From positions 1 to 64,000 of the forward strand of contig CANGUU010000005.1 of assembly GCA_947457195.1 (NCBI GenBank): a stretch of 64,000 nt of DNA, written 5' to 3'. Origin of the DNA: Gammaproteobacteria bacterium (GTDB taxonomy: Bacteria; Pseudomonadota; Gammaproteobacteria; Pseudomonadales; Pseudohongiellaceae). Below, piece after piece: positions 1 to 64,000 of the stretch (the first letter of the stretch is position 1; each line of letters begins with the position of its first letter). Below the pieces are notes generated by a model that saw only the letters and a program-made list of their open reading frames with translations, did no database searches and was not told where the DNA came from. The position numbers and the translations under genes are program-made.

Positions 1-21
1 GACAGCAGGGGCATGCAGACC

Positions 22-618
22 TCAGCGGGTGATGTGGTAGATCGCGTTGATACCGAACAGGTTCGGCCACAGTCGCATGGGCCAGGTGGAGCGGTGATCA
101 TCGTCGACCACGGTGCGCTGCACTAGCCGGATACGGCGGCTGCGGCACAGCTGGTCGAAATCGCTGATCGTGCAGTGGTGCAGGTTGGGCGTGTCGTACC
201 ACTCGTGCGGCAGCTGCGGGGACTTCGGCATGCGACCGTTGGTGACCAGCGACAGGCGGTGCCGCCAGTAAGCGAAGTTGGGGAAGGTGAGGATGCAGTT
301 GCGCCCCACGCGCAGCATCTCCTCGACGATCTCGTCGGGGCGGTGCAGCGCCTGCAGCGTGTGGGCCAGCACGACGGTGTCGAAGCTGCCGCTCTCGAAA
401 TTGCGCAGGCCCTTGTCCATGTCCTGCTCGATGACGTTCACGCCGGCCTGCAGGCACTTGAGGATGTTGCCAGCGTCGATTTCGAGGCCACAGTCGCGCA
501 CACCCTTGGTGGCCTTGAGGTGGGCGAGGAAGGTGCCGTCGCCGCAGCCGAGGTCCAGTACGCGGCTGCCCGGCGCTATCCAGTCCTGGATCAGCAGCAG
601 GTCTGCACGCAGCATCAT
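22..618 (-). CDS. metW: MetW, methionine biosynthesis methyltransferase-fold protein
   Basis: Class I SAM-dependent methyltransferase fold with the glycine-rich motif [10 protein letters not shown] near the N-terminus, then an acidic second-strand motif (GLEID). The length, about 198 residues, is normal for MetW. I start it at the ATG at 618, which overlaps the metX stop in an ATGA junction. Upstream in-frame codons would run further into metX. MetW is always found with MetX and is thought to support O-acylhomoserine synthesis; its exact reaction is not settled. It is the last gene of the yggS-proC-yggT-metX-metW unit. Confidence 0.93.
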
Positions 619-1820
619 GGCGTGCCTCCGGCACACTCGGCGGCCACGCGGCCGAGGTAGGCGTGCAGGGTCTGCATGTAGCGGGGGATGGGCAGCAGGA
701 ACGAATCGTGCCCCTCGGCGGCTTCGATCTCCAGGTAGCTGACTTCCTTGCGCGCCTTCAACAGGGCGTCGACGATCTCGCGCGAGCGCTCCGGTGCAAA
801 CCGCCAGTCGCTGGTAAAGGAGATGACGAGGAACTTGCAGGTGCTGGAGGTAAAGGCGCGGCTGAGATCGCCGTCGTAGTCAACGGTGGGGTCGAAGTAG
901 TCGAGCGCCTTGGTCATCAGCAGGTAGCTGTTGGCATCGAAGCGGCTGGAGAAGGTTTCGCCCTTATACTGCAGGTAGCTCTGCACCTGGAAATCCACGT
1001 CGAACCCGAAGCTCAGGCGTCCGTCGCGCAGGTCGCGGCCGAAGTTGCTGTCGCGGCCGGCCTTGCCGAATTTCTCGCGCAGCGAGGTGTCCGACAGGTA
1101 GGTGATGTGGCCCACCATGCGCGCCAGCGTCACACCGCGCTTGGGGTAGGTGCCGAAGTCGTAGTAGCGGCCCTGGTGGAAGTCCGGGTCGCTCATGATG
1201 GACTGCCGTGCCACCTCGTTGAAGGCGATGTTCTGCGCCGATAGCTTGGGAGCGGCAGCGATGATGAGGGCATGCCGCAGTCGCTGGGGGTGGGAAATCG
1301 CCCAGCGCATGACCTGCATGCCGCCAAGACTGCCCCCGATCACCGCCGCCCAGCAGTCGATGCCGAGCCGGTCGGCCAGCCGCGCCTGCGCAGCGACCCA
1401 GTCACGTACGGTGACGATCGGGAAGTCGGGACCGAAGGGCTTGCCGGTATCGGGGTTGAGCGAGCTCGGTCCGGTACTACCGGCGCAGCCGCCGAGGTTG
1501 TTCAGGCACACCACGAAGAATCGATCGGTGTCGAAGGGTTTCCCCGGTCCGATACAGCAGTCCCACCAACCAGGCTTTTCCTTGGGGTTGGACGGATCGT
1601 GATAGCCGGCAGCATGATGGTCGCCGCTCAGCGCGTGGCAGATCAGCAGGGCATTGCTGCGGTCCGCGTTGAGTGTGCCGTAGGTCTCCACCATCAAGTC
1701 GTAGTGCTCGAGCGTGCGGCCACTGCGCAGTGGCAGCGGCTCGTCGAAGTGGAACTTCTGGGGCACCACGTATCCGACCGAATCGGCGGGCAGGGCCCTC
1801 GTGGCGGCAGCCGTGCTCAT
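615..1820 (-). CDS. metX: Homoserine O-acyltransferase MetX
   Basis: Alpha/beta-hydrolase of 401 residues that activates homoserine with an acyl-CoA for methionine synthesis. Visible signatures are the oxyanion/substrate segment [11 protein letters not shown], the [14 protein letters not shown] block, the nucleophile elbow GGSLGGMQ with its Ser, and the C-terminal [10 protein letters not shown] segment with the catalytic His; the Asp lies in FTSDWRF. In many gammaproteobacteria MetX uses succinyl-CoA rather than acetyl-CoA, so the acyl donor cannot be named from family membership alone. The start codon overlaps the yggT stop by 4 bases (ATGA) and the stop overlaps metW the same way, which implies tight translational coupling. 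Confidence 0.95.
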
Positions 1821-2407
1821 AGCCCGATCACGACTGCCGGAAACACGTTCAGCCCGTTGGCCAGCGGCGTGACCACCAGGATTTCCACAACCTTGATCAC
1901 CAGCATGAGCAGCAGCGGCGACAGGTCCAGCCCGCCCATCGGCGGCAGGATGCGATGGGCGATCTTGTAGAAGGGCTGCAGCAGCTGGTAAGTGAGCAGC
2001 AGGACCGGGTGACCACTGAACGGCGAGAAAAAGCTGGCGATGATCACCACCAGCATGGCGTAGAAGTAGATGTCGAGAGTGAGCGACAGCAGTCCGACCA
2101 GCCCCCAGCTCACTAGCTGGCCGAAGGACAGGGCATTGCCCGTGCCGTAGACCATGACAGCAGTGAAGGCGGCATTGAGCAGCAGCGCCAAGACCAGCGA
2201 CGCCAGATCCAGCCGCTTCCAGCTGGGGATGACCCTATGCAGCGGGTTCCGCAGTGGCGCCGTCACCTTCACGATCGTCTGGCAGAGGGGGTTGTAGAAG
2301 TCTGCGCGGGCCGCCTGCAGCAGAAAACGCAGCATGACGGCGATCAGGTAGAGCCCCCCGAGATTGCTGACGATGAAGATCAATGCTTCGGCGAAGGCGG
2401 AGCCCAT
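1817..2407 (-). CDS. yggT: YggT family integral membrane protein
   Basis: About 196 residues made of two similar halves. Each half has hydrophobic helices followed by a conserved RxxLQ..  Y.PL/P..  NPLHRVIPS-type loop, which is the duplicated YggT (CCB3/YlmG) repeat. The inner-membrane location is clear from at least four helices. The function in proteobacteria is not established, but the family is tied to membrane or division-related processes and is usually next to proC/yggS, as here. The ATG at 2407 lies 17 bases after the proC stop. A long in-frame upstream extension runs through proC and is a shadow. Confidence 0.9.
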
Positions 2408-2424
2408 GGCGTCATATCCGGTGT

Positions 2425-3243
2425 TCAGGCGTTGGCGAGTTCGGCCGAGCGGGCGGCCGCCTTGGCGACGGCCCGCGCGACGATGTGGCGGAAGTGATCG
2501 GCGTCGAATTGCTTGAGGGCGGCTTCCGTGGTGCCCCCAGGGGAGGTGACCCGGCGTCGCAGCTCGGCCGCGTCGACATCGCTGCCGAGGGCCAGTTTGG
2601 CCGCCCCGAAGGCAGTCTGCGTGGCGAGCTGGCGCGCGAGCGGGGCCGGCAGCCCGAGCTGCACGGCGGCGGCCTCCAGCGCCTCCAGCATGAGGAAGAA
2701 ATACGCTGGCCCGGAACCGGAAAGCGCCGTCACGGCATCCATCTGCGCTTCGTCCTCCAGCCAGCAGGTCAGACCCACGGCCTGCAGGATCGCCGTGGCG
2801 ATCCCGCGCTGCGCCGCGCTGGTGCTGGCGTTGGCGTACAGGGCCGTGGCACCGGCCTGCACCAGGGCCGGTGTGTTCGGCATGCAGCGCACGATGGCCT
2901 GCCCAGGAGGCGTCCAGTCGGCGAGCCGCTGCGTGGTGACCCCCGCCGCCACCGAGATCAGCAGCACTGGCTTGCTGGCGAGGACTGGATGCAGGGCGCC
3001 GACCACACCGGCCAGCACCTGCGGCTTCACGGCAAGGATCAGCACGTCCGAGGCGCGCAGCACGGCGTCGTTGTCGGCAGACACCCGCAGGCCTCGGGCC
3101 TGCAGAGCGGCGCGTTTGTCCGGGCTGGGGTCGGAGGCGAACAGACGGTCGGCGCCGAGCCCCGTGGCGAGCAGGCCCTCGATGAGGGCGCTGGCCATGT
3201 TGCCGGCACCGATGAAGCCAATGGTGAGAGAAGAAGCGAGCAT
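2425..3243 (-). CDS. proC: Pyrroline-5-carboxylate reductase
   Basis: Catalyses the last step of proline synthesis, NAD(P)H-dependent reduction of pyrroline-5-carboxylate. The protein of 272 residues starts at ATG 3243 with the Rossmann motif GFIGAGNMASAL. It has the mid-protein block VAAGVTTQ, the CMPNTPA segment and the C-terminal SGSGPAYFF signature, then TSPGGTTEAAL, all typical of ProC. It lies 14 bases downstream of yggS, the usual proteobacterial pairing. Confidence 0.96.
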   Translation of the reverse strand: MLASSLTIGFIGAGNMASALIEGLLATGLGADRLFASDPSPDKRAALQARGLRVSADNDAVLRASDVLILAVKPQVLAGVVGALHPVLASKPVLLISVAAGVTTQRLADWTPPGQAIVRCMPNTPALVQAGATALYANASTSAAQRGIATAILQAVGLTCWLEDEAQMDAVTALSGSGPAYFFLMLEALEAAAVQLGLPAPLARQLATQTAFGAAKLALGSDVDAAELRRRVTSPGGTTEAALKQFDADHFRHIVARAVAKAAARSAELANA

Positions 3244-3257
3244 CGCCCGATTGTACC

Positions 3258-3968
3258 CTACGACTTTGGCCGGACGCGTGCGCCGAAAATGTCGGTACCG
3301 ATGCGCACCATCGTTGCTCCCTCGGCGATGGCGGCCTCCATGTCGGCACTCATGCCCATGGAAAGCTCGAGGCACCCGGCATGGCCGGCGGTGCGCAGGC
3401 GCGCGGCCGCTGCCGCCAGCGCCCGAAAGCACTGCCGTTGCCGCGCCACATCGGGGGTGGGAGCCGGAATCGCCATCAGCCCGCGGAGTTCGAGGCGGTC
3501 ACAGTGCTCCACCACCGCGGCCAGCGCCTCCAGCTCGGCGGGCGCCACACCGGACTTGCCAGGCTCGGCCTCGAGGTTCACCTGCAAGAGCACGCGCAGC
3601 CGGGGCAGCCCGGCGGGCCGCTGCTGCTGGAGACGCTCGGCCACCTTGGCCCGATCCACGCTGTGTACCCAGTCGAACTGCGCCGCGATATCACGCGTCT
3701 TGTTGGACTGGATGGGCCCGATGAAGTGCCATTCGATCTCACAGTCCTGCAGCGCCGCCTGCTTTTGCAGGGCCTCCTGCAGGTAGTTTTCGCCGAAGTG
3801 GCGCTGTCCGTTGGCATGGGCACTGCGCACGGCAGCGGCATCCTGCGTCTTGCTCACGGCGATCAATTGCACGCTGGCCGGGTCTCGACCACACTGCAGG
3901 CAGGCTTCCACGATGCGCGCCCGCACCCGGGCGAGATTGGCTTGCAGCATTGCGTGCGAGTCCGTCAT
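3258..3968 (-). CDS. yggS: YggS/PROSC family PLP homeostasis protein
   Basis: Single-domain TIM-barrel PLP-binding protein of 236 residues. The Schiff-base lysine lies in the AVSKTQ motif near residue 40. FGENYLQE, WHFIGPIQSNK and the C-terminal LSMGMSADMEAAI and VRIGTDIFG motifs complete the signature. The family has no known catalytic activity; it buffers PLP and affects amino-acid pools. It is the first gene of the minus-strand unit and is divergent from pilT. A perfect TATAAT on the minus strand lies in the 74-base gap. Confidence 0.94.
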   Translation of the reverse strand: MTDSHAMLQANLARVRARIVEACLQCGRDPASVQLIAVSKTQDAAAVRSAHANGQRHFGENYLQEALQKQAALQDCEIEWHFIGPIQSNKTRDIAAQFDWVHSVDRAKVAERLQQQRPAGLPRLRVLLQVNLEAEPGKSGVAPAELEALAAVVEHCDRLELRGLMAIPAPTPDVARQRQCFRALAAAAARLRTAGHAGCLELSMGMSADMEAAIAEGATMVRIGTDIFGARVRPKS

Positions 3969-4020
3969 GGGCAGTCGAGGGGGCGGGTGGGTGCCAGCAC
4001 ACAGGCCAGGAAGGCCGCGA

Positions 4021-4049
4021 ATTATAGGAGCAGGGAGCAGCCATGAACA
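4021..4049 (-). promoter_or_regulatory. Candidate promoter for yggS-proC-yggT-metXW
   Basis: On the minus strand positions 4026 to 4021 read TATAAT, a perfect sigma-70 -10 element. The best -35 match (TGTTCA, 17-base spacer) is poor and would fall inside the first codons of pilT. Position and orientation fit the yggS start at 3968. Only the -10 hexamer is convincing. Confidence 0.4.
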
Positions 4050-5077
4050 TCCGCGAACTCCTGCAGGTCGCTATACAGCGCGGGGCTTCGGACCTGCATT
4101 TGTCGGCCGGGCAACCCCCGTGGCTGCGGGTGGACGGCGATCTGTGCCGGCTGGCACTGCCGCCGCTCGACGAGGCGTGTGTCCTGCAAGGGCTCGCCGA
4201 CGTCATGAGCGAGGCACAGCAGCAGCGCCAGCGGCGCGACCTCGACGCCGACTTCTCGCTCGCCCTGCGGGGACTCGGGCGCTTTCGCGTGGCGACCTTC
4301 CTGCAGGACCGGGGTGCCGCAGCGGTGTTTCGACTCATCCCCGACGCCGTGCCGACGCTGGCGCAACTCGGCCTCGGCCCGGTATTTCAGCAGCTTGCGG
4401 ACCTGCCGCGAGGCCTTGTCTGCGTCACCGGGCCGACCGGTTCCGGCAAGAGCACCACGCTGGCCGCCCTGATCGACCACATCAATACCCATCGGCAGCG
4501 CCACATCCTGACCATTGAAGACCCCATCGAATTCGTCCACAGCAGCCAGCGCAGCCTGGTTTCGCAGCGTGAAGTGGAGCGGCACGCCCGCAGCTTTGCC
4601 GCAGCACTGCGGGCCGCGCTGCGCGAGGATCCGGATGTGATTCTCATCGGCGAACTGCGCGATCTGGAGACGGTGCGGCTCGCACTCACGGCGGCGGAGA
4701 CCGGCCATCTGGTACTGACCACCCTGCATACCGCGTCTGCCGCCAAGACCATCGACCGCATCATCGACGTGTTTCCGGCCGAAGAAAAAGCGGTCGTGCG
4801 CAGCATGCTGGCAGAGTCGCTGCAGGCCGTCGTGGCGCAGACGCTGCTGAAGCGGGTCGGTGGCGGGCGGGTGGCCGCCCACGAATTGATGCTGGCCACG
4901 CCGGCCATCCGCAATCTCGTGCGCGAGGCGCGGGTGGCTCAGCTCTACTCGGCCATCCAGACCGGCGCTCAATACGGCATGCAGACCCTCGACCAGGCCC
5001 TGAAGGACCTGGTGGCGAAAGGTCTGGTGGAGCGGCAGGCGGCGCGGTGGCTGGCGCGGGACGCCGACGCGCTGTGA
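4043..5077 (+). CDS. pilT: Type IV pilus retraction ATPase PilT
   Basis: Cytoplasmic hexameric AAA-like ATPase of 344 residues that drives pilus retraction. It has the N-terminal PAS-like domain (ASDLHLSAG, near residues 15-23), a Walker A motif GPTGSGKST at residues 130-138, an Asp box (TIEDPIEFVH), Walker B near LIGELRD, and a His box TGHLVLTTLHT. The start is ATG 4043, preceded by AGGGAG. PilT usually has GEMRD; GELRD is a mild variant. The paralogue pilU, commonly just downstream, is absent here. Confidence 0.94.
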   Translation: MNIRELLQVAIQRGASDLHLSAGQPPWLRVDGDLCRLALPPLDEACVLQGLADVMSEAQQQRQRRDLDADFSLALRGLGRFRVATFLQDRGAAAVFRLIPDAVPTLAQLGLGPVFQQLADLPRGLVCVTGPTGSGKSTTLAALIDHINTHRQRHILTIEDPIEFVHSSQRSLVSQREVERHARSFAAALRAALREDPDVILIGELRDLETVRLALTAAETGHLVLTTLHTASAAKTIDRIIDVFPAEEKAVVRSMLAESLQAVVAQTLLKRVGGGRVAAHELMLATPAIRNLVREARVAQLYSAIQTGAQYGMQTLDQALKDLVAKGLVERQAARWLARDADAL

Positions 5078-5109
5078 GTGCGGGTGTCAGCGCCGTGTGC
5101 CGGCCCCGC

Positions 5110-6591
5110 TCAGAGGCCGCCGAGCGACTGCTGCCAGCCTGGCAGGTCGCTGGCATCGGTCCAGTTGCCGTGCAGACCCTGCCGCAAGCGGAAGGGCAGT
5201 TTGGCGCGACCGATGGGACCGTTTTCGATCGCCTGCGCGTCGAACACGCCAAGCTCGGAATAGTTGAGCACGACGTTGTCGATCAGCGCCACCACATAGC
5301 CGGCGCCTTCCGGCGCCTGCTTCGACCGCGGCACGAAACAGGGTTCCTGGATCAGGCAATCCGGCCCGCAGAACCACGTGCTCTGTCGGCCGGTATGCAG
5401 GTCCATGAAACCGAGATGATTCATGCGCAGGCCCGAGGCGCGGGCGCCGGGCCCGTTGAAGGGTAGCGTGGGGTCCATCACCAGCAGCCAGCCGTAGCGG
5501 TGGTTGCGGGTGGCGTAGCGATCGTCGATGCGCGGGAACTCGCCCATCAGACTGGTGAGCTTTTCCACCTTCTCGAAGTCCTCGCCACGACTGTTGTAGT
5601 CGACCGTCCAGCGCGTCATGTAGCTCTTCGCTTCCTCCGGCTTGTAGGGTGCACCGTCGATGTCGGGGAAGAACGGGAACATGTTGTTGCGTGCAACCGG
5701 TGTGTCGAAGTACACCTTGCTGCCGTCATTGAAGGCGTTCATCACGTGCGAGCAGAACAGATTCGGGTGCTTGAACCACTTCATGTCCTTCGCATCGCCC
5801 TGCCGCGGCAGCAGGCCGAGATAGACCGGCAGCTTGGTATCGAAACCAAAGTGCGGCAGACCGGCGCGCAGCCGGTCCCAGGTGGAGGTGCTCGGCACGA
5901 TGTGGAACACCGCGTAGTCTTCGGTCACGCCGAAGTCGTGCATCATGCAGTAGTAGGGCGCCTCGAACCACACTTCGCGCACCAGCTTGCCGGCCGGCGA
6001 GATCTCCATGTAGGTGCAGTCCCGCGTCAGCAGGCCCTTCGACGCATAACTGAAAGCGACCAGGTTGCCAGTGACGGGATCGGTCTTGGGGTGGGCGGTG
6101 AAGGTCTGGCTGTGGCAGGTGCCGCCCCAGTCCGTGTAGCCGTGGGTGGCCAGCGTCAGCGGGTCCATCACCAGCGCCGGGCTGTCTTCCTTCAGCGCCA
6201 GCAGCTTGCCGCCGTGGACGTAGGCGTTGGTGTTGGCCGTGCCACGGATGCGGCCCTGCACCGACGGATCATCGGTGGCGGGGTTGCGGTAGGCACCGAA
6301 CAGGGCCCTGCCAGCCGCCCGCTCCAGTTTGAACTTGTCGGTCTGCGCATAGCGCTGCTTGAAATCCACCTTGCCACCGCGGAAACGGAACTGGGCGATC
6401 AGCCCGTCGCCGTTGAAGAACTGGTCGTTGTCGAATTTCGGTGCGAACTGCTGGTCCGGGTGCACGCGGTGAAAGGTGCCATTCAGTTCCGGGGGAATCA
6501 CTCCCTCCAGTTCCATGTCGAGGATGTCGCCCTCGAAGCGCAGGGGCTTGAGGATGCCGGAAAAGGCCAGGGTGTTGGGAAAGTGGGCCAT
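5110..6591 (-). CDS. Carotenoid oxygenase (RPE65/CCD family)
   Basis: Non-haem Fe(II) dioxygenase of about 493 residues that cleaves a double bond in carotenoids, apocarotenoids or stilbenes. Candidates for the four iron-binding histidines lie in [24 protein letters not shown] and the C-terminal GLHGNW, each in the family-typical context. [20 protein letters not shown] is the usual N-terminal blade. I start at ATG 6591 (MAHFPNT); the 32 upstream in-frame residues are low-complexity and cross a promoter-like site. It stands alone, so the substrate cannot be inferred from neighbours; lignostilbene-type activity is possible. Confidence 0.9.
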
Positions 6592-6618
6592 GGAACTGTC
6601 TCCGCGGGATCGCGGCGG

Positions 6619-6647
6619 ATTAAACAGAACTCCCTTCGGTAGCACAA
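6619..6647 (-). promoter_or_regulatory. Candidate promoter for the carotenoid oxygenase
   Basis: On the minus strand TTGTGC (6647-6642) and TTTAAT (6624-6619) are separated by exactly 17 bases. The -10 matches the consensus at 5 of 6 positions and the -35 at 3 of 6. It lies just upstream of the chosen start at 6591. Confidence 0.42.
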
Positions 6648-6692
6648 TCGGCGGCATTCGCGCCGGAACAAACGCCGGTGCCGGCAAGCAGG

Positions 6693-7202
6693 CTACTGCC
6701 CCGCCAGCGCCGCCAGAATGGCGCTGCAGACATCATCCTGATTGAGCGCGTCTGCCTTGATGGTGATGTCGGCATAGCGGCGATACAGCCGCGTACGTTC
6801 CTCGAACAGGTCGACGAAGCTCTGGCCGGGCCGCTTGGCAATGCCGCGCGAGTCGTAGTCGGTGATGCGGGCGCGCAGCGTTTCCACGCTGACGTCGAGG
6901 TAGATGCAGATACCCTTGCGCTTGAGGTGCTGCATGGCGGCGTCGCTGTAGACGGCGCTGCCGCCGGTGGAAATCACATGGTTGTCGAGGTCGAGACTCT
7001 GCAGCACACGAGCCTCGGTTTCGCGCAGCGCGAGGTAGCCATCTTTGTCGAGAATGTCCTGCAGCGAGCGCTGTTCCATCTGCTGGATCACCAGATCGGT
7101 GTCGACGAAGTCGTGGGACGTCCGCTTGGCCAGGATCACGCCGATCGTGCTCTTGCCCGAGCCGGGCATGCCGATCAGTACGAGATTGGATTTCCTGCTC
7201 AT
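6693..7202 (-). CDS. Shikimate-kinase-like P-loop kinase
   Basis: Small P-loop kinase of 169 residues. Walker A is GMPGSGKST. The substrate Asp lies in VDTDLVI, an Arg in LRETEAR, and a lid Arg in RGIAKRP. The fold and length are those of shikimate kinase (ATP-dependent phosphorylation of shikimate). Two positions depart from the AroK/AroL pattern: the GGG substrate loop reads GGS, and the usual FRE reads LRE. The gene also does not neighbour aroB. It overlaps the upstream GST gene by 4 bases. It may be a second shikimate kinase or a relative with a different small hydroxylated substrate. Confidence 0.7.
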
Positions 7203-7813
7203 TGCGCTGCCAGCACCTTTTGCACCGTGGCATCGGCGAGCAGGCGGCGCTGCAGGTCGGCCACCTTGGGGAACCAGTTCACGTCCACGTCATCGCCGGG
7301 CAGCCAGCGGCTGATGGTGAACAGGTACATGTCGCAAATGCTGAATTGCTCACCGAGCACGTAGGGCCCGCGGAAAAAGTCGTTTTCGATCTGGTCGAAG
7401 CAGGCCTTCATGGTCTGCGGCACTTTGATGCGCATGGCCTCGATGGCCGCGGGATCGTCTGCCCAGCGATGGCCGCGGTAGCGGTGCGCGTGCGCCACGT
7501 GCACGGTGGAGCAGAGGTAGCTGTTGAACGACTGGGCTTCGGCGAACAGGAAAGGGTCGTCGAGCGGCGCCAGCCGCGCGCGCGGGAAGCGCTGGGCGAT
7601 GTAGGCGAGGATTGCCGGGGTTTCGGTCAGCACGCCTTGCTCGGCGATCAGGGCCGGCACGCGACCCTTGGGGTTCACGCGCAGGTAGGCCGGCGAGCGC
7701 TGCTCGCCATTGGCGAGATCGACACGGCGCGCCTCGTAGACGGCACCGCTGTGTTCGAGTGCGAGGTGGGAGGCAAGGGCACAGGAGTGGGGCGCGTAAT
7801 AGAGCGTCAGCAT
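7199..7813 (-). CDS. Glutathione S-transferase family protein
   Basis: Protein of 204 residues with an N-terminal thioredoxin-like domain (LYYAPHSCALASH, Cys near residue 11) and an all-helical C-terminal domain. The Cys in an SCA-LAxH context matches the beta-class GSTs, as do NPKGRVPAL and the ETPAILAYIA glutathione-binding segment. It probably conjugates or reduces small electrophiles with glutathione in the cytoplasm; the substrate is unknown. Its last codons overlap the start of the shikimate-kinase-like gene (ATGA), so the two are co-translated. Confidence 0.88.
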   Translation of the reverse strand: MLTLYYAPHSCALASHLALEHSGAVYEARRVDLANGEQRSPAYLRVNPKGRVPALIAEQGVLTETPAILAYIAQRFPRARLAPLDDPFLFAEAQSFNSYLCSTVHVAHAHRYRGHRWADDPAAIEAMRIKVPQTMKACFDQIENDFFRGPYVLGEQFSICDMYLFTISRWLPGDDVDVNWFPKVADLQRRLLADATVQKVLAAQ

Positions 7814-7852
7814 CGAAGAATCACCGGTTGGAACTGCAGAGGCGCGGCGAAA

Positions 7853-8545
7853 TTACCACACATGCTCGCGGCCGTCCCACGTCCAGAAGCGGCCGGACTG
7901 TTCCAGCGTCAGGCCATCGATGAGTCGGTGCAAACCGGCAGCGCTCTCCTCGGCAGAGATCTCCGCAGACGCCCCGCCCATGTCGGTTTTCACCCAGCCC
8001 GGGTGGACGGGGCAGACGATCACGCCGCGCGGACGCAGTTCGTTGGCCAGCACCTGCATGACCTTGCTGACGGCTGTCTTGGAGCTGCGATAGGCGTAGC
8101 GGCCACTGCCCAACTCGCGACCGAAGGCCCCCATCTGGCTGGACAGCGTGACGATGCGTGGGCGTGGCGCACGCTCCAGACTGTCGAGCAAGCGCACGCT
8201 GAGGTGGAACGGCGCCAGCGTGTTGATCTCGAACGTCTGCAACCAGGCGGCATAGTCCATGTCTCGCAACTCCTGGTGAGGACCGCCCATCACGCCGGCA
8301 TTGTTGACGAGTACGTCGAGACGACGTCCGCGCAGTTCGGCGGCGAAGCGACTGATGCTGCTTGCGTCGGTCACTTCCAGCGGCAGGATTTCCAGACCCT
8401 GTCCCGCTTTGCGGAGGGCAGCGAGTGCCGCGGCCTCGTCGGGTGCACGGCAGGCGGCGATCACGTGATCACCGGCCCGCAGGAAGGCCTGGGCAAGGGC
8501 GAGACCGATGCCACGATTGGCCCCGGTGATAACGATGGTTTGCAT
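7853..8545 (-). CDS. Short-chain dehydrogenase/reductase
   Basis: Classical SDR of 230 residues. The NAD(P)-binding motif TGANRGIG lies at the very N-terminus, NNAGVMG in the middle, the catalytic Ser in TLSSQMG, and Tyr/Lys in YRSSK. An Arg two residues after the last Ala-Cys of the second strand suggests NADPH preference, but that is inference. Start is ATG 8545. The substrate is unknown; neighbours give no pathway context. Confidence 0.88.
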   Translation of the reverse strand: MQTIVITGANRGIGLALAQAFLRAGDHVIAACRAPDEAAALAALRKAGQGLEILPLEVTDASSISRFAAELRGRRLDVLVNNAGVMGGPHQELRDMDYAAWLQTFEINTLAPFHLSVRLLDSLERAPRPRIVTLSSQMGAFGRELGSGRYAYRSSKTAVSKVMQVLANELRPRGVIVCPVHPGWVKTDMGGASAEISAEESAAGLHRLIDGLTLEQSGRFWTWDGREHVW

Positions 8546-8626
8546 GCAGCGACTCCTGGCTGGATGGTGGCTGCGCACTATCGAACGAAGCACGCTCGGC
8601 GATCAAGCGCCGCCGGCGCGGTACAG

Positions 8627-8911
8627 TTACTGCAGCTTGAGCAGCGGCGCCCGCAGTACGCAGAAGTCCACGGCGAACAACGCCGCTACCGTCGAGCCCA
8701 CGAGGTAGATGGCGTTGGCGGTGAAGAGCGCCGCCATGATCAGCCCCCAGGTGCTGCCGACCCAGATGAAGAGCGCCGCGACGGCATGGCGCAGCGGTAG
8801 GTAGGAATGCCGTCCGCAGCGCTCGCAGGTAGCCGGCCGCAACCACAGGGAGGCTAGCTTCTGGGCGGTGCTGATCTCGTCGTGCAAGCAATGCGGGCAG
8901 CGGTGACTCAC
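8627..8911 (-). CDS. Small zinc-ribbon, two-helix membrane protein
   Basis: Predicted 94-residue protein starting at GTG 8911, 14 bases after the M48 protease stop. The N-terminal CPHC and CERC pairs, about 26 residues apart, form a likely zinc ribbon. Two hydrophobic segments follow (AALFIWVGSTWGLIMAAL and NAIYLVGSTVAALF). It resembles small CXXC...CXXC membrane proteins of unknown role. No strong Shine-Dalgarno sequence is seen. An earlier in-frame ATG at 8965 would lie inside the protease gene. Confidence 0.6.
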   Translation of the reverse strand: MSHRCPHCLHDEISTAQKLASLWLRPATCERCGRHSYLPLRHAVAALFIWVGSTWGLIMAALFTANAIYLVGSTVAALFAVDFCVLRAPLLKLQ

Positions 8912-8924
8912 GCGGGCGGCCGAC

Positions 8925-10379
8925 TCAGTCGACCAGCTTGATCCACTCGCCGGGCTTGGGTTCACCGGTCGGGTAGTCCCCGTTCATGAGCCGCAGCATG
9001 TCTTCCGGAGACTCCGGCAGGCGGCTGTTGCGGGCCAGATCCGCCCAGCGGCGACCGTCGGCCTGCACCCAGGTGATCTTCAGCGGGTCGGCAAACACTC
9101 CCTCGTTGCGGGCGATGGGGCGGAAGCTCTTGATGCTATCGAGCAGCGCCTTTTGTGACGCTTCGTCGGCTGCAGCGCTGGTCATGATGAAGGCGCGGCC
9201 GTTGAAGTACACCACGGCGATGCGTTCCTGCGTTTCGGGACGCAGACCGGTGTAGCCCAGCAGTCCGAACTGCCGCAATTCCTCGGCCTGTTGCACGTTG
9301 GCAATGCCGAGGTTGTCGCGGATGAACAGGCGCGGCTCGAGGTTTTGCTGCAGGCGCTGGGTTTCTACTTTGAACGTTCCTGTGCTGCCGGCGGGAGCGC
9401 TGGCCGTCATGGTGGTAGTCGTTTCTTCGATGGTCCACGCTGGCGGAAGCACGACCGTGTAGCCCAGCAGCTTCTGGTAGTAGCGGTTGCGACTTTCGGC
9501 GCCAGTCATGTTCTGCAGCGAAGGACCCACCAGCAGATCCGTGGTGGCCTCCCGAAACGCGGCATTGTCGAGTTCAGGCACCGTGCCGCCCTGCATGGTG
9601 GCGCTCTGGGCCACAGCCTGCTGCAGACGCGTGTCGTTGCGGGGGTGCGTGGCGAACAGGCCATGGTAGGCAGGCCCCTTGTTGGAGTTCTTCTTCATGA
9701 AGTCCTCCTGGTTCTTCAGCACGCCGATGACTTCCACCATGGCATTGGGGTCATAGCCCGCCTTGAGCAGGTACTCGGCGCCTAGGGCATCCGCCTCCAG
9801 CTCCATGTCACGACCGTAGCCGCTGATGAGCGCGCCACCGAACAGGCTGGCGGTTTCACCGAGCACGGAGGTGCCGGTGGTCACCACGGAAGCGACCGCT
9901 ACCGCGGTCGACAGCACGTTGGAGGTGCGCGCCGCCGTCTGCTGCCGCACGGCATGCCGCGCCGTGATGTGGCCGATCTCGTGGCCGAGCACGGCCGCCA
10001 GTTGCGCCTCGCTGGTGAGGTAGTCGAGCAAGCCGCGGTTGACGTACACGTAGCCACCGGGCAGCGCGAAGGCGTTGATGTCGGGGCTGTCGATGATGGT
10101 GAAGTGGAAAGTCAGGTCCGGGCGATGCGAGATGGCCGCCAGTTTCTGCCCGATCTTTTCCACGTACGCCTGCAGCTTGGCATCCTGATAGAGGGGGGAG
10201 TCCTTGACGAGTTTCTCATGCTCTTCCTTGCCGACCTCCAGTTCGCGCTTCTCCGACATCAGCACGAAGTTGGACCCGCCGGTGGGGTTGGAGGCACAAC
10301 CGGCAAGGGCGACGACCCCGCCCAGCAGCAGCGCGCCGAGGGCCTGGGAACATGCATGCAGGGGCAGTGAAATTCTCAT
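8925..10379 (-). CDS. M48 family metalloprotease lipoprotein
   Basis: Protein of 484 residues with a lipoprotein signal peptide ending in the lipobox LAGC (Cys 28). It has a zinc-protease core: HEIGH at residues 133-137 and the third-ligand motif ELEADALG near 195. This is the LoiP/BepA-like group of periplasmic, membrane-tethered M48 proteases that act on outer-membrane proteins. A second half (about 270-484) ends with a LRLMNG...PGEWIKLV motif common in longer members of the family. It lies downstream of, and in the same orientation as, the large envelope cluster, with a 55-base gap to the preceding lipoprotein gene. It could process cluster components (inference). Confidence 0.9.
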   Translation of the reverse strand: MRISLPLHACSQALGALLLGGVVALAGCASNPTGGSNFVLMSEKRELEVGKEEHEKLVKDSPLYQDAKLQAYVEKIGQKLAAISHRPDLTFHFTIIDSPDINAFALPGGYVYVNRGLLDYLTSEAQLAAVLGHEIGHITARHAVRQQTAARTSNVLSTAVAVASVVTTGTSVLGETASLFGGALISGYGRDMELEADALGAEYLLKAGYDPNAMVEVIGVLKNQEDFMKKNSNKGPAYHGLFATHPRNDTRLQQAVAQSATMQGGTVPELDNAAFREATTDLLVGPSLQNMTGAESRNRYYQKLLGYTVVLPPAWTIEETTTTMTASAPAGSTGTFKVETQRLQQNLEPRLFIRDNLGIANVQQAEELRQFGLLGYTGLRPETQERIAVVYFNGRAFIMTSAAADEASQKALLDSIKSFRPIARNEGVFADPLKITWVQADGRRWADLARNSRLPESPEDMLRLMNGDYPTGEPKPGEWIKLVD

Positions 10380-10434
10380 GGTTCTACTGTACGAAGCGAA
10401 AGCTGAACATGGCCTGACTCTGCGGGGGCCGGCT

Positions 10435-11097
10435 TCAGGTACCGCTTTCCGGGTTGCCGCCGATAAATTGCTTCAACTGGTTGCCAAGGCCGCTGCAGGC
10501 GTTGGCCTCCACGCGGGCGATGAGCGGAATGGGCACCACGACGGCGGGCATGTAGGACTGGCCGGTGGCGTCGGTGCTGATCGAGCCGACCGACTCCAGT
10601 GTGTCGAGGTCCCACACCTCGGCCTCGAAATTGGAATCGTCCGTCCAGGTGCCGAAGCCGAAGCAGCCGCCGCCCCCCGGACCAATGGTGCAGGACATGG
10701 TGCCGGAACTCTCCGAGCGACGGGTTAGCCCGTCCAGCCACACGATGTATTCGATGCCGTACTCGGCCAGACGCTGCTTGGCTTGGTCGACTTCCATCAG
10801 CTGCTTGAGGTGGCTGGTGCGCATCGGCGCCGTTCGCGGCTCGAAGAAGGGAAACATGGCATCGAGGAATTCGCGCTCCGGCACCACGCGAATGCCGTTC
10901 TCACCGTTCTGCACGACGTTGGCCACGCACTCGACGAAGTTGCCCTCGGTCTCGTAGTTGTTGTTCTGGCGTCGCCCCAGGATGACGATGGACTCGCCAT
11001 CGCTGATGCTGGTGGTTGCCTGACGGAATTCGTCGATCTCCGTCGTGGTACACGCGGTCAGCAGCAGCAGGCAGAGCACGGGCAACAGACGATGCAT
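10435..11097 (-). CDS. Putative lipoprotein of unknown function
   Basis: About 220 residues. The start at ATG 11097 gives a short signal peptide (MHRLLPVLCLLLLTAC) with Cys as the lipidation site, so an N-terminal lipoprotein. The mature part starts with a Thr-rich segment and SISDGESIVILGRR, like the head of a nucleotide- or cofactor-free beta domain, and ends in ALANACSGLGNQLKQF-type sequence. I recognise no named domain. The gene sits 8 bases after the stop of the preceding lipoprotein gene, so the two are probably co-expressed. Confidence 0.75.
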   Translation of the reverse strand: MHRLLPVLCLLLLTACTTTEIDEFRQATTSISDGESIVILGRRQNNNYETEGNFVECVANVVQNGENGIRVVPEREFLDAMFPFFEPRTAPMRTSHLKQLMEVDQAKQRLAEYGIEYIVWLDGLTRRSESSGTMSCTIGPGGGGCFGFGTWTDDSNFEAEVWDLDTLESVGSISTDATGQSYMPAVVVPIPLIARVEANACSGLGNQLKQFIGGNPESGT

Positions 11098-11105
11098 GGG
11101 ACACC

Positions 11106-11831
11106 TCACTCCAAAGCGACGTTGTTGGCTTTCAACCATTCGTTGACTTCCGGCACGTCCTTGAAGCCGAGAGTGAAGCTGGCGGCGAGGTCGCGCATGG
11201 CGACGACGGCAGCGCCCTGCACGCCGGCATCCACGGTCTGCAGGTTTTCCTGCGGTGCCTTGCCGTAGGCGGTCATCACCCAGTCGGCGATGTACTCCCC
11301 ATTCGGATTCGACAGCTTCATGTTGTACTTCATCCAGATCTCGTAAACCTTCAGCTTGGTCTTCTGCGGCAGGCCCAGCTGGAATTCGGCGATGGACGGT
11401 ACGAAGACGGCATCCACCCCGGCGTCGGCCGCCTCAGGCGACGGCAGTTCGACCACCTTGGCGAACAGCGCCGGCAACAGCGTGTTGAACAGCTCCAGCT
11501 GCGACGCACCGCCCTGCACGATGTACTCGTCGTCGCCGGTATTGTCGTTGATTTCGGTGTACGAGAAGTTGCGCAGTTCGTCGCTGTAGTAGACCCCAAC
11601 GGTGAGGGGAAGCTTGCCGACCAGTGGCGACGGGTAGTCACCGTCGATGACGATGGTGCTCGCCGCACAGCCGGCGAGCAGGCTGGTCAGCAGCAAAGGC
11701 AGGAGTGGGGGCAGGCGACCGCGCAGGTTCAACCCGCTGGCAAGGCCGCCGCCAGCCGGGGCAGGAGCCGGGTGAACGGCGCGAAGCGCTCCAAGGAAAT
11801 CCACAACAGTCGACGCAACGGACCTGATCAT
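11106..11831 (-). CDS. Putative lipoprotein, downstream end of vWA/ExbB cluster
   Basis: About 241 residues from ATG 11831, with lipobox LLAGC at Cys 54. The region before the lipobox is unusually long. A TTG at 11732 would place the Cys about 20 residues in, as expected for a normal lipoprotein signal, so the real start may be there. The mature part has LPLTVGVYYSDELRNF, as in periplasmic lipoproteins of uncharacterised envelope operons. No enzymatic motif is seen. It follows the second vWA gene after 87 bases and belongs to the same transcription direction. Confidence 0.72.
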   Translation of the reverse strand: MIRSVASTVVDFLGALRAVHPAPAPAGGGLASGLNLRGRLPPLLPLLLTSLLAGCAASTIVIDGDYPSPLVGKLPLTVGVYYSDELRNFSYTEINDNTGDDEYIVQGGASQLELFNTLLPALFAKVVELPSPEAADAGVDAVFVPSIAEFQLGLPQKTKLKVYEIWMKYNMKLSNPNGEYIADWVMTAYGKAPQENLQTVDAGVQGAAVVAMRDLAASFTLGFKDVPEVNEWLKANNVALE

Positions 11832-11918
11832 CAGTGCCAACCCAGCCTTGTTTGTACCGGTCGCGCGTACGGCCGGCCAATCAATGGTACTCCGCTCACG
11901 ACGACTGCCAACCTGCTT

Positions 11919-12914
11919 TCAGTAAAAATCATTGAGCCCCACGAATGTGCCACCGTTCTTGCGGGCCAACTCGCGCATCAGCGCAGCAAAGCGCCGACCC
12001 GTTTCCTGGTAGCGCGGCGGCTGCGCAAACTGTACGGGAAAGCCTATCGCGTGGATGCGTACCAGGCGCTCGCCGGTCGCGGTGGCGGTATTGATGCGGT
12101 CCACCGTGTTGACGACGTCGCGGATGGAGTTGCCGGTGAAATCGTCGCCCAGCACGTAAATACTGATCTTCTTGCCCGGATCGTAGAACTCGCGGATGGC
12201 GGCAATGATGCCTTCCACCGGACTGCTGTCGCTGAAGGGATTCCAGGTGCGCAGCCGCTGCAAGATGGCCTGGCGCCGCGCCGGCGTGTCCTCGATCCAC
12301 TGACCGCGGAAGGAGCTGAACATGTAGTCGCCTTCGTCGTTCATGACCTGAATGCCCTTGAGCTGCGGGTACACTTCCAGGGTTTCCGTGACCACCTGCA
12401 GCAAGCGGTTCCAGCTGTAGTTGAACATGGAGCCGGAAGTGTCGATCACGAACACCACGTATTCACTGTCGACCGGGACGCCACCCACCGAGTCCGACTG
12501 CACCGAACGCTGCTGGCTCTCCTGCAGGCGTCGCATTTCGTCGGTGAGTGACTGACGGGCCAGCGCCAGCTGGCCGGCTTCCGTGTCGATATCCATGGCC
12601 TGGTCGCTACGTGCTTCCAGCCGCTTCTGTACCTCGGCCAGTTCCGTCTCGAGGCGGGCGATACGCTGCGTGTACTGCGACAGCTGCTCCTGCTTGGCAT
12701 TCAGGTCGCGGTTGAAGATGTTGGTTTCCCCGCGGATTTCGAACAGCTGCTTTTGCAGGTCGAGAATGCTGCCGCCGCGTGGGTCCTCCGCTACTTCGAT
12801 GGCGCCTTCCGGCTGGTTCCGTACCAGCATGAACAGCAGGATCATGGCCCCGAAGCCGCAGCACATCACGTCCAGGTAAGACATGCTGAAAGTGGTGATT
12901 TCGCGGCGTGCCAT
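11919..12914 (-). CDS. vWA protein with ExbD/TolR-like membrane anchor (paralogue 2)
   Basis: 331 residues. A single N-terminal helix (about 12-30) carries the motif YLDVMCCGFGAMILLF with Asp 15. A predicted coiled coil follows at about 51-135, then a von Willebrand A domain with a MIDAS motif DTSGS at 158-162 and a late metal-site Asp in YVLGDDF. The helix motif matches the Asp-containing helix of ExbD/TolR (FIDVML-type), the stator helix that pairs with ExbB/TolQ. The vWA domain would be periplasmic by this topology. The gene is 9 bases downstream of its paralogue. Role inferred: moving stalk of an ion-driven motor. Confidence 0.82.
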   Translation of the reverse strand: MARREITTFSMSYLDVMCCGFGAMILLFMLVRNQPEGAIEVAEDPRGGSILDLQKQLFEIRGETNIFNRDLNAKQEQLSQYTQRIARLETELAEVQKRLEARSDQAMDIDTEAGQLALARQSLTDEMRRLQESQQRSVQSDSVGGVPVDSEYVVFVIDTSGSMFNYSWNRLLQVVTETLEVYPQLKGIQVMNDEGDYMFSSFRGQWIEDTPARRQAILQRLRTWNPFSDSSPVEGIIAAIREFYDPGKKISIYVLGDDFTGNSIRDVVNTVDRINTATATGERLVRIHAIGFPVQFAQPPRYQETGRRFAALMRELARKNGGTFVGLNDFY

Positions 12915-12923
12915 GGCAGCTCC

Positions 12924-14030
12924 CTAGGGCCAGTCCGACGACGGTGTGAGGAAGGAGCCACCAGTGTTCACCGACAGCTGCCAGTACAGCGAGGCGGCCA
13001 TGGGATCGCCCTCGAGTGGCTCGAGGATGACGTTGATCGGTACGCCCTCCGGCAATTCCTGCAGCGCCCGCTCGAAGATGCGTTCGCGATCCCGTCCAGT
13101 CACCAGACCCTTGGCGGCTCCACGGTTTTCCAGCGTCGGCAAGCCGTCGGTGATCAGGAAGATGTTGTCCGGCTTCGGGTCCAGCTGCTTGATGGCTACG
13201 AAGAGGTTTTCGAGATTGGTACCCTCGATCGGTATGGTGCTCTCGAGGTTGCTGATGGCCTGATTCAGCTGCTCTTCGTCGGCCACTTCCAGCCAGCTGC
13301 CTTCGGTGCCGGGGATCAGCGACTGCACCTCGTTGCTGAACGTGTAGATCTGGTACTGGCTCGGCGGGGGCAGCCGTGCTGTCAGCCAGTCGACGGTCTT
13401 GCGGGCCTGTTCCCACTTGGGGGCCTTCAGCTTGTCGCTGTCGCTCATGTTGCGGCGGCGGATGATGTTGACGATGGTGTTGTCGAGCATCGAGGCCGAC
13501 TTGTCGAGCAGGATGAGGATGCGATTGCCGCCGAGAATCAATCCGGTCAGGTACTGGCGGTTGCCCTCACCGATAAAGGCGCGGATGTTGTTGCCGGACT
13601 GCAGCTCCTCCTCGGCCCGCAGCTTGGCGAGCTCGGCTTCCAGCGTGGCGATCTCCGTTTTCAGCTTGGCGATGGTTTCCGCCTCCGTGTCGCTTTCTGA
13701 TTCCAGCAGCACGAGTTCGGCACGCAGCGGGTCGAGCTGCTGCTGGATGCGGCTGGCCAGCCCCTGAGCAACGGCCAGCCGGTCGTCGACATCCGACAGC
13801 GTGTTGCGCAGCCGCACCAGGCCTTGCTGTCCCTCGAGGATTTCCTCTTCCAGCAGCTCCACCTCGGCGGCTGCCGGCGCGTTCTGCACGGCCTGCAGCG
13901 CGCTGCTGTGGTCGGTGATGAGAAACAGCAGCACCACCGCGCCGAAGCCGCAGGAAATCACGTCGAGGAAGGACAGACTGACCGGGTCGAAGTTGCGTGA
14001 ACTTTTCTTGCCCTTGCTGCCGCCTGCCAT
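12924..14030 (-). CDS. vWA protein with ExbD/TolR-like membrane anchor (paralogue 1)
   Basis: 368 residues with the same plan as the next gene: a basic N-terminus, one helix with FLDVISCGFGAVVLLF (Asp 23), a long Glu/Leu-rich coiled coil at about 56-142, and a vWA domain with a DKSAS MIDAS motif at 176-180, a Thr in IEGTN and an Asp in ITDGLP. Both paralogues share LDVxxCGFGAxxLLF, so the Asp is conserved. ExbD/TolR work as dimers inside an ExbB/TolQ pentamer; two different paralogues suggest a heterodimer (inference). It lies 3 bases after the Hsp70-like gene. Confidence 0.83.
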   Translation of the reverse strand: MAGGSKGKKSSRNFDPVSLSFLDVISCGFGAVVLLFLITDHSSALQAVQNAPAAAEVELLEEEILEGQQGLVRLRNTLSDVDDRLAVAQGLASRIQQQLDPLRAELVLLESESDTEAETIAKLKTEIATLEAELAKLRAEEELQSGNNIRAFIGEGNRQYLTGLILGGNRILILLDKSASMLDNTIVNIIRRRNMSDSDKLKAPKWEQARKTVDWLTARLPPPSQYQIYTFSNEVQSLIPGTEGSWLEVADEEQLNQAISNLESTIPIEGTNLENLFVAIKQLDPKPDNIFLITDGLPTLENRGAAKGLVTGRDRERIFERALQELPEGVPINVILEPLEGDPMAASLYWQLSVNTGGSFLTPSSDWP

Positions 14031-14033
14031 GGG

Positions 14034-15329
14034 CTACTCCACGCTGATCAGCAGCAGCTGGTGAGTGCCGGCCTGCAGGCAGTCACCGGGTTTCAGCCAG
14101 CAGCCTGCCGTGGCCGGGTCGTCGTTGCAGGTGAGGTCGCCGGCGATCTGCTCGAGCAGTACGCCGCGCGGTCCGCGCTGCAGCACCAGGCTGCCGCGCC
14201 AGCCCGGCAGACCCAGCACGCGGGCCAGATCGCTCTGGCCGGCGGGCTCGCCGGCCAGCGTGCGCCCGAGAGGCAGTGCATAGGCCTGATGGTCCAGAAG
14301 TAAATGCGTCGGCTGCCGCGCGGGGGCGGCACCTGCCGCGGCGGCCGGCTGCGTTGCCAGCGGCAGGCGACTGACGAAGCCCGGGCTGTCCCCCGGCTTC
14401 AACAGCAGCTCCCGGTAGCGCTCCGCCGCCAGAAGGCCGGCATGCTCGTCGAGGCCCTGAATGCCGGGGAAGGCGGCGGTCAATCCCGGCAGCGCCAGGT
14501 GCCCGGCCTGCGTAAACAGTCCGGAGTCGGCCGTGCGCAGCGCGGCCAGCTCGCGCGCGATGCGCGCATACAGCGTCTTGCTGCGTTCACAGAACATGTC
14601 GTACGTCACGCGCGCCTGGAAGCTGCTGCCCTTGTGGTTGATTTCGAGCTGCAGTTCGCCGCTGCGCGCGCTGGCAGCCAGCCAGACGGGCAGCTGGTTG
14701 GCGATGTACTGCTCGGTTTCTGCACTGTGCGTGGGGTCGAAGCGGCTTTGCTGCAGGAAGGCATCCGCCACTACGCTGCTCCAGGCGTCGTGCAAAGCCA
14801 GCGATCCGGCCGCCGGTATCTGGCTCAGCTTTTCGCGCTGCAGGCTGCCGTCCACTTCCCGGTAGCAGGACAGCACAGCCTGGTGCAGTTGCAGGTCCAG
14901 CACGATGCAGTCCGGTGCTTCGCTGGCCGCGGCCAGCAACAGACCGTGATCGATCAGGGCCAGGGTGCGGAAGGGGCAGGGTTTGAGAATACCAAGCAGC
15001 ACCGACAGCTGCGCGCGCGTATAGGACGCCGGCGTCGCCACGAGAACACCGGCCCCGAGCTCCTGTTCCTGCGTCAACAGCTGCAGGTGGCGGTAGGCAA
15101 GGTCGGCATGGTGCCGGAAGGTCTTGGTCTTGATGGCCAGCGGATCCAGACTGAGCTGCTGCCAGAACTGGTGGAAGTTCTGTCGCGGATGCAGGCGCGC
15201 CACCTGTCGGGCGGCCTCGCCGAACAGCGGCTCGGCGCCCGCCACGTTGGCAAAGCCCGGGCTGGACGCCAGCACCCGCTGTGCGGATCGGAGAGTGACG
15301 CGCGAATCGTGCAACTCAAGCAGGTTCAC
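14034..15329 (-). CDS. Degenerate Hsp70/actin-fold protein with FHA-like C-terminus
   Basis: 431 residues, no signal peptide, so cytoplasmic. Residues about 1-290 follow the order of Hsp70-type blocks: a GEAARQVARL...QFWQQL segment, VLVATPASYTRAQLS (compare ITVPAYFNDAQR in Hsp70), an ALIDHGLLLAAA block, and IVLDLQLHQAVLSCYR where Hsp70 has DLGGGT. The phosphate loops have lost their Gly/Thr residues, so ATP binding is doubtful. The last about 95 residues (LLLDHQAYALPLGRT...LKPGDCLQAGTHQLLLISV) look like a degenerate forkhead-associated beta-sandwich. The start overlaps the channel gene stop by 4 bases. Both domain calls are inference from motif spacing. Confidence 0.62.
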   Translation of the reverse strand: MNLLELHDSRVTLRSAQRVLASSPGFANVAGAEPLFGEAARQVARLHPRQNFHQFWQQLSLDPLAIKTKTFRHHADLAYRHLQLLTQEQELGAGVLVATPASYTRAQLSVLLGILKPCPFRTLALIDHGLLLAAASEAPDCIVLDLQLHQAVLSCYREVDGSLQREKLSQIPAAGSLALHDAWSSVVADAFLQQSRFDPTHSAETEQYIANQLPVWLAASARSGELQLEINHKGSSFQARVTYDMFCERSKTLYARIARELAALRTADSGLFTQAGHLALPGLTAAFPGIQGLDEHAGLLAAERYRELLLKPGDSPGFVSRLPLATQPAAAAGAAPARQPTHLLLDHQAYALPLGRTLAGEPAGQSDLARVLGLPGWRGSLVLQRGPRGVLLEQIAGDLTCNDDPATAGCWLKPGDCLQAGTHQLLLISVE

Positions 15330-16141
15330 GGCTCATTCCGCTCCGGCACCTGCAGGTGGCGGATCAGGTGGTTGTCACAGTAGTTCTTGGTGTTGAGCAC
15401 CAGGCGATCCTGCATCAGCTGCAGTTGGTACAGCAGGAACATGATGAAAATGCTCACCACCAGCGCGATCAGCGTGGAGTTGAAGGCCACGCCCAGGCTC
15501 GTGGTCACGCCCATCACGTCGCCCTGCACGGCCTGCTGCGCCTGCGAAAGCGCCTGGCCGATACCGCGTACCGTGCCGATGAATCCGATGGACGGAATCG
15601 CCCAGGCGATGTAGCGCACGATGGTGAGCTCGTTGTCGAGCCGATTGGCTTCGTTGTCGCAGACATCACCGATCACGCTGGAGACGTCGGCAATGTTGCG
15701 GGTCGCGCTGAAGCGCTGCAGACCGGCCAGCAGTGCGCGCGGCAGCAGGAATTCACGCTCGCCGAGCGGCAGTGCCTGCAAGGGCCGGGAGAAGTCCCGC
15801 GCGTCCTGCGGCAGGATGCTCATGCCCTCGGCGGAGTTGAGCAGCGAGCGATCGAGCAGCTTGCTCTCGTTCATGTTGCGGCGGATCTTGTGGCCGAGGA
15901 TGGCGAAGGCCCACAGCGTGAGGATCACGCAGGATTCCTGCTCGTAGTCCTTGAGGATGACGTAGAAGGACTGCGGCGGGACGTAATTCGGGTCCTGCTC
16001 GTACATGGCGGCCTGCTGCGCCAGGATGGCATCGGAGTTGGGACGGATCACCGCCACGTACAGCGCATGCACCACGATGAGCGCGATGAACAGCGAGAAA
16101 ACCTGGTAGATGAAGTCCGAGATCAATCCTTGTTGTTTCAT
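15326..16141 (-). CDS. MotA/TolQ/ExbB-type proton channel protein
   Basis: 271 residues with four hydrophobic helices (about 12-30, 68-84, 175-198, 215-240). The last two carry the family core: IPSIGFIGTVRGIGQAL and GVAFNSTLIALVVSIF, with Thr 190 and Ser/Thr 222-223 at the positions where ExbB/TolQ have pore residues. The first loop is periplasmic and the long middle loop cytoplasmic, as in ExbB. It is not next to a normal exbD, tolR or motB; the vWA genes two to three places downstream supply the only plausible partners. It lies 15 bases after a small secreted-protein gene and overlaps the Hsp70-like gene by 4. Confidence 0.88.
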   Translation of the reverse strand: MKQQGLISDFIYQVFSLFIALIVVHALYVAVIRPNSDAILAQQAAMYEQDPNYVPPQSFYVILKDYEQESCVILTLWAFAILGHKIRRNMNESKLLDRSLLNSAEGMSILPQDARDFSRPLQALPLGEREFLLPRALLAGLQRFSATRNIADVSSVIGDVCDNEANRLDNELTIVRYIAWAIPSIGFIGTVRGIGQALSQAQQAVQGDVMGVTTSLGVAFNSTLIALVVSIFIMFLLYQLQLMQDRLVLNTKNYCDNHLIRHLQVPERNEP

Positions 16142-16156
16142 GCAGCGGCCTGAAGG

Positions 16157-16480
16157 TCAGATGTCAGCGGGAAAGGATACCGAGAGGTCTTCGGAGATCT
16201 CGACGGTGGGAACGAAGGTGTCGTTGGCGGTCATGGTACCCGGCGTCTGATCTTCTTCGCCGTCAAGAGCGGGGCCGACCGCCGCCGCGCCCTCGGCAGC
16301 CGGGTTGGCCGCGGAGGCGGGGCCCGCCCCGGCGGCTGCGGCGACCTCTGGGGTGGTGGCAGGGCCCGGGGAGCCTGCCCCGGTGCCGCTCGGGCCAGGG
16401 GCAGAGGGCAGTTCGGCGGCCCACAGCGCCACCGGCAGAATAACGGCCAGCAACAGCGGGAACCGGCGTGGGGTTCGCAT
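16157..16480 (-). CDS. Small secreted Ala/Pro/Gly-rich protein
   Basis: 107 residues. The start at ATG 16480 lies one base beyond the stop of the FGE-fold gene (16482-16484) and gives a signal peptide (RRFPLLLAVILPVALWA). The mature part is a low-complexity Ala/Gly/Pro stretch and a distinct acidic C-terminus (DTFVPTVEISEDLSVSFP). No domain is recognised. The tail motif, rather than the linker, is likely the functional part, perhaps a docking peptide for a cluster partner (inference). Confidence 0.7.
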   Translation of the reverse strand: MRTPRRFPLLLAVILPVALWAAELPSAPGPSGTGAGSPGPATTPEVAAAAGAGPASAANPAAEGAAAVGPALDGEEDQTPGTMTANDTFVPTVEISEDLSVSFPADI

Positions 16481-16481
16481 G

Positions 16482-18566
16482 TCAGTCTCCGAGATAGCGA
16501 GCCACGCGGAAGCCGACATCGTCCCGGCTATCGTTGTGGTAGTCGCGGTAGGAGAGCCGCAGTTCGGTCACCGTGCCATGCGCCCACGACGACCCCTTGA
16601 TCACGTGGTAGGTCCCGGTGGCGGGGCCCAGCGGGTTTTCCTGGACCTCGTTGCCCACGGTTCCGGATGTGCCATACCAGTCGTGTACCCACTCGGCGAC
16701 GTTGCCGCCAATGTCGAAAAAGCCGTTGGCGTTGGCGGCAAAACTCGCCACTGGCGCACTACCCATGTAGCCGTCGTCGTAGTCGAGCAGGATGCGGGCG
16801 AGCATGTTGCCGGCTGAAATGTCGGCGTAGTTGCCGTGGTTGGCTGGCGGCGGCAGTTCGGCGCCCCAGGGGAAGCGTAGCAGGGAAGCCGGGTCGCCGT
16901 TGACCCGCGCCGCCCAGTCCCATTCGGCTTCGGTCGGCAGCCGGTAACCGGTGCTTTCTGCGTTGACGCCCGTGACCTTGTCGCCTTCCACCACGTAGAA
17001 CGCCGGCAAGCCTTCCTGCACGCTGAGCCAGTTGCAGAAGCGGGCAGCCGCGTCCCAGGTCACACGCACCACCGGCTGGCTGGGGTTGGCCAGCGTGCGC
17101 CCCTCCAGTACGCCGGAACTGTGTTCGGCGTCGAAGCGCGCAAACTGCTCGTTGGTGACTTCGGTCAGCGACAGATAGAAGGGCTTGGTGAGACTGACGT
17201 TGCGCAGCACTTCGTTGGCCTGGCGCCCCGCCTCTCGGCGCGAGGCGCCCAGCGTGAATGAGCCCGGGTAGATCAGCTTGAGCTTTTGACCCGCCGCCGA
17301 AACGATCTCCGGCTTGATGTTCTCGATGCGCTGTTGCTCCAGGGTCTTCAGGCTGACATCGAGCCGCTGCTCGAGGCCCGGACGCGAGATGAACGTGGTG
17401 GAGAACGACACGTGGCCCTCGGCACGGATTTCAATGGTCTGGCTGGCCGCCAGCAGTTCCAGGCGTTGGTTGGCCTTGCCCTTTAGCTCCCCGTTCACAA
17501 AGACGTCGGCGTCGGCCGGCGTGGCGGAGATCTGCACCGCGCTGGTGATCGGGTCCAGCGCCACGGTGACGGCGCTTTCGTCTGCCGCTGTGGTGCGTAC
17601 CTGGCGCCGTGCTTCCCGGTAGCCGTTCAGGAAGAACACCACCTCATGGGCGCGGCCCGGCCGCAGACTCAGTTCGAGCGGCGTCCGCCCGCGGAAACTG
17701 CCGTCCACCGTGATGTTGGCGCCGCTTGGCGTGGAGCGCAGCGTCACCAGTCCATCCGCTGGTTCGAGCGCGATCATCGGCACGCTGAGCGGCTGTCTGG
17801 CTACCACGGCGAGCGTACTGGTCCAGGCCTTGTGTGCGGCCAGTTTGACGATCACCTCGTGCTCGCCGGCCAGCACCTCGGTGCGCAGCGGTGTCTTGCC
17901 GATTTCCATGTCATCGATGGTGACAGTGGCGCCGGCCGGTGTGCTGGTCATTTCGACCTCGGCCCAGGCCGGCAGCAGCGCCACGTCGAGACTCACTGGC
18001 TGGCGGCGGCCTTCGATGCTGAGTGGCGCGGAGTAGTCTTCATAACGATCGAGACGCACATCCAGCACGTGCTCGCCGGCAGCCACCTCGGCGTTGCTGA
18101 GCGGTGTCTTGCCGATCACGGCCCCGTCGATGCTGACTTCGGCCCCTTCGAGGGCGCCAGTGCTGAGCGAAAGCAGGCCCGGCAGCGGTGTCATGGCGAT
18201 GGCATAGGTCTGCGCCTGCTGCTCGCCGATGCGTAGGGCTTGCCGGTAGTCGTAGTAGCCTTCGGCGGTGACGATCACGTCTATATCGCCTTCGCGGATG
18301 AGATAGCGTGGACCGATGCGCACCGCCAGACCGCCGTCGATGGCGATGGCGCTGTCGAGGGGTCGCACGTCGAAGAACACCGACCGCGCGGTCAGCACAT
18401 ACCAGCCGGTCGCCATGAACAGGGCGAAGGCAGCACCAAGAGCCAGCCTCACCGGGTTCAGTTGCAGGCGGCGCTGCTGCCGAACCTGCTCGAGGGGGAC
18501 GAAGTCGACTGCTTCCAGCGGGGCGTCGTCCTGCGCTGCATCACTCGGTCGGTTCAGGTCTGCCAT
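16482..18566 (-). CDS. PEGA-repeat membrane protein with FGE/SUMF-fold domain
   Basis: 694 residues. A cytoplasmic N-terminus and one membrane helix (about 41-59) are followed by four PEGA repeats and one degenerate one (about 63-406), recognisable by TPxGAxVxIDG-type cores at 140, 208, 279 and 349. An FGE-sulfatase (SUMF1) fold spans about 425-694, with EVTNEQFARF, RLPTEAEWDWAAR, GNVAEWVHDW and a closing GFRVAR. True formylglycine-generating enzymes carry a Cys pair near the last motif. Here that segment reads GSSWAHGTVTELRLSYR with no Cys, so it is probably a structural or ligand-binding domain. Confidence 0.88.
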   Translation of the reverse strand: MADLNRPSDAAQDDAPLEAVDFVPLEQVRQQRRLQLNPVRLALGAAFALFMATGWYVLTARSVFFDVRPLDSAIAIDGGLAVRIGPRYLIREGDIDVIVTAEGYYDYRQALRIGEQQAQTYAIAMTPLPGLLSLSTGALEGAEVSIDGAVIGKTPLSNAEVAAGEHVLDVRLDRYEDYSAPLSIEGRRQPVSLDVALLPAWAEVEMTSTPAGATVTIDDMEIGKTPLRTEVLAGEHEVIVKLAAHKAWTSTLAVVARQPLSVPMIALEPADGLVTLRSTPSGANITVDGSFRGRTPLELSLRPGRAHEVVFFLNGYREARRQVRTTAADESAVTVALDPITSAVQISATPADADVFVNGELKGKANQRLELLAASQTIEIRAEGHVSFSTTFISRPGLEQRLDVSLKTLEQQRIENIKPEIVSAAGQKLKLIYPGSFTLGASRREAGRQANEVLRNVSLTKPFYLSLTEVTNEQFARFDAEHSSGVLEGRTLANPSQPVVRVTWDAAARFCNWLSVQEGLPAFYVVEGDKVTGVNAESTGYRLPTEAEWDWAARVNGDPASLLRFPWGAELPPPANHGNYADISAGNMLARILLDYDDGYMGSAPVASFAANANGFFDIGGNVAEWVHDWYGTSGTVGNEVQENPLGPATGTYHVIKGSSWAHGTVTELRLSYRDYHNDSRDDVGFRVARYLGD

Positions 18567-18575
18567 GCTGCTGCC

Positions 18576-20078
18576 TTAGATGCTTTCGGTGCAGGCCACC
18601 GTCAGCTGTACCGGTTGGCCGTCGAGCCCGACGGTGAATTCCTGCCGTACGTCACGGAAGCCCTGCCGCACGCCGATCGCCACGTAGGTGCCGGGCAGTA
18701 GGTCGAGGCTGTGCGCGCTGATCAGACCCAGCGCCCCCACCCCCTGCAAGGTCACCTGGGTTTGCCCGTCGGATAGCAGGGTAACGCGTATGGGTACCTG
18801 GGCGCGCGTCAGCAAATTGTCCACTTGTTCGAGTTGCTGCTGCAGGCGGGGGCCGGGGACGAGCAGGTTGCGGGCATCCTGCACCACCTGCACGGTCTGG
18901 GCATGCACAGCCGGGTCACCGAGGCGCAGAGGGTTGGCCAGGGTAGCCACGAGGAAGTCGTCGAGATTGTTGCGGCTCTGCGCTCGGCGCTCACCCTCCT
19001 GGGCACTGACGAGGTTGGGATCGATCACCAGCGCTGCCTTCCACTCGGCCAGCGCCGCCGCCCAGCTTTCTGCGGCCTCGGCCGCCGCCGCCGCCGCGAG
19101 GTGTACCGTGATGGCGCTGAGGGTCTTCTGATCCTTGGCCTGTTGCAGCGCCGCGCTGACCTCGGCCGACCCGGGTCGCAGCGCCGCCGCTTGTTCGAAG
19201 GCCTGGCTGGCGCCGTCGGGATCACCGGCCTGCAAAGCGGTAAAACCACGCGACATGACGGCAGCGAAATTGGCATTGGCACGGGCCGTGGCGATACGGG
19301 CAAGTGCCTGCGCTGCCACGGCGTTGCCCCCATCGAGACGCTGCGCTTCCTCGAATTTGCTGCGCGCCTCCTCCAGCGAACCGGCCTCCTCGAGCTGTTG
19401 GCCGGCGCTCAGCAGGGCCAGCACCTGGTCCAACACGCGGGACTTGCCCAGCCCGTCCATGGCCTCGCCATTGCCCGGATCCAGCAGCAGCGCGATCTCG
19501 AAGGCGGCGGTGGCCGTGGTGGAGTCGCCGGCAGCCAGCGCGGCCTGGCCGGCGGCAAGTTTTTCGGCCAGCACGGTTCCGCTCTGCCCGGCGATGACCT
19601 GCAGGGCCTGCAGTCCTTGCTGATAGGCGGCCAGCGCCTGCTCGTAGCGCTGGGCACCGTAGGCTTCGTCACCTTGCTTGGCTGTTGCCAGTGCGGCAGC
19701 AAAGGCGTCGGCCGCCCAGGCCTGCACCTGCTGTTTTTCGAGCTGGCCCTGCAGGTCCAGCAGAGGATCGAGCACTTCCTGTGCCTGCTGGCGGATACGT
19801 AGCCGCTGGGCCGCCTCGAAGGGTGCCGGCTCGGCCGCCGCCGTGGCCTCCGTGGGCGCAAGCACGACCGGCACCGGGGGTGCCACCGGCTGCACCAGCG
19901 ACGGCAGCAGGAAAACGACGCCGAGGGTGAGGACCAGCAAGAGCCCGAAAATGCCCCACAGCACCTTGTTGTTCTTCTGCTCGACCTGCTGCAACTCCTG
20001 CTGGTCGCCGAAGCCGAGAGGGGGCGACTCGAAACGCGGCCGCTCGGGTGGCGCGCTGGGTAGTGCGGGATCGGTCAT
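18576..20078 (-). CDS. Membrane-anchored TPR protein
   Basis: 500 residues. One membrane helix (about 39-58) leads into an Ala/Gln-rich helical periplasmic region with TPR-like repeats (EAYGAQRYEQALAAYQQGL, AAGDSTTATAAFEIALLLDPGN, GDPDGASQAFEQAAALRPGS, WAAALAEWKAALVIDPN). The C-terminal about 75 residues are a beta-rich domain ending in RQGFRDVRQEFTVG...LTVACTESI, a PEGA-like module that recalls the adjacent gene product. It probably acts as a periplasmic scaffold. It lies 6 bases after the lipoprotein gene upstream and 9 bases before the PEGA/FGE gene. Confidence 0.82.
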   Translation of the reverse strand: MTDPALPSAPPERPRFESPPLGFGDQQELQQVEQKNNKVLWGIFGLLLVLTLGVVFLLPSLVQPVAPPVPVVLAPTEATAAAEPAPFEAAQRLRIRQQAQEVLDPLLDLQGQLEKQQVQAWAADAFAAALATAKQGDEAYGAQRYEQALAAYQQGLQALQVIAGQSGTVLAEKLAAGQAALAAGDSTTATAAFEIALLLDPGNGEAMDGLGKSRVLDQVLALLSAGQQLEEAGSLEEARSKFEEAQRLDGGNAVAAQALARIATARANANFAAVMSRGFTALQAGDPDGASQAFEQAAALRPGSAEVSAALQQAKDQKTLSAITVHLAAAAAAEAAESWAAALAEWKAALVIDPNLVSAQEGERRAQSRNNLDDFLVATLANPLRLGDPAVHAQTVQVVQDARNLLVPGPRLQQQLEQVDNLLTRAQVPIRVTLLSDGQTQVTLQGVGALGLISAHSLDLLPGTYVAIGVRQGFRDVRQEFTVGLDGQPVQLTVACTESI

Positions 20079-20084
20079 GCGACG

Positions 20085-21350
20085 TTACTGTCCGGCAGAA
20101 GTCGGTGGAGGGGCGCTGGCAGGCTGGGCTGCTGCCGGCGTGCCCTCCATTTCGGCCGCGTAGATCTCGGCCAGGATTTCACGCCACTGGGCGTACTGCT
20201 CCTGCACGCTGCCCGTGAGGGTCACCACGCGCTCATCCAGCTCGATGGTGTGCGGCGCAATCTCGCTTTCGAGGGAATCGCCCAATTCCGCAAGCGCTTC
20301 CAGCTGCATCTGGGCTTCGTCGCGCTTGGCGAAAGCATCCTTGATGAGGAAGCCCCCGCCGAACAGCCCGCCGTAAGCGGAAAACTGCACGGCATTGTTG
20401 CTGCTCTGTGACGCTGCCAGACCACCGACGATAGCCGCCACGCCCAGCACCATGTTGCGGCGCGCCTTGGCCTGCAGTTTGTCGAACTTCATGACTTCTT
20501 CGTAGCTCTCGCGGCGGAACTCCATGTAGGGCCCCTGCATCTGGCGCACAAAGTTGTCGTAGTAGTCCTGCAGAGCATCCACGTACTGGTAATCGCGATC
20601 GCGGATACCGTCGATGCGCTGCAGCATGGGGTCCTCCTCGGCCGGTAGACGGGCCAGTACGAGTCCACCCTGCCGGTCCGTGGTGACGTACTGATCGAAG
20701 GCCTGGGGCGCAAAACGCCGTGCAAACTGGATGCGGGACAGCGTTCGGATGGTCAGCAATTGCTGGCGATCCAGATTCTGCTTGCGGTAATCGAGGATGT
20801 CATTGGCGATGCGGTTGTAGAGCCCTTGGAAGGGATCGTCGGCACGCTTGAGGCGGGGGTCGTAGCTGAACTTGCTGACCACTTCCTCGTACTCTTTTTC
20901 GATCCACACTTTGCCGGTCACGTCCCGCACGGTCACCTTCACCACCATGGTCTCACCGTCACTTTGCAGGATGGTGCCGCCAACGCTGACGTCGATGCCG
21001 CTGTGCTCATTGGGATTGACGCGCACCACGCCCCACGCCCCGCTGCTCTGCATGGTCTGGGCCAGGTGATAGGCCGCGAACTGCGTTTCCGCCATGCGCA
21101 CGTCGGCAAAGGTCAGCTCTTCGCGATTGTTCGGTACTTCGTCGAGCCCGGGCTGGAAGATGCCGATCGCCACGTCGAGCAATTCCTCTTCGGGAATGCT
21201 CACCGACTCGGCGACCAGTGGCGCTACCGTGGTGGTCTTGACGGTCTGCGTGCTGCAGCCGCTCAGCACGGCCAGCAGGACCAGGGTTACGGCCGGCAGC
21301 ACCCGCTGCCAGGGCCGGACGGATCGAGACTGCGCGTTTTTCATGCTCAT
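20085..21350 (-). CDS. Putative lipoprotein of the vWA/ExbB cluster
   Basis: About 421 residues from ATG 21350 (21344 is an equally near ATG). The signal peptide ends in the lipobox VLSGC. The first half (DVAIGIFQPGLDEVP...FADVRMAETQFAAYHLAQTMQSSGAWGVVRV) looks like a beta domain of the lipoprotein class that senses or buffers envelope stress. A DPFQGLYNRIANDILDYR block and a Gly-rich hydrophobic segment (about 325-355) follow. The tail is Pro/Ala-rich. I recognise no enzyme. It is adjacent to the poly-Ser lipoprotein gene and to the TPR gene, and was likely recruited as the outer-membrane end of the cluster. Confidence 0.78.
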   Translation of the reverse strand: MSMKNAQSRSVRPWQRVLPAVTLVLLAVLSGCSTQTVKTTTVAPLVAESVSIPEEELLDVAIGIFQPGLDEVPNNREELTFADVRMAETQFAAYHLAQTMQSSGAWGVVRVNPNEHSGIDVSVGGTILQSDGETMVVKVTVRDVTGKVWIEKEYEEVVSKFSYDPRLKRADDPFQGLYNRIANDILDYRKQNLDRQQLLTIRTLSRIQFARRFAPQAFDQYVTTDRQGGLVLARLPAEEDPMLQRIDGIRDRDYQYVDALQDYYDNFVRQMQGPYMEFRRESYEEVMKFDKLQAKARRNMVLGVAAIVGGLAASQSSNNAVQFSAYGGLFGGGFLIKDAFAKRDEAQMQLEALAELGDSLESEIAPHTIELDERVVTLTGSVQEQYAQWREILAEIYAAEMEGTPAAAQPASAPPPTSAGQ

Positions 21351-21386
21351 GGTCGTATCCAACCTCGATTGACTCAACGTTGTGGA

Positions 21387-22874
21387 CTACTTGGTCAGAC
21401 CTGTGTACTTGCGGTATTCATCCCAGAGTTTTTCGCGCAGCGCGGGATCCGGCTCGCGCATGGCCGCTTCGCGCAGCTGGCGCGCCACCACGTCATCGTC
21501 GTCACCGCTCGGGATGTCGGCCGGTGGGGCGAAGGTAGGCTGATTCTGGTTGGAGTAGTCGCCCTGACGTGCTGCCGCACCACCGGGCATGGTGCCATTG
21601 CCGCCGGCACCGCTGGTGGAGGCCGAGGCCACAGCGATGGTGCCCTCGCCGAAACTGCCGTCGGCGCCTTCCTGGCCTGCTTCGCCGCCGGCACCACCGG
21701 CACCGCCGGTCCCCATCACCTGGCTACCGGCTTCGTTGGCATCTTTTTCGGCCTTCTGCCGTTCGGCGATGATCATGCCGTCGAAGGTGCCGTAGCTCTC
21801 TTCGAGCTTGGCATCGAGCACGGCCCGCCGCTCGGCGGCGGTCAGTACGCCCCCGTTGCGGCCCAGACCACCGAACGGGTCATTGCCGCTGAAGGTACCG
21901 CTGCCCGCGCCACCGGCTGCGCCGGGGGTTCCGCGTTGGCCTGCGGCGCCCACGGTCTGGGTACCGGGCGCCCCGCTGCTGCCCGGCAGACCACTGGTGC
22001 CCCGCTGCCCTGCCGAAGCGCCGGGCAGGCTGCCGCCACTCTGGGCTCCGGGGCTGCCAGGGGTTCCGGCTGGCCCGGGATTGCCGCCGGCGGCGCCCGG
22101 CAACTGGCCGGCTGTTGGCAGCGGTACTCCGTTCACCGCAACGTTGACGTCGACTCCACGCTGACCCTGTGGCCCCTGCGAGCCCGGCGCCGAAGCGGAG
22201 CCGGCGCTGCCGGGCTGACCCGGGCTACCACTGCTGGACGCCGTGCTGCCTGGCATACCCGGAGTGCCACTGCTGGACGCTGTGCTGCCTGGCATACCTG
22301 GACTGCCGGGCATGCCCTGTTGGCCAGACGACGGCGAGCCGCCTGAGGCACCGCCCTGCGAAGCACTGCTCTGGGACGAGCCCGAGCGGGAAGACGAGGA
22401 AGGTGACGAAGATGAGGAAGGTGAAGAAGATGAGGCGGTCGAGGAAGAACTGCTGCTGGAGGAACTGCTGGAACTGGACGAACTGCTGGAACTGGACGAA
22501 CTACTGGAACTGGACGAACTACTGGAACTGGAAGAGCTGCTCGAACTACTCGAACTGGAGCTCGAGGAGGACGATGCGGTGGAGCTCTGCGTGGAGCGCG
22601 AGCTGGGTGAACTGCTGCTCTGCGACGGCGACGAAGGCGAGCTCGGTGAGCTGGGGGAGGACGAGGCGCTCGGCATGGACGGCGAAGAGCTACTGCTCGA
22701 GCTGCTTTGCTGCTGCTCGAGACAGCCACCGAGCAACAACCCTGTGCTGATGGCCAGCGCCAAGGCGGTGCGCGACAGGATCGACGACTGCACCGACCAC
22801 ACCGGCTTGGCTGCCGCAGTCGCCCTTGCGCTGCGGTGGGCGGGCTTGCTGCTGACGTGGTTGCGTTCGCTCAT
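21387..22874 (-). CDS. Poly-serine lipoprotein with collagen-like region
   Basis: About 495 residues from ATG 22874 (a GTG sits one codon earlier; GAGG lies 7 bases before the ATG). The signal peptide ends in lipobox LLGGC. Next come a Ser/Pro-rich stretch and 45 consecutive Ser (encoded at 22440-22574), then about 170 residues rich in Gly-Pro with broken Gly-X-Y pattern. The acidic C-terminal domain contains GVLTAAERRAVLDAKLEESYGTFDGMI and ends REKLWDEYRKYTG. A long flexible spacer from the outer membrane to a globular end is the simplest reading. First gene of the cluster. Confidence 0.85.
   Translation of the reverse strand: MSERNHVSSKPAHRSARATAAAKPVWSVQSSILSRTALALAISTGLLLGGCLEQQQSSSSSSSSPSMPSASSSPSSPSSPSSPSQSSSSPSSRSTQSSTASSSSSSSSSSSSSSSSSSSSSSSSSSSSSSSSSSSSSSSSSSSSSTASSSSPSSSSSPSSSSRSGSSQSSASQGGASGGSPSSGQQGMPGSPGMPGSTASSSGTPGMPGSTASSSGSPGQPGSAGSASAPGSQGPQGQRGVDVNVAVNGVPLPTAGQLPGAAGGNPGPAGTPGSPGAQSGGSLPGASAGQRGTSGLPGSSGAPGTQTVGAAGQRGTPGAAGGAGSGTFSGNDPFGGLGRNGGVLTAAERRAVLDAKLEESYGTFDGMIIAERQKAEKDANEAGSQVMGTGGAGGAGGEAGQEGADGSFGEGTIAVASASTSGAGGNGTMPGGAAARQGDYSNQNQPTFAPPADIPSGDDDDVVARQLREAAMREPDPALREKLWDEYRKYTGLTK
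22228..22305 (-). repeat. 39-bp tandem repeat, two copies, in poly-Ser lipoprotein gene
   Basis: Two direct copies of 39 bases (22228-22266 and 22267-22305), differing at a few positions. Each encodes 13 residues of the form GMPGSTASSSGxP within the collagen-like region. The repeat unit is in frame, so copy-number change would keep the reading frame. Confidence 0.8.
22440..22574 (-). repeat. Poly-serine tract, 45 codons, with 18-bp repeats
   Basis: All 45 codons are Ser, written with mixed TCC, TCG, TCT, AGC and AGT codons. Within it four 18-base units lie at 22462-22479, 22480-22497, 22498-22515 and 22516-22533, the last two carrying a c-to-a change. The repeats explain an antisense Leu/Glu-rich reading frame. 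Slippage in units of six Ser is plausible. Confidence 0.9.
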
Positions 22875-22971
22875 CACCTTGCCTCATTGGGGGGCCAGAC
22901 TCCGCACCTGCCGAAAGGAGTACGGATGCGTGTAAAGTCCGGATTCACTGCACGCTTATCGAGCCGCTATG

Positions 22972-22985
22972 CTCTGATTTCAGAG
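22972..22985. promoter_or_regulatory. Perfect 14-bp palindrome between poly-Ser gene and mutM
   Basis: CTCTGA-TT-TCAGAG lies in the 189-base gap between the divergently read cluster and mutM, about 100 bases upstream of the first cluster gene. The location and symmetry suit a repressor or activator site. No clear -35/-10 pair could be assigned on either strand. Confidence 0.35.
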
Positions 22986-23063
22986 ATATGAGGTCAAGGT
23001 AGGCGGCAGGCCCTTAACCCCGACTGAACTCACGTTGACCGCCGTGCCAAGCAGGGAGACCTG

Positions 23064-23879
23064 ATGCCTGAATTACCCGAGGTCGAAACCACTCGACGTG
23101 GCATCAAGCCTTTCTTGCTGAACCGCAAGATCCTCAAGGTGGTGGTGCGCGAGCCGCGGTTGCGCTGGCCGGTGCCGGACGCGCTTGCCGAGGAACTCAG
23201 GGGCCAGCTGGTCACGGCCATCGACCGCCGCGGCAAGTACCTGTTGCTGCGCACGCGCAAGGGCACAGTCCTCATCCATCTCGGCATGTCGGGGAGTCTG
23301 CGGTTGGCCGTGGTGGGGGAAGCGCTGAAAAAGCACGACCACGTCGACTTCATCCTGGCCAGCGGGCGCTGTCTGCGCTACCACGATCCGCGCCGCTTCG
23401 GCAGCATTCTCTGGGTGACGGGAGATCCCAATCTGCATCCCTTGCTCGCCGAACTCGGTCCTGAGCCGCTCGGTGTGGAGTTTTCGCCGGACTACCTGCT
23501 GGCGCGCTGCCGCGGTCGCAGTGTACCGATCAAGAGTCTGATCATGGACAGCCATGTCGTGGTGGGGGTGGGCAACATTTACGCCAACGAAGCGCTGTTT
23601 GCGGCCGGGATTCATCCGGAGCGAGTGGCAGACAGACTGACGGCCGAGCACTGCGAAGCGCTGGTGCGCGAGATCAAACAGGTACTCGATCGTGCCCTCA
23701 CGGTCGGTGGCACCACGCTCAGGGATTTCGTGCACGGGGACGGCAAGCCCGGCTACTTCGCGCAGTCGCTGAAGGTATATGGTCGGGGCGGCCAGCCCTG
23801 TCTGCAGTGCATGACGCCGCTCAGGGAAACGAGGCTGGGACAGCGCAGCACGGTGTTCTGCCCGCGTTGCCAGACCTGA
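23064..23879 (+). CDS. mutM: Formamidopyrimidine-DNA glycosylase (MutM/Fpg)
   Basis: Base-excision repair glycosylase/AP-lyase for 8-oxoguanine, 271 residues. Catalytic Pro and Glu lie in the mature N-terminus MPELPEVE (the initiator Met is removed). The Lys of RRGKYLL and the helix-two-turn-helix (VGVGNIYANEALFAAGI) are present. The C-terminal zinc finger has Cys pairs CLQC and CPRC plus the terminal Arg of the beta-hairpin. GGAG lies just before the ATG. It faces away from the poly-Ser gene. Confidence 0.97.
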   Translation: MPELPEVETTRRGIKPFLLNRKILKVVVREPRLRWPVPDALAEELRGQLVTAIDRRGKYLLLRTRKGTVLIHLGMSGSLRLAVVGEALKKHDHVDFILASGRCLRYHDPRRFGSILWVTGDPNLHPLLAELGPEPLGVEFSPDYLLARCRGRSVPIKSLIMDSHVVVGVGNIYANEALFAAGIHPERVADRLTAEHCEALVREIKQVLDRALTVGGTTLRDFVHGDGKPGYFAQSLKVYGRGGQPCLQCMTPLRETRLGQRSTVFCPRCQT

Positions 23880-23946
23880 GCCGGCGCTGGCGCCCCACGC
23901 CCATCTTGGCTACCTTGCCGCCGTGATTGTCAGGAGGTCACCTACC

Positions 23947-24369
23947 ATGCGCCTTGTCCTTCCCAACCCCCGTTCCTGCCGGCTCATGGCTGCCCTGCTG
24001 CTGGCGCCCTTGGTACCCGATGTCATGGCGCACCATTCCTTCGCCGTGCACTTCGTCGACGACCGCGTGATCGACGTCAGCGGCGCGGTCACGGCGTTTC
24101 GCTTCGCCAACCCCCACGGCATGCTGGCCTTCGACGTACGCAAGGAAGACGGCAGCGTCGAACACTGGCGGGCCGAAACCAATTCGCCCAATGTGCTGCG
24201 CCGGCGCGGCTGGAGTAAGGATTCCCTGAAGGCTGGTGACAGCATTACCGTGACCGGTTTTCCATCGCGTGACGGCACCCCCTACCTGCGCATCAGCCGT
24301 GTGAAGTTTGCCGACGGCCACGAGCTGGTCGGTCAGGGCCTGGCCGCACCGGCCGACGACAAGGAGTGA
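23947..24369 (+). CDS. DUF6152-type periplasmic protein
   Basis: 140 residues from ATG 23947 (AGGAGG lies about 11 bases before). A signal peptide (LMAALLLAPLVPDVMA) is followed by AHHSFAVHF, the motif of DUF6152-like proteins. GAVTAFRFANPHG and GDSITVTGFPSRDGTPYLRI follow. This is a small beta-barrel-like periplasmic domain of unknown function, often encoded beside a second secreted protein of the type found next here. The role is unassigned. Confidence 0.8.
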   Translation: MRLVLPNPRSCRLMAALLLAPLVPDVMAHHSFAVHFVDDRVIDVSGAVTAFRFANPHGMLAFDVRKEDGSVEHWRAETNSPNVLRRRGWSKDSLKAGDSITVTGFPSRDGTPYLRISRVKFADGHELVGQGLAAPADDKE

Positions 24370-24374
24370 AGCCC

Positions 24375-25118
24375 ATGAAACTGCTGGCACTCGCCACGCT
24401 GCTACCCCCGTTGCTGCTGACGCCGCTTGCCGATGCCGCCGATGCTGCTCCCCGGCTCGAAGGGTTCTGGACCCAGTCCTTTGCCCCGGGTCCCGAGGTC
24501 GAGCAACTGCGCGCCAAGCTGCCCGCCGGTACGCTGGTGATCAACGACGCCGGCGGCTTGGAGCTGCGCGAGGGAGACTACGGCGGTCTGGTGCTGAGCG
24601 AGGCGGCCAAGGCAGAGATCCGCAACTACGACTTCAAGAACGAGCTCAGCCGTGAATTCGCCTGTACCGTACCCTCGGTGGTGATGAACATGCAGGCCCC
24701 GTTCCCGCTCGAAATCCTGCAGGATCAGAAGCTGATCGTGATGCGCCTCGAATACTTCGACATGGTGCGGATCATTCACCTGGACGGCCGTGGCCACCCG
24801 CCCGCAGACGCCCCGCACTCGAAAGCCGGCCACTCCATCGGCCATTGGGAAGGCGACGAACTGGTGGTCGACACCACGCACTTGCTGGCGGGCTCCTTCC
24901 TGAACAACGGCTTCTCGCACAGCGAAGACCTGCACTTCGTCGAGCGCTTCCGACTCGGTGCCGACGGCCGTACCCTCCATGCCTCGCAGCTTTCGGAGGA
25001 CCCGGCCGTGTTCGAAGGCATGGCGGCCCGCCTCGTCAGCTGGCGCAGGGGCGATGACTACATCTACCCCTACGAGTGCGATCCTTCGTTTGCCGAGGTG
25101 GGTGAGCCACTCGAATAG
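24375..25118 (+). CDS. Secreted protein of unknown function, partner of DUF6152 gene
   Basis: About 247 residues from ATG 24375, 5 bases after the preceding stop. It has a signal peptide (LLALATLLPPLLLTPLADA). The mature part holds APRLEGFWTQSF, LEILQDQKLIVMRLEYFDMVRIIHLDGRGHP and GHSIGHWEGDELVVDTTHL. The last segments are the conserved blocks of a family of uncharacterised proteins common in Steroidobacter- and Halieaceae-like bacteria. Close spacing implies co-translation with the DUF6152 gene. Confidence 0.8.
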   Translation: MKLLALATLLPPLLLTPLADAADAAPRLEGFWTQSFAPGPEVEQLRAKLPAGTLVINDAGGLELREGDYGGLVLSEAAKAEIRNYDFKNELSREFACTVPSVVMNMQAPFPLEILQDQKLIVMRLEYFDMVRIIHLDGRGHPPADAPHSKAGHSIGHWEGDELVVDTTHLLAGSFLNNGFSHSEDLHFVERFRLGADGRTLHASQLSEDPAVFEGMAARLVSWRRGDDYIYPYECDPSFAEVGEPLE

Positions 25119-25160
25119 GCCGTCGGCGGGCGCGCCGCGCGGCGGCTACCGTGTCCGGCT

Positions 25161-25998
<838 letters not shown>

Positions 25999-26047
25999 GG
26001 CCAGTGATTGGAAATAATGCCGGCGTTTCCCGCCTCCGGCTGCTGTC

Positions 26048-27163
26048 GTGACTCCGATTCCGCCCTATCCCCGCCGCGTGCTGCTGGTCAATCCCACCCG
26101 CTATCTTGGCAACCTGCTGCTCGCCGGTGGTCTCATGCAGGACTACGTTGCCCTGTGCCGGGCCCGAGGCACGCAGGTGCGCATCCTGCTCGACGAGAGC
26201 TTTCGCGCCTTGTTGCAGGGTGCACTTCCGGATGAGGTGCTGATGTTCTACCCCCGGCGCGCCATCGCCAACGCAGCGCTGCCCGGCAAGCTCGTCCGTT
26301 ACCTCGCCTGCCTGCGCACGCTGCGCGCCTTCGACGCCGATCTGGCGTTCAACATCGAGGAAGACCCGGTTTCGCATCGCCTCACGCTGTGGTCAGGCGC
26401 TCGCTTCCGCTTGGGCTGCAGCAAGGCGCGGCATGGGCGTGGCTACCACCATGTCGTGCCCATCGATTTTTCGCAGCGACCGCCGGAGCGCCGGCATCGC
26501 TGGTACAGTTTTGCCGAGGTGTTCGCCGCGTTGGGTCTGCCGGAGGGCAGTCCGCGCTATCTGCGGTTTCCCACCCTGCCCGTACCTGTCGGCCTGCTGG
26601 AGCGGATGCAGGCGCACGGCCTCATGCCCGGCCGCTTCGTTGCACTGCACGCCGGCGCTACCAAGCAATACAAGCAGTGGCCGCTCTCGCAATTTGTGGC
26701 ACTGGCGCGCGCGCTGGTCGTGCAGGGCTGGCAGGTGGCCTTCATCGGAGCAGGCGCCGATGCGGTCAACACGGCTGCCATCCTTGCGCAGTTGCCGAGG
26801 GAAGCGGCGGCCGGACACGTGGTCGATTGCTGTGGCGACTTCAGTCTGGGAGAACTACCGCACCTGCTGAAACAGGCCGGCTTCATGGTTGGTAACGACA
26901 GCGGACCCTTCCACCTGGCCGCGGCGCTCGGCGTACCGGGGACCGTGATCTTCGGGCCTACCGACGTCGATCTGTGGCGACCCCTGTCGGCCGGGTCGGT
27001 GGTCATGAAGGGCACTGAGCCCTGCAGCCCGGACTGCACTCGCCGACACTGCCTACACGCCCACCGCTGCCTGCGGTCGATCAGCCCGGCGAGTATTCTG
27101 GCGACTCTGCCACCGATTGGACTTGCCGCTGCTGCAACTCCCGAAGCTTTGCGTATTTCATGA
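26048..27163 (+). CDS. Glycosyltransferase family 9 (heptosyltransferase-like)
   Basis: 371 residues from GTG 26048. It has two Rossmann-like domains: RVLLVNPTRYLGNLLLAGGL in the N-terminal one, ALHAGATKQYKQWP and NDSGPFHLAAALGVPGTVIFGPTD in the C-terminal one. The latter are donor-binding motifs of ADP-heptose transferases. The tail CSPDCTRRHCLHAHRC is the usual Cys-rich end of this group. It acts on the LPS inner core on the cytoplasmic face. Its 3' end overlaps the convergent GT2 gene by 83 bases. Confidence 0.88.
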   Translation: MTPIPPYPRRVLLVNPTRYLGNLLLAGGLMQDYVALCRARGTQVRILLDESFRALLQGALPDEVLMFYPRRAIANAALPGKLVRYLACLRTLRAFDADLAFNIEEDPVSHRLTLWSGARFRLGCSKARHGRGYHHVVPIDFSQRPPERRHRWYSFAEVFAALGLPEGSPRYLRFPTLPVPVGLLERMQAHGLMPGRFVALHAGATKQYKQWPLSQFVALARALVVQGWQVAFIGAGADAVNTAAILAQLPREAAAGHVVDCCGDFSLGELPHLLKQAGFMVGNDSGPFHLAAALGVPGTVIFGPTDVDLWRPLSAGSVVMKGTEPCSPDCTRRHCLHAHRCLRSISPASILATLPPIGLAAAATPEALRIS

Positions 27164-27869
27164 ACTGGTAGTAGGCAACGTGCATGCTGGTGACGATGCC
27201 ATCCACACCATCCAGCAGGCAGCGTTTACCGAAATAGCACTGCAGAAAAGCCACCGGGAAGACCAGCAACAGGTGCAGGACATGGCAGCGTTGGCCCCGC
27301 GAAAACTTGTCTTCGGCTTTCAGCTGACTGTACTGGTTGGATTTCTGGACCCGTTGTGAAAAGCCCAGATTTTCATGATGCAACAGGGCCGCTTTGACGT
27401 TCCTCACCCGCCCCGCCACCAGAAGGCGCTCGTGTACCTTCGCCTTGGAGTAAACACCGTGTCCCCGGCGAAAAAACCGGACTAGCTGTTCAGGGCGTAC
27501 GCTGCGAGGCCTTCTGCCCCATCGCAACAGGATGCGCTGACAGGCCAGTGCATCGAAGTCACCCCGGTCGACCGCCGCCTCCAGTTCCTGCAGGAATTCC
27601 GGCGTCATTTCCTCGTCGGCATCCAGATTGAGCAGCCATGGTTGCTGACACAGGGAAAGAGCGAATTGCTTCTGTTCGCCAAAACCATTCCAGGCCCGTC
27701 GTTGGAAGCGGACATTGGCAAAACAGCGCGCAACTTCTTCGGTACCGTCACTGCTGCCGCTGTCGACGATAACCACCTCGTTGAACCTTTGCAGTTGCGG
27801 CAGCAGACGGCGCAGGTGGGTCTGTTCATTGAGGGTGATGATGAAAACGCTGACCGGAAGCTGCGTCAT
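27081..27869 (-). CDS. Glycosyltransferase family 2 (WaaE/KdtX-like)
   Basis: 262 residues with a GT-A fold: FIITLNEQTHL at the start, VDSGSSDGTEEVA in the nucleotide-binding region and NLDADEEMTPEF with the metal-binding DxD-type Asp. SVRPEQLVRFFRR and KAKVHERLLV follow. These features match WaaE-like LPS-core glycosyltransferases, commonly found near coaD. The C-terminal part ends in a membrane-associating hydrophobic segment (LHLLLVFPVAFLQCYF). Confidence 0.87.
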   Translation of the reverse strand: MTQLPVSVFIITLNEQTHLRRLLPQLQRFNEVVIVDSGSSDGTEEVARCFANVRFQRRAWNGFGEQKQFALSLCQQPWLLNLDADEEMTPEFLQELEAAVDRGDFDALACQRILLRWGRRPRSVRPEQLVRFFRRGHGVYSKAKVHERLLVAGRVRNVKAALLHHENLGFSQRVQKSNQYSQLKAEDKFSRGQRCHVLHLLLVFPVAFLQCYFGKRCLLDGVDGIVTSMHVAYYQFMKYAKLRELQQRQVQSVAESPEYSPG

Positions 27870-28024
27870 GTGTCCTGAACCGGCAATGGCGGGACTGGCA
27901 GCCTAGCAAGGCCATGAAAAGGCTACGCAAAGACTCGCCTCGCGCGAGCCGAGTCCGGCATTTGAAACGGATAAAGCCCCCCGGGCACAATGCCGCCTTC
28001 TTCCAGCCAAGCCGAAAGCCTCCC

Positions 28025-28414
28025 ATGCGTGCAGCCCTCAATTCCAAGCAGCTCCCCCGGCCAGCCTTCCGCTACAGCCAGCTGGTCAAAGTCGGACCTC
28101 ACTATTACTTCAGTGGTTTGCTCGGGCAGGACCGCCAAAGCGGGGCGCTGGTGAGTGACGGTGTCGGCCCCCAGGCGGTACAGATCCTCGCCAATCTTCA
28201 GGTGCTCATGCAGGAGTTTGGTCTCGGCTTCGAACATCTGGCCATGGTGCGCCTCTTTACCACCGACATGAGCCGCTTCGGCGAGATCAATGCGGCATGG
28301 GAGCAGGTCTTTGATGCAACTCCCCATGCTCCACCGGCACGCACGTCGGTCGGAGTCGCGGCCCTGCCGCTGCAGTCAAAGGTGGAAATGGAATTTACCT
28401 TCTACAAGGAATGA
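28025..28414 (+). CDS. RidA/YjgF family protein
   Basis: 129 residues; chorismate-mutase-like trimer family that hydrolyses reactive enamine/imine intermediates. ATG 28025 is chosen; upstream in-frame codons are basic, unlike the family. FSGLLGQD, QILANLQVLMQEFG and the C-terminal RTSVGVAALPLQSKVEMEF (with the conserved Arg) are visible. The Glu of the RidA active site is retained in VEMEF. It ends 13 bases into the convergent rsmD gene. Confidence 0.85.
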   Translation: MRAALNSKQLPRPAFRYSQLVKVGPHYYFSGLLGQDRQSGALVSDGVGPQAVQILANLQVLMQEFGLGFEHLAMVRLFTTDMSRFGEINAAWEQVFDATPHAPPARTSVGVAALPLQSKVEMEFTFYKE

Positions 28415-28980
28415 GCCTGGACCAGGGCGTAGTGCACTTCTCCTGCCTGCTTGGCCCTCAACCACTCCCAGTGGGCCGGGAGCGGTAGTGTGCCGAGGCT
28501 CTGTCCGGCTTCGAGGTAGAGCAGGGCGTTCGGCCGCAACCAGCCGTGCAAGGCCAGCAGCTGGCAGGCGCTTTCCAGCAGGTTCGACGCGAACGGCGGA
28601 TCGAGAAACACGATGTCGAAGCGCTGGGTGGCCGGCCTGGCCAGCCACTGCAGGGCGTCCACCGGGAACAGTGCGAAATGCTGCGCTTCCAGCCGGGTCG
28701 CGTTGTCGCGCAGGGCTGTGAGGGCAGCGCGATCGGTTTCGAGCGCAACCACCGACTCGGCGCCGCGCGAAAGCGCCTCGAGGCCGAGCGCGCCACTGCC
28801 GGCAAAGGCATCGAGGCAGCTGGCACCAACCAATGACGGTTGCAGCCAGTTGAACAGCGTTTCCCGAACGCGATCTGGCGTGGGTCTCAGGCCCGCCGCC
28901 GGGGGAAAGGTCAGCAGCCGAGAACGCCACTTACCACCGATGAGGCGTACCCGGTTGCGATTGGCATGGTGGCTTGGCAT
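28402..28980 (-). CDS. rsmD: 16S rRNA (guanine966-N2)-methyltransferase RsmD
   Basis: 192 residues from ATG 28980. The N-terminus has RLIGGKWRSR and LRPTPDRVRETLFNWL, both diagnostic of RsmD. The SAM motif is LDAFAGSGALGLEALSRGA and the catalytic motif is DIVFLDPPF. It methylates G966 of 16S rRNA during 30S assembly. It is divergent from ftsY, the standard arrangement in gammaproteobacteria. A longer in-frame upstream frame is low-complexity. Confidence 0.95.
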   Translation of the reverse strand: MPSHHANRNRVRLIGGKWRSRLLTFPPAAGLRPTPDRVRETLFNWLQPSLVGASCLDAFAGSGALGLEALSRGAESVVALETDRAALTALRDNATRLEAQHFALFPVDALQWLARPATQRFDIVFLDPPFASNLLESACQLLALHGWLRPNALLYLEAGQSLGTLPLPAHWEWLRAKQAGEVHYALVQAHSL

Positions 28981-29109
28981 CAGGCTTCCGACTTGGCACG
29001 AGCAACGAGCCAGGCACTCTAGCGCAACGGCGCAGCGCCCACTACCGAGCGCGGGGCAGCGGCATGGTGCGAGCAGGACGCACGCGGCCGGCAGCAGCGG
29101 CGCAGCAGG

Positions 29110-29138
29110 CTGACACTGCCCCGTCATCCGGTTAGCAT
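29110..29138 (+). promoter_or_regulatory. Candidate promoter for ftsYEX
   Basis: CTGACA (29110-29115) and TAGCAT (29133-29138) are 17 bases apart. Matches to the sigma-70 consensus are 5 of 6 and 4 of 6. The predicted start point lies about 20 bases before the ftsY ATG at 29168. Confidence 0.5.
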
Positions 29139-29167
29139 TGCCCGGTCGTTCTTCGGCAGTCCCCGTC

Positions 29168-30190
29168 ATGTTTGGTTTTGGCAAGCGTCCAGAAAACGAG
29201 TCGGCAGAAAGTCGTGTCAACGAAGCCGCCGTGGACGCTGCTCCTCAGGGTCTTTTCGGTCGGCTCAAGGCCGGCCTCAGCCGCACACGCGAGTCCCTCG
29301 CCCGAGGCCTCGGTAATCTGCTCCTCGGCAAGAAGGCCATCGACCAGACCTTGCTCGATGCCCTCGAGACCCAGTTGCTGTCGGCCGATGTGGGCGTACG
29401 GGCCACGACCAGCATCCTTGCCGACCTGGTCGAGCGCACCAAGCGCCGCGAGCTAGGGGACTCCGACGCCCTCTACGCGGCGCTCAAGCAGCAGCTGCGC
29501 AGTCTGCTCGAGCCCTGCGAACTTCCGCTGCAGATACCCGCCAATCCCGGCAAACCCTTCGTCATTCTGATGGTGGGTGTGAACGGCGTCGGCAAGACCA
29601 CTACCATCGGCAAGCTCGCACGGCGGTTTCAGCAGGAAGGCCGCAGCGTCATGCTGGCAGCCGGCGATACCTTTCGCGCAGCGGCCGTGGAGCAGCTGCA
29701 GGTCTGGGGCGAGCGCAATCAGGTACCCGTGGTGGCCCAGCATACCGGGGCCGACAGCGCCTCGGTGATCTTCGATGCCTACCAGAGTGCGGTGGCCCGC
29801 AGGGTCGACGTCCTTATCGCCGACACGGCCGGCCGCCTGCACAACAAGGGCCACCTCATGCAGGAGCTCGAAAAAGTGGTGAGGGTGTTGAAGAAACTCG
29901 ATCCGGAGGTTCCGCAGGAAATCCTGCTCGTGCTCGATGCCACCAATGGCCAGAATGCGCTGGTGCAGGCACGCAGTTTCACCGAGGCCGTCAAGGTGAG
30001 CGGCGTCGTCCTCAGCAAGCTGGACGGCACGGCACGCGGCGGCATGGTTTTCGCGATTGCCAAGGAACTGGGTCTGCCACTGCGCTTCATCGGTGTGGGG
30101 GAAAAAATGGACGACCTGCGACCTTTCGAGGCGGATGCCTTCGTCGAGGCGCTGTTCGACACCGGTGTGACAGAGGCGTCAGCCCCATGA
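29168..30190 (+). CDS. ftsY: Signal recognition particle receptor FtsY
   Basis: 340 residues. A short acidic A domain precedes the NG GTPase domain. G1 is GVNGVGKTTTIGKLA, G2/IBD is DTFRAAAVEQL, G3 is DTAGRLHNK and G4 is SKLDGTARGG. It docks SRP-ribosome complexes at the SecYEG translocon. The A domain is much shorter than in E. coli, as in many pseudomonad relatives. ftsE starts 37 bases downstream. Confidence 0.97.
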   Translation: MFGFGKRPENESAESRVNEAAVDAAPQGLFGRLKAGLSRTRESLARGLGNLLLGKKAIDQTLLDALETQLLSADVGVRATTSILADLVERTKRRELGDSDALYAALKQQLRSLLEPCELPLQIPANPGKPFVILMVGVNGVGKTTTIGKLARRFQQEGRSVMLAAGDTFRAAAVEQLQVWGERNQVPVVAQHTGADSASVIFDAYQSAVARRVDVLIADTAGRLHNKGHLMQELEKVVRVLKKLDPEVPQEILLVLDATNGQNALVQARSFTEAVKVSGVVLSKLDGTARGGMVFAIAKELGLPLRFIGVGEKMDDLRPFEADAFVEALFDTGVTEASAP

Positions 30191-30227
30191 TCAGACGTCA
30201 CCGCGGTGCGGCCGAGGCCTCTGCGCC

Positions 30228-30914
30228 ATGATCAAGTTCGACAACGTGAGCAAACGCTACCCGTCCGGTCAGGAGGCGCTGAGCCAGGTCAGCTTCGAAC
30301 TGGACGACGGCGAGCTCGCCTTCCTCACCGGTCACAGCGGGGCCGGCAAGAGCACGCTCCTGAAACTGATTATGCAGATCGAGCTGCCGAGCAGCGGTCA
30401 GCTGTTCATCAATGGTCAGAATCTGGTGAAACTGTCGCGACAGCATCTGCCCTACTACCGGCGCAGCATCGGCCTCGTGTTCCAGGACCACCAGTTGCTG
30501 TTCGACCGCAGCGTGTACGACAACGTGGCGCTGCCGCTGCAGATCTCCGGCTATGAACCACGCGAGGCTTCCCGTCGTGTGCGGGCCGCGCTCGACAAGG
30601 TGGGCCTGCTGCACAAGGAAGCCCAGAACCCGATCACACTGTCCACCGGTGAGCAGCAGCGCGTCGGCATAGCGCGTGCAGTCGTCAACAAGCCGGCCCT
30701 GCTGCTGGCTGACGAGCCCACCGGCAACCTCGATCCGGAGCTCGCTGCCGAAGTCATGGGCTTGTTCGAGCAGTTCAGCCAGGTCGGGGTGACCGTGCTG
30801 ATCGCCAGCCACGACCACAACCTGATCGACAAACTGCACCATCACCGCCGCTTGCGCCTCGAGCAGGGCAAGCTGATCTCCGGCGGCAAGCGGCGCAGCA
30901 AGGACCCGCACTGA
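30228..30914 (+). CDS. ftsE: Cell division ATP-binding protein FtsE
   Basis: 228 residues. ABC ATPase with Walker A GHSGAGKSTL, a Q-loop in LVFQDHQLL, signature LSTGEQQRVG (most FtsE read LSGGEQQR) and Walker B LLLADEPTGNLDP. Together with FtsX it regulates septal peptidoglycan hydrolases. The final base of its stop codon is the first base of the ftsX ATG. Confidence 0.96.
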   Translation: MIKFDNVSKRYPSGQEALSQVSFELDDGELAFLTGHSGAGKSTLLKLIMQIELPSSGQLFINGQNLVKLSRQHLPYYRRSIGLVFQDHQLLFDRSVYDNVALPLQISGYEPREASRRVRAALDKVGLLHKEAQNPITLSTGEQQRVGIARAVVNKPALLLADEPTGNLDPELAAEVMGLFEQFSQVGVTVLIASHDHNLIDKLHHHRRLRLEQGKLISGGKRRSKDPH

Positions 30915-31900
30915 TGGCCGCCTCCCGGGAAAACGCCGCCCGCAAGCCGCGTCAGGAGGCGCGGCCTGCCGCCAGCGCCCCGCATCAAGGCACGTTCTTC
31001 GCCTGGCTCGCCCAGCACCAGGTAGTGGCAGTGGACAGCCTGCTACGGCTGGCGGCCGACTGGGTCAGCACCCTGCTGACCTGTGCGGTGATCGGCATCG
31101 CGCTGGCATTGCCACTCACGCTGGTGTTGCTGCTGCAGAACGTGCAGCGCTACAGCGGCAGCGTGCAGCACAGCGGTAGCCTTTCTCTCTACATGGACGA
31201 GCGCGCGCAACCGGCGCTGCTTTCCCTGGTCAAGCAGCTGCAGAACGATCCTGCGATCGCCAGCGCCACCCTCATTAGTCCGGAGGAAGCGCTGGCCGAA
31301 TTCGAGCGTGAATCAGGTCTGGCCGAAGCGCTTGGCGGACTCGACGCCAACCCGCTGCCGCCGGTGATCGAAGTGGTTCCTGCCATCGAGGACAAGGCAG
31401 CACTGGCCGAGCTGCTCGCGTCCCTCAAGACCCGTCCCGGGGTGGCGGAGGTGGAATTCGACCAGCTGTGGGTCGAGCGCCTCGATGCCGTGCTGCGCTT
31501 TGCGGAGCGGCTGGCGCTGTTGCTCACGGTGCTGCTCGGCAGCGGTGTGGTGCTGGTAATCGGCAACACCGTCCGTCTCGCCATCGAAAATCGTCGCGCC
31601 GAAATCGTGGTGGTCAAGTTGGTGGGCGGTACGGATGCCTACGTGGCCAGGCCTTTTCTCTATACGGGGCTGTGGTACGGCATCGGTGGTGCTGTCATCG
31701 GCTGCGTGCTGTTGCAACTGGGGTTACTGACGCTGGCCGGCCCGCTGGCACAGTTCATTGCCAGTTACGACGGTGACTTCCGTTTCGCCGATCTCGGTTT
31801 CGGCGGGGCCTTCCTGGTGGTGGCTGCCGCGGCTGGCCTCGGCTGGCTCGGCGCCTTCGTGTCGGTCGTCCAGCATTTGCGCTCGGTCGAACCGCGCTGA
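30914..31900 (+). CDS. ftsX: Cell division permease-like protein FtsX
   Basis: 328 residues with a basic cytoplasmic N-terminus, first helix near 50-75, a large periplasmic loop (about 80-195, SLYMDERAQPALLSLVKQL), then three helices with the FtsX core (LGSGVVLVIGNTVRLAIENRRAEIVVVKLVGGTDAYVARPFLYTG split by short loops). It has the predicted four-helix topology. It signals from FtsE to murein hydrolase activators. rpoH, which often follows ftsX, is absent here. Confidence 0.95.
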   Translation: MAASRENAARKPRQEARPAASAPHQGTFFAWLAQHQVVAVDSLLRLAADWVSTLLTCAVIGIALALPLTLVLLLQNVQRYSGSVQHSGSLSLYMDERAQPALLSLVKQLQNDPAIASATLISPEEALAEFERESGLAEALGGLDANPLPPVIEVVPAIEDKAALAELLASLKTRPGVAEVEFDQLWVERLDAVLRFAERLALLLTVLLGSGVVLVIGNTVRLAIENRRAEIVVVKLVGGTDAYVARPFLYTGLWYGIGGAVIGCVLLQLGLLTLAGPLAQFIASYDGDFRFADLGFGGAFLVVAAAAGLGWLGAFVSVVQHLRSVEPR

Positions 31901-32050
31901 CGGCCGCCATACTGCAATCCGTGCATGTGCGCGGCCGTATAAATTCGCCAGACTGCGGTCAACGGGAAAGGGGGCGCCGTGCTATGCTCGCCCGCGGATT
32001 TTCCGACCCAACCCCTACGCAATCACCCTTCATAACGAGAGGAACTACCT

Positions 32051-32698
32051 ATGACTCTGGAGTCACTGCTGATGATCTTGGTCCGCTGGGGCCACCTGCT
32101 GTTCGGTATCGGCTGGATTGGCATGCTGTACTACTTCAACTTCGTGCAGGGCGGTTATTTCAAGGCGGCCACCCCCGAAGCGCTGAAGGACGCCAAGGCC
32201 AAGCTGGCTCCAAGTGCACTGTGGTGGTTCCGCTGGGGTGCCATGTTCACCTTCCTCACGGGTCTCGTGCTGCTGCACTACGTCTACGGCAACGGTCAAC
32301 TGAATGGCTACATCATCGTCGGCGCCACCTTGGCGACCGTGATGTTCCTCAACGTCTGGCTGGTGATCTGGCCCAATCAGAAGATCGCACTCGGCCTCGT
32401 GCAGGGTGGTGACGCCGCTGCGGCAGGCGCCAAGGCAGCGCTGGCTTCGCGGCACAACGTCCTGTTTTCCGGCCCCATGGCTTTCGGCATGCTGGCAGGG
32501 CCGCACTTCATCGGTTCCGCCGCTGGCTACGGCCACCCGGCACTCAGTCTCGGGGGTTGGCTGGTGATTGCCTCTGTCGCCTTGCTGGAAGCCAACGCAC
32601 TGTTCGGCAAACAGGGTGTGCTGACCACGGTGCGTGGTGTCATCACCAGCAGCGTTGTCTATGCGCTGGTCATCATCGGTCTGCTCGAAACCCTCTGA
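32051..32698 (+). CDS. PuuD-like urate-oxidase N-domain membrane protein
   Basis: 215 residues with about six hydrophobic helices. The N-terminal motif LVRWGHLLFGIGWIGMLYYFNFVQG and the loop WWFRWGAMFTFLTGL correspond to the membrane part of PuuD urate hydroxylase (Urate_ox_N family). PuuD proteins carry a C-terminal cytochrome c domain; none is present, so urate oxidation is uncertain. The gene ends in a double stop (TGATAG). It is preceded by AACGAGAGGAA (Shine-Dalgarno) and stands alone. Confidence 0.75.
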   Translation: MTLESLLMILVRWGHLLFGIGWIGMLYYFNFVQGGYFKAATPEALKDAKAKLAPSALWWFRWGAMFTFLTGLVLLHYVYGNGQLNGYIIVGATLATVMFLNVWLVIWPNQKIALGLVQGGDAAAAGAKAALASRHNVLFSGPMAFGMLAGPHFIGSAAGYGHPALSLGGWLVIASVALLEANALFGKQGVLTTVRGVITSSVVYALVIIGLLETL

Positions 32699-32709
32699 TA
32701 GCGCCGCCT

Positions 32710-32764
32710 GCGGCCCCCGGCGGGGCCGCGGGCTTCGCCGCGCTGCCGTCTGTCGACAGACGGC
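32710..32764. terminator. Two tandem hairpins between convergent genes
   Basis: A stem of 8 (GCGGCCCC-CGGC-GGGGCCGC, 32710-32729) and a perfect 20-base palindrome (32745-32764; 5' half GCCGTCTGTC) fill the 66-base gap between the PuuD-like gene and ybdD. There is no T-run, so these may act as factor-dependent or structural stops for both strands. Confidence 0.45.
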
Positions 32765-32995
32765 TCAGCAGCAACGGCGCACCCCATCCCACTTCCTTTG
32801 CTGTTCCTGCTTGAACCAGGCGGCTCGGTCCAGTGGCAGCTCGCCGCCATGACACGCGGCATGGTGGGCAAGATACCGTTCGTAGGCATCGTCGCCGGTC
32901 AGCTCGCGCACCGTGCGCCAGCTGGTTTGCAGCCCGCGTTTCAGCCGCTCGAGCGGCAGGGCGGCTCGCTCAATCCACCAGTTGCGCGCGCTCAT
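32765..32995 (-). CDS. YbdD/YjiX family small protein
   Basis: 76 residues with RERLTGDDAYERYLAHH-type sequence (here VRELTGDDAYERYLAHHAACHGG) and the C-terminal WFKQEQQRKWDGVRRC that defines the family. Almost always encoded directly after cstA. Its 5' end overlaps the cstA 3' end by 26 bases. The function is not established; co-occurrence suggests a role in CstA-mediated pyruvate or peptide uptake. Confidence 0.9.
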   Translation of the reverse strand: MSARNWWIERAALPLERLKRGLQTSWRTVRELTGDDAYERYLAHHAACHGGELPLDRAAWFKQEQQRKWDGVRRCC

Positions 32996-35057
32996 AGGGC
33001 GTCTCGGTGAAGGTCGGGCAGGAGCGGCCCTGCAGGTAAGCCAGGCAGACTCGTACGGTTTCGATGACGACGATCCACGACACCAGCAGGAAGAATGCCG
33101 TCAGCGCAGCATCGAGCTGATCGTTGAAGATGAGACGCTCAGTCTGGGCCACCGCAGCCCCGGCAATGCTGCCGTTCGCGATCTGGGCCGCGAGGTCGTT
33201 GGCATGGGCGATGAAGCCCACGCGCAGTTCGGGACTGAACAGTTTTTCCCAGGCCGCGGTTGTCGTGATGATCACCAGCCAGGCCAGCGGAGCGGCCGTC
33301 ACCCACGCATGGTGGGCGCGCCCGGATTTCACGATGATGGTGGTGGCAACGCACAACGCGATCGCGGCCAGCATCTGGTTGGCAATGCCGAACAAGGGCC
33401 ACAGACTGTTGATGCCGCCCAGCGGATCGATGGTGCCGTTGTAGAGGAAGTAACCCCAGCCCAGCACCACCAGTGCGCTGCAGAGGATCACGCTCGGATA
33501 CCAGGAGGTGCGGCCCAGCGCCGGTACCACGTTGCCGAGCAGATCCTGCAGCATGAAGCGGGCAACGCGCGTTCCGGCGTCGACCGTGGTCAGAATGAAC
33601 AGCGCCTCGAACATGATGGCGAAGTGGTACCAGAGCGCCAGCAGCTGGCCCCCGAAGGCACTGGCGAATATCGATGCCATGCCCACGGCCAGCGACGGCG
33701 CGCCGCCCGTACGCGCAAACAACGAGGTCTCTCCCATCTGCCGGGCCAGTTCGGCCATTTGCTCCACGGTGACCGGATAGCCCCAGCTGCTGATGGTGGC
33801 GACGGCCTGTGCCGGCTCGGCACCGACCAGGCCCGCCGGGCTGTTGATGGCGAAGTAGAGGCCGGGCTCCAGTACGCAGGCCGCGATCATCGCCATGATG
33901 GCCACGAAGCTTTCCATGGCCATCGCCCCGTAGCCGATGAAGCGGCAGTCCTGCTCGTTGGCAAGCAGCTTCGGCGTGGTACCCGAGGCAATGAGTGCAT
34001 GAAAGCCCGAGATTGCACCGCAGGCTATCGTGATGAAGACGAAGGGGAAGATCTTGCCGCCGAACACCGGGCCGCTGCCATCGATGAACTGGGTGAGGGC
34101 CGGCATGCGGATCTCCGGGCGCAGCACGACGATGGCAAGCGCCAGCGCCACGATGGTGCCGATCTTCATGAAGGTTGACAGGTAATCGCGTGGCGCCAGC
34201 AGCAGCCAGACCGGCAGCACCGCCGCCACGAAGCCGTAGCCGATCACCAGCAGGGCCAGCGGGGGCCCGTCGTAGTCGAACCAGGTTCGTAGCGCCGCGC
34301 TCTCGTCGATCCAGCCCCCACCGACTACCGCCAGTACCAGCAAGGCAAAGCCGAGCAGGGAACCTTCGATCACGCGGCCGGGGCGCAAATTACGCATGTA
34401 GAGCCCGATCAGCATGGCAATGGGGATGGTGGCCGCCACCGTCGACGTGGCCCAGGGGCTGTGGCGCATGGCGTTCACCACCACGAGACCGAGCACGGCG
34501 ATCAGGATGATCATGATGGCCAGCACTCCCATCAGAGCAGCGGCACCGCCGATCATGCCCAGTTCGTCGCGCGCCATCTGACCGAGGGAGCGGCCGTTGC
34601 GACGGATGGAGCAGAACAGGATCACGAAGTCCTGCACGCAGCCGCCCAGCACGGCGCCCAGCAGGATCCACAGCGTACCCGGCAGGTAGCCGAACTGGGC
34701 CGCCAGCGTGGGGCCCACGAGCGGACCGGGACCGGCGATCGCGGCGAAGTGATGTCCGAACACGATCCAGCGATGCGTCGGGATGAAGTCTCGTCCGTCG
34801 GCCAGACGTTCGGCCGGCGTGGCGCGCGTGGCATCCAGCATTAGCACCTTGGCAGCCACGAAGGCGCTGTAGAAACGGTAGCCGAGGGCATAGACACACA
34901 GCGCTGCCACAATCAGCCACAGGCTGTTGATGGATTCGCCGCGATTGAGTGCGATGCCGCCCAGCGCCGCTGCGCCGAGCAGGGCCACTGCAGGCCAGAG
35001 CAGGAAGCCAAGCAGGCGCATAAAGGAGGCGGAGGGGCTGTTTGTGGCCATAAGCAT
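32970..35057 (-). CDS. Carbon starvation protein CstA family transporter
   Basis: 695 residues with about 16-18 hydrophobic helices. Diagnostic blocks are HHFAAIAGPGPLVGP, GALLGGCVQDFVILFCSIRRNGRSLG (read as GAVLGGCVQDF...), and FGIANQMLAAIALCVATT near the C-terminus. CstA-type proteins import pyruvate or peptides under carbon limitation. Start ATG 35057; a second ATG is at 35051. No strong Shine-Dalgarno sequence is seen. Read with ybdD. Confidence 0.92.
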   Translation of the reverse strand: MLMATNSPSASFMRLLGFLLWPAVALLGAAALGGIALNRGESINSLWLIVAALCVYALGYRFYSAFVAAKVLMLDATRATPAERLADGRDFIPTHRWIVFGHHFAAIAGPGPLVGPTLAAQFGYLPGTLWILLGAVLGGCVQDFVILFCSIRRNGRSLGQMARDELGMIGGAAALMGVLAIMIILIAVLGLVVVNAMRHSPWATSTVAATIPIAMLIGLYMRNLRPGRVIEGSLLGFALLVLAVVGGGWIDESAALRTWFDYDGPPLALLVIGYGFVAAVLPVWLLLAPRDYLSTFMKIGTIVALALAIVVLRPEIRMPALTQFIDGSGPVFGGKIFPFVFITIACGAISGFHALIASGTTPKLLANEQDCRFIGYGAMAMESFVAIMAMIAACVLEPGLYFAINSPAGLVGAEPAQAVATISSWGYPVTVEQMAELARQMGETSLFARTGGAPSLAVGMASIFASAFGGQLLALWYHFAIMFEALFILTTVDAGTRVARFMLQDLLGNVVPALGRTSWYPSVILCSALVVLGWGYFLYNGTIDPLGGINSLWPLFGIANQMLAAIALCVATTIIVKSGRAHHAWVTAAPLAWLVIITTTAAWEKLFSPELRVGFIAHANDLAAQIANGSIAGAAVAQTERLIFNDQLDAALTAFFLLVSWIVVIETVRVCLAYLQGRSCPTFTETPYERAQLVD

Positions 35058-35288
35058 CGGAAATTCATGGAAAAAGTGCGTCAGACCCTAGCAGGTCGCC
35101 TGTGGTGAGGCAACCGGGCACCCGGCTGGCGGACGGGCCGGCGCCGTGGCTTCCGAGCGCCGCCCGCTTGCCTTGCATCAAGCCCGCACCGGATTGGCGA
35201 CCCGGCACGGCTGCCCGCAGTGGACCGATGCCAGACCCGCATCTACAGTGAAAAGATATTTCGAAAGCATCGAATCAGGAGGGTGGCC

Positions 35289-36716
35289 ATGAGTTCGTAC
35301 GGCAGCTGGCTCGCTGTCTTGGTCGCGGCCTGGCTCGGCGGCTTGCCCGTGCTGGCCCAGCAGGGATCTGCGGACGTTGCTCAGCCCGACAATTGGGATG
35401 CCGAGGTGGCCATACCGCCGGCCCGTGATATCGATCCTGATCCTCGCGTGCTCGAGGTTGATCTGGAGGCCTACGTCAAGCCGATGGAGATCGTGCCAGG
35501 CAAGATGACCGCTGTCTGGACCTACAACGGCCAACTTCCCGGACCCTTGTTGAAGCTGAATGCCGGGGATCGTCTCATCGTGCATTTCCGCAATTCGCTG
35601 CCAGTGCCGACCAGTATCCACTGGCATGGCCTGAGGATTCCCAATGCCATGGATGGGGTGCCGGGCTTCACGCAAGCGCCCATCGAGCCCGGTGGCGAAT
35701 TCACCTACGATTTCATCGTGCCCGACGCCGGCACGTTCTGGTACCACCCGCACTACGATTCAGCCGCGCAAGTCGGCTACGGGCTTTACGGTCCTCTCGT
35801 GGTCAACGACCCCGGAGAGCCCGCCGCGTTTGGTGATGAACTGGTCCTGCTGCTTTCCGACATGAGTCTGGATGCAGAAGGGCAGCTGCAGGAGCCGAAG
35901 TCCGGCGGCCGATTCGGTGACCTGTTCGGCCGGGAGGGTAGCGTACTGCTGGTGAATGGCCAGGTGCTGCCCACCCTGAAGGTCCGTCAGGGCAAGCAAC
36001 AGCGCTGGCGCGTAATCAATGCCGCGCGTACCCGCTACTACACGCTGCGTTACCGCCGTTCGCCCCTGGTCCTGCTGGGTGGAGACGGTGGACTTGCGGC
36101 GGAAAGCCGGACCGTCGACGAGATCAAGATCGTGCCCGGGCAACGGCTCGATTTCGTTTTCACGCCTCCGGATGCGCCCGGCACGGCCGGCAAGCTGCGC
36201 TGGTACCCCACTGACCGAGGTTATGGCAGCACCTACAATCGTCTGGCCGAGGACATCATGCACATTGTCACGGTCGACGACCCGGCCGTGGTGCCCGTCA
36301 CCATCCCCCGACAACTGCGCGACATCGCCCCGCTGGACACCACCGGCGCCCACGAAGAATTGCTGGACCTGACCATTGGCTCCGACGAACATCAGGACGT
36401 CAGCATGGGCATCAACGGCGTACACCATAAACGCGCGGTTCCGATCATGGCCAAGGTAGGCGAAACGCAGGTGTGGACCGTTCGCAATGACACGGATTTC
36501 TCCCACCCATTCCACCTGCACGGCTTTTTCTTCCAGATACTGAGTCCCGCCGGCGTACCCGAATGGAGGGACACGGTCGATGTACCGCTGCATGCGGAGG
36601 TGAAGTTGGCAGTGCGTTTCGACGAGCGCCCGGGCATGTGGATGTACCACTGTCACATCCTCGACCATGCCGAAGTCGGCATGATGGGCCACTTGCACGT
36701 GATGCCTGGCGACTGA
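35289..36716 (+). CDS. Multicopper oxidase (secreted)
   Basis: 475 residues with a signal peptide (LAVLVAAWLGGLPVLAQ). Copper motifs appear in order: HWHGLRIP, WYHPHY, SHPFHLHGFFFQ and MYHCHILDHAEVGMM, the last with the type-1 Met ligand. These supply all the trinuclear and type-1 ligands, so the enzyme should be active as a laccase-like or cuprous/manganese oxidase. AGGAGGG lies just before ATG 35289. The Met-rich insert of CueO is not seen, so laccase-like is my preference. Confidence 0.92.
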   Translation: MSSYGSWLAVLVAAWLGGLPVLAQQGSADVAQPDNWDAEVAIPPARDIDPDPRVLEVDLEAYVKPMEIVPGKMTAVWTYNGQLPGPLLKLNAGDRLIVHFRNSLPVPTSIHWHGLRIPNAMDGVPGFTQAPIEPGGEFTYDFIVPDAGTFWYHPHYDSAAQVGYGLYGPLVVNDPGEPAAFGDELVLLLSDMSLDAEGQLQEPKSGGRFGDLFGREGSVLLVNGQVLPTLKVRQGKQQRWRVINAARTRYYTLRYRRSPLVLLGGDGGLAAESRTVDEIKIVPGQRLDFVFTPPDAPGTAGKLRWYPTDRGYGSTYNRLAEDIMHIVTVDDPAVVPVTIPRQLRDIAPLDTTGAHEELLDLTIGSDEHQDVSMGINGVHHKRAVPIMAKVGETQVWTVRNDTDFSHPFHLHGFFFQILSPAGVPEWRDTVDVPLHAEVKLAVRFDERPGMWMYHCHILDHAEVGMMGHLHVMPGD

Positions 36717-36727
36717 GCGCGGCGGGG

Positions 36728-37315
36728 CTACTCGGGGAATTCGTAGGTATTTTCGGGTATCAGGCCGCGAAATCCGCGGTAAAGCCGCTGAATTTCGCGG
36801 ATCTCCCGGTCGGCATCGCCACGGGGGTGCCAGGTGCCCAGCATACGGATGCAGCGCGCCTCGCCGTCGATCACCGTCATCTGGATCGGTACCCCCGCCG
36901 CGGCCGCAATGTAATAGAACCCTGTCCGCCAGCGCTCGACGCGGCGGCGCGTGCCCTCCGGCGGAATGCAGATCACCAGGTCCGGGTGCTGTTGCAGCAA
37001 GCGTGCGGTGCTCGCCACCAGATTCTGGGGCTGGCTGCGATCGACCGGGATGCCGCCCAGCCAGCGCATGAAGCCGCCGAATGGCGCCCGGAACAACGTG
37101 TCCTTGCCCAGCCAGCGGGCATCCAGTCGCAGGACGAGGATGGCAGCCAGCAGCAGAGGAAAATCCCAGTTGCTGGTATGGGGTGCTCCGATGAAGACGA
37201 AGGGCGGCCGCGGCAGGTCCGCCACCAGAATCTTCCAGCCGGTCGCGCGGAGTCCGACCCGGGCCAGACTCCGTAAGATCGGGGCCAGTACGGGGGTGGT
37301 GAAAACGCTGCTCAT
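36728..37315 (-). CDS. Lysophospholipid/1-acylglycerol-3-phosphate acyltransferase-like protein
   Basis: About 195 residues from ATG 37315. The catalytic HX4D motif is present as HTSNWD, and the substrate-binding motif as PEGTRR. A membrane-associating segment (FPLLLAAILVLRL) lies near the active site. This is the PlsC family; the acceptor is unknown. The length is short for PlsC, as in small 1-acyl-sn-glycerol-3-phosphate acyltransferase-like proteins. It is convergent with the multicopper oxidase gene (11-base gap). Confidence 0.88.
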   Translation of the reverse strand: MSSVFTTPVLAPILRSLARVGLRATGWKILVADLPRPPFVFIGAPHTSNWDFPLLLAAILVLRLDARWLGKDTLFRAPFGGFMRWLGGIPVDRSQPQNLVASTARLLQQHPDLVICIPPEGTRRRVERWRTGFYYIAAAAGVPIQMTVIDGEARCIRMLGTWHPRGDADREIREIQRLYRGFRGLIPENTYEFPE

Positions 37316-37409
37316 GGGCGGTGTCCGAAGGGCCAGTGGCGAGGGCTGCAAGCGGCAGAGTCGCCCGGCGCCGGCGGGCTGGCGAGCGAGCACTACCACG
37401 CGGCCGGCC

Positions 37410-37438
37410 TTGCTTTACCGCGCGCTGCTGGATTAATT
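37410..37438 (+). promoter_or_regulatory. Weak candidate promoter for the molybdenum hydroxylase pair
   Basis: TTGCTT (37410-37415) and TTAATT (37433-37438) have the right 17-base spacing but each matches the consensus at only 3 of 6 positions. They sit about 49 bases before the iorA-like ATG at 37487. Confidence 0.25.
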
Positions 37439-37486
37439 TAGGCCACTTTTGGGCACTTTTTCTACCTCACGGGGGAGTGAGTTGTT

Positions 37487-37996
37487 ATGGCGACTTTACA
37501 AATCAATGGTCAGACACTGGACATCGGGACGATAGATCCCTCCACCCCCTTGCTGTGGGTGCTGCGCGATACGCTCGGCCTCGTCGGCACCAAATACGGC
37601 TGCGGCATCGCGCAGTGTGGTGCCTGCACCGTACATCTCAACGGCGAGCCCGTGCGTTCCTGCCAGATTCCAGTTGGCAACCTCAGCTCCGAGCAGATCA
37701 CGACCATCGAAGGCCTCGCGGGGGCGGATGGGACCTTGACCAAGATCCAGCAGGCATGGATCGATGAAGATGTGCCCCAGTGCGGTTATTGCCAGGCTGG
37801 CCAGATCATGAGCGCCACCGCTTTGCTGCGTAAGAACCCCAACCCGAGCGATGCCGACATCGACGCCGCCATGTCGGGTAACCTGTGCCGCTGCGCCACC
37901 TACACTCGCATCCGTCGCGCCATCAAGGTCGCCGCCGGTCAGCAAACCGCCACCGCCTTCTACGACGCTGCTGCAGCTCAGGGAGAACGCGCATGA
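37487..37996 (+). CDS. [2Fe-2S] subunit of xanthine-dehydrogenase-family oxidoreductase (IorA-like)
   Basis: 169 residues. An N-terminal plant-type ferredoxin domain has [23 protein letters not shown]-terminal helical domain binds a second cluster with CGYCQAG and [12 protein letters not shown]. This is the small alpha subunit of isoquinoline 1-oxidoreductase-type enzymes. The GGGGGAG sequence before the ATG is a strong ribosome-binding site. It overlaps the large subunit start by 4 bases (ATGA). Confidence 0.93.
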
Positions 37997-40326
37997 ACAT
38001 GAAGACTACCTTACCGCCTGAACTGCCTTCCTTCTTCCACGCCATCGTTGCCGGCGAGTCGGCACCGGTGTCCTCCGACGTCAATCGTCGCAGCTTCCTC
38101 AAGCTCACCGGTCTGGTTGGCGGAGGTCTGGTGCTCGGCGGTTTTGGTGCCATGAGTTCCCGCAAGGCCTATGCGCAGCAGGCGGCCGCCGACGTGTCGA
38201 CGCTCAGCGCCTACGTACAGATCAAGCCGGATGGGCGTATCACCCTGTTCTCGAAGAATCCGGAATGTGGTCAGGGCATCAAGACCGGCCTGCCACTGAT
38301 CATCGCCGAGGAACTCGATTGTGCCTGGTCCGATGTGGACGTCGTTCAGGCTGACGTGGATGCTGCCAAGTACGGTGCCAACCAGTTCGCCGGTGGCTCG
38401 CTCTCCACGCCGATGAACTGGATGGGCATGCGTCAAGCGGGCGCCACGGCGCGCGCCATGATCCTCGCTGCTGCAGCCAAACAGCTCAAATTGCCCCTTG
38501 CCGAACTGACCACGGCCGACACCAAAGTCCTGCACGCGGCCTCCAATCGTTCCTGGTCTTACGGGGACTTTGCCGAGCTGGCCGCCACCATGCCGGTGCC
38601 CGAAGTGGCCTCGCTGACCCTCAAGGACCCCAGCCAATTCAAGCTGCTTGGCCGCCGCTGGACCGGTGTAGACAACCACGGCATCGTGACCGGCAAGCCG
38701 CTGTTCGGCGCCGACTCCCGCATGGACGGCATGCTCTACGCCACCTTCACCAAGAGCCCACAGATTGCCGGCAAAGCCGTGGTCTTCAACGAAGCGCACA
38801 TCAAGTCGCTGCCCGGTGTGGTCGATGCCTTCATCGTCGAGCCTTTCCTCGATGCACGCTTCTTCAGTGCCAACAGCGGGACCCACTTCGGTGGAGTTGC
38901 CATCGTGGCTGAGAACACGTGGGCCGCGATCAAGGCCAAGCGCGAACTGCAGGTCGAGTGGGACACCAGCACGGCGGAGTCCGCTACCTGGGATGATCTG
39001 GTCGAACGCGCCAAGGCGCTTGCCGACAAAGACGGTGAACCGCTGATGGTGAACGTCGGTCCTCCCGGCCCGAATGCGCAGCGTGCACCCGCCGCCCGTG
39101 GCGATGTCGATGCCGCATTCACCAGCGCCGCCAAAGTCATCTCCGCGTTCTACGAGTACCCCTACGTCTCCCATGCCCAGCTCGAGCCGGAAACCACTAC
39201 GGCCGTGTTCAAGGACGGCAAGATCGAAATCTGGGCCCCCGCCCAGATTCCGCAGGGTGGTGAAGCCGGTGCGGCAGTGGTAGCTGGCGTCACGCCGGAA
39301 AATTCCACCCTGCACATGACGCGCATCGGCGGCGGTTTCGGTCGCAAGCTCGCCAACGACTATGTGTTCGAAGCGGCGGCTATCGCCAAGCGCATGGAAG
39401 GTCGTCCGGTGAAGCTGCAGTGGACCCGTGAAGACGACATGATGCACGACTTCTTTCGCCCCGGTGGCTTCCATGCCTACAAGGCTGCGCTGGATGCCGA
39501 TGGCAAGCTCGTCGCGTTCCAGGATCACTTCATGAGCCATACCGGCAACGGTCAGGGCCCCATGACCAGTGCCGATCTCTCCGCCAACGTGTTCCCGATG
39601 GACGTAGTTCCCAATCTCAAGATCACGCAGACGCTCTTCCAGAATGGCATCCCGACCGGACCGATGCGTGCGCCTGGTTCGAACGCACTCGCGTTTTCGT
39701 TCCAAAGCTTCATGCACGAGCTGGCCGTGGCCTCCGGCAAGGATCATGTGCAGTTCATGCTGGAAACGCTGGGTGGCGAGGGTCCCGCCGAAAACCCACA
39801 GGGCATGCATAAAGGGCGCGCGGCCAACGTGATCCGCGCCGCCGCCGAGATGGCTGGCTGGGGCAAGGAAATGCCCAAGGGCCGCGCACTCGGCCTGTCG
39901 TTCTACTTCTGCCACTCCGGCTATGTGGCGCAGGTTGCCGATGTCGAGGTCTTCGCGAACAAGGATGTGAAGGTGCACAAAGTCTATGCGGCCGCCGACT
40001 TCGGCTTCATCCACAACCTCAGTGCGGCGGAAAACCAGCTCGAGGGTGGCATCGTCGACGGCTTGAGCCAGCTGTTCAACGCCAAGATCACCTTCAACAA
40101 CGGGGTCATCCAGCAGCAGAACTTCCACCAGTACCCGCTCCTGCGCATGCCGCAGACGCCGGCACTCGAGACGAAGTTCCTGCAACCGGCGGAGTTCTCG
40201 CCGACCGGCGCGGGCGAACCATCGATGCCGCCGCTGCTGGCTGCAGTAGCGAACGCCATCTTCAACGCCACTGGCGAGCGTATCCGCAAGATGCCGCTTT
40301 CCGAACTTGGCTATCGCCTCGTGTAA
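37993..40326 (+). CDS. Molybdopterin-binding large subunit, IorB-like, Tat-exported
   Basis: 777 residues from ATG 37993. A Tat signal ([20 protein letters not shown]) directs the folded complex across the membrane; the IorA-like partner has no signal and would be carried along. The molybdenum-site motifs include [20 protein letters not shown] and the catalytic Glu in [10 protein letters not shown]. This matches the isoquinoline 1-oxidoreductase beta family, which hydroxylates N-heterocycles or aldehydes. No cytochrome subunit or XdhC-like maturase is adjacent. Substrate unknown. Confidence 0.92.
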
Positions 40327-40340
40327 GAGCAGTTCTCAGC

Positions 40341-40374
40341 AAAAAAAGGCCAGCGATCGCTGGCCTTTTTTTTT
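40341..40374. terminator. Bidirectional intrinsic terminator
   Basis: The sequence is an almost perfect palindrome: A7 GGCCAGCGATCGCTGGCC (40348-40365) then T9. Both strands show a GC-rich stem followed by a T-run. It lies between the convergent molybdenum hydroxylase and TPR/TonB-like genes. Confidence 0.95.
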
Positions 40375-40444
40375 GTCCGGCCTCTTCAGGACCTTGCCCC
40401 GGTGGTTCTTGAACGCGCCCGCGCCCTGCGTCGGGATCTCGCGC

Positions 40445-41989
40445 TCAGTGGGCGTAGTAGTAGCGGGCATGGACGTGCTCGGCACCAATGATCTCGCCGT
40501 CCTGCAGGCGCGGCCGGTACTGGCCGCGGCGGATGTTGCGCAGCAGGATGTCGACGATCGCCTCCGGGGTGTTTTCACTGCTGTAAAGCAGCTTGGGCGA
40601 CGAGGTGTCGCCAAAGGCATTCAGCATGAATTCCACATCGATGAAACCCTGATATTCCAGGGCGGCCTCTGCAGGAATGCCCAGTTCGGCGCGCGAGAAC
40701 GGTTCTGCGAGAAAGCCGGGTAGCGCCACCGGCAAGGGCGGGTTGAACAGCGCAGCCAGTTGCTGTTCCGAGGCGCCAGCCTGCTTCAGATCCTGATAGG
40801 CGGTGCGCAGGATCTCGCGTACGTTCGAGCGATTGCGGGTGGCGATCATCCAGTCGACCAGATCCAGTCGTGCCGCGGCGATGGCGACCGGGTCGCTATC
40901 GGCCCGCCGCTGCAGGTACTCGATACGGCGCTCCAATGAGCGGCGACCCTCGTTGAAACCCAGTCGCTGCACAGGTTGGTCGAAACCGCTGAGGCTCTGC
41001 GATGAAACGCCCTCGACGAGCACTGCCTGCGTCGTGTAGAGATAGTTGGTGATGGCCAACGAGCGCTCGATGTCGGGCAGCCGGGGATCGTCCGGCCCGA
41101 AATGCAGTGCCACCAGTTGCAGGGTGTGAAGGTACTGGGCCTGAGCCTGCATGAGGTGGCGCAGACGGAACTCCACCATGTCGGGCGGGGGCTTGGCGAC
41201 GCCGGTCGTCGAGGGGGCGGGCTCCTCATCCTCCACCAGCGCGTCCGCCGTTGGCGGAGCGGCGGGCGAGATCGGCTCCGAGCGCGAGGCCTGAATGTTC
41301 CACGCGGCGTAGTCACCGAGGGCCGGCAGCAGGGACGGGCTGTCGTCCCCGTAGTTGCGCCGCTGCAGATAGAACAGGTATTCCTGCTGCTCATCCGCCG
41401 CGACCAGATCGCCCTGCATGTAGTAATTGTTGAACAGTCTGCGAATGATGGGTTCCTGCTCCAGACTGAACAAGCCGGCGTTCACGCGCGTGATGTGGCT
41501 GGCCCGGTCGTAGAGCGGGACGGCGGCGGCATAGTTGCCCATCCCCTCGAAGACAGCGGCGAGCCCCAGCAGCGTCTCGGCCAGCGCCGGTGCATAAGAG
41601 TCTCCCTTGCGCTCCAACTCCTGCAGTTGCGCCTCGAAGCGCGCCACATCCTCCTCACTGAGGTTTTCACTGATGCCGGCATTGCTGCGGGCCATGCTGA
41701 CCAGCGTTAGTTCCACTGGCTCGGCGCCCCTACGCGGCAGCGATGCGAGCTCTTCGGTGAGGTAGGGCGGTGCGCCGGGCTGTGGGGGGTCCGTATCAGC
41801 ACCTCGCTCGACCGGTGGTGACAAGGGAACTGCATCGAAAACCAGAAAGCGCAGATCCGTCTGCGCAGGGGATGCCGGCGACACGACCAGCAATACGGCG
41901 CTGGCCAGTGCAGGCAACAGCAGTGCGGGGCGCCGCTCGCCGGCAGCCGGGCGGCTTAGCTTCAGCTCAAACTGCCAGCGCCTTTTCAT
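40445..41989 (-). CDS. Secreted repeat protein with TonB-like C-terminus (paralogue B)
   Basis: 514 residues with a signal peptide (LLLPALASAVLLVVSPASPAQ). The central part has TPR-like segments (AETLLGLAAVFEGMGNYAAAVPLYDRAS). The last about 65 residues (GFIDVEFMLNAFGDTSS...GQYRPRLQDG) resemble the TonB C-terminal beta-fold. A true TonB would be anchored by an N-terminal helix; here the signal peptide looks cleavable, so a soluble periplasmic or outer-membrane-associated protein is likely. It shares layout with the next gene (21-base gap), a tandem duplication. Confidence 0.8.
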   Translation of the reverse strand: MKRRWQFELKLSRPAAGERRPALLLPALASAVLLVVSPASPAQTDLRFLVFDAVPLSPPVERGADTDPPQPGAPPYLTEELASLPRRGAEPVELTLVSMARSNAGISENLSEEDVARFEAQLQELERKGDSYAPALAETLLGLAAVFEGMGNYAAAVPLYDRASHITRVNAGLFSLEQEPIIRRLFNNYYMQGDLVAADEQQEYLFYLQRRNYGDDSPSLLPALGDYAAWNIQASRSEPISPAAPPTADALVEDEEPAPSTTGVAKPPPDMVEFRLRHLMQAQAQYLHTLQLVALHFGPDDPRLPDIERSLAITNYLYTTQAVLVEGVSSQSLSGFDQPVQRLGFNEGRRSLERRIEYLQRRADSDPVAIAAARLDLVDWMIATRNRSNVREILRTAYQDLKQAGASEQQLAALFNPPLPVALPGFLAEPFSRAELGIPAEAALEYQGFIDVEFMLNAFGDTSSPKLLYSSENTPEAIVDILLRNIRRGQYRPRLQDGEIIGAEHVHARYYYAH

Positions 41990-42010
41990 GCCAGTGCTCC
42001 AGCGGGACGA

Positions 42011-43708
42011 TCAGAAGTAGTAATGCACGCGAACACGCAAGGGTACTTCCCGGGCAAGTGTGCCATCGACGAGTTGCGGGCGCATAGCATGGTTCCGTAA
42101 ATACTCGAGCAGCAGGCGGCGCAGGCGCTGCGGGGCTTCTGGCGCCGCACCTACGATACGTAGGTCCCGTGCGCGGCCGTTTTCCGTGAGCGACAGTTCC
42201 ACATCGAAGTAACCGGCCGGTGCCTGTGCTTCAGCGCCAGACAGGCCGAGAAAACCGCGTGAGTAGGGATGCAGGGCAAAGCCAGGTACCGGCACCAGTG
42301 GGCCCGGGTTGAAGACCATGGCGATAGTCGCCGCGTCCACGTTACCTTTCTGCATCGTGTCGATGGCCTTGCGGTACGCCTCGCGGCCCCGCTCGCCCCG
42401 ATCATAGGCGAGATGCCAGTCGCCGACATCGATATAGGCCTTGCCGACCGCCACCGGGTCGCTGGACGGGTCCTGCTCCAGCCTTGCTGCGAGCGCTTCG
42501 AGGCGTTCGCGATTGCGTGTGTAGCCCTGCGTCACCAGCGAATTGGGCATGCCAGCCGTGCTCATCTGCTGCAGGGACGTGGCACCCGGATCGAGGCGGT
42601 TTTCGAGGGCATCGAATTCGCGCTTGGTGGCGAAGGCGATGTTGGCCAGTTTCAACTCCACATCCCGCTCGCGCGTGCGCTGAAAATCCTCGTCGGGATG
42701 GTCGATGATTTCCTGGTAGAGATCACGGGCGCGCCGCAGCCGCTCGTCCATCATCATTTCCGGTGGAACGGCGAAGGCGCTGCTGCGCATGTAGAGGTCG
42801 TTGATACCCATCGCGCCGGGAAGGCCCGGTGAGTTGAGCACGTTAAGCATCTGGCTGCGCGGTACGTAGAGGTAACTGCCATTGCGGGGGTTTTGCACAG
42901 CCACAAACTCCGGTCCGGCCGCAGAGCCCAGCGATGCCGTCCCGGCGGGACCGGCATTGAACGACGTATTGCGGTTGCCCTGCTTGAGGTAGGCCTGCAC
43001 ATTCCAGTCGGCCCAGCGCTCCTTGGCTGCCAGCAGCCTCGGATCATTGTCGGCAAACGATTTCTGGTTGATGTAGTAAAGGTATTCCTCGAAGTTGCTG
43101 ACCTCGTCGACATTACCACCTGCTTCGTAGCTGGCGATGATGTTCTCGACGAGAGGAATCTGCTGCATGGTGTAGAGGCCGCCATTGACCCGGTCGACGT
43201 GCATAGCGCTCTCGAAACTGGCGATGGCTTCCTCGTGCAAGCCTGCCTGCTGCTGCGAAAGACCCAGGGCCTGATAGGTTTCCCGTACGTCTGCCGAGTA
43301 GGGGCCCGTGGATTCCAGCGCAGTACCCAGTGCTTCGGAGTAGCGACGGATCCGCGCGTCGAGGTCGCGCTGATCCGAGACAGTTGCTGCAGGCGGAGCC
43401 TCGAAGCCGCGCTGGATCGGCCCCGTTGCTGCAAACGGCGACGCGAGCGCGCCCGCGGTCGCATCGGGTGTGTCGCTGGCGCCGGCCGGCAGGGGCTCTC
43501 GCCAGCTAAAGTCAAAAATCAGACGGCTGTAGTCGAGTTTCGCTGGCAGTTCGGTGGCCGGCGTTATCGTCTCGTCGCCCTCGGCTGGTCCGGGCTGGTC
43601 GGCGGCAAAGCTGAGCGCGGCGCAGAGCACCAGAGAACTGCCGAATGCGGCGGCGTGCCACGACGACATGCTGAGTCTGAACTGGTTGACCGTCACCGGT
43701 GATCTCAT
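42011..43708 (-). CDS. Secreted repeat protein with TonB-like C-terminus (paralogue A)
   Basis: 565 residues from ATG 43708, with a hydrophobic signal segment (AAFGSSLVLCAALSFAA). The N-terminal half holds TPR-like helices (ALGLSQQQAGLHEEAIASFESAM). The second half includes GDWHLAYDRGERGREAYRKAI. The final about 70 residues (GYFDVELSLTENGRARDLRIV...RVRVHYYF) are a TonB-type domain. Both paralogues share EEYLYYxNQKxF/RRNY..D-type and VNxGLxxxxQxPI blocks, indicating common descent. No cognate ExbB/ExbD is adjacent. Confidence 0.8.
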   Translation of the reverse strand: MRSPVTVNQFRLSMSSWHAAAFGSSLVLCAALSFAADQPGPAEGDETITPATELPAKLDYSRLIFDFSWREPLPAGASDTPDATAGALASPFAATGPIQRGFEAPPAATVSDQRDLDARIRRYSEALGTALESTGPYSADVRETYQALGLSQQQAGLHEEAIASFESAMHVDRVNGGLYTMQQIPLVENIIASYEAGGNVDEVSNFEEYLYYINQKSFADNDPRLLAAKERWADWNVQAYLKQGNRNTSFNAGPAGTASLGSAAGPEFVAVQNPRNGSYLYVPRSQMLNVLNSPGLPGAMGINDLYMRSSAFAVPPEMMMDERLRRARDLYQEIIDHPDEDFQRTRERDVELKLANIAFATKREFDALENRLDPGATSLQQMSTAGMPNSLVTQGYTRNRERLEALAARLEQDPSSDPVAVGKAYIDVGDWHLAYDRGERGREAYRKAIDTMQKGNVDAATIAMVFNPGPLVPVPGFALHPYSRGFLGLSGAEAQAPAGYFDVELSLTENGRARDLRIVGAAPEAPQRLRRLLLEYLRNHAMRPQLVDGTLAREVPLRVRVHYYF

Positions 43709-44013
43709 GGCATGCACCTCTGGACCGGAGGGTGGACAGGCCGAAGCGCCGTGGCAATCCGCAAGACAAATCGGGCGGGATGCGCGCAACCTGCTGCTCT
43801 ACATACTAGCGCGCAATGCACCCGAGAGAATCCTCAAATTCGCCATGATGACGCACCACTACTGCCGTGCGACGAACTCACTGTCGTTGAACTTGGAGAA
43901 AATACGCAGTGCAGCGCGCCGCAGATGAGATCCCTGCGCCGCAGTCACCAGCGGAAACCTGTACGAACAGGTGAGACAGGTCGCGGCGCCGTCGATGGCG
44001 GGCAGCCGGTTCC
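43709..44013. other. Intergenic region, 305 bases
   Basis: The region between the P460 gene and the paralogue A gene, both on the minus strand. It holds no ORF with family signatures. A small hairpin (ACCTGT-TCGT-ACAGGT, 43957-43972) followed by TTT on the minus strand could be a weak terminator after the P460 gene. No convincing promoter for paralogue A was identified. Confidence 0.6.
43957..43972 (-). terminator. Weak hairpin after the P460 gene
   Basis: A 6-base stem with a 4-base loop, followed on the minus strand by TTTCC. The T-run is short, so termination would be partial at best. Confidence 0.3.
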
Positions 44014-44577
44014 TCACTCAAGACCCAGCGTCGACCGCAGCGTCGGATAGAACTGCACAAAGGTACCGTCGAAGGCGCCCTCCGGTATGTGGCAGGCAAC
44101 ACAGGCGTTGTCGGGTGCCAGGAGTGCAGCGGTCGTACGCTGTTCGCCCTCCCCGCGGTACAAGAAGAAGGCGTGACCGTCAGTTTCCGGAAAGCGCTGC
44201 TTATCAATGACGTGGATTTCCTGCTGCAACATCTTGCCCTGCACGAAGCCCTGCAACTGCGGGGAAGTCTTGCGGCGTGGTTCGTAGAAGGTCAGCAGGA
44301 ACATGGTGCCGTCGGCGTATTGCTGGTTCTGCTGGAAATAGTCGTAGGCCGAGGGCTCCATCTGCACCACGCCGATAGTGCCGGGGTTTTCCACGTCGAT
44401 CGGCTCTTCGTTGTAGTCGCTGCCCACCGATGCTGCGGTCTGTATCCACGCATGCAGATCGGCAGGGTAGACAAGATTACCGGCAGCATCGTAGCGGGCG
44501 ACATCCAACGGGTTTTGTCCGAAGGCAGGCAGGGTAGCCAGCAGCGCAAGGCCAAGCAGCATACGCGGCAACATCAT
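44014..44577 (-). CDS. Cytochrome P460 family protein
   Basis: 187 residues from ATG 44577 (44574 is also ATG). A signal peptide (LLGLALLATLPAFG) is followed by a beta-rich P460 fold. The single haem-binding motif CVACH lies near the C-terminus in NACVACHIPEG. P460 cytochromes oxidise hydroxylamine or act on N-oxides, and their haem is crosslinked to Lys or Cys; whether the crosslink residue exists here cannot be judged. GGAG precedes the ATG. It occupies the place where rsmB usually follows fmt. Confidence 0.85.
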   Translation of the reverse strand: MMLPRMLLGLALLATLPAFGQNPLDVARYDAAGNLVYPADLHAWIQTAASVGSDYNEEPIDVENPGTIGVVQMEPSAYDYFQQNQQYADGTMFLLTFYEPRRKTSPQLQGFVQGKMLQQEIHVIDKQRFPETDGHAFFLYRGEGEQRTTAALLAPDNACVACHIPEGAFDGTFVQFYPTLRSTLGLE

Positions 44578-44668
44578 GGGATTCTCCAGTGGGTACGAGG
44601 TAGGGACCGGGCTTGCCAAAAGGCGCGGCAGCGCCCGGATTATGCTACGGCCGCCGGCAGCGAGCGAC

Positions 44669-45667
44669 TCACCCAAGGCTCGCTTGTCGTTCGGAGGTCG
44701 GGACGGCGTTGTGCAGTACCTGACCGACGTCGAAGTAGTGCGGGTGACCGTTCAGCAAGCTGGCGACGCCCATGGCAGGCTTACCTTCGGTCTGTACGTC
44801 GAGAACTTCGAGAATACCACCGTCGCCGCAGCAGACCCGCAGCGCCGCGCTGCCCACCTCGAGTAGGGTGCCCGGCGTTGTCATTGTGGTTGCCCTGCCG
44901 CTGCCGAGGCGGGTGCGAATCAGACGCAGGCGTCCGCCTGCATGCAGGCACCAGGCTGGCGCCCGCGGGAACAGCGCACGAATCTGGTTGTGGATATCCA
45001 GCGCGCTGCGCTGCCAGTCTATTTGGGAGTCCTCCTTGCCGAGCTTGCGCGCATAGGTCACACCGATCGTATCCTGCGCTTCCGCCCGCAGTGCTCCGGT
45101 GGGCAGGGCCAGCAGCACTTCCCGCAGCGACGTACAACCAAGGCGCTGCAGACGGGCGGTGAGGGAGGCCGCGTTGTCCTCCAGACTGATCGGAGTGGCC
45201 ACCCGCTTCAGCACGGGCCCCGTGTCGAGCCCGGCATCCATATGCATGATGCAGGTGCCGCTCTCCCGGTCGCCCGCCAGCAGTGCCCGTTCGATCGGTG
45301 CGGCTCCGCGCCAGCGTGGCAGCAGAGAGGCATGCACGTTCAGGCAGCCGTAGCGAGGCAGGGCGAGTACCGAGGGCGGCAGCAACAGCCCATAAGCGAC
45401 CACCACCATCACGTCGGCGCGGCAGTCGCGCAAACGGCCGAGCTCGACGTCGTCGCCAAGCTGGGTGGGTTGATACACGGGCAGCCCATACCCTGCGGCC
45501 ACCGCCTTGACCGGCGTGGCCGACAGCTTCTTGCCCCGGCCGCTGGGGCGGTCGGGCTGTGAGTAGACCGCCACCACGTCGAAGCCTGCCTCCAGCAGAG
45601 ACTGCAGGTGCGCCGCCGAAAAGTCGGAGGTGCCGGCAAAAACGATGCGAAGTGCAGGGACAGACAT
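44669..45667 (-). CDS. fmt: Methionyl-tRNA formyltransferase
   Basis: 332 residues from ATG 45667. Formylates the initiator Met-tRNA using 10-formyl-THF. It has FAGTSDFS at the N-terminus, LNVHASLLPRWRGAAPI with the catalytic His, and LDTGPVL with the Asp. The C-terminal OB domain (RKLGKEDSQIDW onward) is complete. It lies 42 bases after def, as usual. Confidence 0.96.
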   Translation of the reverse strand: MSVPALRIVFAGTSDFSAAHLQSLLEAGFDVVAVYSQPDRPSGRGKKLSATPVKAVAAGYGLPVYQPTQLGDDVELGRLRDCRADVMVVVAYGLLLPPSVLALPRYGCLNVHASLLPRWRGAAPIERALLAGDRESGTCIMHMDAGLDTGPVLKRVATPISLEDNAASLTARLQRLGCTSLREVLLALPTGALRAEAQDTIGVTYARKLGKEDSQIDWQRSALDIHNQIRALFPRAPAWCLHAGGRLRLIRTRLGSGRATTMTTPGTLLEVGSAALRVCCGDGGILEVLDVQTEGKPAMGVASLLNGHPHYFDVGQVLHNAVPTSERQASLG

Positions 45668-45709
45668 GGGGTTGACTCGAGATGGCAACCGACCGGTAAC
45701 CGGCCGGAC

Positions 45710-46258
45710 TCAGAGGGCTTCGTGTTCGTCTTTCGCGGACTTGCCGTCGCCACGCTCGTCCCGCTTGCGGTCCTTTTGCAGCTTGGCCTTGATGCGCTGG
45801 CGCTTGAGGATGGACAGATAGTCCACGAACAGCTTGCCATCCAGGTGGTCCACTTCGTGCTGCAGGCAGACGGCGAGCAAGCCCTCCGCTTCCATGTCGA
45901 AGGACTGTCCGGCGCGGTTGAGTGCCCTGACGCGGATCTTGCGGGGGCGCGACACGAGGTCGTAGTAACCGGGTACCGACAGGCAGCCCTCCTCGTAGCC
46001 GAGGGGTTCGGGATCCAGCACGTCGATTTCCGGATTGATGAACACCAGTGGGGTGTCCTTGTTCTCCGAGACGTCGAGCACCAGCAGGCGCTTGTGGATG
46101 TTCACCTGCGTTGCGGCGAGTCCGATGCCAGGCGCGGCGTACATGGTCTCCAACATGTCGTCGATGGTATTGCGCAGCGTATCGGTCACCTCGGTGACCG
46201 GGGCTGCACGCTTGCGCAGGCGTAAATCCGGATACTCCAGGATGGTCAGCAGGCTCAT
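45710..46258 (-). CDS. def: Peptide deformylase
   Basis: 182 residues from ATG 46258. Removes the formyl group from nascent proteins. It has the three PDF motifs: [15 protein letters not shown] (Cys metal ligand) and QHEVDHLDG (two His ligands and the catalytic Glu). The upstream in-frame extension runs through the intergenic region and shows no family features. The basic C-terminal tail is typical. Confidence 0.97.
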
Positions 46259-46525
46259 GTTTGCGAGGCTATTGGCGACAGAAGAGCCAATGATAAAGCA
46301 GGATTTGGGCGCTGGCTCCCCCGCAGCAGCTGCGTGGCGGCAAGCCATGCCTGAACATGACTCTGGCGGTCCAGGCTGCGGGGTTTTCTGGCGCGGGTCC
46401 GGCCGGCGTACTACGCTGCTCCGGCAGGCTTTCCCCGCAGCGTTGTGCGGATCCACCCGCCGCCACGGCTGCGCCGTCGCCCCGGCGGAATCGCGGCAAC
46501 CCTCGTCTCGTTCAAGGAAGAACCG

Positions 46526-48750
<2,225 letters not shown>

Positions 48751-48781
48751 CGCAAAAGCAGCGATTCTCCGCGAGGGCGCC

Positions 48782-49597
48782 ATGACCGATCGTTACGCCG
48801 TGATGGGCAATCCCGTACTACACAGCAAGTCGCCGCGCATCCACAGCCGGTTCGCTGCCCAGACCCATCAGGATCTCCGGTACGACGCCATTCTGGTCGA
48901 GCCTGGCCATTTCGCCGAGGCGGTCACGGATTTTTTTGCCAGCGGTGGGCGGGGGCTCAACATCACGGTGCCATTCAAGCAGGAAGCATTTGCCTTGGTA
49001 GACGACCTGTCACCGCAGGCTGCCCTCGCCGGCGCGGTGAATACGCTGTTCCAGCGCGATGGACGCCTGCAGGGGCACAACACCGACGGTGTCGGGCTGG
49101 TAAGGGATATCCGTGATAATCACGCGGGAGTGCTAAAGGGCAAACGCCTGCTGGTGCTGGGCGCCGGCGGCGCCACGCGCGGCATCTTGCAGCCCCTGCA
49201 GCAGCAGGGGCCGCTTTCGATCTGTATCGCCAACCGCACCGTAGCGCGAGCCGAAGAGCTGGCGCGCATTTTCGCTGTTCACGGGGTGGTCACGGCTTGT
49301 GGTTTCGCCGATCTCGCCGGTCAACGCTTCGACTGGGTACTGAACGCATCGTCCGCCAGCCTGCACGGCGACCTGCCCCCGCTGCCACAGAACTTACTGG
49401 CGGAGGGCGCATGGTGTTACGACCTGATGTATGGCAAGGAACCCACCGTGTTTTGCCGCTGGGCCTCCCAACAGGGTGCGGTACGGACCCTGGATGGCCT
49501 CGGCATGCTGGTCGAACAGGCGGCCGAGTCCTTTGCACTGTGGCGGGGGCTGCGCCCCGCCACGGCCGAAGTATTGGCCGAGCTTCGCGCCAGCTAG
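48782..49597 (+). CDS. aroE: Shikimate dehydrogenase
   Basis: 271 residues. The N-terminal substrate domain has GNPVLHSKSP and NITVPFKQEA (catalytic Lys), followed by NTDGVGLVRD (catalytic Asp). The NADP-binding loop is VLGAGGATRGIL with the NRTVARAEEL specificity segment. It makes shikimate from dehydroshikimate. The hemF-aroE pairing is typical of pseudomonads. Confidence 0.96.
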   Translation: MTDRYAVMGNPVLHSKSPRIHSRFAAQTHQDLRYDAILVEPGHFAEAVTDFFASGGRGLNITVPFKQEAFALVDDLSPQAALAGAVNTLFQRDGRLQGHNTDGVGLVRDIRDNHAGVLKGKRLLVLGAGGATRGILQPLQQQGPLSICIANRTVARAEELARIFAVHGVVTACGFADLAGQRFDWVLNASSASLHGDLPPLPQNLLAEGAWCYDLMYGKEPTVFCRWASQQGAVRTLDGLGMLVEQAAESFALWRGLRPATAEVLAELRAS

Positions 49598-49619
49598 CGG
49601 CAGTCCGGGCCTCGGCGTC

Positions 49620-50165
49620 TCAAACCAGCGTTTCAGACTCGCCAACGTGGCGGTTTTTCAGTTTCACGTAGTGGCCGGCGCTGTAGCGGAGAAATTCCAG
49701 CTCCTGCGGCTTGAGATCCCGTATGCGTTTGGCGGGAGCGCCCACGTAGAGGCCGCCACTCTCGAGCACCTTGCCCGGTGCAACGATGCTGCCGCCGCCG
49801 ATGATCACGTCGTCCTGCACCACCGCACCGTCCATGACGATGGCTCCCATGCCGACCAACACCCGGTTGCCGATCGTACAGCCATGCAGAATGGCCTTGT
49901 GGCCAACCGTGACGTCGTCGCCGACCACGAGCGGAAAGCCATGGGGTGGCGAGGAGTCGGGCGAGGTGTTGTGCAACACGGAGCCGTCCTGGATGTTGGT
50001 GCGGTCGCCGATGCGGATGTCGTTGACGTCGCCGCGGACCACGACCAGCGGCCAGACCGACGCATCCTCGCCGAGAGTCACCCGGCCAATCACCACTGCA
50101 CTAGCGTCCACGAAGGCCCCGGCTCCGAGGGTCGGACGGTATTGCTGGTAGCTACGAAGTGTCAT
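49620..50165 (-). CDS. Gamma-carbonic-anhydrase-fold protein (YrdA/PaaY-like)
   Basis: 181 residues of left-handed parallel beta-helix hexapeptides. VVRGDVNDIRIGDRTNIQDGSVLH and VGHKAILHGCTIG carry the three His metal ligands; GMGAIVMDGAVVQDD and GAPAKRIRDL follow. Many such proteins have low or undemonstrated CA activity, so catalysis is uncertain. Convergent with aroE. Confidence 0.92.
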   Translation of the reverse strand: MTLRSYQQYRPTLGAGAFVDASAVVIGRVTLGEDASVWPLVVVRGDVNDIRIGDRTNIQDGSVLHNTSPDSSPPHGFPLVVGDDVTVGHKAILHGCTIGNRVLVGMGAIVMDGAVVQDDVIIGGGSIVAPGKVLESGGLYVGAPAKRIRDLKPQELEFLRYSAGHYVKLKNRHVGESETLV

Positions 50166-50569
50166 GGTGCACCCTGGAGATTGTGGGGGAAAGGCCGCGC
50201 ATTCTACGCCGGCACAGCGCCAGACCGGCAGGGAGGCTGCGTTCGCCGCGCCCCGTCCTTACTCACTGTAAGGCCATGGGACTGTTGCCATGGCCACCCG
50301 CGTTGGCAACTCTGTCAATTGGTCTGGATCAGGCCAACCGCCGGCAGTTCGATGTGACAAATCGCCGCAGCCTGCTGCTATAATGCCGGCCGTTTTTGCG
50401 TGCAGGAACTCGCTGCAAGCGGCGGGCTTTGCGCGCCGGCGCTCGCGCCGCCGCGGCCCTCTCGGCGCTGCAGTCCGGTTCTGCTGCGGTCGGCGGGTCC
50501 TCCGGGGCTCGCGTCCGTCGAGCGGCGCGTTTCGTAAAAGGTTCACTTCAAGCAGTGGAGAAAGGGCAC
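50166..50569. other. Intergenic region, 404 bases, leader of the oxidase operon
   Basis: Separates the gamma-CA-like gene (minus) from coxB (plus). It contains a strong plus-strand promoter at 50354-50384 and about 180 bases of GC-rich leader before the coxB ATG, which is preceded by GGAGAAAGGG. No ORF with family features lies inside. Confidence 0.7.
50354..50384 (+). promoter_or_regulatory. Promoter of the cytochrome oxidase operon
   Basis: TATAAT (50379-50384) is a perfect -10. GTGACA (50354-50359) is the best -35, 5 of 6 with a 19-base spacer. It is the only strong promoter in the 404-base gap upstream of coxB. Confidence 0.6.
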
Positions 50570-51754
50570 ATGTTGCCATCGTTGTCGATCAAGCCCACCC
50601 CCGCAGTTCATTCCGGACGTTTGCGCACCCTCGCCGCAGGGTTCGCCCTGATGTTTGCCTCGCCGGCGCTGCTGGCCGAGTGGGGCATCAACATGACCGA
50701 GGGTGTCACGGCACTCAGTGCAGAGACGTTCAGCCTGCACATGCTGATCTTCTGGATCTGTGTGGCGATCGGTGTACTGGTCTACGGCGTGCTGATCTAC
50801 TCCATGATCGCCTACCGCAAGTCGAAAGGCGCGGTGCCGGCAACCTTCAACCACAACACCACGGCCGAGATCATCTGGACAGTGATTCCGTTCCTGATTC
50901 TGATCGGCATGGCCGTCCCTTCCACCCGGGTGCTGACCCAGATCTACGACAGCAGCGACTCCGATCTGGACATCATGGTCACCGGCTACCAGTGGCGCTG
51001 GCAGTACCGCTATCTGGCCGATGACGGGGCGGAGGTGACTTTCTTCAGCAACCTCGCCACCCCGCCCGAGCAGTACGAGAACTACGAAGGCTCCCTGGCC
51101 GCCGAAAAAGGCGAAAACTACCTGCTCGAGGTCGACGAGCCTCTGGTCATCCCGGCAGGCAAGAAAGTTCGCTTCCTGCTCACGTCCGCTGACGTGATCC
51201 ACTCTTGGTGGGTGCCGGATTTTTCCGTGAAGAAGGATGCCATCCCCGGCTTCGTCAACGAGTCCTGGGTACGAGTCGAACAGCCCGGCCTTTACCGCGG
51301 CCAGTGCACGGAGCTCTGCGGGCGTCTGCACGGCTTCATGCCCATTGTGGTGGAAGTCAAGGAGCAGGCTGATTTCGACGCCTGGTACGCCGAGCGTCAA
51401 GCTGCTGCCCAACGCATCTCCGATGCCGCCACTCAGACCTTCACCATGGAGCAACTGATGGCGCAGGGCCAGACGGTCTACAACACTTACTGCATGGCGT
51501 GCCACCAGGCCAACGGTCAGGGTTTGCCGCCAGCTTTCCCGGCTCTCACTGGCAGTGCCATCGCCACCGGTCCCGCGGCTGATCACATCAATATCGTGTT
51601 GAACGGCAAGCAAGGAACCGCCATGGCGGCTTTCGGAACCCAGCTTTCTGCCGTCGACATCGCCTCGGTCATCACCTTCGAGCGCAACGCCCTAGGCAAC
51701 AGCGTTGGCGACATGGTGCAGCCGGTGGACATCGTGCAGGCCCAGGCACAGTAA
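50570..51754 (+). CDS. coxB: Cytochrome c oxidase subunit II with fused cytochrome c domain
   Basis: 394 residues. A signal segment is followed by two membrane helices (about 56-76 and 100-120). The CuA domain has VIHSWWVPDF and CTELCGRLHGFMP (two Cys, His and Met ligands). The C-terminal extension carries CMACH (near residue 309) and an axial-Met segment, a caa3-type fusion. Subunit II accepts electrons from cytochrome c. Start is ATG 50570. Confidence 0.96.
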   Translation: MLPSLSIKPTPAVHSGRLRTLAAGFALMFASPALLAEWGINMTEGVTALSAETFSLHMLIFWICVAIGVLVYGVLIYSMIAYRKSKGAVPATFNHNTTAEIIWTVIPFLILIGMAVPSTRVLTQIYDSSDSDLDIMVTGYQWRWQYRYLADDGAEVTFFSNLATPPEQYENYEGSLAAEKGENYLLEVDEPLVIPAGKKVRFLLTSADVIHSWWVPDFSVKKDAIPGFVNESWVRVEQPGLYRGQCTELCGRLHGFMPIVVEVKEQADFDAWYAERQAAAQRISDAATQTFTMEQLMAQGQTVYNTYCMACHQANGQGLPPAFPALTGSAIATGPAADHINIVLNGKQGTAMAAFGTQLSAVDIASVITFERNALGNSVGDMVQPVDIVQAQAQ

Positions 51755-51823
51755 GGTTCAGCAGCTAGCCCCGACAGAGAATTTCAGGTCAGTCCAGTAA
51801 GTCATCTCTCAGGAGTCATCCAT

Positions 51824-53395
51824 ATGGCAACCGGTCACGCCGAACATCACCACGGCCCAGCCACAGGCTTCACCCGTTGGCTCTACACCACCAACCACAA
51901 GGACATCGGATCGATGTACCTGTGGTTCAGTTTCGCCATGTTCCTCTTGGGAGGTGTCTTTGCCCTCGTGATCCGCGCGGAACTGTTCCAGCCTGGCCTG
52001 CAGTTCGTCGACCCCAATTTCTTCAACCAGATGACTACCATGCACGGACTGGTGATGGTGTTCGGGGCTGTCATGCCGGCCTTCGTCGGCCTGGCCAACT
52101 GGATGATCCCGATGATGATCGGGGCGCCCGACATGGCGCTGCCGCGCATGAACAACTGGAGCTTCTGGATCCTGCCCTTCGCGTTCACCATGCTGGCCTC
52201 CACGCTGTTCATGGAGGGTGGTGCACCCAACTTCGGCTGGACCTTCTACGCGCCGTTGTCCACGACCTACGCGCCGGCTTCCGTGACCTTCTTCATCTTC
52301 GCCGTGCACATCATGGGGGCGTCCTCCATCATGGGCTCGATCAACATCATCGCCACCATCCAGAATCTGCGCGCCCCTGGCATGACCTACATGAAGATGC
52401 CGCTGTTCGTGTGGACCTGGCTGATCACGGCCTATCTGCTGATCGCCGTAATGCCCGTGCTTGCCGGCGTCGTCACGATGATGCTGTTCGATATCCATTT
52501 CGGCACCAGCTTCTTCAGCGCTGCCGGTGGCGGTGATCCGGTGCTGTTCCAGCACGTGTTCTGGTTCTTCGGTCATCCCGAGGTTTACATCATGATCCTG
52601 CCGGCCTTTGGCGTGGTCTCGGAGATCATCCCAACCTTCTCGCGCAAGAAGTTATTCGGCTACGACTCAATGGTGTACGCGACGTCCTCGATCGCCTTCC
52701 TGTCCTTCATCGTGTGGGCCCACCACATGTTCACCACCGGCATGCCGCTGGCCGGTGAACTATTCTTCATGTATGCCACGATGCTGATTGCCGTGCCGAC
52801 CGGCGTGAAGGTCTTCAACTGGATCACCACCATGTTCCGCGGGTCGATTTCCTTCGAAACCCCGATGCTGTTTGCCATTGCCTTCGTCGTCCTGTTTACC
52901 TGCGGCGGCTTCACGGGTCTGATGCTGGCGATAGCGCCGGCCGACTTCCAATACCATGACACCTATTTCGTCGTGGCACACTTCCACTATGTGCTGGTGC
53001 CCGGTGCAGTGTTCTCGATCATGGCAGCCGCCTACTACTGGCTGCCGAAGTGGACGGGCAACATGTACGACGAAACGCTGGGTAAGGTGCATTTCTGGCT
53101 GTCCTTCGTCGGGATCAACGTACTGTTTTTCCCACAGCATTTCCTCGGCCTCTCCGGCATGCCGCGTCGCATTCCCGACTATGCGCTGCAGTTCGCGGAC
53201 TTCAATATGATCTCTTCGGTAGGTGCGTTCCTGTTTGGCTTCAGCCAGCTGCTGTTCATGTTCATCGTGCTGAAGACCGTGATGGGCGGCAAGAAGGCCA
53301 CGGCACAGGTTTGGGAGGGAGCAGAAGGACTGGAGTGGACGCTTCCGTCACCAGCGCCTTACCACACCTTCAGCACCCCACCGACTGTGAAGTAA
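51824..53395 (+). CDS. coxA: Cytochrome c oxidase subunit I
   Basis: 523 residues and about 12 membrane helices. The site for haem a3/CuB has the cross-linked His-Tyr pair in GHPEVYI, WAHHMFTTG for CuB and HDTYFVVAHFHYVL for haem ligands. The D-pathway entry Asp-Asn segment (FDPNFFNQMTT-like) and the proton K-pathway helix are present. It lies 69 bases after coxB with AGGAG upstream. Reduces O2 and pumps protons. Confidence 0.97.
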   Translation: MATGHAEHHHGPATGFTRWLYTTNHKDIGSMYLWFSFAMFLLGGVFALVIRAELFQPGLQFVDPNFFNQMTTMHGLVMVFGAVMPAFVGLANWMIPMMIGAPDMALPRMNNWSFWILPFAFTMLASTLFMEGGAPNFGWTFYAPLSTTYAPASVTFFIFAVHIMGASSIMGSINIIATIQNLRAPGMTYMKMPLFVWTWLITAYLLIAVMPVLAGVVTMMLFDIHFGTSFFSAAGGGDPVLFQHVFWFFGHPEVYIMILPAFGVVSEIIPTFSRKKLFGYDSMVYATSSIAFLSFIVWAHHMFTTGMPLAGELFFMYATMLIAVPTGVKVFNWITTMFRGSISFETPMLFAIAFVVLFTCGGFTGLMLAIAPADFQYHDTYFVVAHFHYVLVPGAVFSIMAAAYYWLPKWTGNMYDETLGKVHFWLSFVGINVLFFPQHFLGLSGMPRRIPDYALQFADFNMISSVGAFLFGFSQLLFMFIVLKTVMGGKKATAQVWEGAEGLEWTLPSPAPYHTFSTPPTVK

Positions 53396-53414
53396 GCGAC
53401 GGGAGCTGGCTGAC

Positions 53415-53987
53415 ATGGCAGCGGCAGGCAACCAGAATCTGAGCGTGGGCCGCCTGGTGGGCAAATTGTTGCTCACCGTGGCAGCCATGTTCGGATTCGG
53501 GTTTGCCATGGTGCCGCTCTACGATGTCTTCTGTGAGTGGACCGGACTCAACGGCAAGACCGGTGGCCAAGTCGTTTATGAGGCCGATACGGCCGACATC
53601 GATCTTGCCCGTGCGGTCACCGTGCAGTTTTCTGCCACCAACAATGCCGGCATGGCCTGGGAGTTCCGTCCTCTGCAAAACCAGGTAGTGGTGCATCCGG
53701 GCGAACTCAATGAAGTAAAGTTTTACGCGCGCAATCCCACCGCAGCGCGGGTAATCGGGCAGGCTGTGCCGAGCGTGTCTCCTTCGGCGGGCGCCGATTT
53801 CCTGCACAAAACCGAGTGTTTCTGCTTCAACCAGCAAGTGCTGGAGGCAGGCGAAAGCATCGAGATGCCGGTGCGGTTTTTCGTCGACAAGGCACTGCCG
53901 GACGATGTGCACAAACTGACGCTGTCCTACACCCTGTTCGACGTAACGCAGAATTTTGCCGAGACAGCCCAAGGCATCGCCAATTGA
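53415..53987 (+). CDS. ctaG: Cytochrome oxidase assembly protein CtaG/Cox11
   Basis: 190 residues with one N-terminal helix (about 16-36) and a periplasmic immunoglobulin-like domain. ECFCFNQQ carries the copper-binding Cys pair. It delivers copper to the CuB site of subunit I. Located between coxA and coxC, the standard place. Confidence 0.95.
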   Translation: MAAAGNQNLSVGRLVGKLLLTVAAMFGFGFAMVPLYDVFCEWTGLNGKTGGQVVYEADTADIDLARAVTVQFSATNNAGMAWEFRPLQNQVVVHPGELNEVKFYARNPTAARVIGQAVPSVSPSAGADFLHKTECFCFNQQVLEAGESIEMPVRFFVDKALPDDVHKLTLSYTLFDVTQNFAETAQGIAN

Positions 53988-54055
53988 AGGCGCTGGCGGC
54001 CTGTCATGGCGAGCAATGACAACAAAGCAGTGGTAATCAGAAAAGGTTGAACAAC

Positions 54056-54994
54056 ATGGCAACTCCAACCAAGCCCAGCAACGTCAACGGCGTGGACCAA
54101 CCCTACTACGTCCCGGACCAATCGAAATTCCCGGCACTGGCCTCTCTTGGTATGGGTCTGATGGTTTTTGGCCTCGGCAGCATGCTCAACGACATGAAGG
54201 CCGATGTAAGCTCCACCGTGTCTTCCATGATGGCCGTGCTGGGTTTCGCCGTGCTCGGCACCGTGCTCTTCAACTGGTTCGCTACCCAGATTCGCGAAAA
54301 CCATGAGGGCCTGCCCGGACCTCAGCTCAAACGGTCCTATGTGCTGGGCATGTACTGGTTCATTTTTTCCGAAGTGATGTTCTTTGCCGCCTTCTTCGGC
54401 AGTCTCTACTACGTGCGCAATTTCTCGGTGCCGTGGCTGGCTGGTGAGGGTGACAAGGGAGTTTCCAACATGTTGTGGGAAGGTTTCCAAGGCAGCTGGC
54501 CAGTGATCAGCAACCCCAATCCCACCCTGTTCACCAATCCCAACGAGTCGATGGCCTGGCGCGGATTCGGTGAAGCACTCCACTATTTGCCGCTCTGGAA
54601 CACCATCCTGTTGCTGAGCTCTTCGGTGACGGTGCACATCGCCCACACGGCACTGAAGAGCGGCAACCGCAAGCAGCTGATCGGTTGGCTTGGTGCCACG
54701 GTGCTGCTCGGTATCGTCTTCCTCTTCCTGCAGGTAGAGGAATACGCTGAAGCTTACTCAGAGCTTGGACTGACCCTCAATTCCGGTATTTATGGCTCGA
54801 CTTTCTTCTTGCTGACCGGCTTCCACGGTTTCCACGTCACACTCGGTGCCTTCATGCTGGGTGTCATGTGGTTCCGGGCCCTGCGTGGCCACTTCAAGCC
54901 AGAGGACCATTTCGGCTTCGAGGCGGCTTCCTGGTACTGGCATTTCGTGGACGTGGTCTGGGTCGGCCTGTTCTGCTTCGTCTACCTCCTCTGA
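54056..54994 (+). CDS. coxC: Cytochrome c oxidase subunit III
   Basis: 312 residues from ATG 54056 (a TTG at 54047 is also in frame). About seven membrane helices are present. YWFIFSEVMFFAAFFGSLYY, GFHGFHVTLGAFML and the closing ASWYWHFVDVVWVGLFCFVYLL match subunit III. It includes an enlarged loop (about 130-185) between early helices. Confidence 0.95.
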   Translation: MATPTKPSNVNGVDQPYYVPDQSKFPALASLGMGLMVFGLGSMLNDMKADVSSTVSSMMAVLGFAVLGTVLFNWFATQIRENHEGLPGPQLKRSYVLGMYWFIFSEVMFFAAFFGSLYYVRNFSVPWLAGEGDKGVSNMLWEGFQGSWPVISNPNPTLFTNPNESMAWRGFGEALHYLPLWNTILLLSSSVTVHIAHTALKSGNRKQLIGWLGATVLLGIVFLFLQVEEYAEAYSELGLTLNSGIYGSTFFLLTGFHGFHVTLGAFMLGVMWFRALRGHFKPEDHFGFEAASWYWHFVDVVWVGLFCFVYLL

Positions 54995-55010
54995 ACCGAC
55001 ACGCCAGCCA

Positions 55011-55039
55011 GTCGCCTCGGTGCAGCAGTCTGAGGCGAC
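55011..55039. terminator. Hairpin after coxC
   Basis: GTCGCCTC (55011-55018) pairs with GAGGCGAC (55032-55039) across a 13-base loop. There is no T-run. The position between convergent coxC and the DUF2909 gene suits transcription ending. Confidence 0.4.
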
Positions 55040-55139
55040 CGGCCACCTCCCGCACTCTCCTGCACTCACTCCGTCACGTCGTAACGTCCAATTTCCCGGC
55101 ACGCTTTCCGCGGTGCCGAATGCCACAGTACGTTGAGCG

Positions 55140-55382
55140 TCAAGGCGAGACAGCCGGTTGCGCCGCGGGCGCGTTCTGATGCCATGGGGCGTTCAGACCG
55201 AGTTGACCGCTCAGAACACCGTAGGTGATCGTGATCATCAGCAGGATTGCCAACGTAATACGGACACCCAAGGCATGCAGGGTTCTCCGTGTGCTGCCCT
55301 GATCCTTGAAGAAAAACACGGCGCCACTGAAAAGGCTGGCGACGATGGCAATCAGCAGAACCACGATCAGGATCTTTAGCAT
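55140..55382 (-). CDS. DUF2909 twin-transmembrane protein
   Basis: 80 residues with two helices (LIVVLLIAIVASLFSGAVFFF and ITLAILLMITITYGVLSG) flanking a basic STRRTLHALGVR loop. This small family is regularly encoded on the opposite strand inside cox loci of gammaproteobacteria. It probably assists oxidase assembly, but there is no direct evidence. Confidence 0.88.
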   Translation of the reverse strand: MLKILIVVLLIAIVASLFSGAVFFFKDQGSTRRTLHALGVRITLAILLMITITYGVLSGQLGLNAPWHQNAPAAQPAVSP

Positions 55383-55427
55383 AAGGGTACCGGCGTAAGG
55401 TCGGCCAAGTCAGTGAGCCACGGAAGC

Positions 55428-56174
55428 ATGAACCTGTTCGTACGCAGACTCCAGCATTACCGATTTGACTGGAAGCTCAGCCTGCTCACCGCCGTCTTGC
55501 TGCCTGTGCTGCTCAATCTGGGCTTCTGGCAGCTGCGCCGCGAAGATGAAAAGCGCGCTTTGCAATTGCAGTACGAGCAGCGTCTGGCCCTGGCGCCCCA
55601 GCCCTTCGAGACGCTCGACTGGAGTGCCGATCTGCAGTATCTGCCAGTGCTCCTGTCGGGGGAGGCGGATCAGTCGCACGTTTTCCTGCTCGACAATCGC
55701 ACGCTGCAGGGTCGCGCTGGTTTCGAGGTGCTGCTGCCGGTCCGCACCGCACAAGGTGAGATCGTCTTTCTCAACAGAGGCTGGCTGGCAGCCGGTCCAA
55801 GCCGCCGCGAGCTACCGTCGACGCCCTCGATGCCAGCCGTGGCAGCCTTGGTCACCAGCGTCTACCAAAGCACGGGTGCGCCCCTGCTGCTCGGCCAGGA
55901 GCAGGAGAACTCGGGCTGGCCGCGCATCGTGCAGGCGGTCGATGTGTCGGCCATGGCGCTCGCCGCAGGCTATGCCGGTGCGCAGGTATTTCCCCACCTA
56001 CTCCGTCTCGACCAGCATGCCGCGGGAGCGCTGCCGCGCCTCTGGTCCACCGTGACGACGAGCCCCGAAAAACATCGCGGCTATGCCCTGCAGTGGTTCT
56101 CGATGTCGTTGGCGCTGCTGCTGCTTTACGCCTACTACAGTACACGCCCGGAAGATGGGCAACCTGCTGACTGA
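55428..56174 (+). CDS. SURF1 family oxidase assembly protein
   Basis: 248 residues from ATG 55428, preceded by GGAAG; a GTG at 55413 is also in frame. Two helices, near the N-terminus (LLTAVLLPVLLNLGFWQLRR) and C-terminus (WFSMSLALLLLYAYY), flank the SURF1 periplasmic domain with VFLLDNRTLQGRAGFEVLLPV and VFLNRGWL. It supports haem a insertion into subunit I. Confidence 0.93.
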   Translation: MNLFVRRLQHYRFDWKLSLLTAVLLPVLLNLGFWQLRREDEKRALQLQYEQRLALAPQPFETLDWSADLQYLPVLLSGEADQSHVFLLDNRTLQGRAGFEVLLPVRTAQGEIVFLNRGWLAAGPSRRELPSTPSMPAVAALVTSVYQSTGAPLLLGQEQENSGWPRIVQAVDVSAMALAAGYAGAQVFPHLLRLDQHAAGALPRLWSTVTTSPEKHRGYALQWFSMSLALLLLYAYYSTRPEDGQPAD

Positions 56175-56226
56175 CCCGTAGAATTCCGCCCTCTCTCTGC
56201 CGACGCCACCACGTGCCGAACTGCCC

Positions 56227-56871
56227 ATGAATGCCGCCAAACTCAAACTCACCCTCATCCTGCTGGCCATCACGGTCCCCATCACCCTGGCGACTATCCT
56301 GTTCCAACTGAGCCTCGGTACCGGGCGCTTTGACAGCACCAGCAACGGCGCTCTCATTCAGCCGGTACTCGACATCAGTGAGCTCGGCCTCGTGGACGCC
56401 GGCGGCACGCCGGCCTACCAGACCTTCGAGCAGCTGACTGCCGGCGTGAGTCCCGAGGATTACGAGCCTCGACCTTGGCAGCTGCTCTACTTCGGTGCTG
56501 CCAGTTGCGATGCGGTTTGCGAGGAACGGCTGTATTTTTTGCGCCAGGTCCACATCCGACTGGGTGCTGAATCCAAGCGCGTCCAGCGTGTCTATGTTCT
56601 CACCTCACCCCCGCCGGCAACGGTGGATCCAGCCACCCAGGCCTATCTCACCAGGGAGCAGGCCGACATGCGCATCATCCATGCTGAGCCGGAAAAGCTG
56701 CGCACCGTGCTGGCACGCAGTGTGCCTGCTGGGGAAGACCCGCAAGCCGGACACTACATCTACGTCATGGATCCGGTCGGCAACATCATGCTGTATTTCG
56801 CGCCCGACAATGACGCCGAGCAGATCCTCGAGGACCTCGACCGCCTGCTGGATCACAGCAGCCTTGGCTGA
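56227..56871 (+). CDS. Sco-like thioredoxin-fold oxidase biogenesis protein
   Basis: 214 residues with one N-terminal helix. The thioredoxin-like domain has ASCDAVCEERL, a CxxxC motif of the kind used by Sco proteins for copper. No conserved His is obvious in the region where Sco has its third ligand. The family is characteristic of cox loci, placed between SURF1 and ctaA. It may be a thiol-disulfide or copper-handling variant of Sco. Confidence 0.8.
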   Translation: MNAAKLKLTLILLAITVPITLATILFQLSLGTGRFDSTSNGALIQPVLDISELGLVDAGGTPAYQTFEQLTAGVSPEDYEPRPWQLLYFGAASCDAVCEERLYFLRQVHIRLGAESKRVQRVYVLTSPPPATVDPATQAYLTREQADMRIIHAEPEKLRTVLARSVPAGEDPQAGHYIYVMDPVGNIMLYFAPDNDAEQILEDLDRLLDHSSLG

Positions 56872-56907
56872 CCCCCAGCAACACCCCCTTTGCCGTGGAG
56901 CATGCCC

Positions 56908-57927
56908 ATGATGAGCACTAAGCCCTCACATACCCTGGTGCAACTGGCAGTCCTGCTGGCCGTATGCGTCGTGGTGCTCGGCGCCTTCACGCGCCTGAAG
57001 GACGCCGGGCTCGGCTGCCCCGACTGGCCCGGCTGCTATGGCCATGTGCTGTGGCCCGAAACCAGCGAGCAGATTGCCGCGGCCGAGGCCGCCTTCCCCG
57101 ATGCGCCCTTCGAGCACGAGAAGGCCTGGCCTGAAGTGGTACATCGCTACTTCGCCGGTTCGCTGGGCTTTCTCATCCTCGTCATCGCCCTGCAGGCCTG
57201 GCGACATCGCCATCAACCGGCGCAGCCACTCAAGTTGCCGCTGCTGCTGCTGGCACTCGTGGTGGCGCAAGGCCTGTTCGGCATGTGGACGGTCACCCTC
57301 AAGCTCTGGCCCCAGATCGTGACCCTGCACTTGCTCGGCGGGTTCTCCACACTTTCGCTGCTCTGGCTGCTGAAGCTGCGCCTGGAAAACCGGCAGTGGC
57401 CGACTCCCACCGCGCTGCGGCCCTGGCGTGAACTGCAGCGGTTGGCAATGCTGGGTCTGGTGCTGGTGCTGTGCCAGATCACGCTGGGCGGCTGGACCAG
57501 CACCAACTACGCCGCGCTCGCCTGTCCTGATCTGCCGACCTGCCAGGCCCAGTGGTGGCCGCCGATGGACTTTCGCAGCGGCTTCAACATCACGCAGGAG
57601 ATCGGACCCAACTACCTCGGCGGGCAGATGGACGGAGAAGGCCGCATCGCCATCCACATGACCCACCGCTTCGGTGCCATCGTGGTGGCGCTCTACCTCG
57701 CCTATCTCGTGTATCGACTCACGCGCCGGGAGCTTGGACCACAGCTGCGCAGCAGCGGCCTGACCCTTGCTGTTCTGCTGACGCTGCAACTCTCGCTCGG
57801 GCTCAGCAACGTCTGGTGGTCGCTGCCGCTGGCGGTTGCCGTTGCCCACAACGCGGGGGGCGCGTTACTCTTGCTCGCGCTGATCACGCTGAATTACCGC
57901 CTCCACCGCGCCACCAGGCCCTGGTAG
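56908..57927 (+). CDS. ctaA: Haem A synthase CtaA/Cox15
   Basis: 339 residues from ATG 56908 (GGAG seven bases upstream). It has eight membrane helices. Paired His residues in [22 protein letters not shown] and [12 protein letters not shown] bind haem. It converts haem O to haem A. The CPDWPGC and CPDLPTC loops are typical Cys pairs of this family. It lies 2 bases before ctaB. Confidence 0.95.
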
Positions 57928-57929
57928 CC

Positions 57930-58811
57930 ATGACCGACACGACCCTCCCGAAAGTCGCCTCCTGGCGCGACTATTACGAGATGTGCAAGCCCCGCGTGGT
58001 CATGATGATGATCCTGACCTCGCTGGTGGGCATGTTTCTCGCCGTGCCCGGCATGGTGCCACTGCCCGTGCTGGTGTGGGGCAATCTCGGTATCGCGCTG
58101 GTGGCCGGCGCCGGCGCCGTCGTCAACCACATGATCGATCATCGTATCGATACCCTGATGCAGCGCACGCTCAAGCGGCCGATTCCCCAGGGCAAGGTCT
58201 CCCCGACACAGGCGCTGCTGTTTGCCTGTGCCATCTGCCTCGCCGGCATGGTCATCCTGTTGTGGCTGGTCAACCCGCTCTGCGCCTGGCTGACCCTGGC
58301 CTCGTTCGTGGGCTATGCCATCGTCTACACCGGCTGGTTGAAGCGTGCCACGCCGCAGAACATCGTGATCGGCGGGCTGTCCGGCGCCATGCCGCCTCTG
58401 CTGGGCTGGACGGCGGTCACGGGCAGCGTCGATCCGGGCGGCCTGCTGCTGGTACTGATCATCTTTGCCTGGACGCCGCCGCACTTCTGGCCGCTGGCCA
58501 TCCATCGCAAGCGCGACTACGCCAAGACCGACATACCCATGCTGCCTGTCACCCACGGCGATGCGCTGACCAAGCTGCACATCCTGCTCTACACCATCCT
58601 CATGCTGATCGTGACCCTGCTGCCTTACCTTACGGGCATGAGCGGACTGCTCTACCTCGCCAGTGCGGTGCTGCTCGGTGCAGGCTTCCTGTCTTACTCC
58701 CTGCGTCTGCTGCGCAGCAGCGATGCGCAACTCCCCATGCAGACCTTTCGCTTTTCGATCGTCTACCTGATCGCCCTGTTCGTCGCGCTGCTCGTCGACC
58801 ACTACCTGTAA
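57930..58811 (+). CDS. ctaB: Protohaem IX farnesyltransferase (haem O synthase)
   Basis: 293 residues; UbiA-type prenyltransferase with about nine helices. The Asp-rich motifs are [15 protein letters not shown] and [12 protein letters not shown]. Makes haem O for CtaA. Starts at ATG 57930, immediately after the ctaA stop. Confidence 0.96.
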
Positions 58812-58830
58812 CGCCTGCGGGATACGCTGC

Positions 58831-59487
58831 ATGTCAATCAATCGAGGCGTCGCCAACACCGTCATTGGCCTGGTTGCTTTCATGGCCCTGCTGCTTGGCC
58901 TGGTGGTCAATCGCATCCTGACGCCAACCATGCTCAGCCGTGAGGAGATGAGTGAGCAGGGGCTCTTCGTCTACGACGTGCCGCGGCGCTTCGCCGACTT
59001 CAGTCTGATCGACAGCGCGGGCCAGCCGCTCGGCAAGTCCGTTTTCGCGGGCCGTTGGACCCTCGTGTTCTTCGGGTTCACGCAGTGCCCGGATGTCTGT
59101 CCCACCACCTTGGCCACGCTGCGCCGATTCCACGAATCCCTGGCCGAACAGGATCCGGCGGCGGCAGAGTCGCTGCAGGTGCTGTTCGTGTCCGTGGATC
59201 CAATGCGCGATACGCCGGAGAAGATAGGCGAGTACGTCCATTACTTCGATCCGCGCTACCTTGGCGCTACCGGTGAGCACAACCAGATCTTCACCTTCGC
59301 TCACGCACTGAACATTGCCTTTGCCTACGTGGCCGACAACAAGGGCGGCTATGACGTCAGCCATAGCGGTGAGGTTGCGCTCATCAATCCGGAAGGTGAC
59401 TTCCACGGCTTTTTCAAGTCTTCGCCCGACCCGCAGAAAATGCTGGTGACCTACGCCTCCATGCTGCAGTGGTGGCAGGGTCGCTGA
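58831..59487 (+). CDS. SCO1/SenC family copper chaperone
   Basis: 218 residues with an N-terminal anchor. FGFTQCPDVCPTTLA provides the CxxxC copper ligands, and the later His of the SGEVALINPEG neighbourhood (VSHSGEVA) is the third. It metallates the CuA centre of CoxB. Last gene of the oxidase locus. Confidence 0.94.
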   Translation: MSINRGVANTVIGLVAFMALLLGLVVNRILTPTMLSREEMSEQGLFVYDVPRRFADFSLIDSAGQPLGKSVFAGRWTLVFFGFTQCPDVCPTTLATLRRFHESLAEQDPAAAESLQVLFVSVDPMRDTPEKIGEYVHYFDPRYLGATGEHNQIFTFAHALNIAFAYVADNKGGYDVSHSGEVALINPEGDFHGFFKSSPDPQKMLVTYASMLQWWQGR

Positions 59488-59513
59488 TCCGCTGACGCGC
59501 GAGGAGCCACTGC

Positions 59514-60047
59514 ATGGCGCAACGCTTTACCGAGATAAAAGAGGCGCTGCGCCAGTTCATCGAAGCGCAGAAAATCTTTTTCGTCGCCACGGCGGCCCCG
59601 GGTGGCCGTGTGAATCTTTCCCCCAAGGGCATGGACACGCTGCGCGTGCTGTCGCCTGACCGCATCGTCTGGCTCAACGTCACGGGTAGCGGCAACGAGA
59701 CGGCCGCGCATCTGCAGGAAAGTCCGCGCATGACACTGATGTTCTGTGCGTTCAGCGGCACGGCGCTCATCTTGCGTGTTTATGGCACAGCACGACTCAT
59801 CACGCCCCGCGCGGCCGAGTGGGCCATGCTCTACCCCCTGTTTTCTGCCAACCCCGGGGCCCGCCAGGTGGTGGACTTGCGCGTGGAGCTGGTACAGACC
59901 TCCTGCGGTCAGGCTGTACCTTTCTTCGAGTTCACCGGTCAGCGCGACGAACTCAACGAGTGGGCCGCCAAAAAAGGCGAGACAGGAATCGAGGAATACT
60001 GGCGCAGCCGCAACAGCGTCAGTCTCGACGGCAAGCCCATCTCGTGA
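59514..60047 (+). CDS. Pyridoxamine 5'-phosphate oxidase-like FMN-binding protein
   Basis: 177 residues with the split-barrel fold: FFVATAAPGGRVNLSPKGMDTLRVLSPDRIVWLN at the start and GSGNETAAHLQESPRMTLMFCAF. This family binds FMN or F420; specific substrates are not known. Located 26 bases after sco, before the pseudouridine synthase gene. Confidence 0.85.
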   Translation: MAQRFTEIKEALRQFIEAQKIFFVATAAPGGRVNLSPKGMDTLRVLSPDRIVWLNVTGSGNETAAHLQESPRMTLMFCAFSGTALILRVYGTARLITPRAAEWAMLYPLFSANPGARQVVDLRVELVQTSCGQAVPFFEFTGQRDELNEWAAKKGETGIEEYWRSRNSVSLDGKPIS

Positions 60048-60814
60048 GCCGTCGCCACGGCCATCCGGCCCCTCCGATGCCAGCGCGGCAGCGGCGGGTG
60101 CCGCAGGGCACCGTGCCGCTGCTGCGCGCCTTGTCGAAGCTGGGGCTCGCTTCGCGTACACAGACCCTGGAATGGATCGAGTCCGGTCGACTCGCCGTCA
60201 ACGGGCGCTGCCTGAGGGACCCGCAGGCACCGGTAGTGCCCGAGCGCGACAGCTTTTCTCTCGACGGCAAGGCACTGGAGCGACCCGCGCAGCGTCAGGT
60301 CATCGTGCTGCACAAGCCCGCGGGCTATGTCACCACCAAGCGCGACGAAAAAGGCCGCAAAACCATCTTTGATCTGCTGCCGGCCGATCTGCAGAGCCTG
60401 CATGCGGTCGGACGCCTCGATCTGCACACCAGTGGCGTGCTGCTGCTCACCAACGATACGCGCCTCTCGCACCGCCTCTGCGATCCCGCGGCGGGCATAG
60501 CGAGGCAGTATCATGTCAGCGTCGATGGCCGGCTGGAGGATGCCACCTTGCAGCAGTTGCTGACAGGCGTGGAAGACAGAGGAGAGTGGCTGAAGGCGAG
60601 CGAGGTGGTACTGCGCAAGCGCAGTGGTCGCGAGACGCACTTGTTCATCACCCTGCACGAGGGCAAGAACCGCGAGCTGCGCCGTCTTTGCAAGGCGGTG
60701 GGTCACGAGGTCAACAAGCTCAAGCGCCTGGCCTTCGGGCCAGTGACCCTGGGCGACCTGGCGAGCGGGCAGTGGCGTGAGCTGACCCCCCCGGAAATCG
60801 CCGCCCTGCCGTAG
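60044..60814 (+). CDS. RsuA/RluB/RluE-type pseudouridine synthase
   Basis: About 256 residues from GTG 60044, which overlaps the preceding stop (GTGA), or about 245 from ATG 60077; coupling favours the GTG. An N-terminal S4 RNA-binding domain (RALSKLGLASRTQTLEWIESGRLAVNGR) precedes the synthase domain. The catalytic Asp lies in VGRLDLHTSGVLLLT. GKNRELRRLCKAVGHEVNKLKR matches the family. It modifies rRNA; the target position cannot be told from this. Confidence 0.92.
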   Translation: MSRRHGHPAPPMPARQRRVPQGTVPLLRALSKLGLASRTQTLEWIESGRLAVNGRCLRDPQAPVVPERDSFSLDGKALERPAQRQVIVLHKPAGYVTTKRDEKGRKTIFDLLPADLQSLHAVGRLDLHTSGVLLLTNDTRLSHRLCDPAAGIARQYHVSVDGRLEDATLQQLLTGVEDRGEWLKASEVVLRKRSGRETHLFITLHEGKNRELRRLCKAVGHEVNKLKRLAFGPVTLGDLASGQWRELTPPEIAALP

Positions 60815-60943
60815 CGTTCGTGCAAAAAGTCGCCCGTCCGTCTCCCTCGGTCTCCCCGGCGGACCGCTGCAGACGAAAATCCTCCCACTGCTACGGGCCG
60901 GGCACTACACTGCCCGCTCGCAGGCCATTCCGGGGAGACCTTC

Positions 60944-61828
60944 ATGCACTGGGCATTCGTCGACTATGAAAATGTCGGTTCCCTCGAGGACATCAGCCTC
61001 GAGCAGTACGAGCGCATCTACGTTTTCTGTGGGCCCAAGAACTCCAAGCTCAAGCTGGGCGAACTGCCGGCAGAGGGTTTTTGCAGAATCGAACTCATCG
61101 GACTCAAGACGTCGGGGCGCAACAATCTCGACTTTCACCTGACGTTCTATCTGGGGCGCCATCACGAGGTTGCGGAAAAACACGTCGGCTTCCATGTCAT
61201 CAGCAACGACATCGGTTTCGAAGGCGTGGTGGAGCACCTGCGCAAACTCGGTCGCGAGGCGCAGCGGATCGGCACGCGGCAGCCGAGGGCCAAGACGAAC
61301 CCCCGGGCTGAGGCTCGCGCAGCCCGGCCGCCGCGGCCCACAGAGACAGCCATTCCGCCGCCTCGCGACGCCGACAGTCCGCAGGCGTCGGCTGCTGCGG
61401 GCGGTACCGCACGCCCACGTCGCGCCAAAGCAACCGTAAAGCCCAAGTCCTTGGCAGAAAAGCCGGGGGCGTCGCGTTCAGAGCCGCCGGCGTTACTGCG
61501 ACCGACATCGCCGCGCGCCGGACAGGATCGGCTGCCCCGCCAGGCCGTGTCCCGCGCGGAACCGAAGGTGGCGGCAAAGACAGTCCTGCCCAAGGCGGAG
61601 CAAGCCGCCTCCAACGCAGGTCTCAGCCCCGCTGCCCTGCTGCTGCTCACGCAGTTGAAGCAGACCGGGGATACCCAGCGTCCGAGCAAGAAGGCCAAAT
61701 TGCTGAACTGGATGCAGAATCGCCTGCAGGGGCCCCATGTCGGCGTAGCACCCGACAGCGTGCTGCAGGAGCTGATTGCCGCAGGTCAGTTGTCGTTGTC
61801 GGGCGCTAACGTTACCTACCGACTCTAG
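60944..61828 (+). CDS. PIN-like domain protein with long basic linker
   Basis: 294 residues. Residues about 1-112 form a PIN-like nuclease fold: WAFVDYENVG (acidic first motif), NNLDFHLTFYLG and VISNDIGFEGVVEHLRKLG. About 110 residues of low-complexity Arg/Pro/Ala sequence follow, then a helical C-terminal module (SPAALLLLTQLKQTG...NRLQG...VLQELIAAGQLSLSG). The acidic residues match the metal site of PIN nucleases, so RNase activity is plausible. No antitoxin gene is adjacent. The stop overlaps the convergent ruvX stop. Confidence 0.75.
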   Translation: MHWAFVDYENVGSLEDISLEQYERIYVFCGPKNSKLKLGELPAEGFCRIELIGLKTSGRNNLDFHLTFYLGRHHEVAEKHVGFHVISNDIGFEGVVEHLRKLGREAQRIGTRQPRAKTNPRAEARAARPPRPTETAIPPPRDADSPQASAAAGGTARPRRAKATVKPKSLAEKPGASRSEPPALLRPTSPRAGQDRLPRQAVSRAEPKVAAKTVLPKAEQAASNAGLSPAALLLLTQLKQTGDTQRPSKKAKLLNWMQNRLQGPHVGVAPDSVLQELIAAGQLSLSGANVTYRL

Positions 61829-62259
61829 GTACTCTGCGTTGCCAACCAGCCTTCGAGCAGCAGCTGCGCTGCCATGGCATCCACCTTGCTCCTGTCGTTG
61901 TAGCGCTTGCCGATCAGCTCGGCATTGTCACGGGTGATTTCACGGGCTGCCCGCGTGCTGAGTCGTTCGTCCATGGAGTACCACGGGCGTTGGTAACGGG
62001 TCTCCAGCAGGCGGGCAAACTGCAGGACACGCGCGGTCATGTCGTTCTCGCTGCCGTCCATGTTGTAGGGCATGCCGACCACGAAAGCATGGGGTTTCCA
62101 GCGCAGCACCAGCGCGTCGAGTTGCTGCCAGTCCGGCTCCAAATGCTTGACCGGAATCACGGCAATGCCCATGGCGGTCCGGGTCAGGGTCTGGCCCACG
62201 GCAACGCCCAGCCTGCGGGTGCCGTAGTCGATGCCGAAAAAGCTGCGTGTTTCGCTCAT
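61825..62259 (-). CDS. ruvX: RuvX/YqgF Holliday-junction resolvase-like protein
   Basis: 144 residues from ATG 62259. RNase-H-like fold with FGIDYGTRRLGVAVG, VVGMPYNMDGSENDMT and MDERLSTRAA, ending in KVDAMAAQLLLEGWL. It functions in 16S rRNA maturation and/or recombination. It follows yqgE in the gshB-tonB-yqgE-ruvX order known from Pseudomonas. Confidence 0.95.
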   Translation of the reverse strand: MSETRSFFGIDYGTRRLGVAVGQTLTRTAMGIAVIPVKHLEPDWQQLDALVLRWKPHAFVVGMPYNMDGSENDMTARVLQFARLLETRYQRPWYSMDERLSTRAAREITRDNAELIGKRYNDRSKVDAMAAQLLLEGWLATQST

Positions 62260-62286
62260 GCTGGGCCTCGGGCGCCAAGCCAACGC

Positions 62287-62862
62287 TCAGCTGTAGCCGA
62301 TCTCGGAGGTCAGTTGCGACAGCTCGAAACCCAGCGAAGCTGCTACCCTCCTGGCCATCGAGGTAAAGTCAGCCGAGAACAGGATGTCTTCGCGGGCGGG
62401 ACAGGTGAACCAGGCATTCTCACGCAGCTCCTGCTCCAGCTGGCCCGGGCTCCAGCCCGAACAACCCAGTGCCACACAGTAGCGCTTCGGTCCCGTGTTG
62501 CCGCCGATGGCCTGCAGGATATCCTTTGATGTCGTCAGCGTGAGGCCTTCCCGCAGCACCAGTGAGGAGGGCCACAGGGCGGGCGCGTCATGCAAGACGA
62601 AGCCTTTGTCTCTTTCGACCGGTCCACCGGCCAACACCACCTGTGGCGACAGCGGTGGCCGCGCATCCTCGATGTCGAGCTGGCCGAACACGTCGCGCAG
62701 GCTGAGCTTGTCGATGGGATGGTTGATCACCAGCCCGAAGGCCCCCTGCTCGTTGTGTTGCAGCAGGTACACCACGCTGCCGCCGAAGAACGGATCCTGC
62801 AGGCTCGGCATGGCCACCAGAAAATGGTCTGCCAGGGAACTGCCGGGGTCGAAGCGTGTCAT
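62287..62862 (-). CDS. yqgE: YqgE/AlgH family protein
   Basis: 191 residues with LADHFLVAMPSLQDPFFGGSVVYLLQHNEQGAFGLVIN at the N-terminus (split by its characteristic loop), VVLAGGPVERDKGFVLH and LGCSGWSPGQLEQELRENAW. These are the diagnostic blocks. AlgH was named in Pseudomonas for effects on alginate; biochemical function is unknown. Confidence 0.95.
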   Translation of the reverse strand: MTRFDPGSSLADHFLVAMPSLQDPFFGGSVVYLLQHNEQGAFGLVINHPIDKLSLRDVFGQLDIEDARPPLSPQVVLAGGPVERDKGFVLHDAPALWPSSLVLREGLTLTTSKDILQAIGGNTGPKRYCVALGCSGWSPGQLEQELRENAWFTCPAREDILFSADFTSMARRVAASLGFELSQLTSEIGYS

Positions 62863-62867
62863 GGGGC

Positions 62868-63740
62868 TCAGAAACTCGCGAAGGTGTTGCCGCGCTGGAA
62901 CTGCCAGGTGCGGATGATCTCCAGAATGTCGACAGAACGGCGCAGTTCGGGAGGAAAGGGGGGAAAGGGGGCAGACAGCTGCACGATGCGCACGGCCGCT
63001 TCGTCGAGCAGACGGGTACCCGACGAACGCAATACGCGGATGTCCGACACGGTGCCATCCGGATTCAGCGCCACCAGCAGGCGCAGGGTGCCGTAGATGC
63101 CTTGGGCGCTGGCCTCCTCGGGATAGTTGAGATTGCCGATGCCTTCGATGCGCTTGCGCCAGGCATCGAGATAGGCCGCGTCGGCGCTCTGCTGCGTGGA
63201 GGCAGAGGAAATCGTGTAGCGGCGGGGTCGCTTGGCGTACTCCTGTCGGTGCAGATCGAGTTGCGCCTGCAGGGTGGCGAGGGCCGATCCCGGCTGCTGA
63301 CGATCGAAGTCTTCCAGCAGGGGCTTGCGCTCGGCATCTACCTGCCTGCTCTCACGCTGGATACCGCCTGCGCGGGCGACCTGGTTCGCGGCGTCGTTGG
63401 CTGGCGTGGTTGGTCGCTCGCTGAGGGACTGGTCCAACGGGTTGCTGCGGTTGTCGATGAAGGGTGAGGTCTGAGGCGTCGACGGCGCCAGTGCCTGGTC
63501 TTCGCTGCCGCTGCCCTCCTGATTGGCCTGCGCCACGAAATCCGGAGACTCCGGCGCCTGCTCGCTGCGGTAGGAAGCCAAGGTGACTTCCATGTTGCTC
63601 ACGACCTTGGGGGCCATGCTCACCGTGAAACCCACGCCGAGAATGAGGACGGCATGCACGCATAGCGACATGAACAACGTGAAGCCGAAGCGCTCCTGCG
63701 TGGGTCCGAGCGAATCGCCCTGCGCCGACGTGGCCTCCAC
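62868..63740 (-). CDS. TonB family energy-transducing protein
   Basis: 290 residues. An N-terminal helix (about 21-40, FTLFMSLCVHAVLILGVGF, the TonB-type anchor with its Ser and His) leads to a Gln/Ser/Pro-rich periplasmic linker and a C-terminal TonB domain (YPEEASAQGIYGTLRLLVALNPDGTVSDIRVLRSSG...ILEIIRTWQF). It resembles the TonB-like protein beside gshB in pseudomonads. It has no local exbB/exbD. It lies 5 bases before yqgE. Confidence 0.9.
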   Translation of the reverse strand: MEATSAQGDSLGPTQERFGFTLFMSLCVHAVLILGVGFTVSMAPKVVSNMEVTLASYRSEQAPESPDFVAQANQEGSGSEDQALAPSTPQTSPFIDNRSNPLDQSLSERPTTPANDAANQVARAGGIQRESRQVDAERKPLLEDFDRQQPGSALATLQAQLDLHRQEYAKRPRRYTISSASTQQSADAAYLDAWRKRIEGIGNLNYPEEASAQGIYGTLRLLVALNPDGTVSDIRVLRSSGTRLLDEAAVRIVQLSAPFPPFPPELRRSVDILEIIRTWQFQRGNTFASF

Positions 63741-63749
63741 GTGGCCGTC

Positions 63750-64000
63750 CTAGTCCTTGCCCAGTTTGCGCGCGAGGCAGCGCAGCAGGTCGCCACCAAT
63801 GTCGAGGTTGAACGCGGCATCCAGTTCACGCACACAGGTGGGCGACGTTACGTTGATCTCGGTCAGATAGTCACCGATCACGTCGAGACCCACGAATATC
63901 AGACCCTTGGCCTGCAGGGTCGGGCCGACCTGGCTGCAGATCCACTGGTCGCGCTCGCTGAGCGGAACGCCCTTGGCCGTGCCACCGGCCGCCAGGTTGC
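63750..64000 (-). CDS. gshB: Glutathione synthetase, C-terminal part (cut by window edge)
   Basis: Only the last 82 codons lie in the window. The translated end has NLAAGGTAKG, FVGLDVIGDYLTEINVTSPTC and CLARKLGKD followed by TAG at 63752-63750. These are the ATP-grasp ligand-binding and C-terminal motifs of GshB, which joins gamma-glutamylcysteine to glycine. The gene order gshB-tonB-yqgE-ruvX supports the call. Confidence 0.95.
   Translation of the reverse strand, partial: NLAAGGTAKGVPLSERDQWICSQVGPTLQAKGLIFVGLDVIGDYLTEINVTSPTCVRELDAAFNLDIGGDLLRCLARKLGKD

Follow-up and report, generated by a model that had tools for sequence, protein, structure and literature searches.

The MotAB, ExbBD, and TolQR motors of the inner membrane have a 5:2 arrangement, in which a channel of the MotA/TolQ/ExbB family with characteristic threonines is combined with axle proteins that carry one helix with an aspartate. 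MotA has four membrane helices, and TolQ and ExbB have three. A motor with another kind of axle has already been published as a prediction: PMC12204202 (June 2025), in its section 8, predicts TolQ with paired von Willebrand A (vWA) proteins bearing a conserved Asp and presents AF3 models. The earlier note on the present DNA knew of no described motor with vWA stators; this is out of date because PMC12204202 already predicts such a core. A term search for von Willebrand and vWA in the main text of PMC12505986, PMC9389320, and PMC12905483 gave no occurrence. In this study, a locus in a gammaproteobacterial contig was compared with the described systems; the window is the whole stretch of 64,000 nucleotides that was analysed.

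By its description in PMC12204202, the closest system is the TPH-vWA family (the homologues of an Idiomarina protein), which has a tolQ-like gene, no tolR or exbD, two different vWA proteins, and a transpore helix with a conserved Asp. The locus studied here has the same traits. Its tolQ-like gene lies beside the vWA genes, in the window and by the gene order of relatives and class-level loci, with no exbD there as judged in the window and the contig; its vWA pair is heterologous, and the helix Asp and the channel Thr are conserved. It differs in its FGE/PEGA, Hsp70-like, and FPxDI proteins, which section 8 and the legend of Fig. 4c,d of PMC12204202 do not mention for TPH-vWA. The likeness to MotAB, ExbBD, and TolQR lies in the channel family, the single axle helix with its Asp, and the channel threonines; in contrast to these motors, a vWA domain replaces the OmpA-like or ExbD/TolR fold, and two different axle genes accompany each channel gene.

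Two adjoining vWA genes on the minus strand were the starting point, and their coordinates and motifs had been given correctly. vWA1 (12924..14030; 368 aa; LDVISCGFGAVVLLF, Asp23) and vWA2 (11919..12914; 331 aa; LDVMCCGFGAMILLF, Asp15) are the candidate axles 1 and 2, each composed of an N-terminal helix, a coiled coil, and a vWA domain. Membrane segments were searched by a Kyte-Doolittle scan (19 residues, cut 1.6). Each protein has a single segment, FLDVISCGFGAVVLLFLIT at residues 21-39 of vWA1 (13914..13970, minus strand) and YLDVMCCGFGAMILLFMLV at residues 13-31 of vWA2 (12822..12878, minus strand), and the LDVxxCGFGAxxLLF helix is common to both, as proposed. The two proteins are paralogues by sequence comparison. 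With vWA1 as the query, vWA2 was found in the same genome at E 5.4e-6 over residues 11-132, and the helix profiles of the two matched with 99.65% probability (E 5.2e-25). vWA1 and vWA2 separate on a tree of 62 and 61 sequences with support 1.0, in agreement with the idea of two different paralogues; a flag 'vWA2 monophyletic: False' came up once the tree had been rooted on vWA2, and the support of 1.0 is that of the vWA1 split. Pfam VWA_2 matched vWA1 above the cut-off (E 3.7e-8) and vWA2 below it (E 0.014). vWA2 is recognised as a predicted vWA domain through its fold: Foldseek matches of its AF2 model (mean pLDDT 63.1, 8 sequences; helix region in pLDDT blocks 33-44) were solved vWA domains, including CMG2 and CLCA1 at E 5.0e-6, and the top row was a chain under a virus capsid entry (E 1.3e-6). 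A plasmid search with vWA1 gave no match.

Homologues were collected from 37 relatives with vWA1 (40 stretches) and, beyond these, from 28 genomes of the class. The helix Asp was counted with a pattern that was free at the Asp position and loosely fixed at its neighbours, and the window was included. The pattern matched 64/69 vWA1 rows and 63/64 vWA2 rows. Asp was found in 64/64 vWA1 and 63/63 vWA2 rows with the helix; variation at this position, which would have spoken against a stator, was not seen among the homologues. Six rows (five vWA1, one vWA2) lacked a pattern match. Two of these, L192 and L165, carry the Asp on inspection, and the other four are fragments without it (L188, with two pieces of a broken gene, L027, and L031).

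For a profile comparison, each helix was cut from 14 residues before its Asp to 24 residues after it. These segments were aligned by hhalign with the corresponding segments of 36 ExbD/TolR rows, some of them repeated because two loci overlap, and of 30/31 MotB rows. Significance was judged from 200 column shuffles per comparison and from reversed profiles. Against MotB, the vWA1, vWA2, and pooled helices scored 17.6, 20.5, and 19.2, values reached by 0, 0, and 1 of 200 shuffles, respectively; the one pooled shuffle outscored the real profile (22.8 vs 19.2). The reversed profiles scored 10.2, 11.5, and 11.8. The positive control, ExbD against MotB, scored 19.4 (0/200 shuffles; reversed 13.7). 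Against ExbD, vWA1 scored 14.1 (5/200 shuffles at or above this value), vWA2 11.1 (23/200), and the pooled helices 12.9 (7/200). The hhalign probability was 44% for MotB (control 46%) and at most 6% for ExbD. Asp falls on Asp in the six alignments printed, a register favoured by cutting the segments around the Asp, with an equal bias in the ExbD-MotB control. Of the proposed similarity of the helix to ExbD/TolR profiles, the stator-type similarity held, in that each vWA helix matches MotB (0/200 each), and the ExbD part proved weak (5/200, 23/200). A stator-type helix nearer to MotB than to ExbD is thus suggested from one short helix; since it matches MotB at the level of the control and ExbD weakly, 'MotB-like' is a safer name than 'ExbD/TolR'. 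Membership of ExbD/TolR (PF02472) was rejected, as PF02472 was not among the Pfam families shown for either vWA protein (for vWA2, the best 25 of 27), and the vWA genes were not among the matches listed in PF02472 searches of the genome.

CGFGA is as conserved as the Asp but is not matched by anything in the MotB or ExbD rows, and the conserved Asp could instead serve helix packing. The specificity of CGFGA to this vWA family and the weak ExbD match would suit a helix that became stator-like by convergence, with the vWA proteins anchored close to the channel as a pair for chaperoning or assembly. We consider this very improbable, given the unvarying Asp in both paralogues, a MotB match equal to that of the positive control, and the co-retention of the vWA pair with the channel.

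The neighbouring channel gene (15326..16141, minus strand) is assigned to the MotA/TolQ/ExbB family by PF01618 (E 4.7e-15, 55.9 bits, cut-off 22.9); its product is a candidate pentamer. Channel T190 and T223 are invariant (61/61 rows) and align with Thr residues in L068 and L070 of the same genome, which are taken for TolQ and ExbB from their sequences. NCBIfam TolQ (28.8 bits, cut-off 221) and ExbB2 (25.4 bits, cut-off 135) matched far below their cut-offs, and the channel profile had no match at E 0.01 among solved structures. The window protein alone has two hydropathy segments; among 34 rows, 22 have three and 9 have four. Mean hydropathy over 61 channel homologues peaks at 2.65, 2.28, 1.58, and 1.36, and then at 0.36. 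A channel with four helices would suit MotA, and one with three would suit TolQ/ExbB. Zorya shares a MotA-family channel (ZorA/ZorB) and was rejected: among the 10 proteins scanned, the only Zorya match was a weak one to ZorA (17.8 bits, E 3.2e-4).

The genome holds seven MotA_ExbB, four ExbD, and one MotB_plug matches. The contig of the channel has no ExbD match, the four PF02472 matches being on other contigs, and the remaining six MotA_ExbB matches each lie about 4 kb or less from an ExbD or MotB match. On contig C29 of G000 (L066, L067, L071-L073), another cluster contains three MotA_ExbB and two ExbD matches, and two channel proteins there carry long N-terminal extensions. An ExbD encoded elsewhere might fill the pore, with the vWA proteins as TolA/TonB-like force transducers on the side of the channel. 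The four ExbD matches elsewhere in the genome would allow this, and PMC12204202 describes a side-binding vWA family; that family, however, has an SHLS motif and tolR-like neighbours in the account given there. Two further points argue against such transducers, namely a contig without an ExbD match and a helix whose profile is MotB-like and whose Asp is unvarying, and we regard them as improbable.

The periplasmic heads were said to be vWA domains with MIDAS sites, and their residues are largely conserved, most strictly in vWA2. Counts refer to rows having a letter at the position. In vWA1, the DKSAS motif (residues 176-180; 13491..13505, minus strand) has D176 in 64/65 and S178 and S180 in 65/65 rows, and D295 is kept in 64/65. 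The weak point is T271, which varies (T in 55/64). In vWA2, D158, S160, and S162 of the DTSGS motif (residues 158-162; 12429..12443, minus strand) are each found in 63/63 rows, S230 in 61/62, and D257 in 62/62. The locus L184 (G244) has Ala at both D176 and T271 of vWA1, an intact vWA2, the tail IPSDM at the end of the small protein described below, and its channel on another contig. The joint occurrence of an altered vWA1 MIDAS and a variant tail in G244 is suggestive, as a single case.

Presence of the genes was scored at E 1e-3 for vWA and E 1e-20 for the channel. Among 57 relatives including the own genome, both genes occurred in 36, vWA only in two, the channel only in none, and neither in 19. 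The two vWA-only genomes, G002 and G008, are incomplete (73% and 81% complete). vWA1 and vWA2 were found together in 37/37 relatives taken for having vWA1 and in 25/28 class-level loci, the other three of which end at a contig edge. In a sample of the class, vWA1 was present in 29/370 genomes, own included; the system is therefore sporadic. Rearrangements were also seen. In G001, G006, and G007 (L024, L029, L030), the channel is diverged and on the opposite strand, and the vWA, PEGA-FGE, and TPR genes stay together; these channels scored 205-210 bits, against 300-517 in other loci, with one cut copy at 264. The channel of G005 is diverged and on another contig, that of G244 is on another contig, and in G134 and G331 the channel comes after vWA2. 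In all five genomes of genus g3 (5/5), the PEGA-FGE gene lies elsewhere, nearly full-length and with 58-59% identity. The gene set holds through rearrangements. The sequences, their conservation, and this co-retention are directly supported by the data.

In order of transcription, the genes encode a collagen-like lipoprotein, a lipoprotein, a TPR protein, a PEGA-FGE protein, a small protein, the channel, an Hsp70-like protein, vWA1, vWA2, and two lipoproteins, all on the minus strand. The lipoproteins were called from lipoboxes read in the sequence. The first (21387..22877; LLGGC) is Ser-rich and collagen-like, and in most complete loci the cluster opens with its homologue. The second (20085..21377; lipobox LSGC) is conserved, and the two downstream lipoproteins (11106..11840, LLAGC; 10435..11139, LLTAC) are neighbours in the family. 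The TPR protein (18576..20078; Pfam TPR_2 E 4.4e-11) has one N-terminal membrane helix at residues 39-57 and a Pro/Ala-rich linker. A gene for an M48-type peptidase, named from its sequence, lies at 8925-10379; a homologue is present in 32/40 relative loci and in one of them has the opposite orientation. Sites resembling promoters or terminators were in no excess over shuffles.

The gene at 16482..18566 encodes a single-helix protein with PEGA repeats (Pfam PEGA E 2.9e-47) and a C-terminal FGE-type domain (FGE-sulfatase E 1.5e-39). Active formylglycine-generating enzymes need a Cys in their C-terminal motif. No Cys was found in the first 22 residues of this motif in 44/44 rows with the motif, of 54, and an active enzyme is therefore unlikely. 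A repurposed, non-enzymatic FGE fold is reported for PorK of T9SS, beside a proton-motive-force-dependent motor (PMC12421860). An FGE-type periplasmic partner is common to the locus and the T9SS PorLM motor with its PorKN ring; the likeness is one of parts and does not extend to a shown relation of the motor proteins. T9SS membership was rejected, the best NCBIfam match of the FGE-type protein being GldK at 101.6 bits, far short of the cut-off (350). No description of an FGE-PEGA partner for a vWA motor was found in the open-licence literature searched.

The Hsp70-like protein (14034..15329) has no membrane helix, and its gene lies between the channel and vWA1. Its AF2 model (pLDDT 77.7, 7 sequences) matched Hsp70 proteins in Foldseek (best E 1.1e-13), and its C-terminal part is strand-rich. 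On reading of its sequence, it seems to have no glycine-rich phosphate motifs. It is present in 15/28 class-level loci and is not constant in distant genomes; it is therefore considered accessory.

The small protein (16157..16480, minus strand) occupies the slot before the channel. As read from the sequence, it has a signal-like N-terminus and ends in ...VSFPADI, with the C-terminal FPxDI tail, here FPADI, at 16160..16174. Such tails were scanned with FP.[DE][IVL], a pattern derived from the same loci, at the ends of ORFs of 40 or more open codons; the 68 loci supplied 10,518 such ends, the scope being those loci and not whole genomes. There were 58 matches in 58/68 loci, every one in the same slot and none at other ORF ends; this slot immediately precedes the channel gene or, in loci with a displaced channel, the Hsp70-like gene. 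In six of the ten loci with no match, the slot is missing or cut (L027, L031, L038, L044, L051, L063). Variant tails were seen in L062 (YPVDI), L187 (MPSDI), and L184 (IPSDM), and no tail was seen in the broken locus L188. All 61 tails retain the Asp. L190-L192 are the most distant loci, and the protein end that can be seen in them has a short stretch and then SLNSPASFPVDI-like residues. A literature text search for FPVDI gave matches with titles on other subjects, and the wider gene set including the tail protein was not found in the open-licence literature searched.

The conserved MIDAS and a dedicated small secreted protein would suit ligand gating, so that the locus might encode an ion-gated sensor or valve instead of a motor, in which the vWA heads and the FPxDI ligand gate the channel upon envelope disturbance; the force-receiving partner, moreover, is a candidate that we infer. 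Against this, the clustered coiled-coil, TPR, and lipoprotein genes would have a mechanical look, and those MotA/TolQ/ExbB-family channels that have these threonines and have been characterised are motors. A sensor or valve is unlikely in our judgement, though less so than side-bound transducers.

From the sequences, we consider an ion-driven motor of the 5:2 type in the inner membrane to be the probable product of the locus: a channel pentamer would move the vWA heterodimer that it surrounds, and the heterodimer would act on envelope partners. The pore position, the 5:2 assembly, the movement, and the passage of force to envelope partners from the same locus are parts that we infer. A MotA/TolQ/ExbB-family pentamer would surround the heterodimer of vWA1 and vWA2, each entering the pore by one helix, and the two-stalk stoichiometry would fit two different axle paralogues. 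Ions would be relayed by the unvarying Asp, which lies near the cytoplasmic end of each helix and would face the invariant Thr residues of the channel. The stalk would consist of the coiled coils of vWA1 and vWA2, and the vWA domains with their MIDAS sites would be the two periplasmic heads gripping a partner. Force may pass to the PEGA protein with its FGE-type domain, the TPR protein, and the lipoproteins. The free C-terminal FPxDI of the small protein would be a likely peptide ligand; as a guess, it docks either in the FGE-type cleft or, through its Asp, on a MIDAS. A bolder and rather doubtful extension is that the locus encodes a complete, undescribed envelope-spanning machine, in which the vWA-heterodimer motor works on a periplasmic assembly of outer-membrane lipoproteins and a repurposed FGE-type domain, comparable to PorK in the T9SS, and the secreted FPxDI peptide makes or releases the coupling by docking on a vWA MIDAS or the FGE-type cleft.

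If the motor is real, vWA domains would add one more kind to the working heads carried by the MotA/TolQ/ExbB engine, and the MIDAS sites would allow joint tests of force and metal-dependent grip. Because the idea of a vWA axle is already in print, the new leverage comes from the gene set, with its partners that remain together despite rearrangements and its short, nearly invariant C-terminal tail that is testable as a peptide for binding to each candidate partner.
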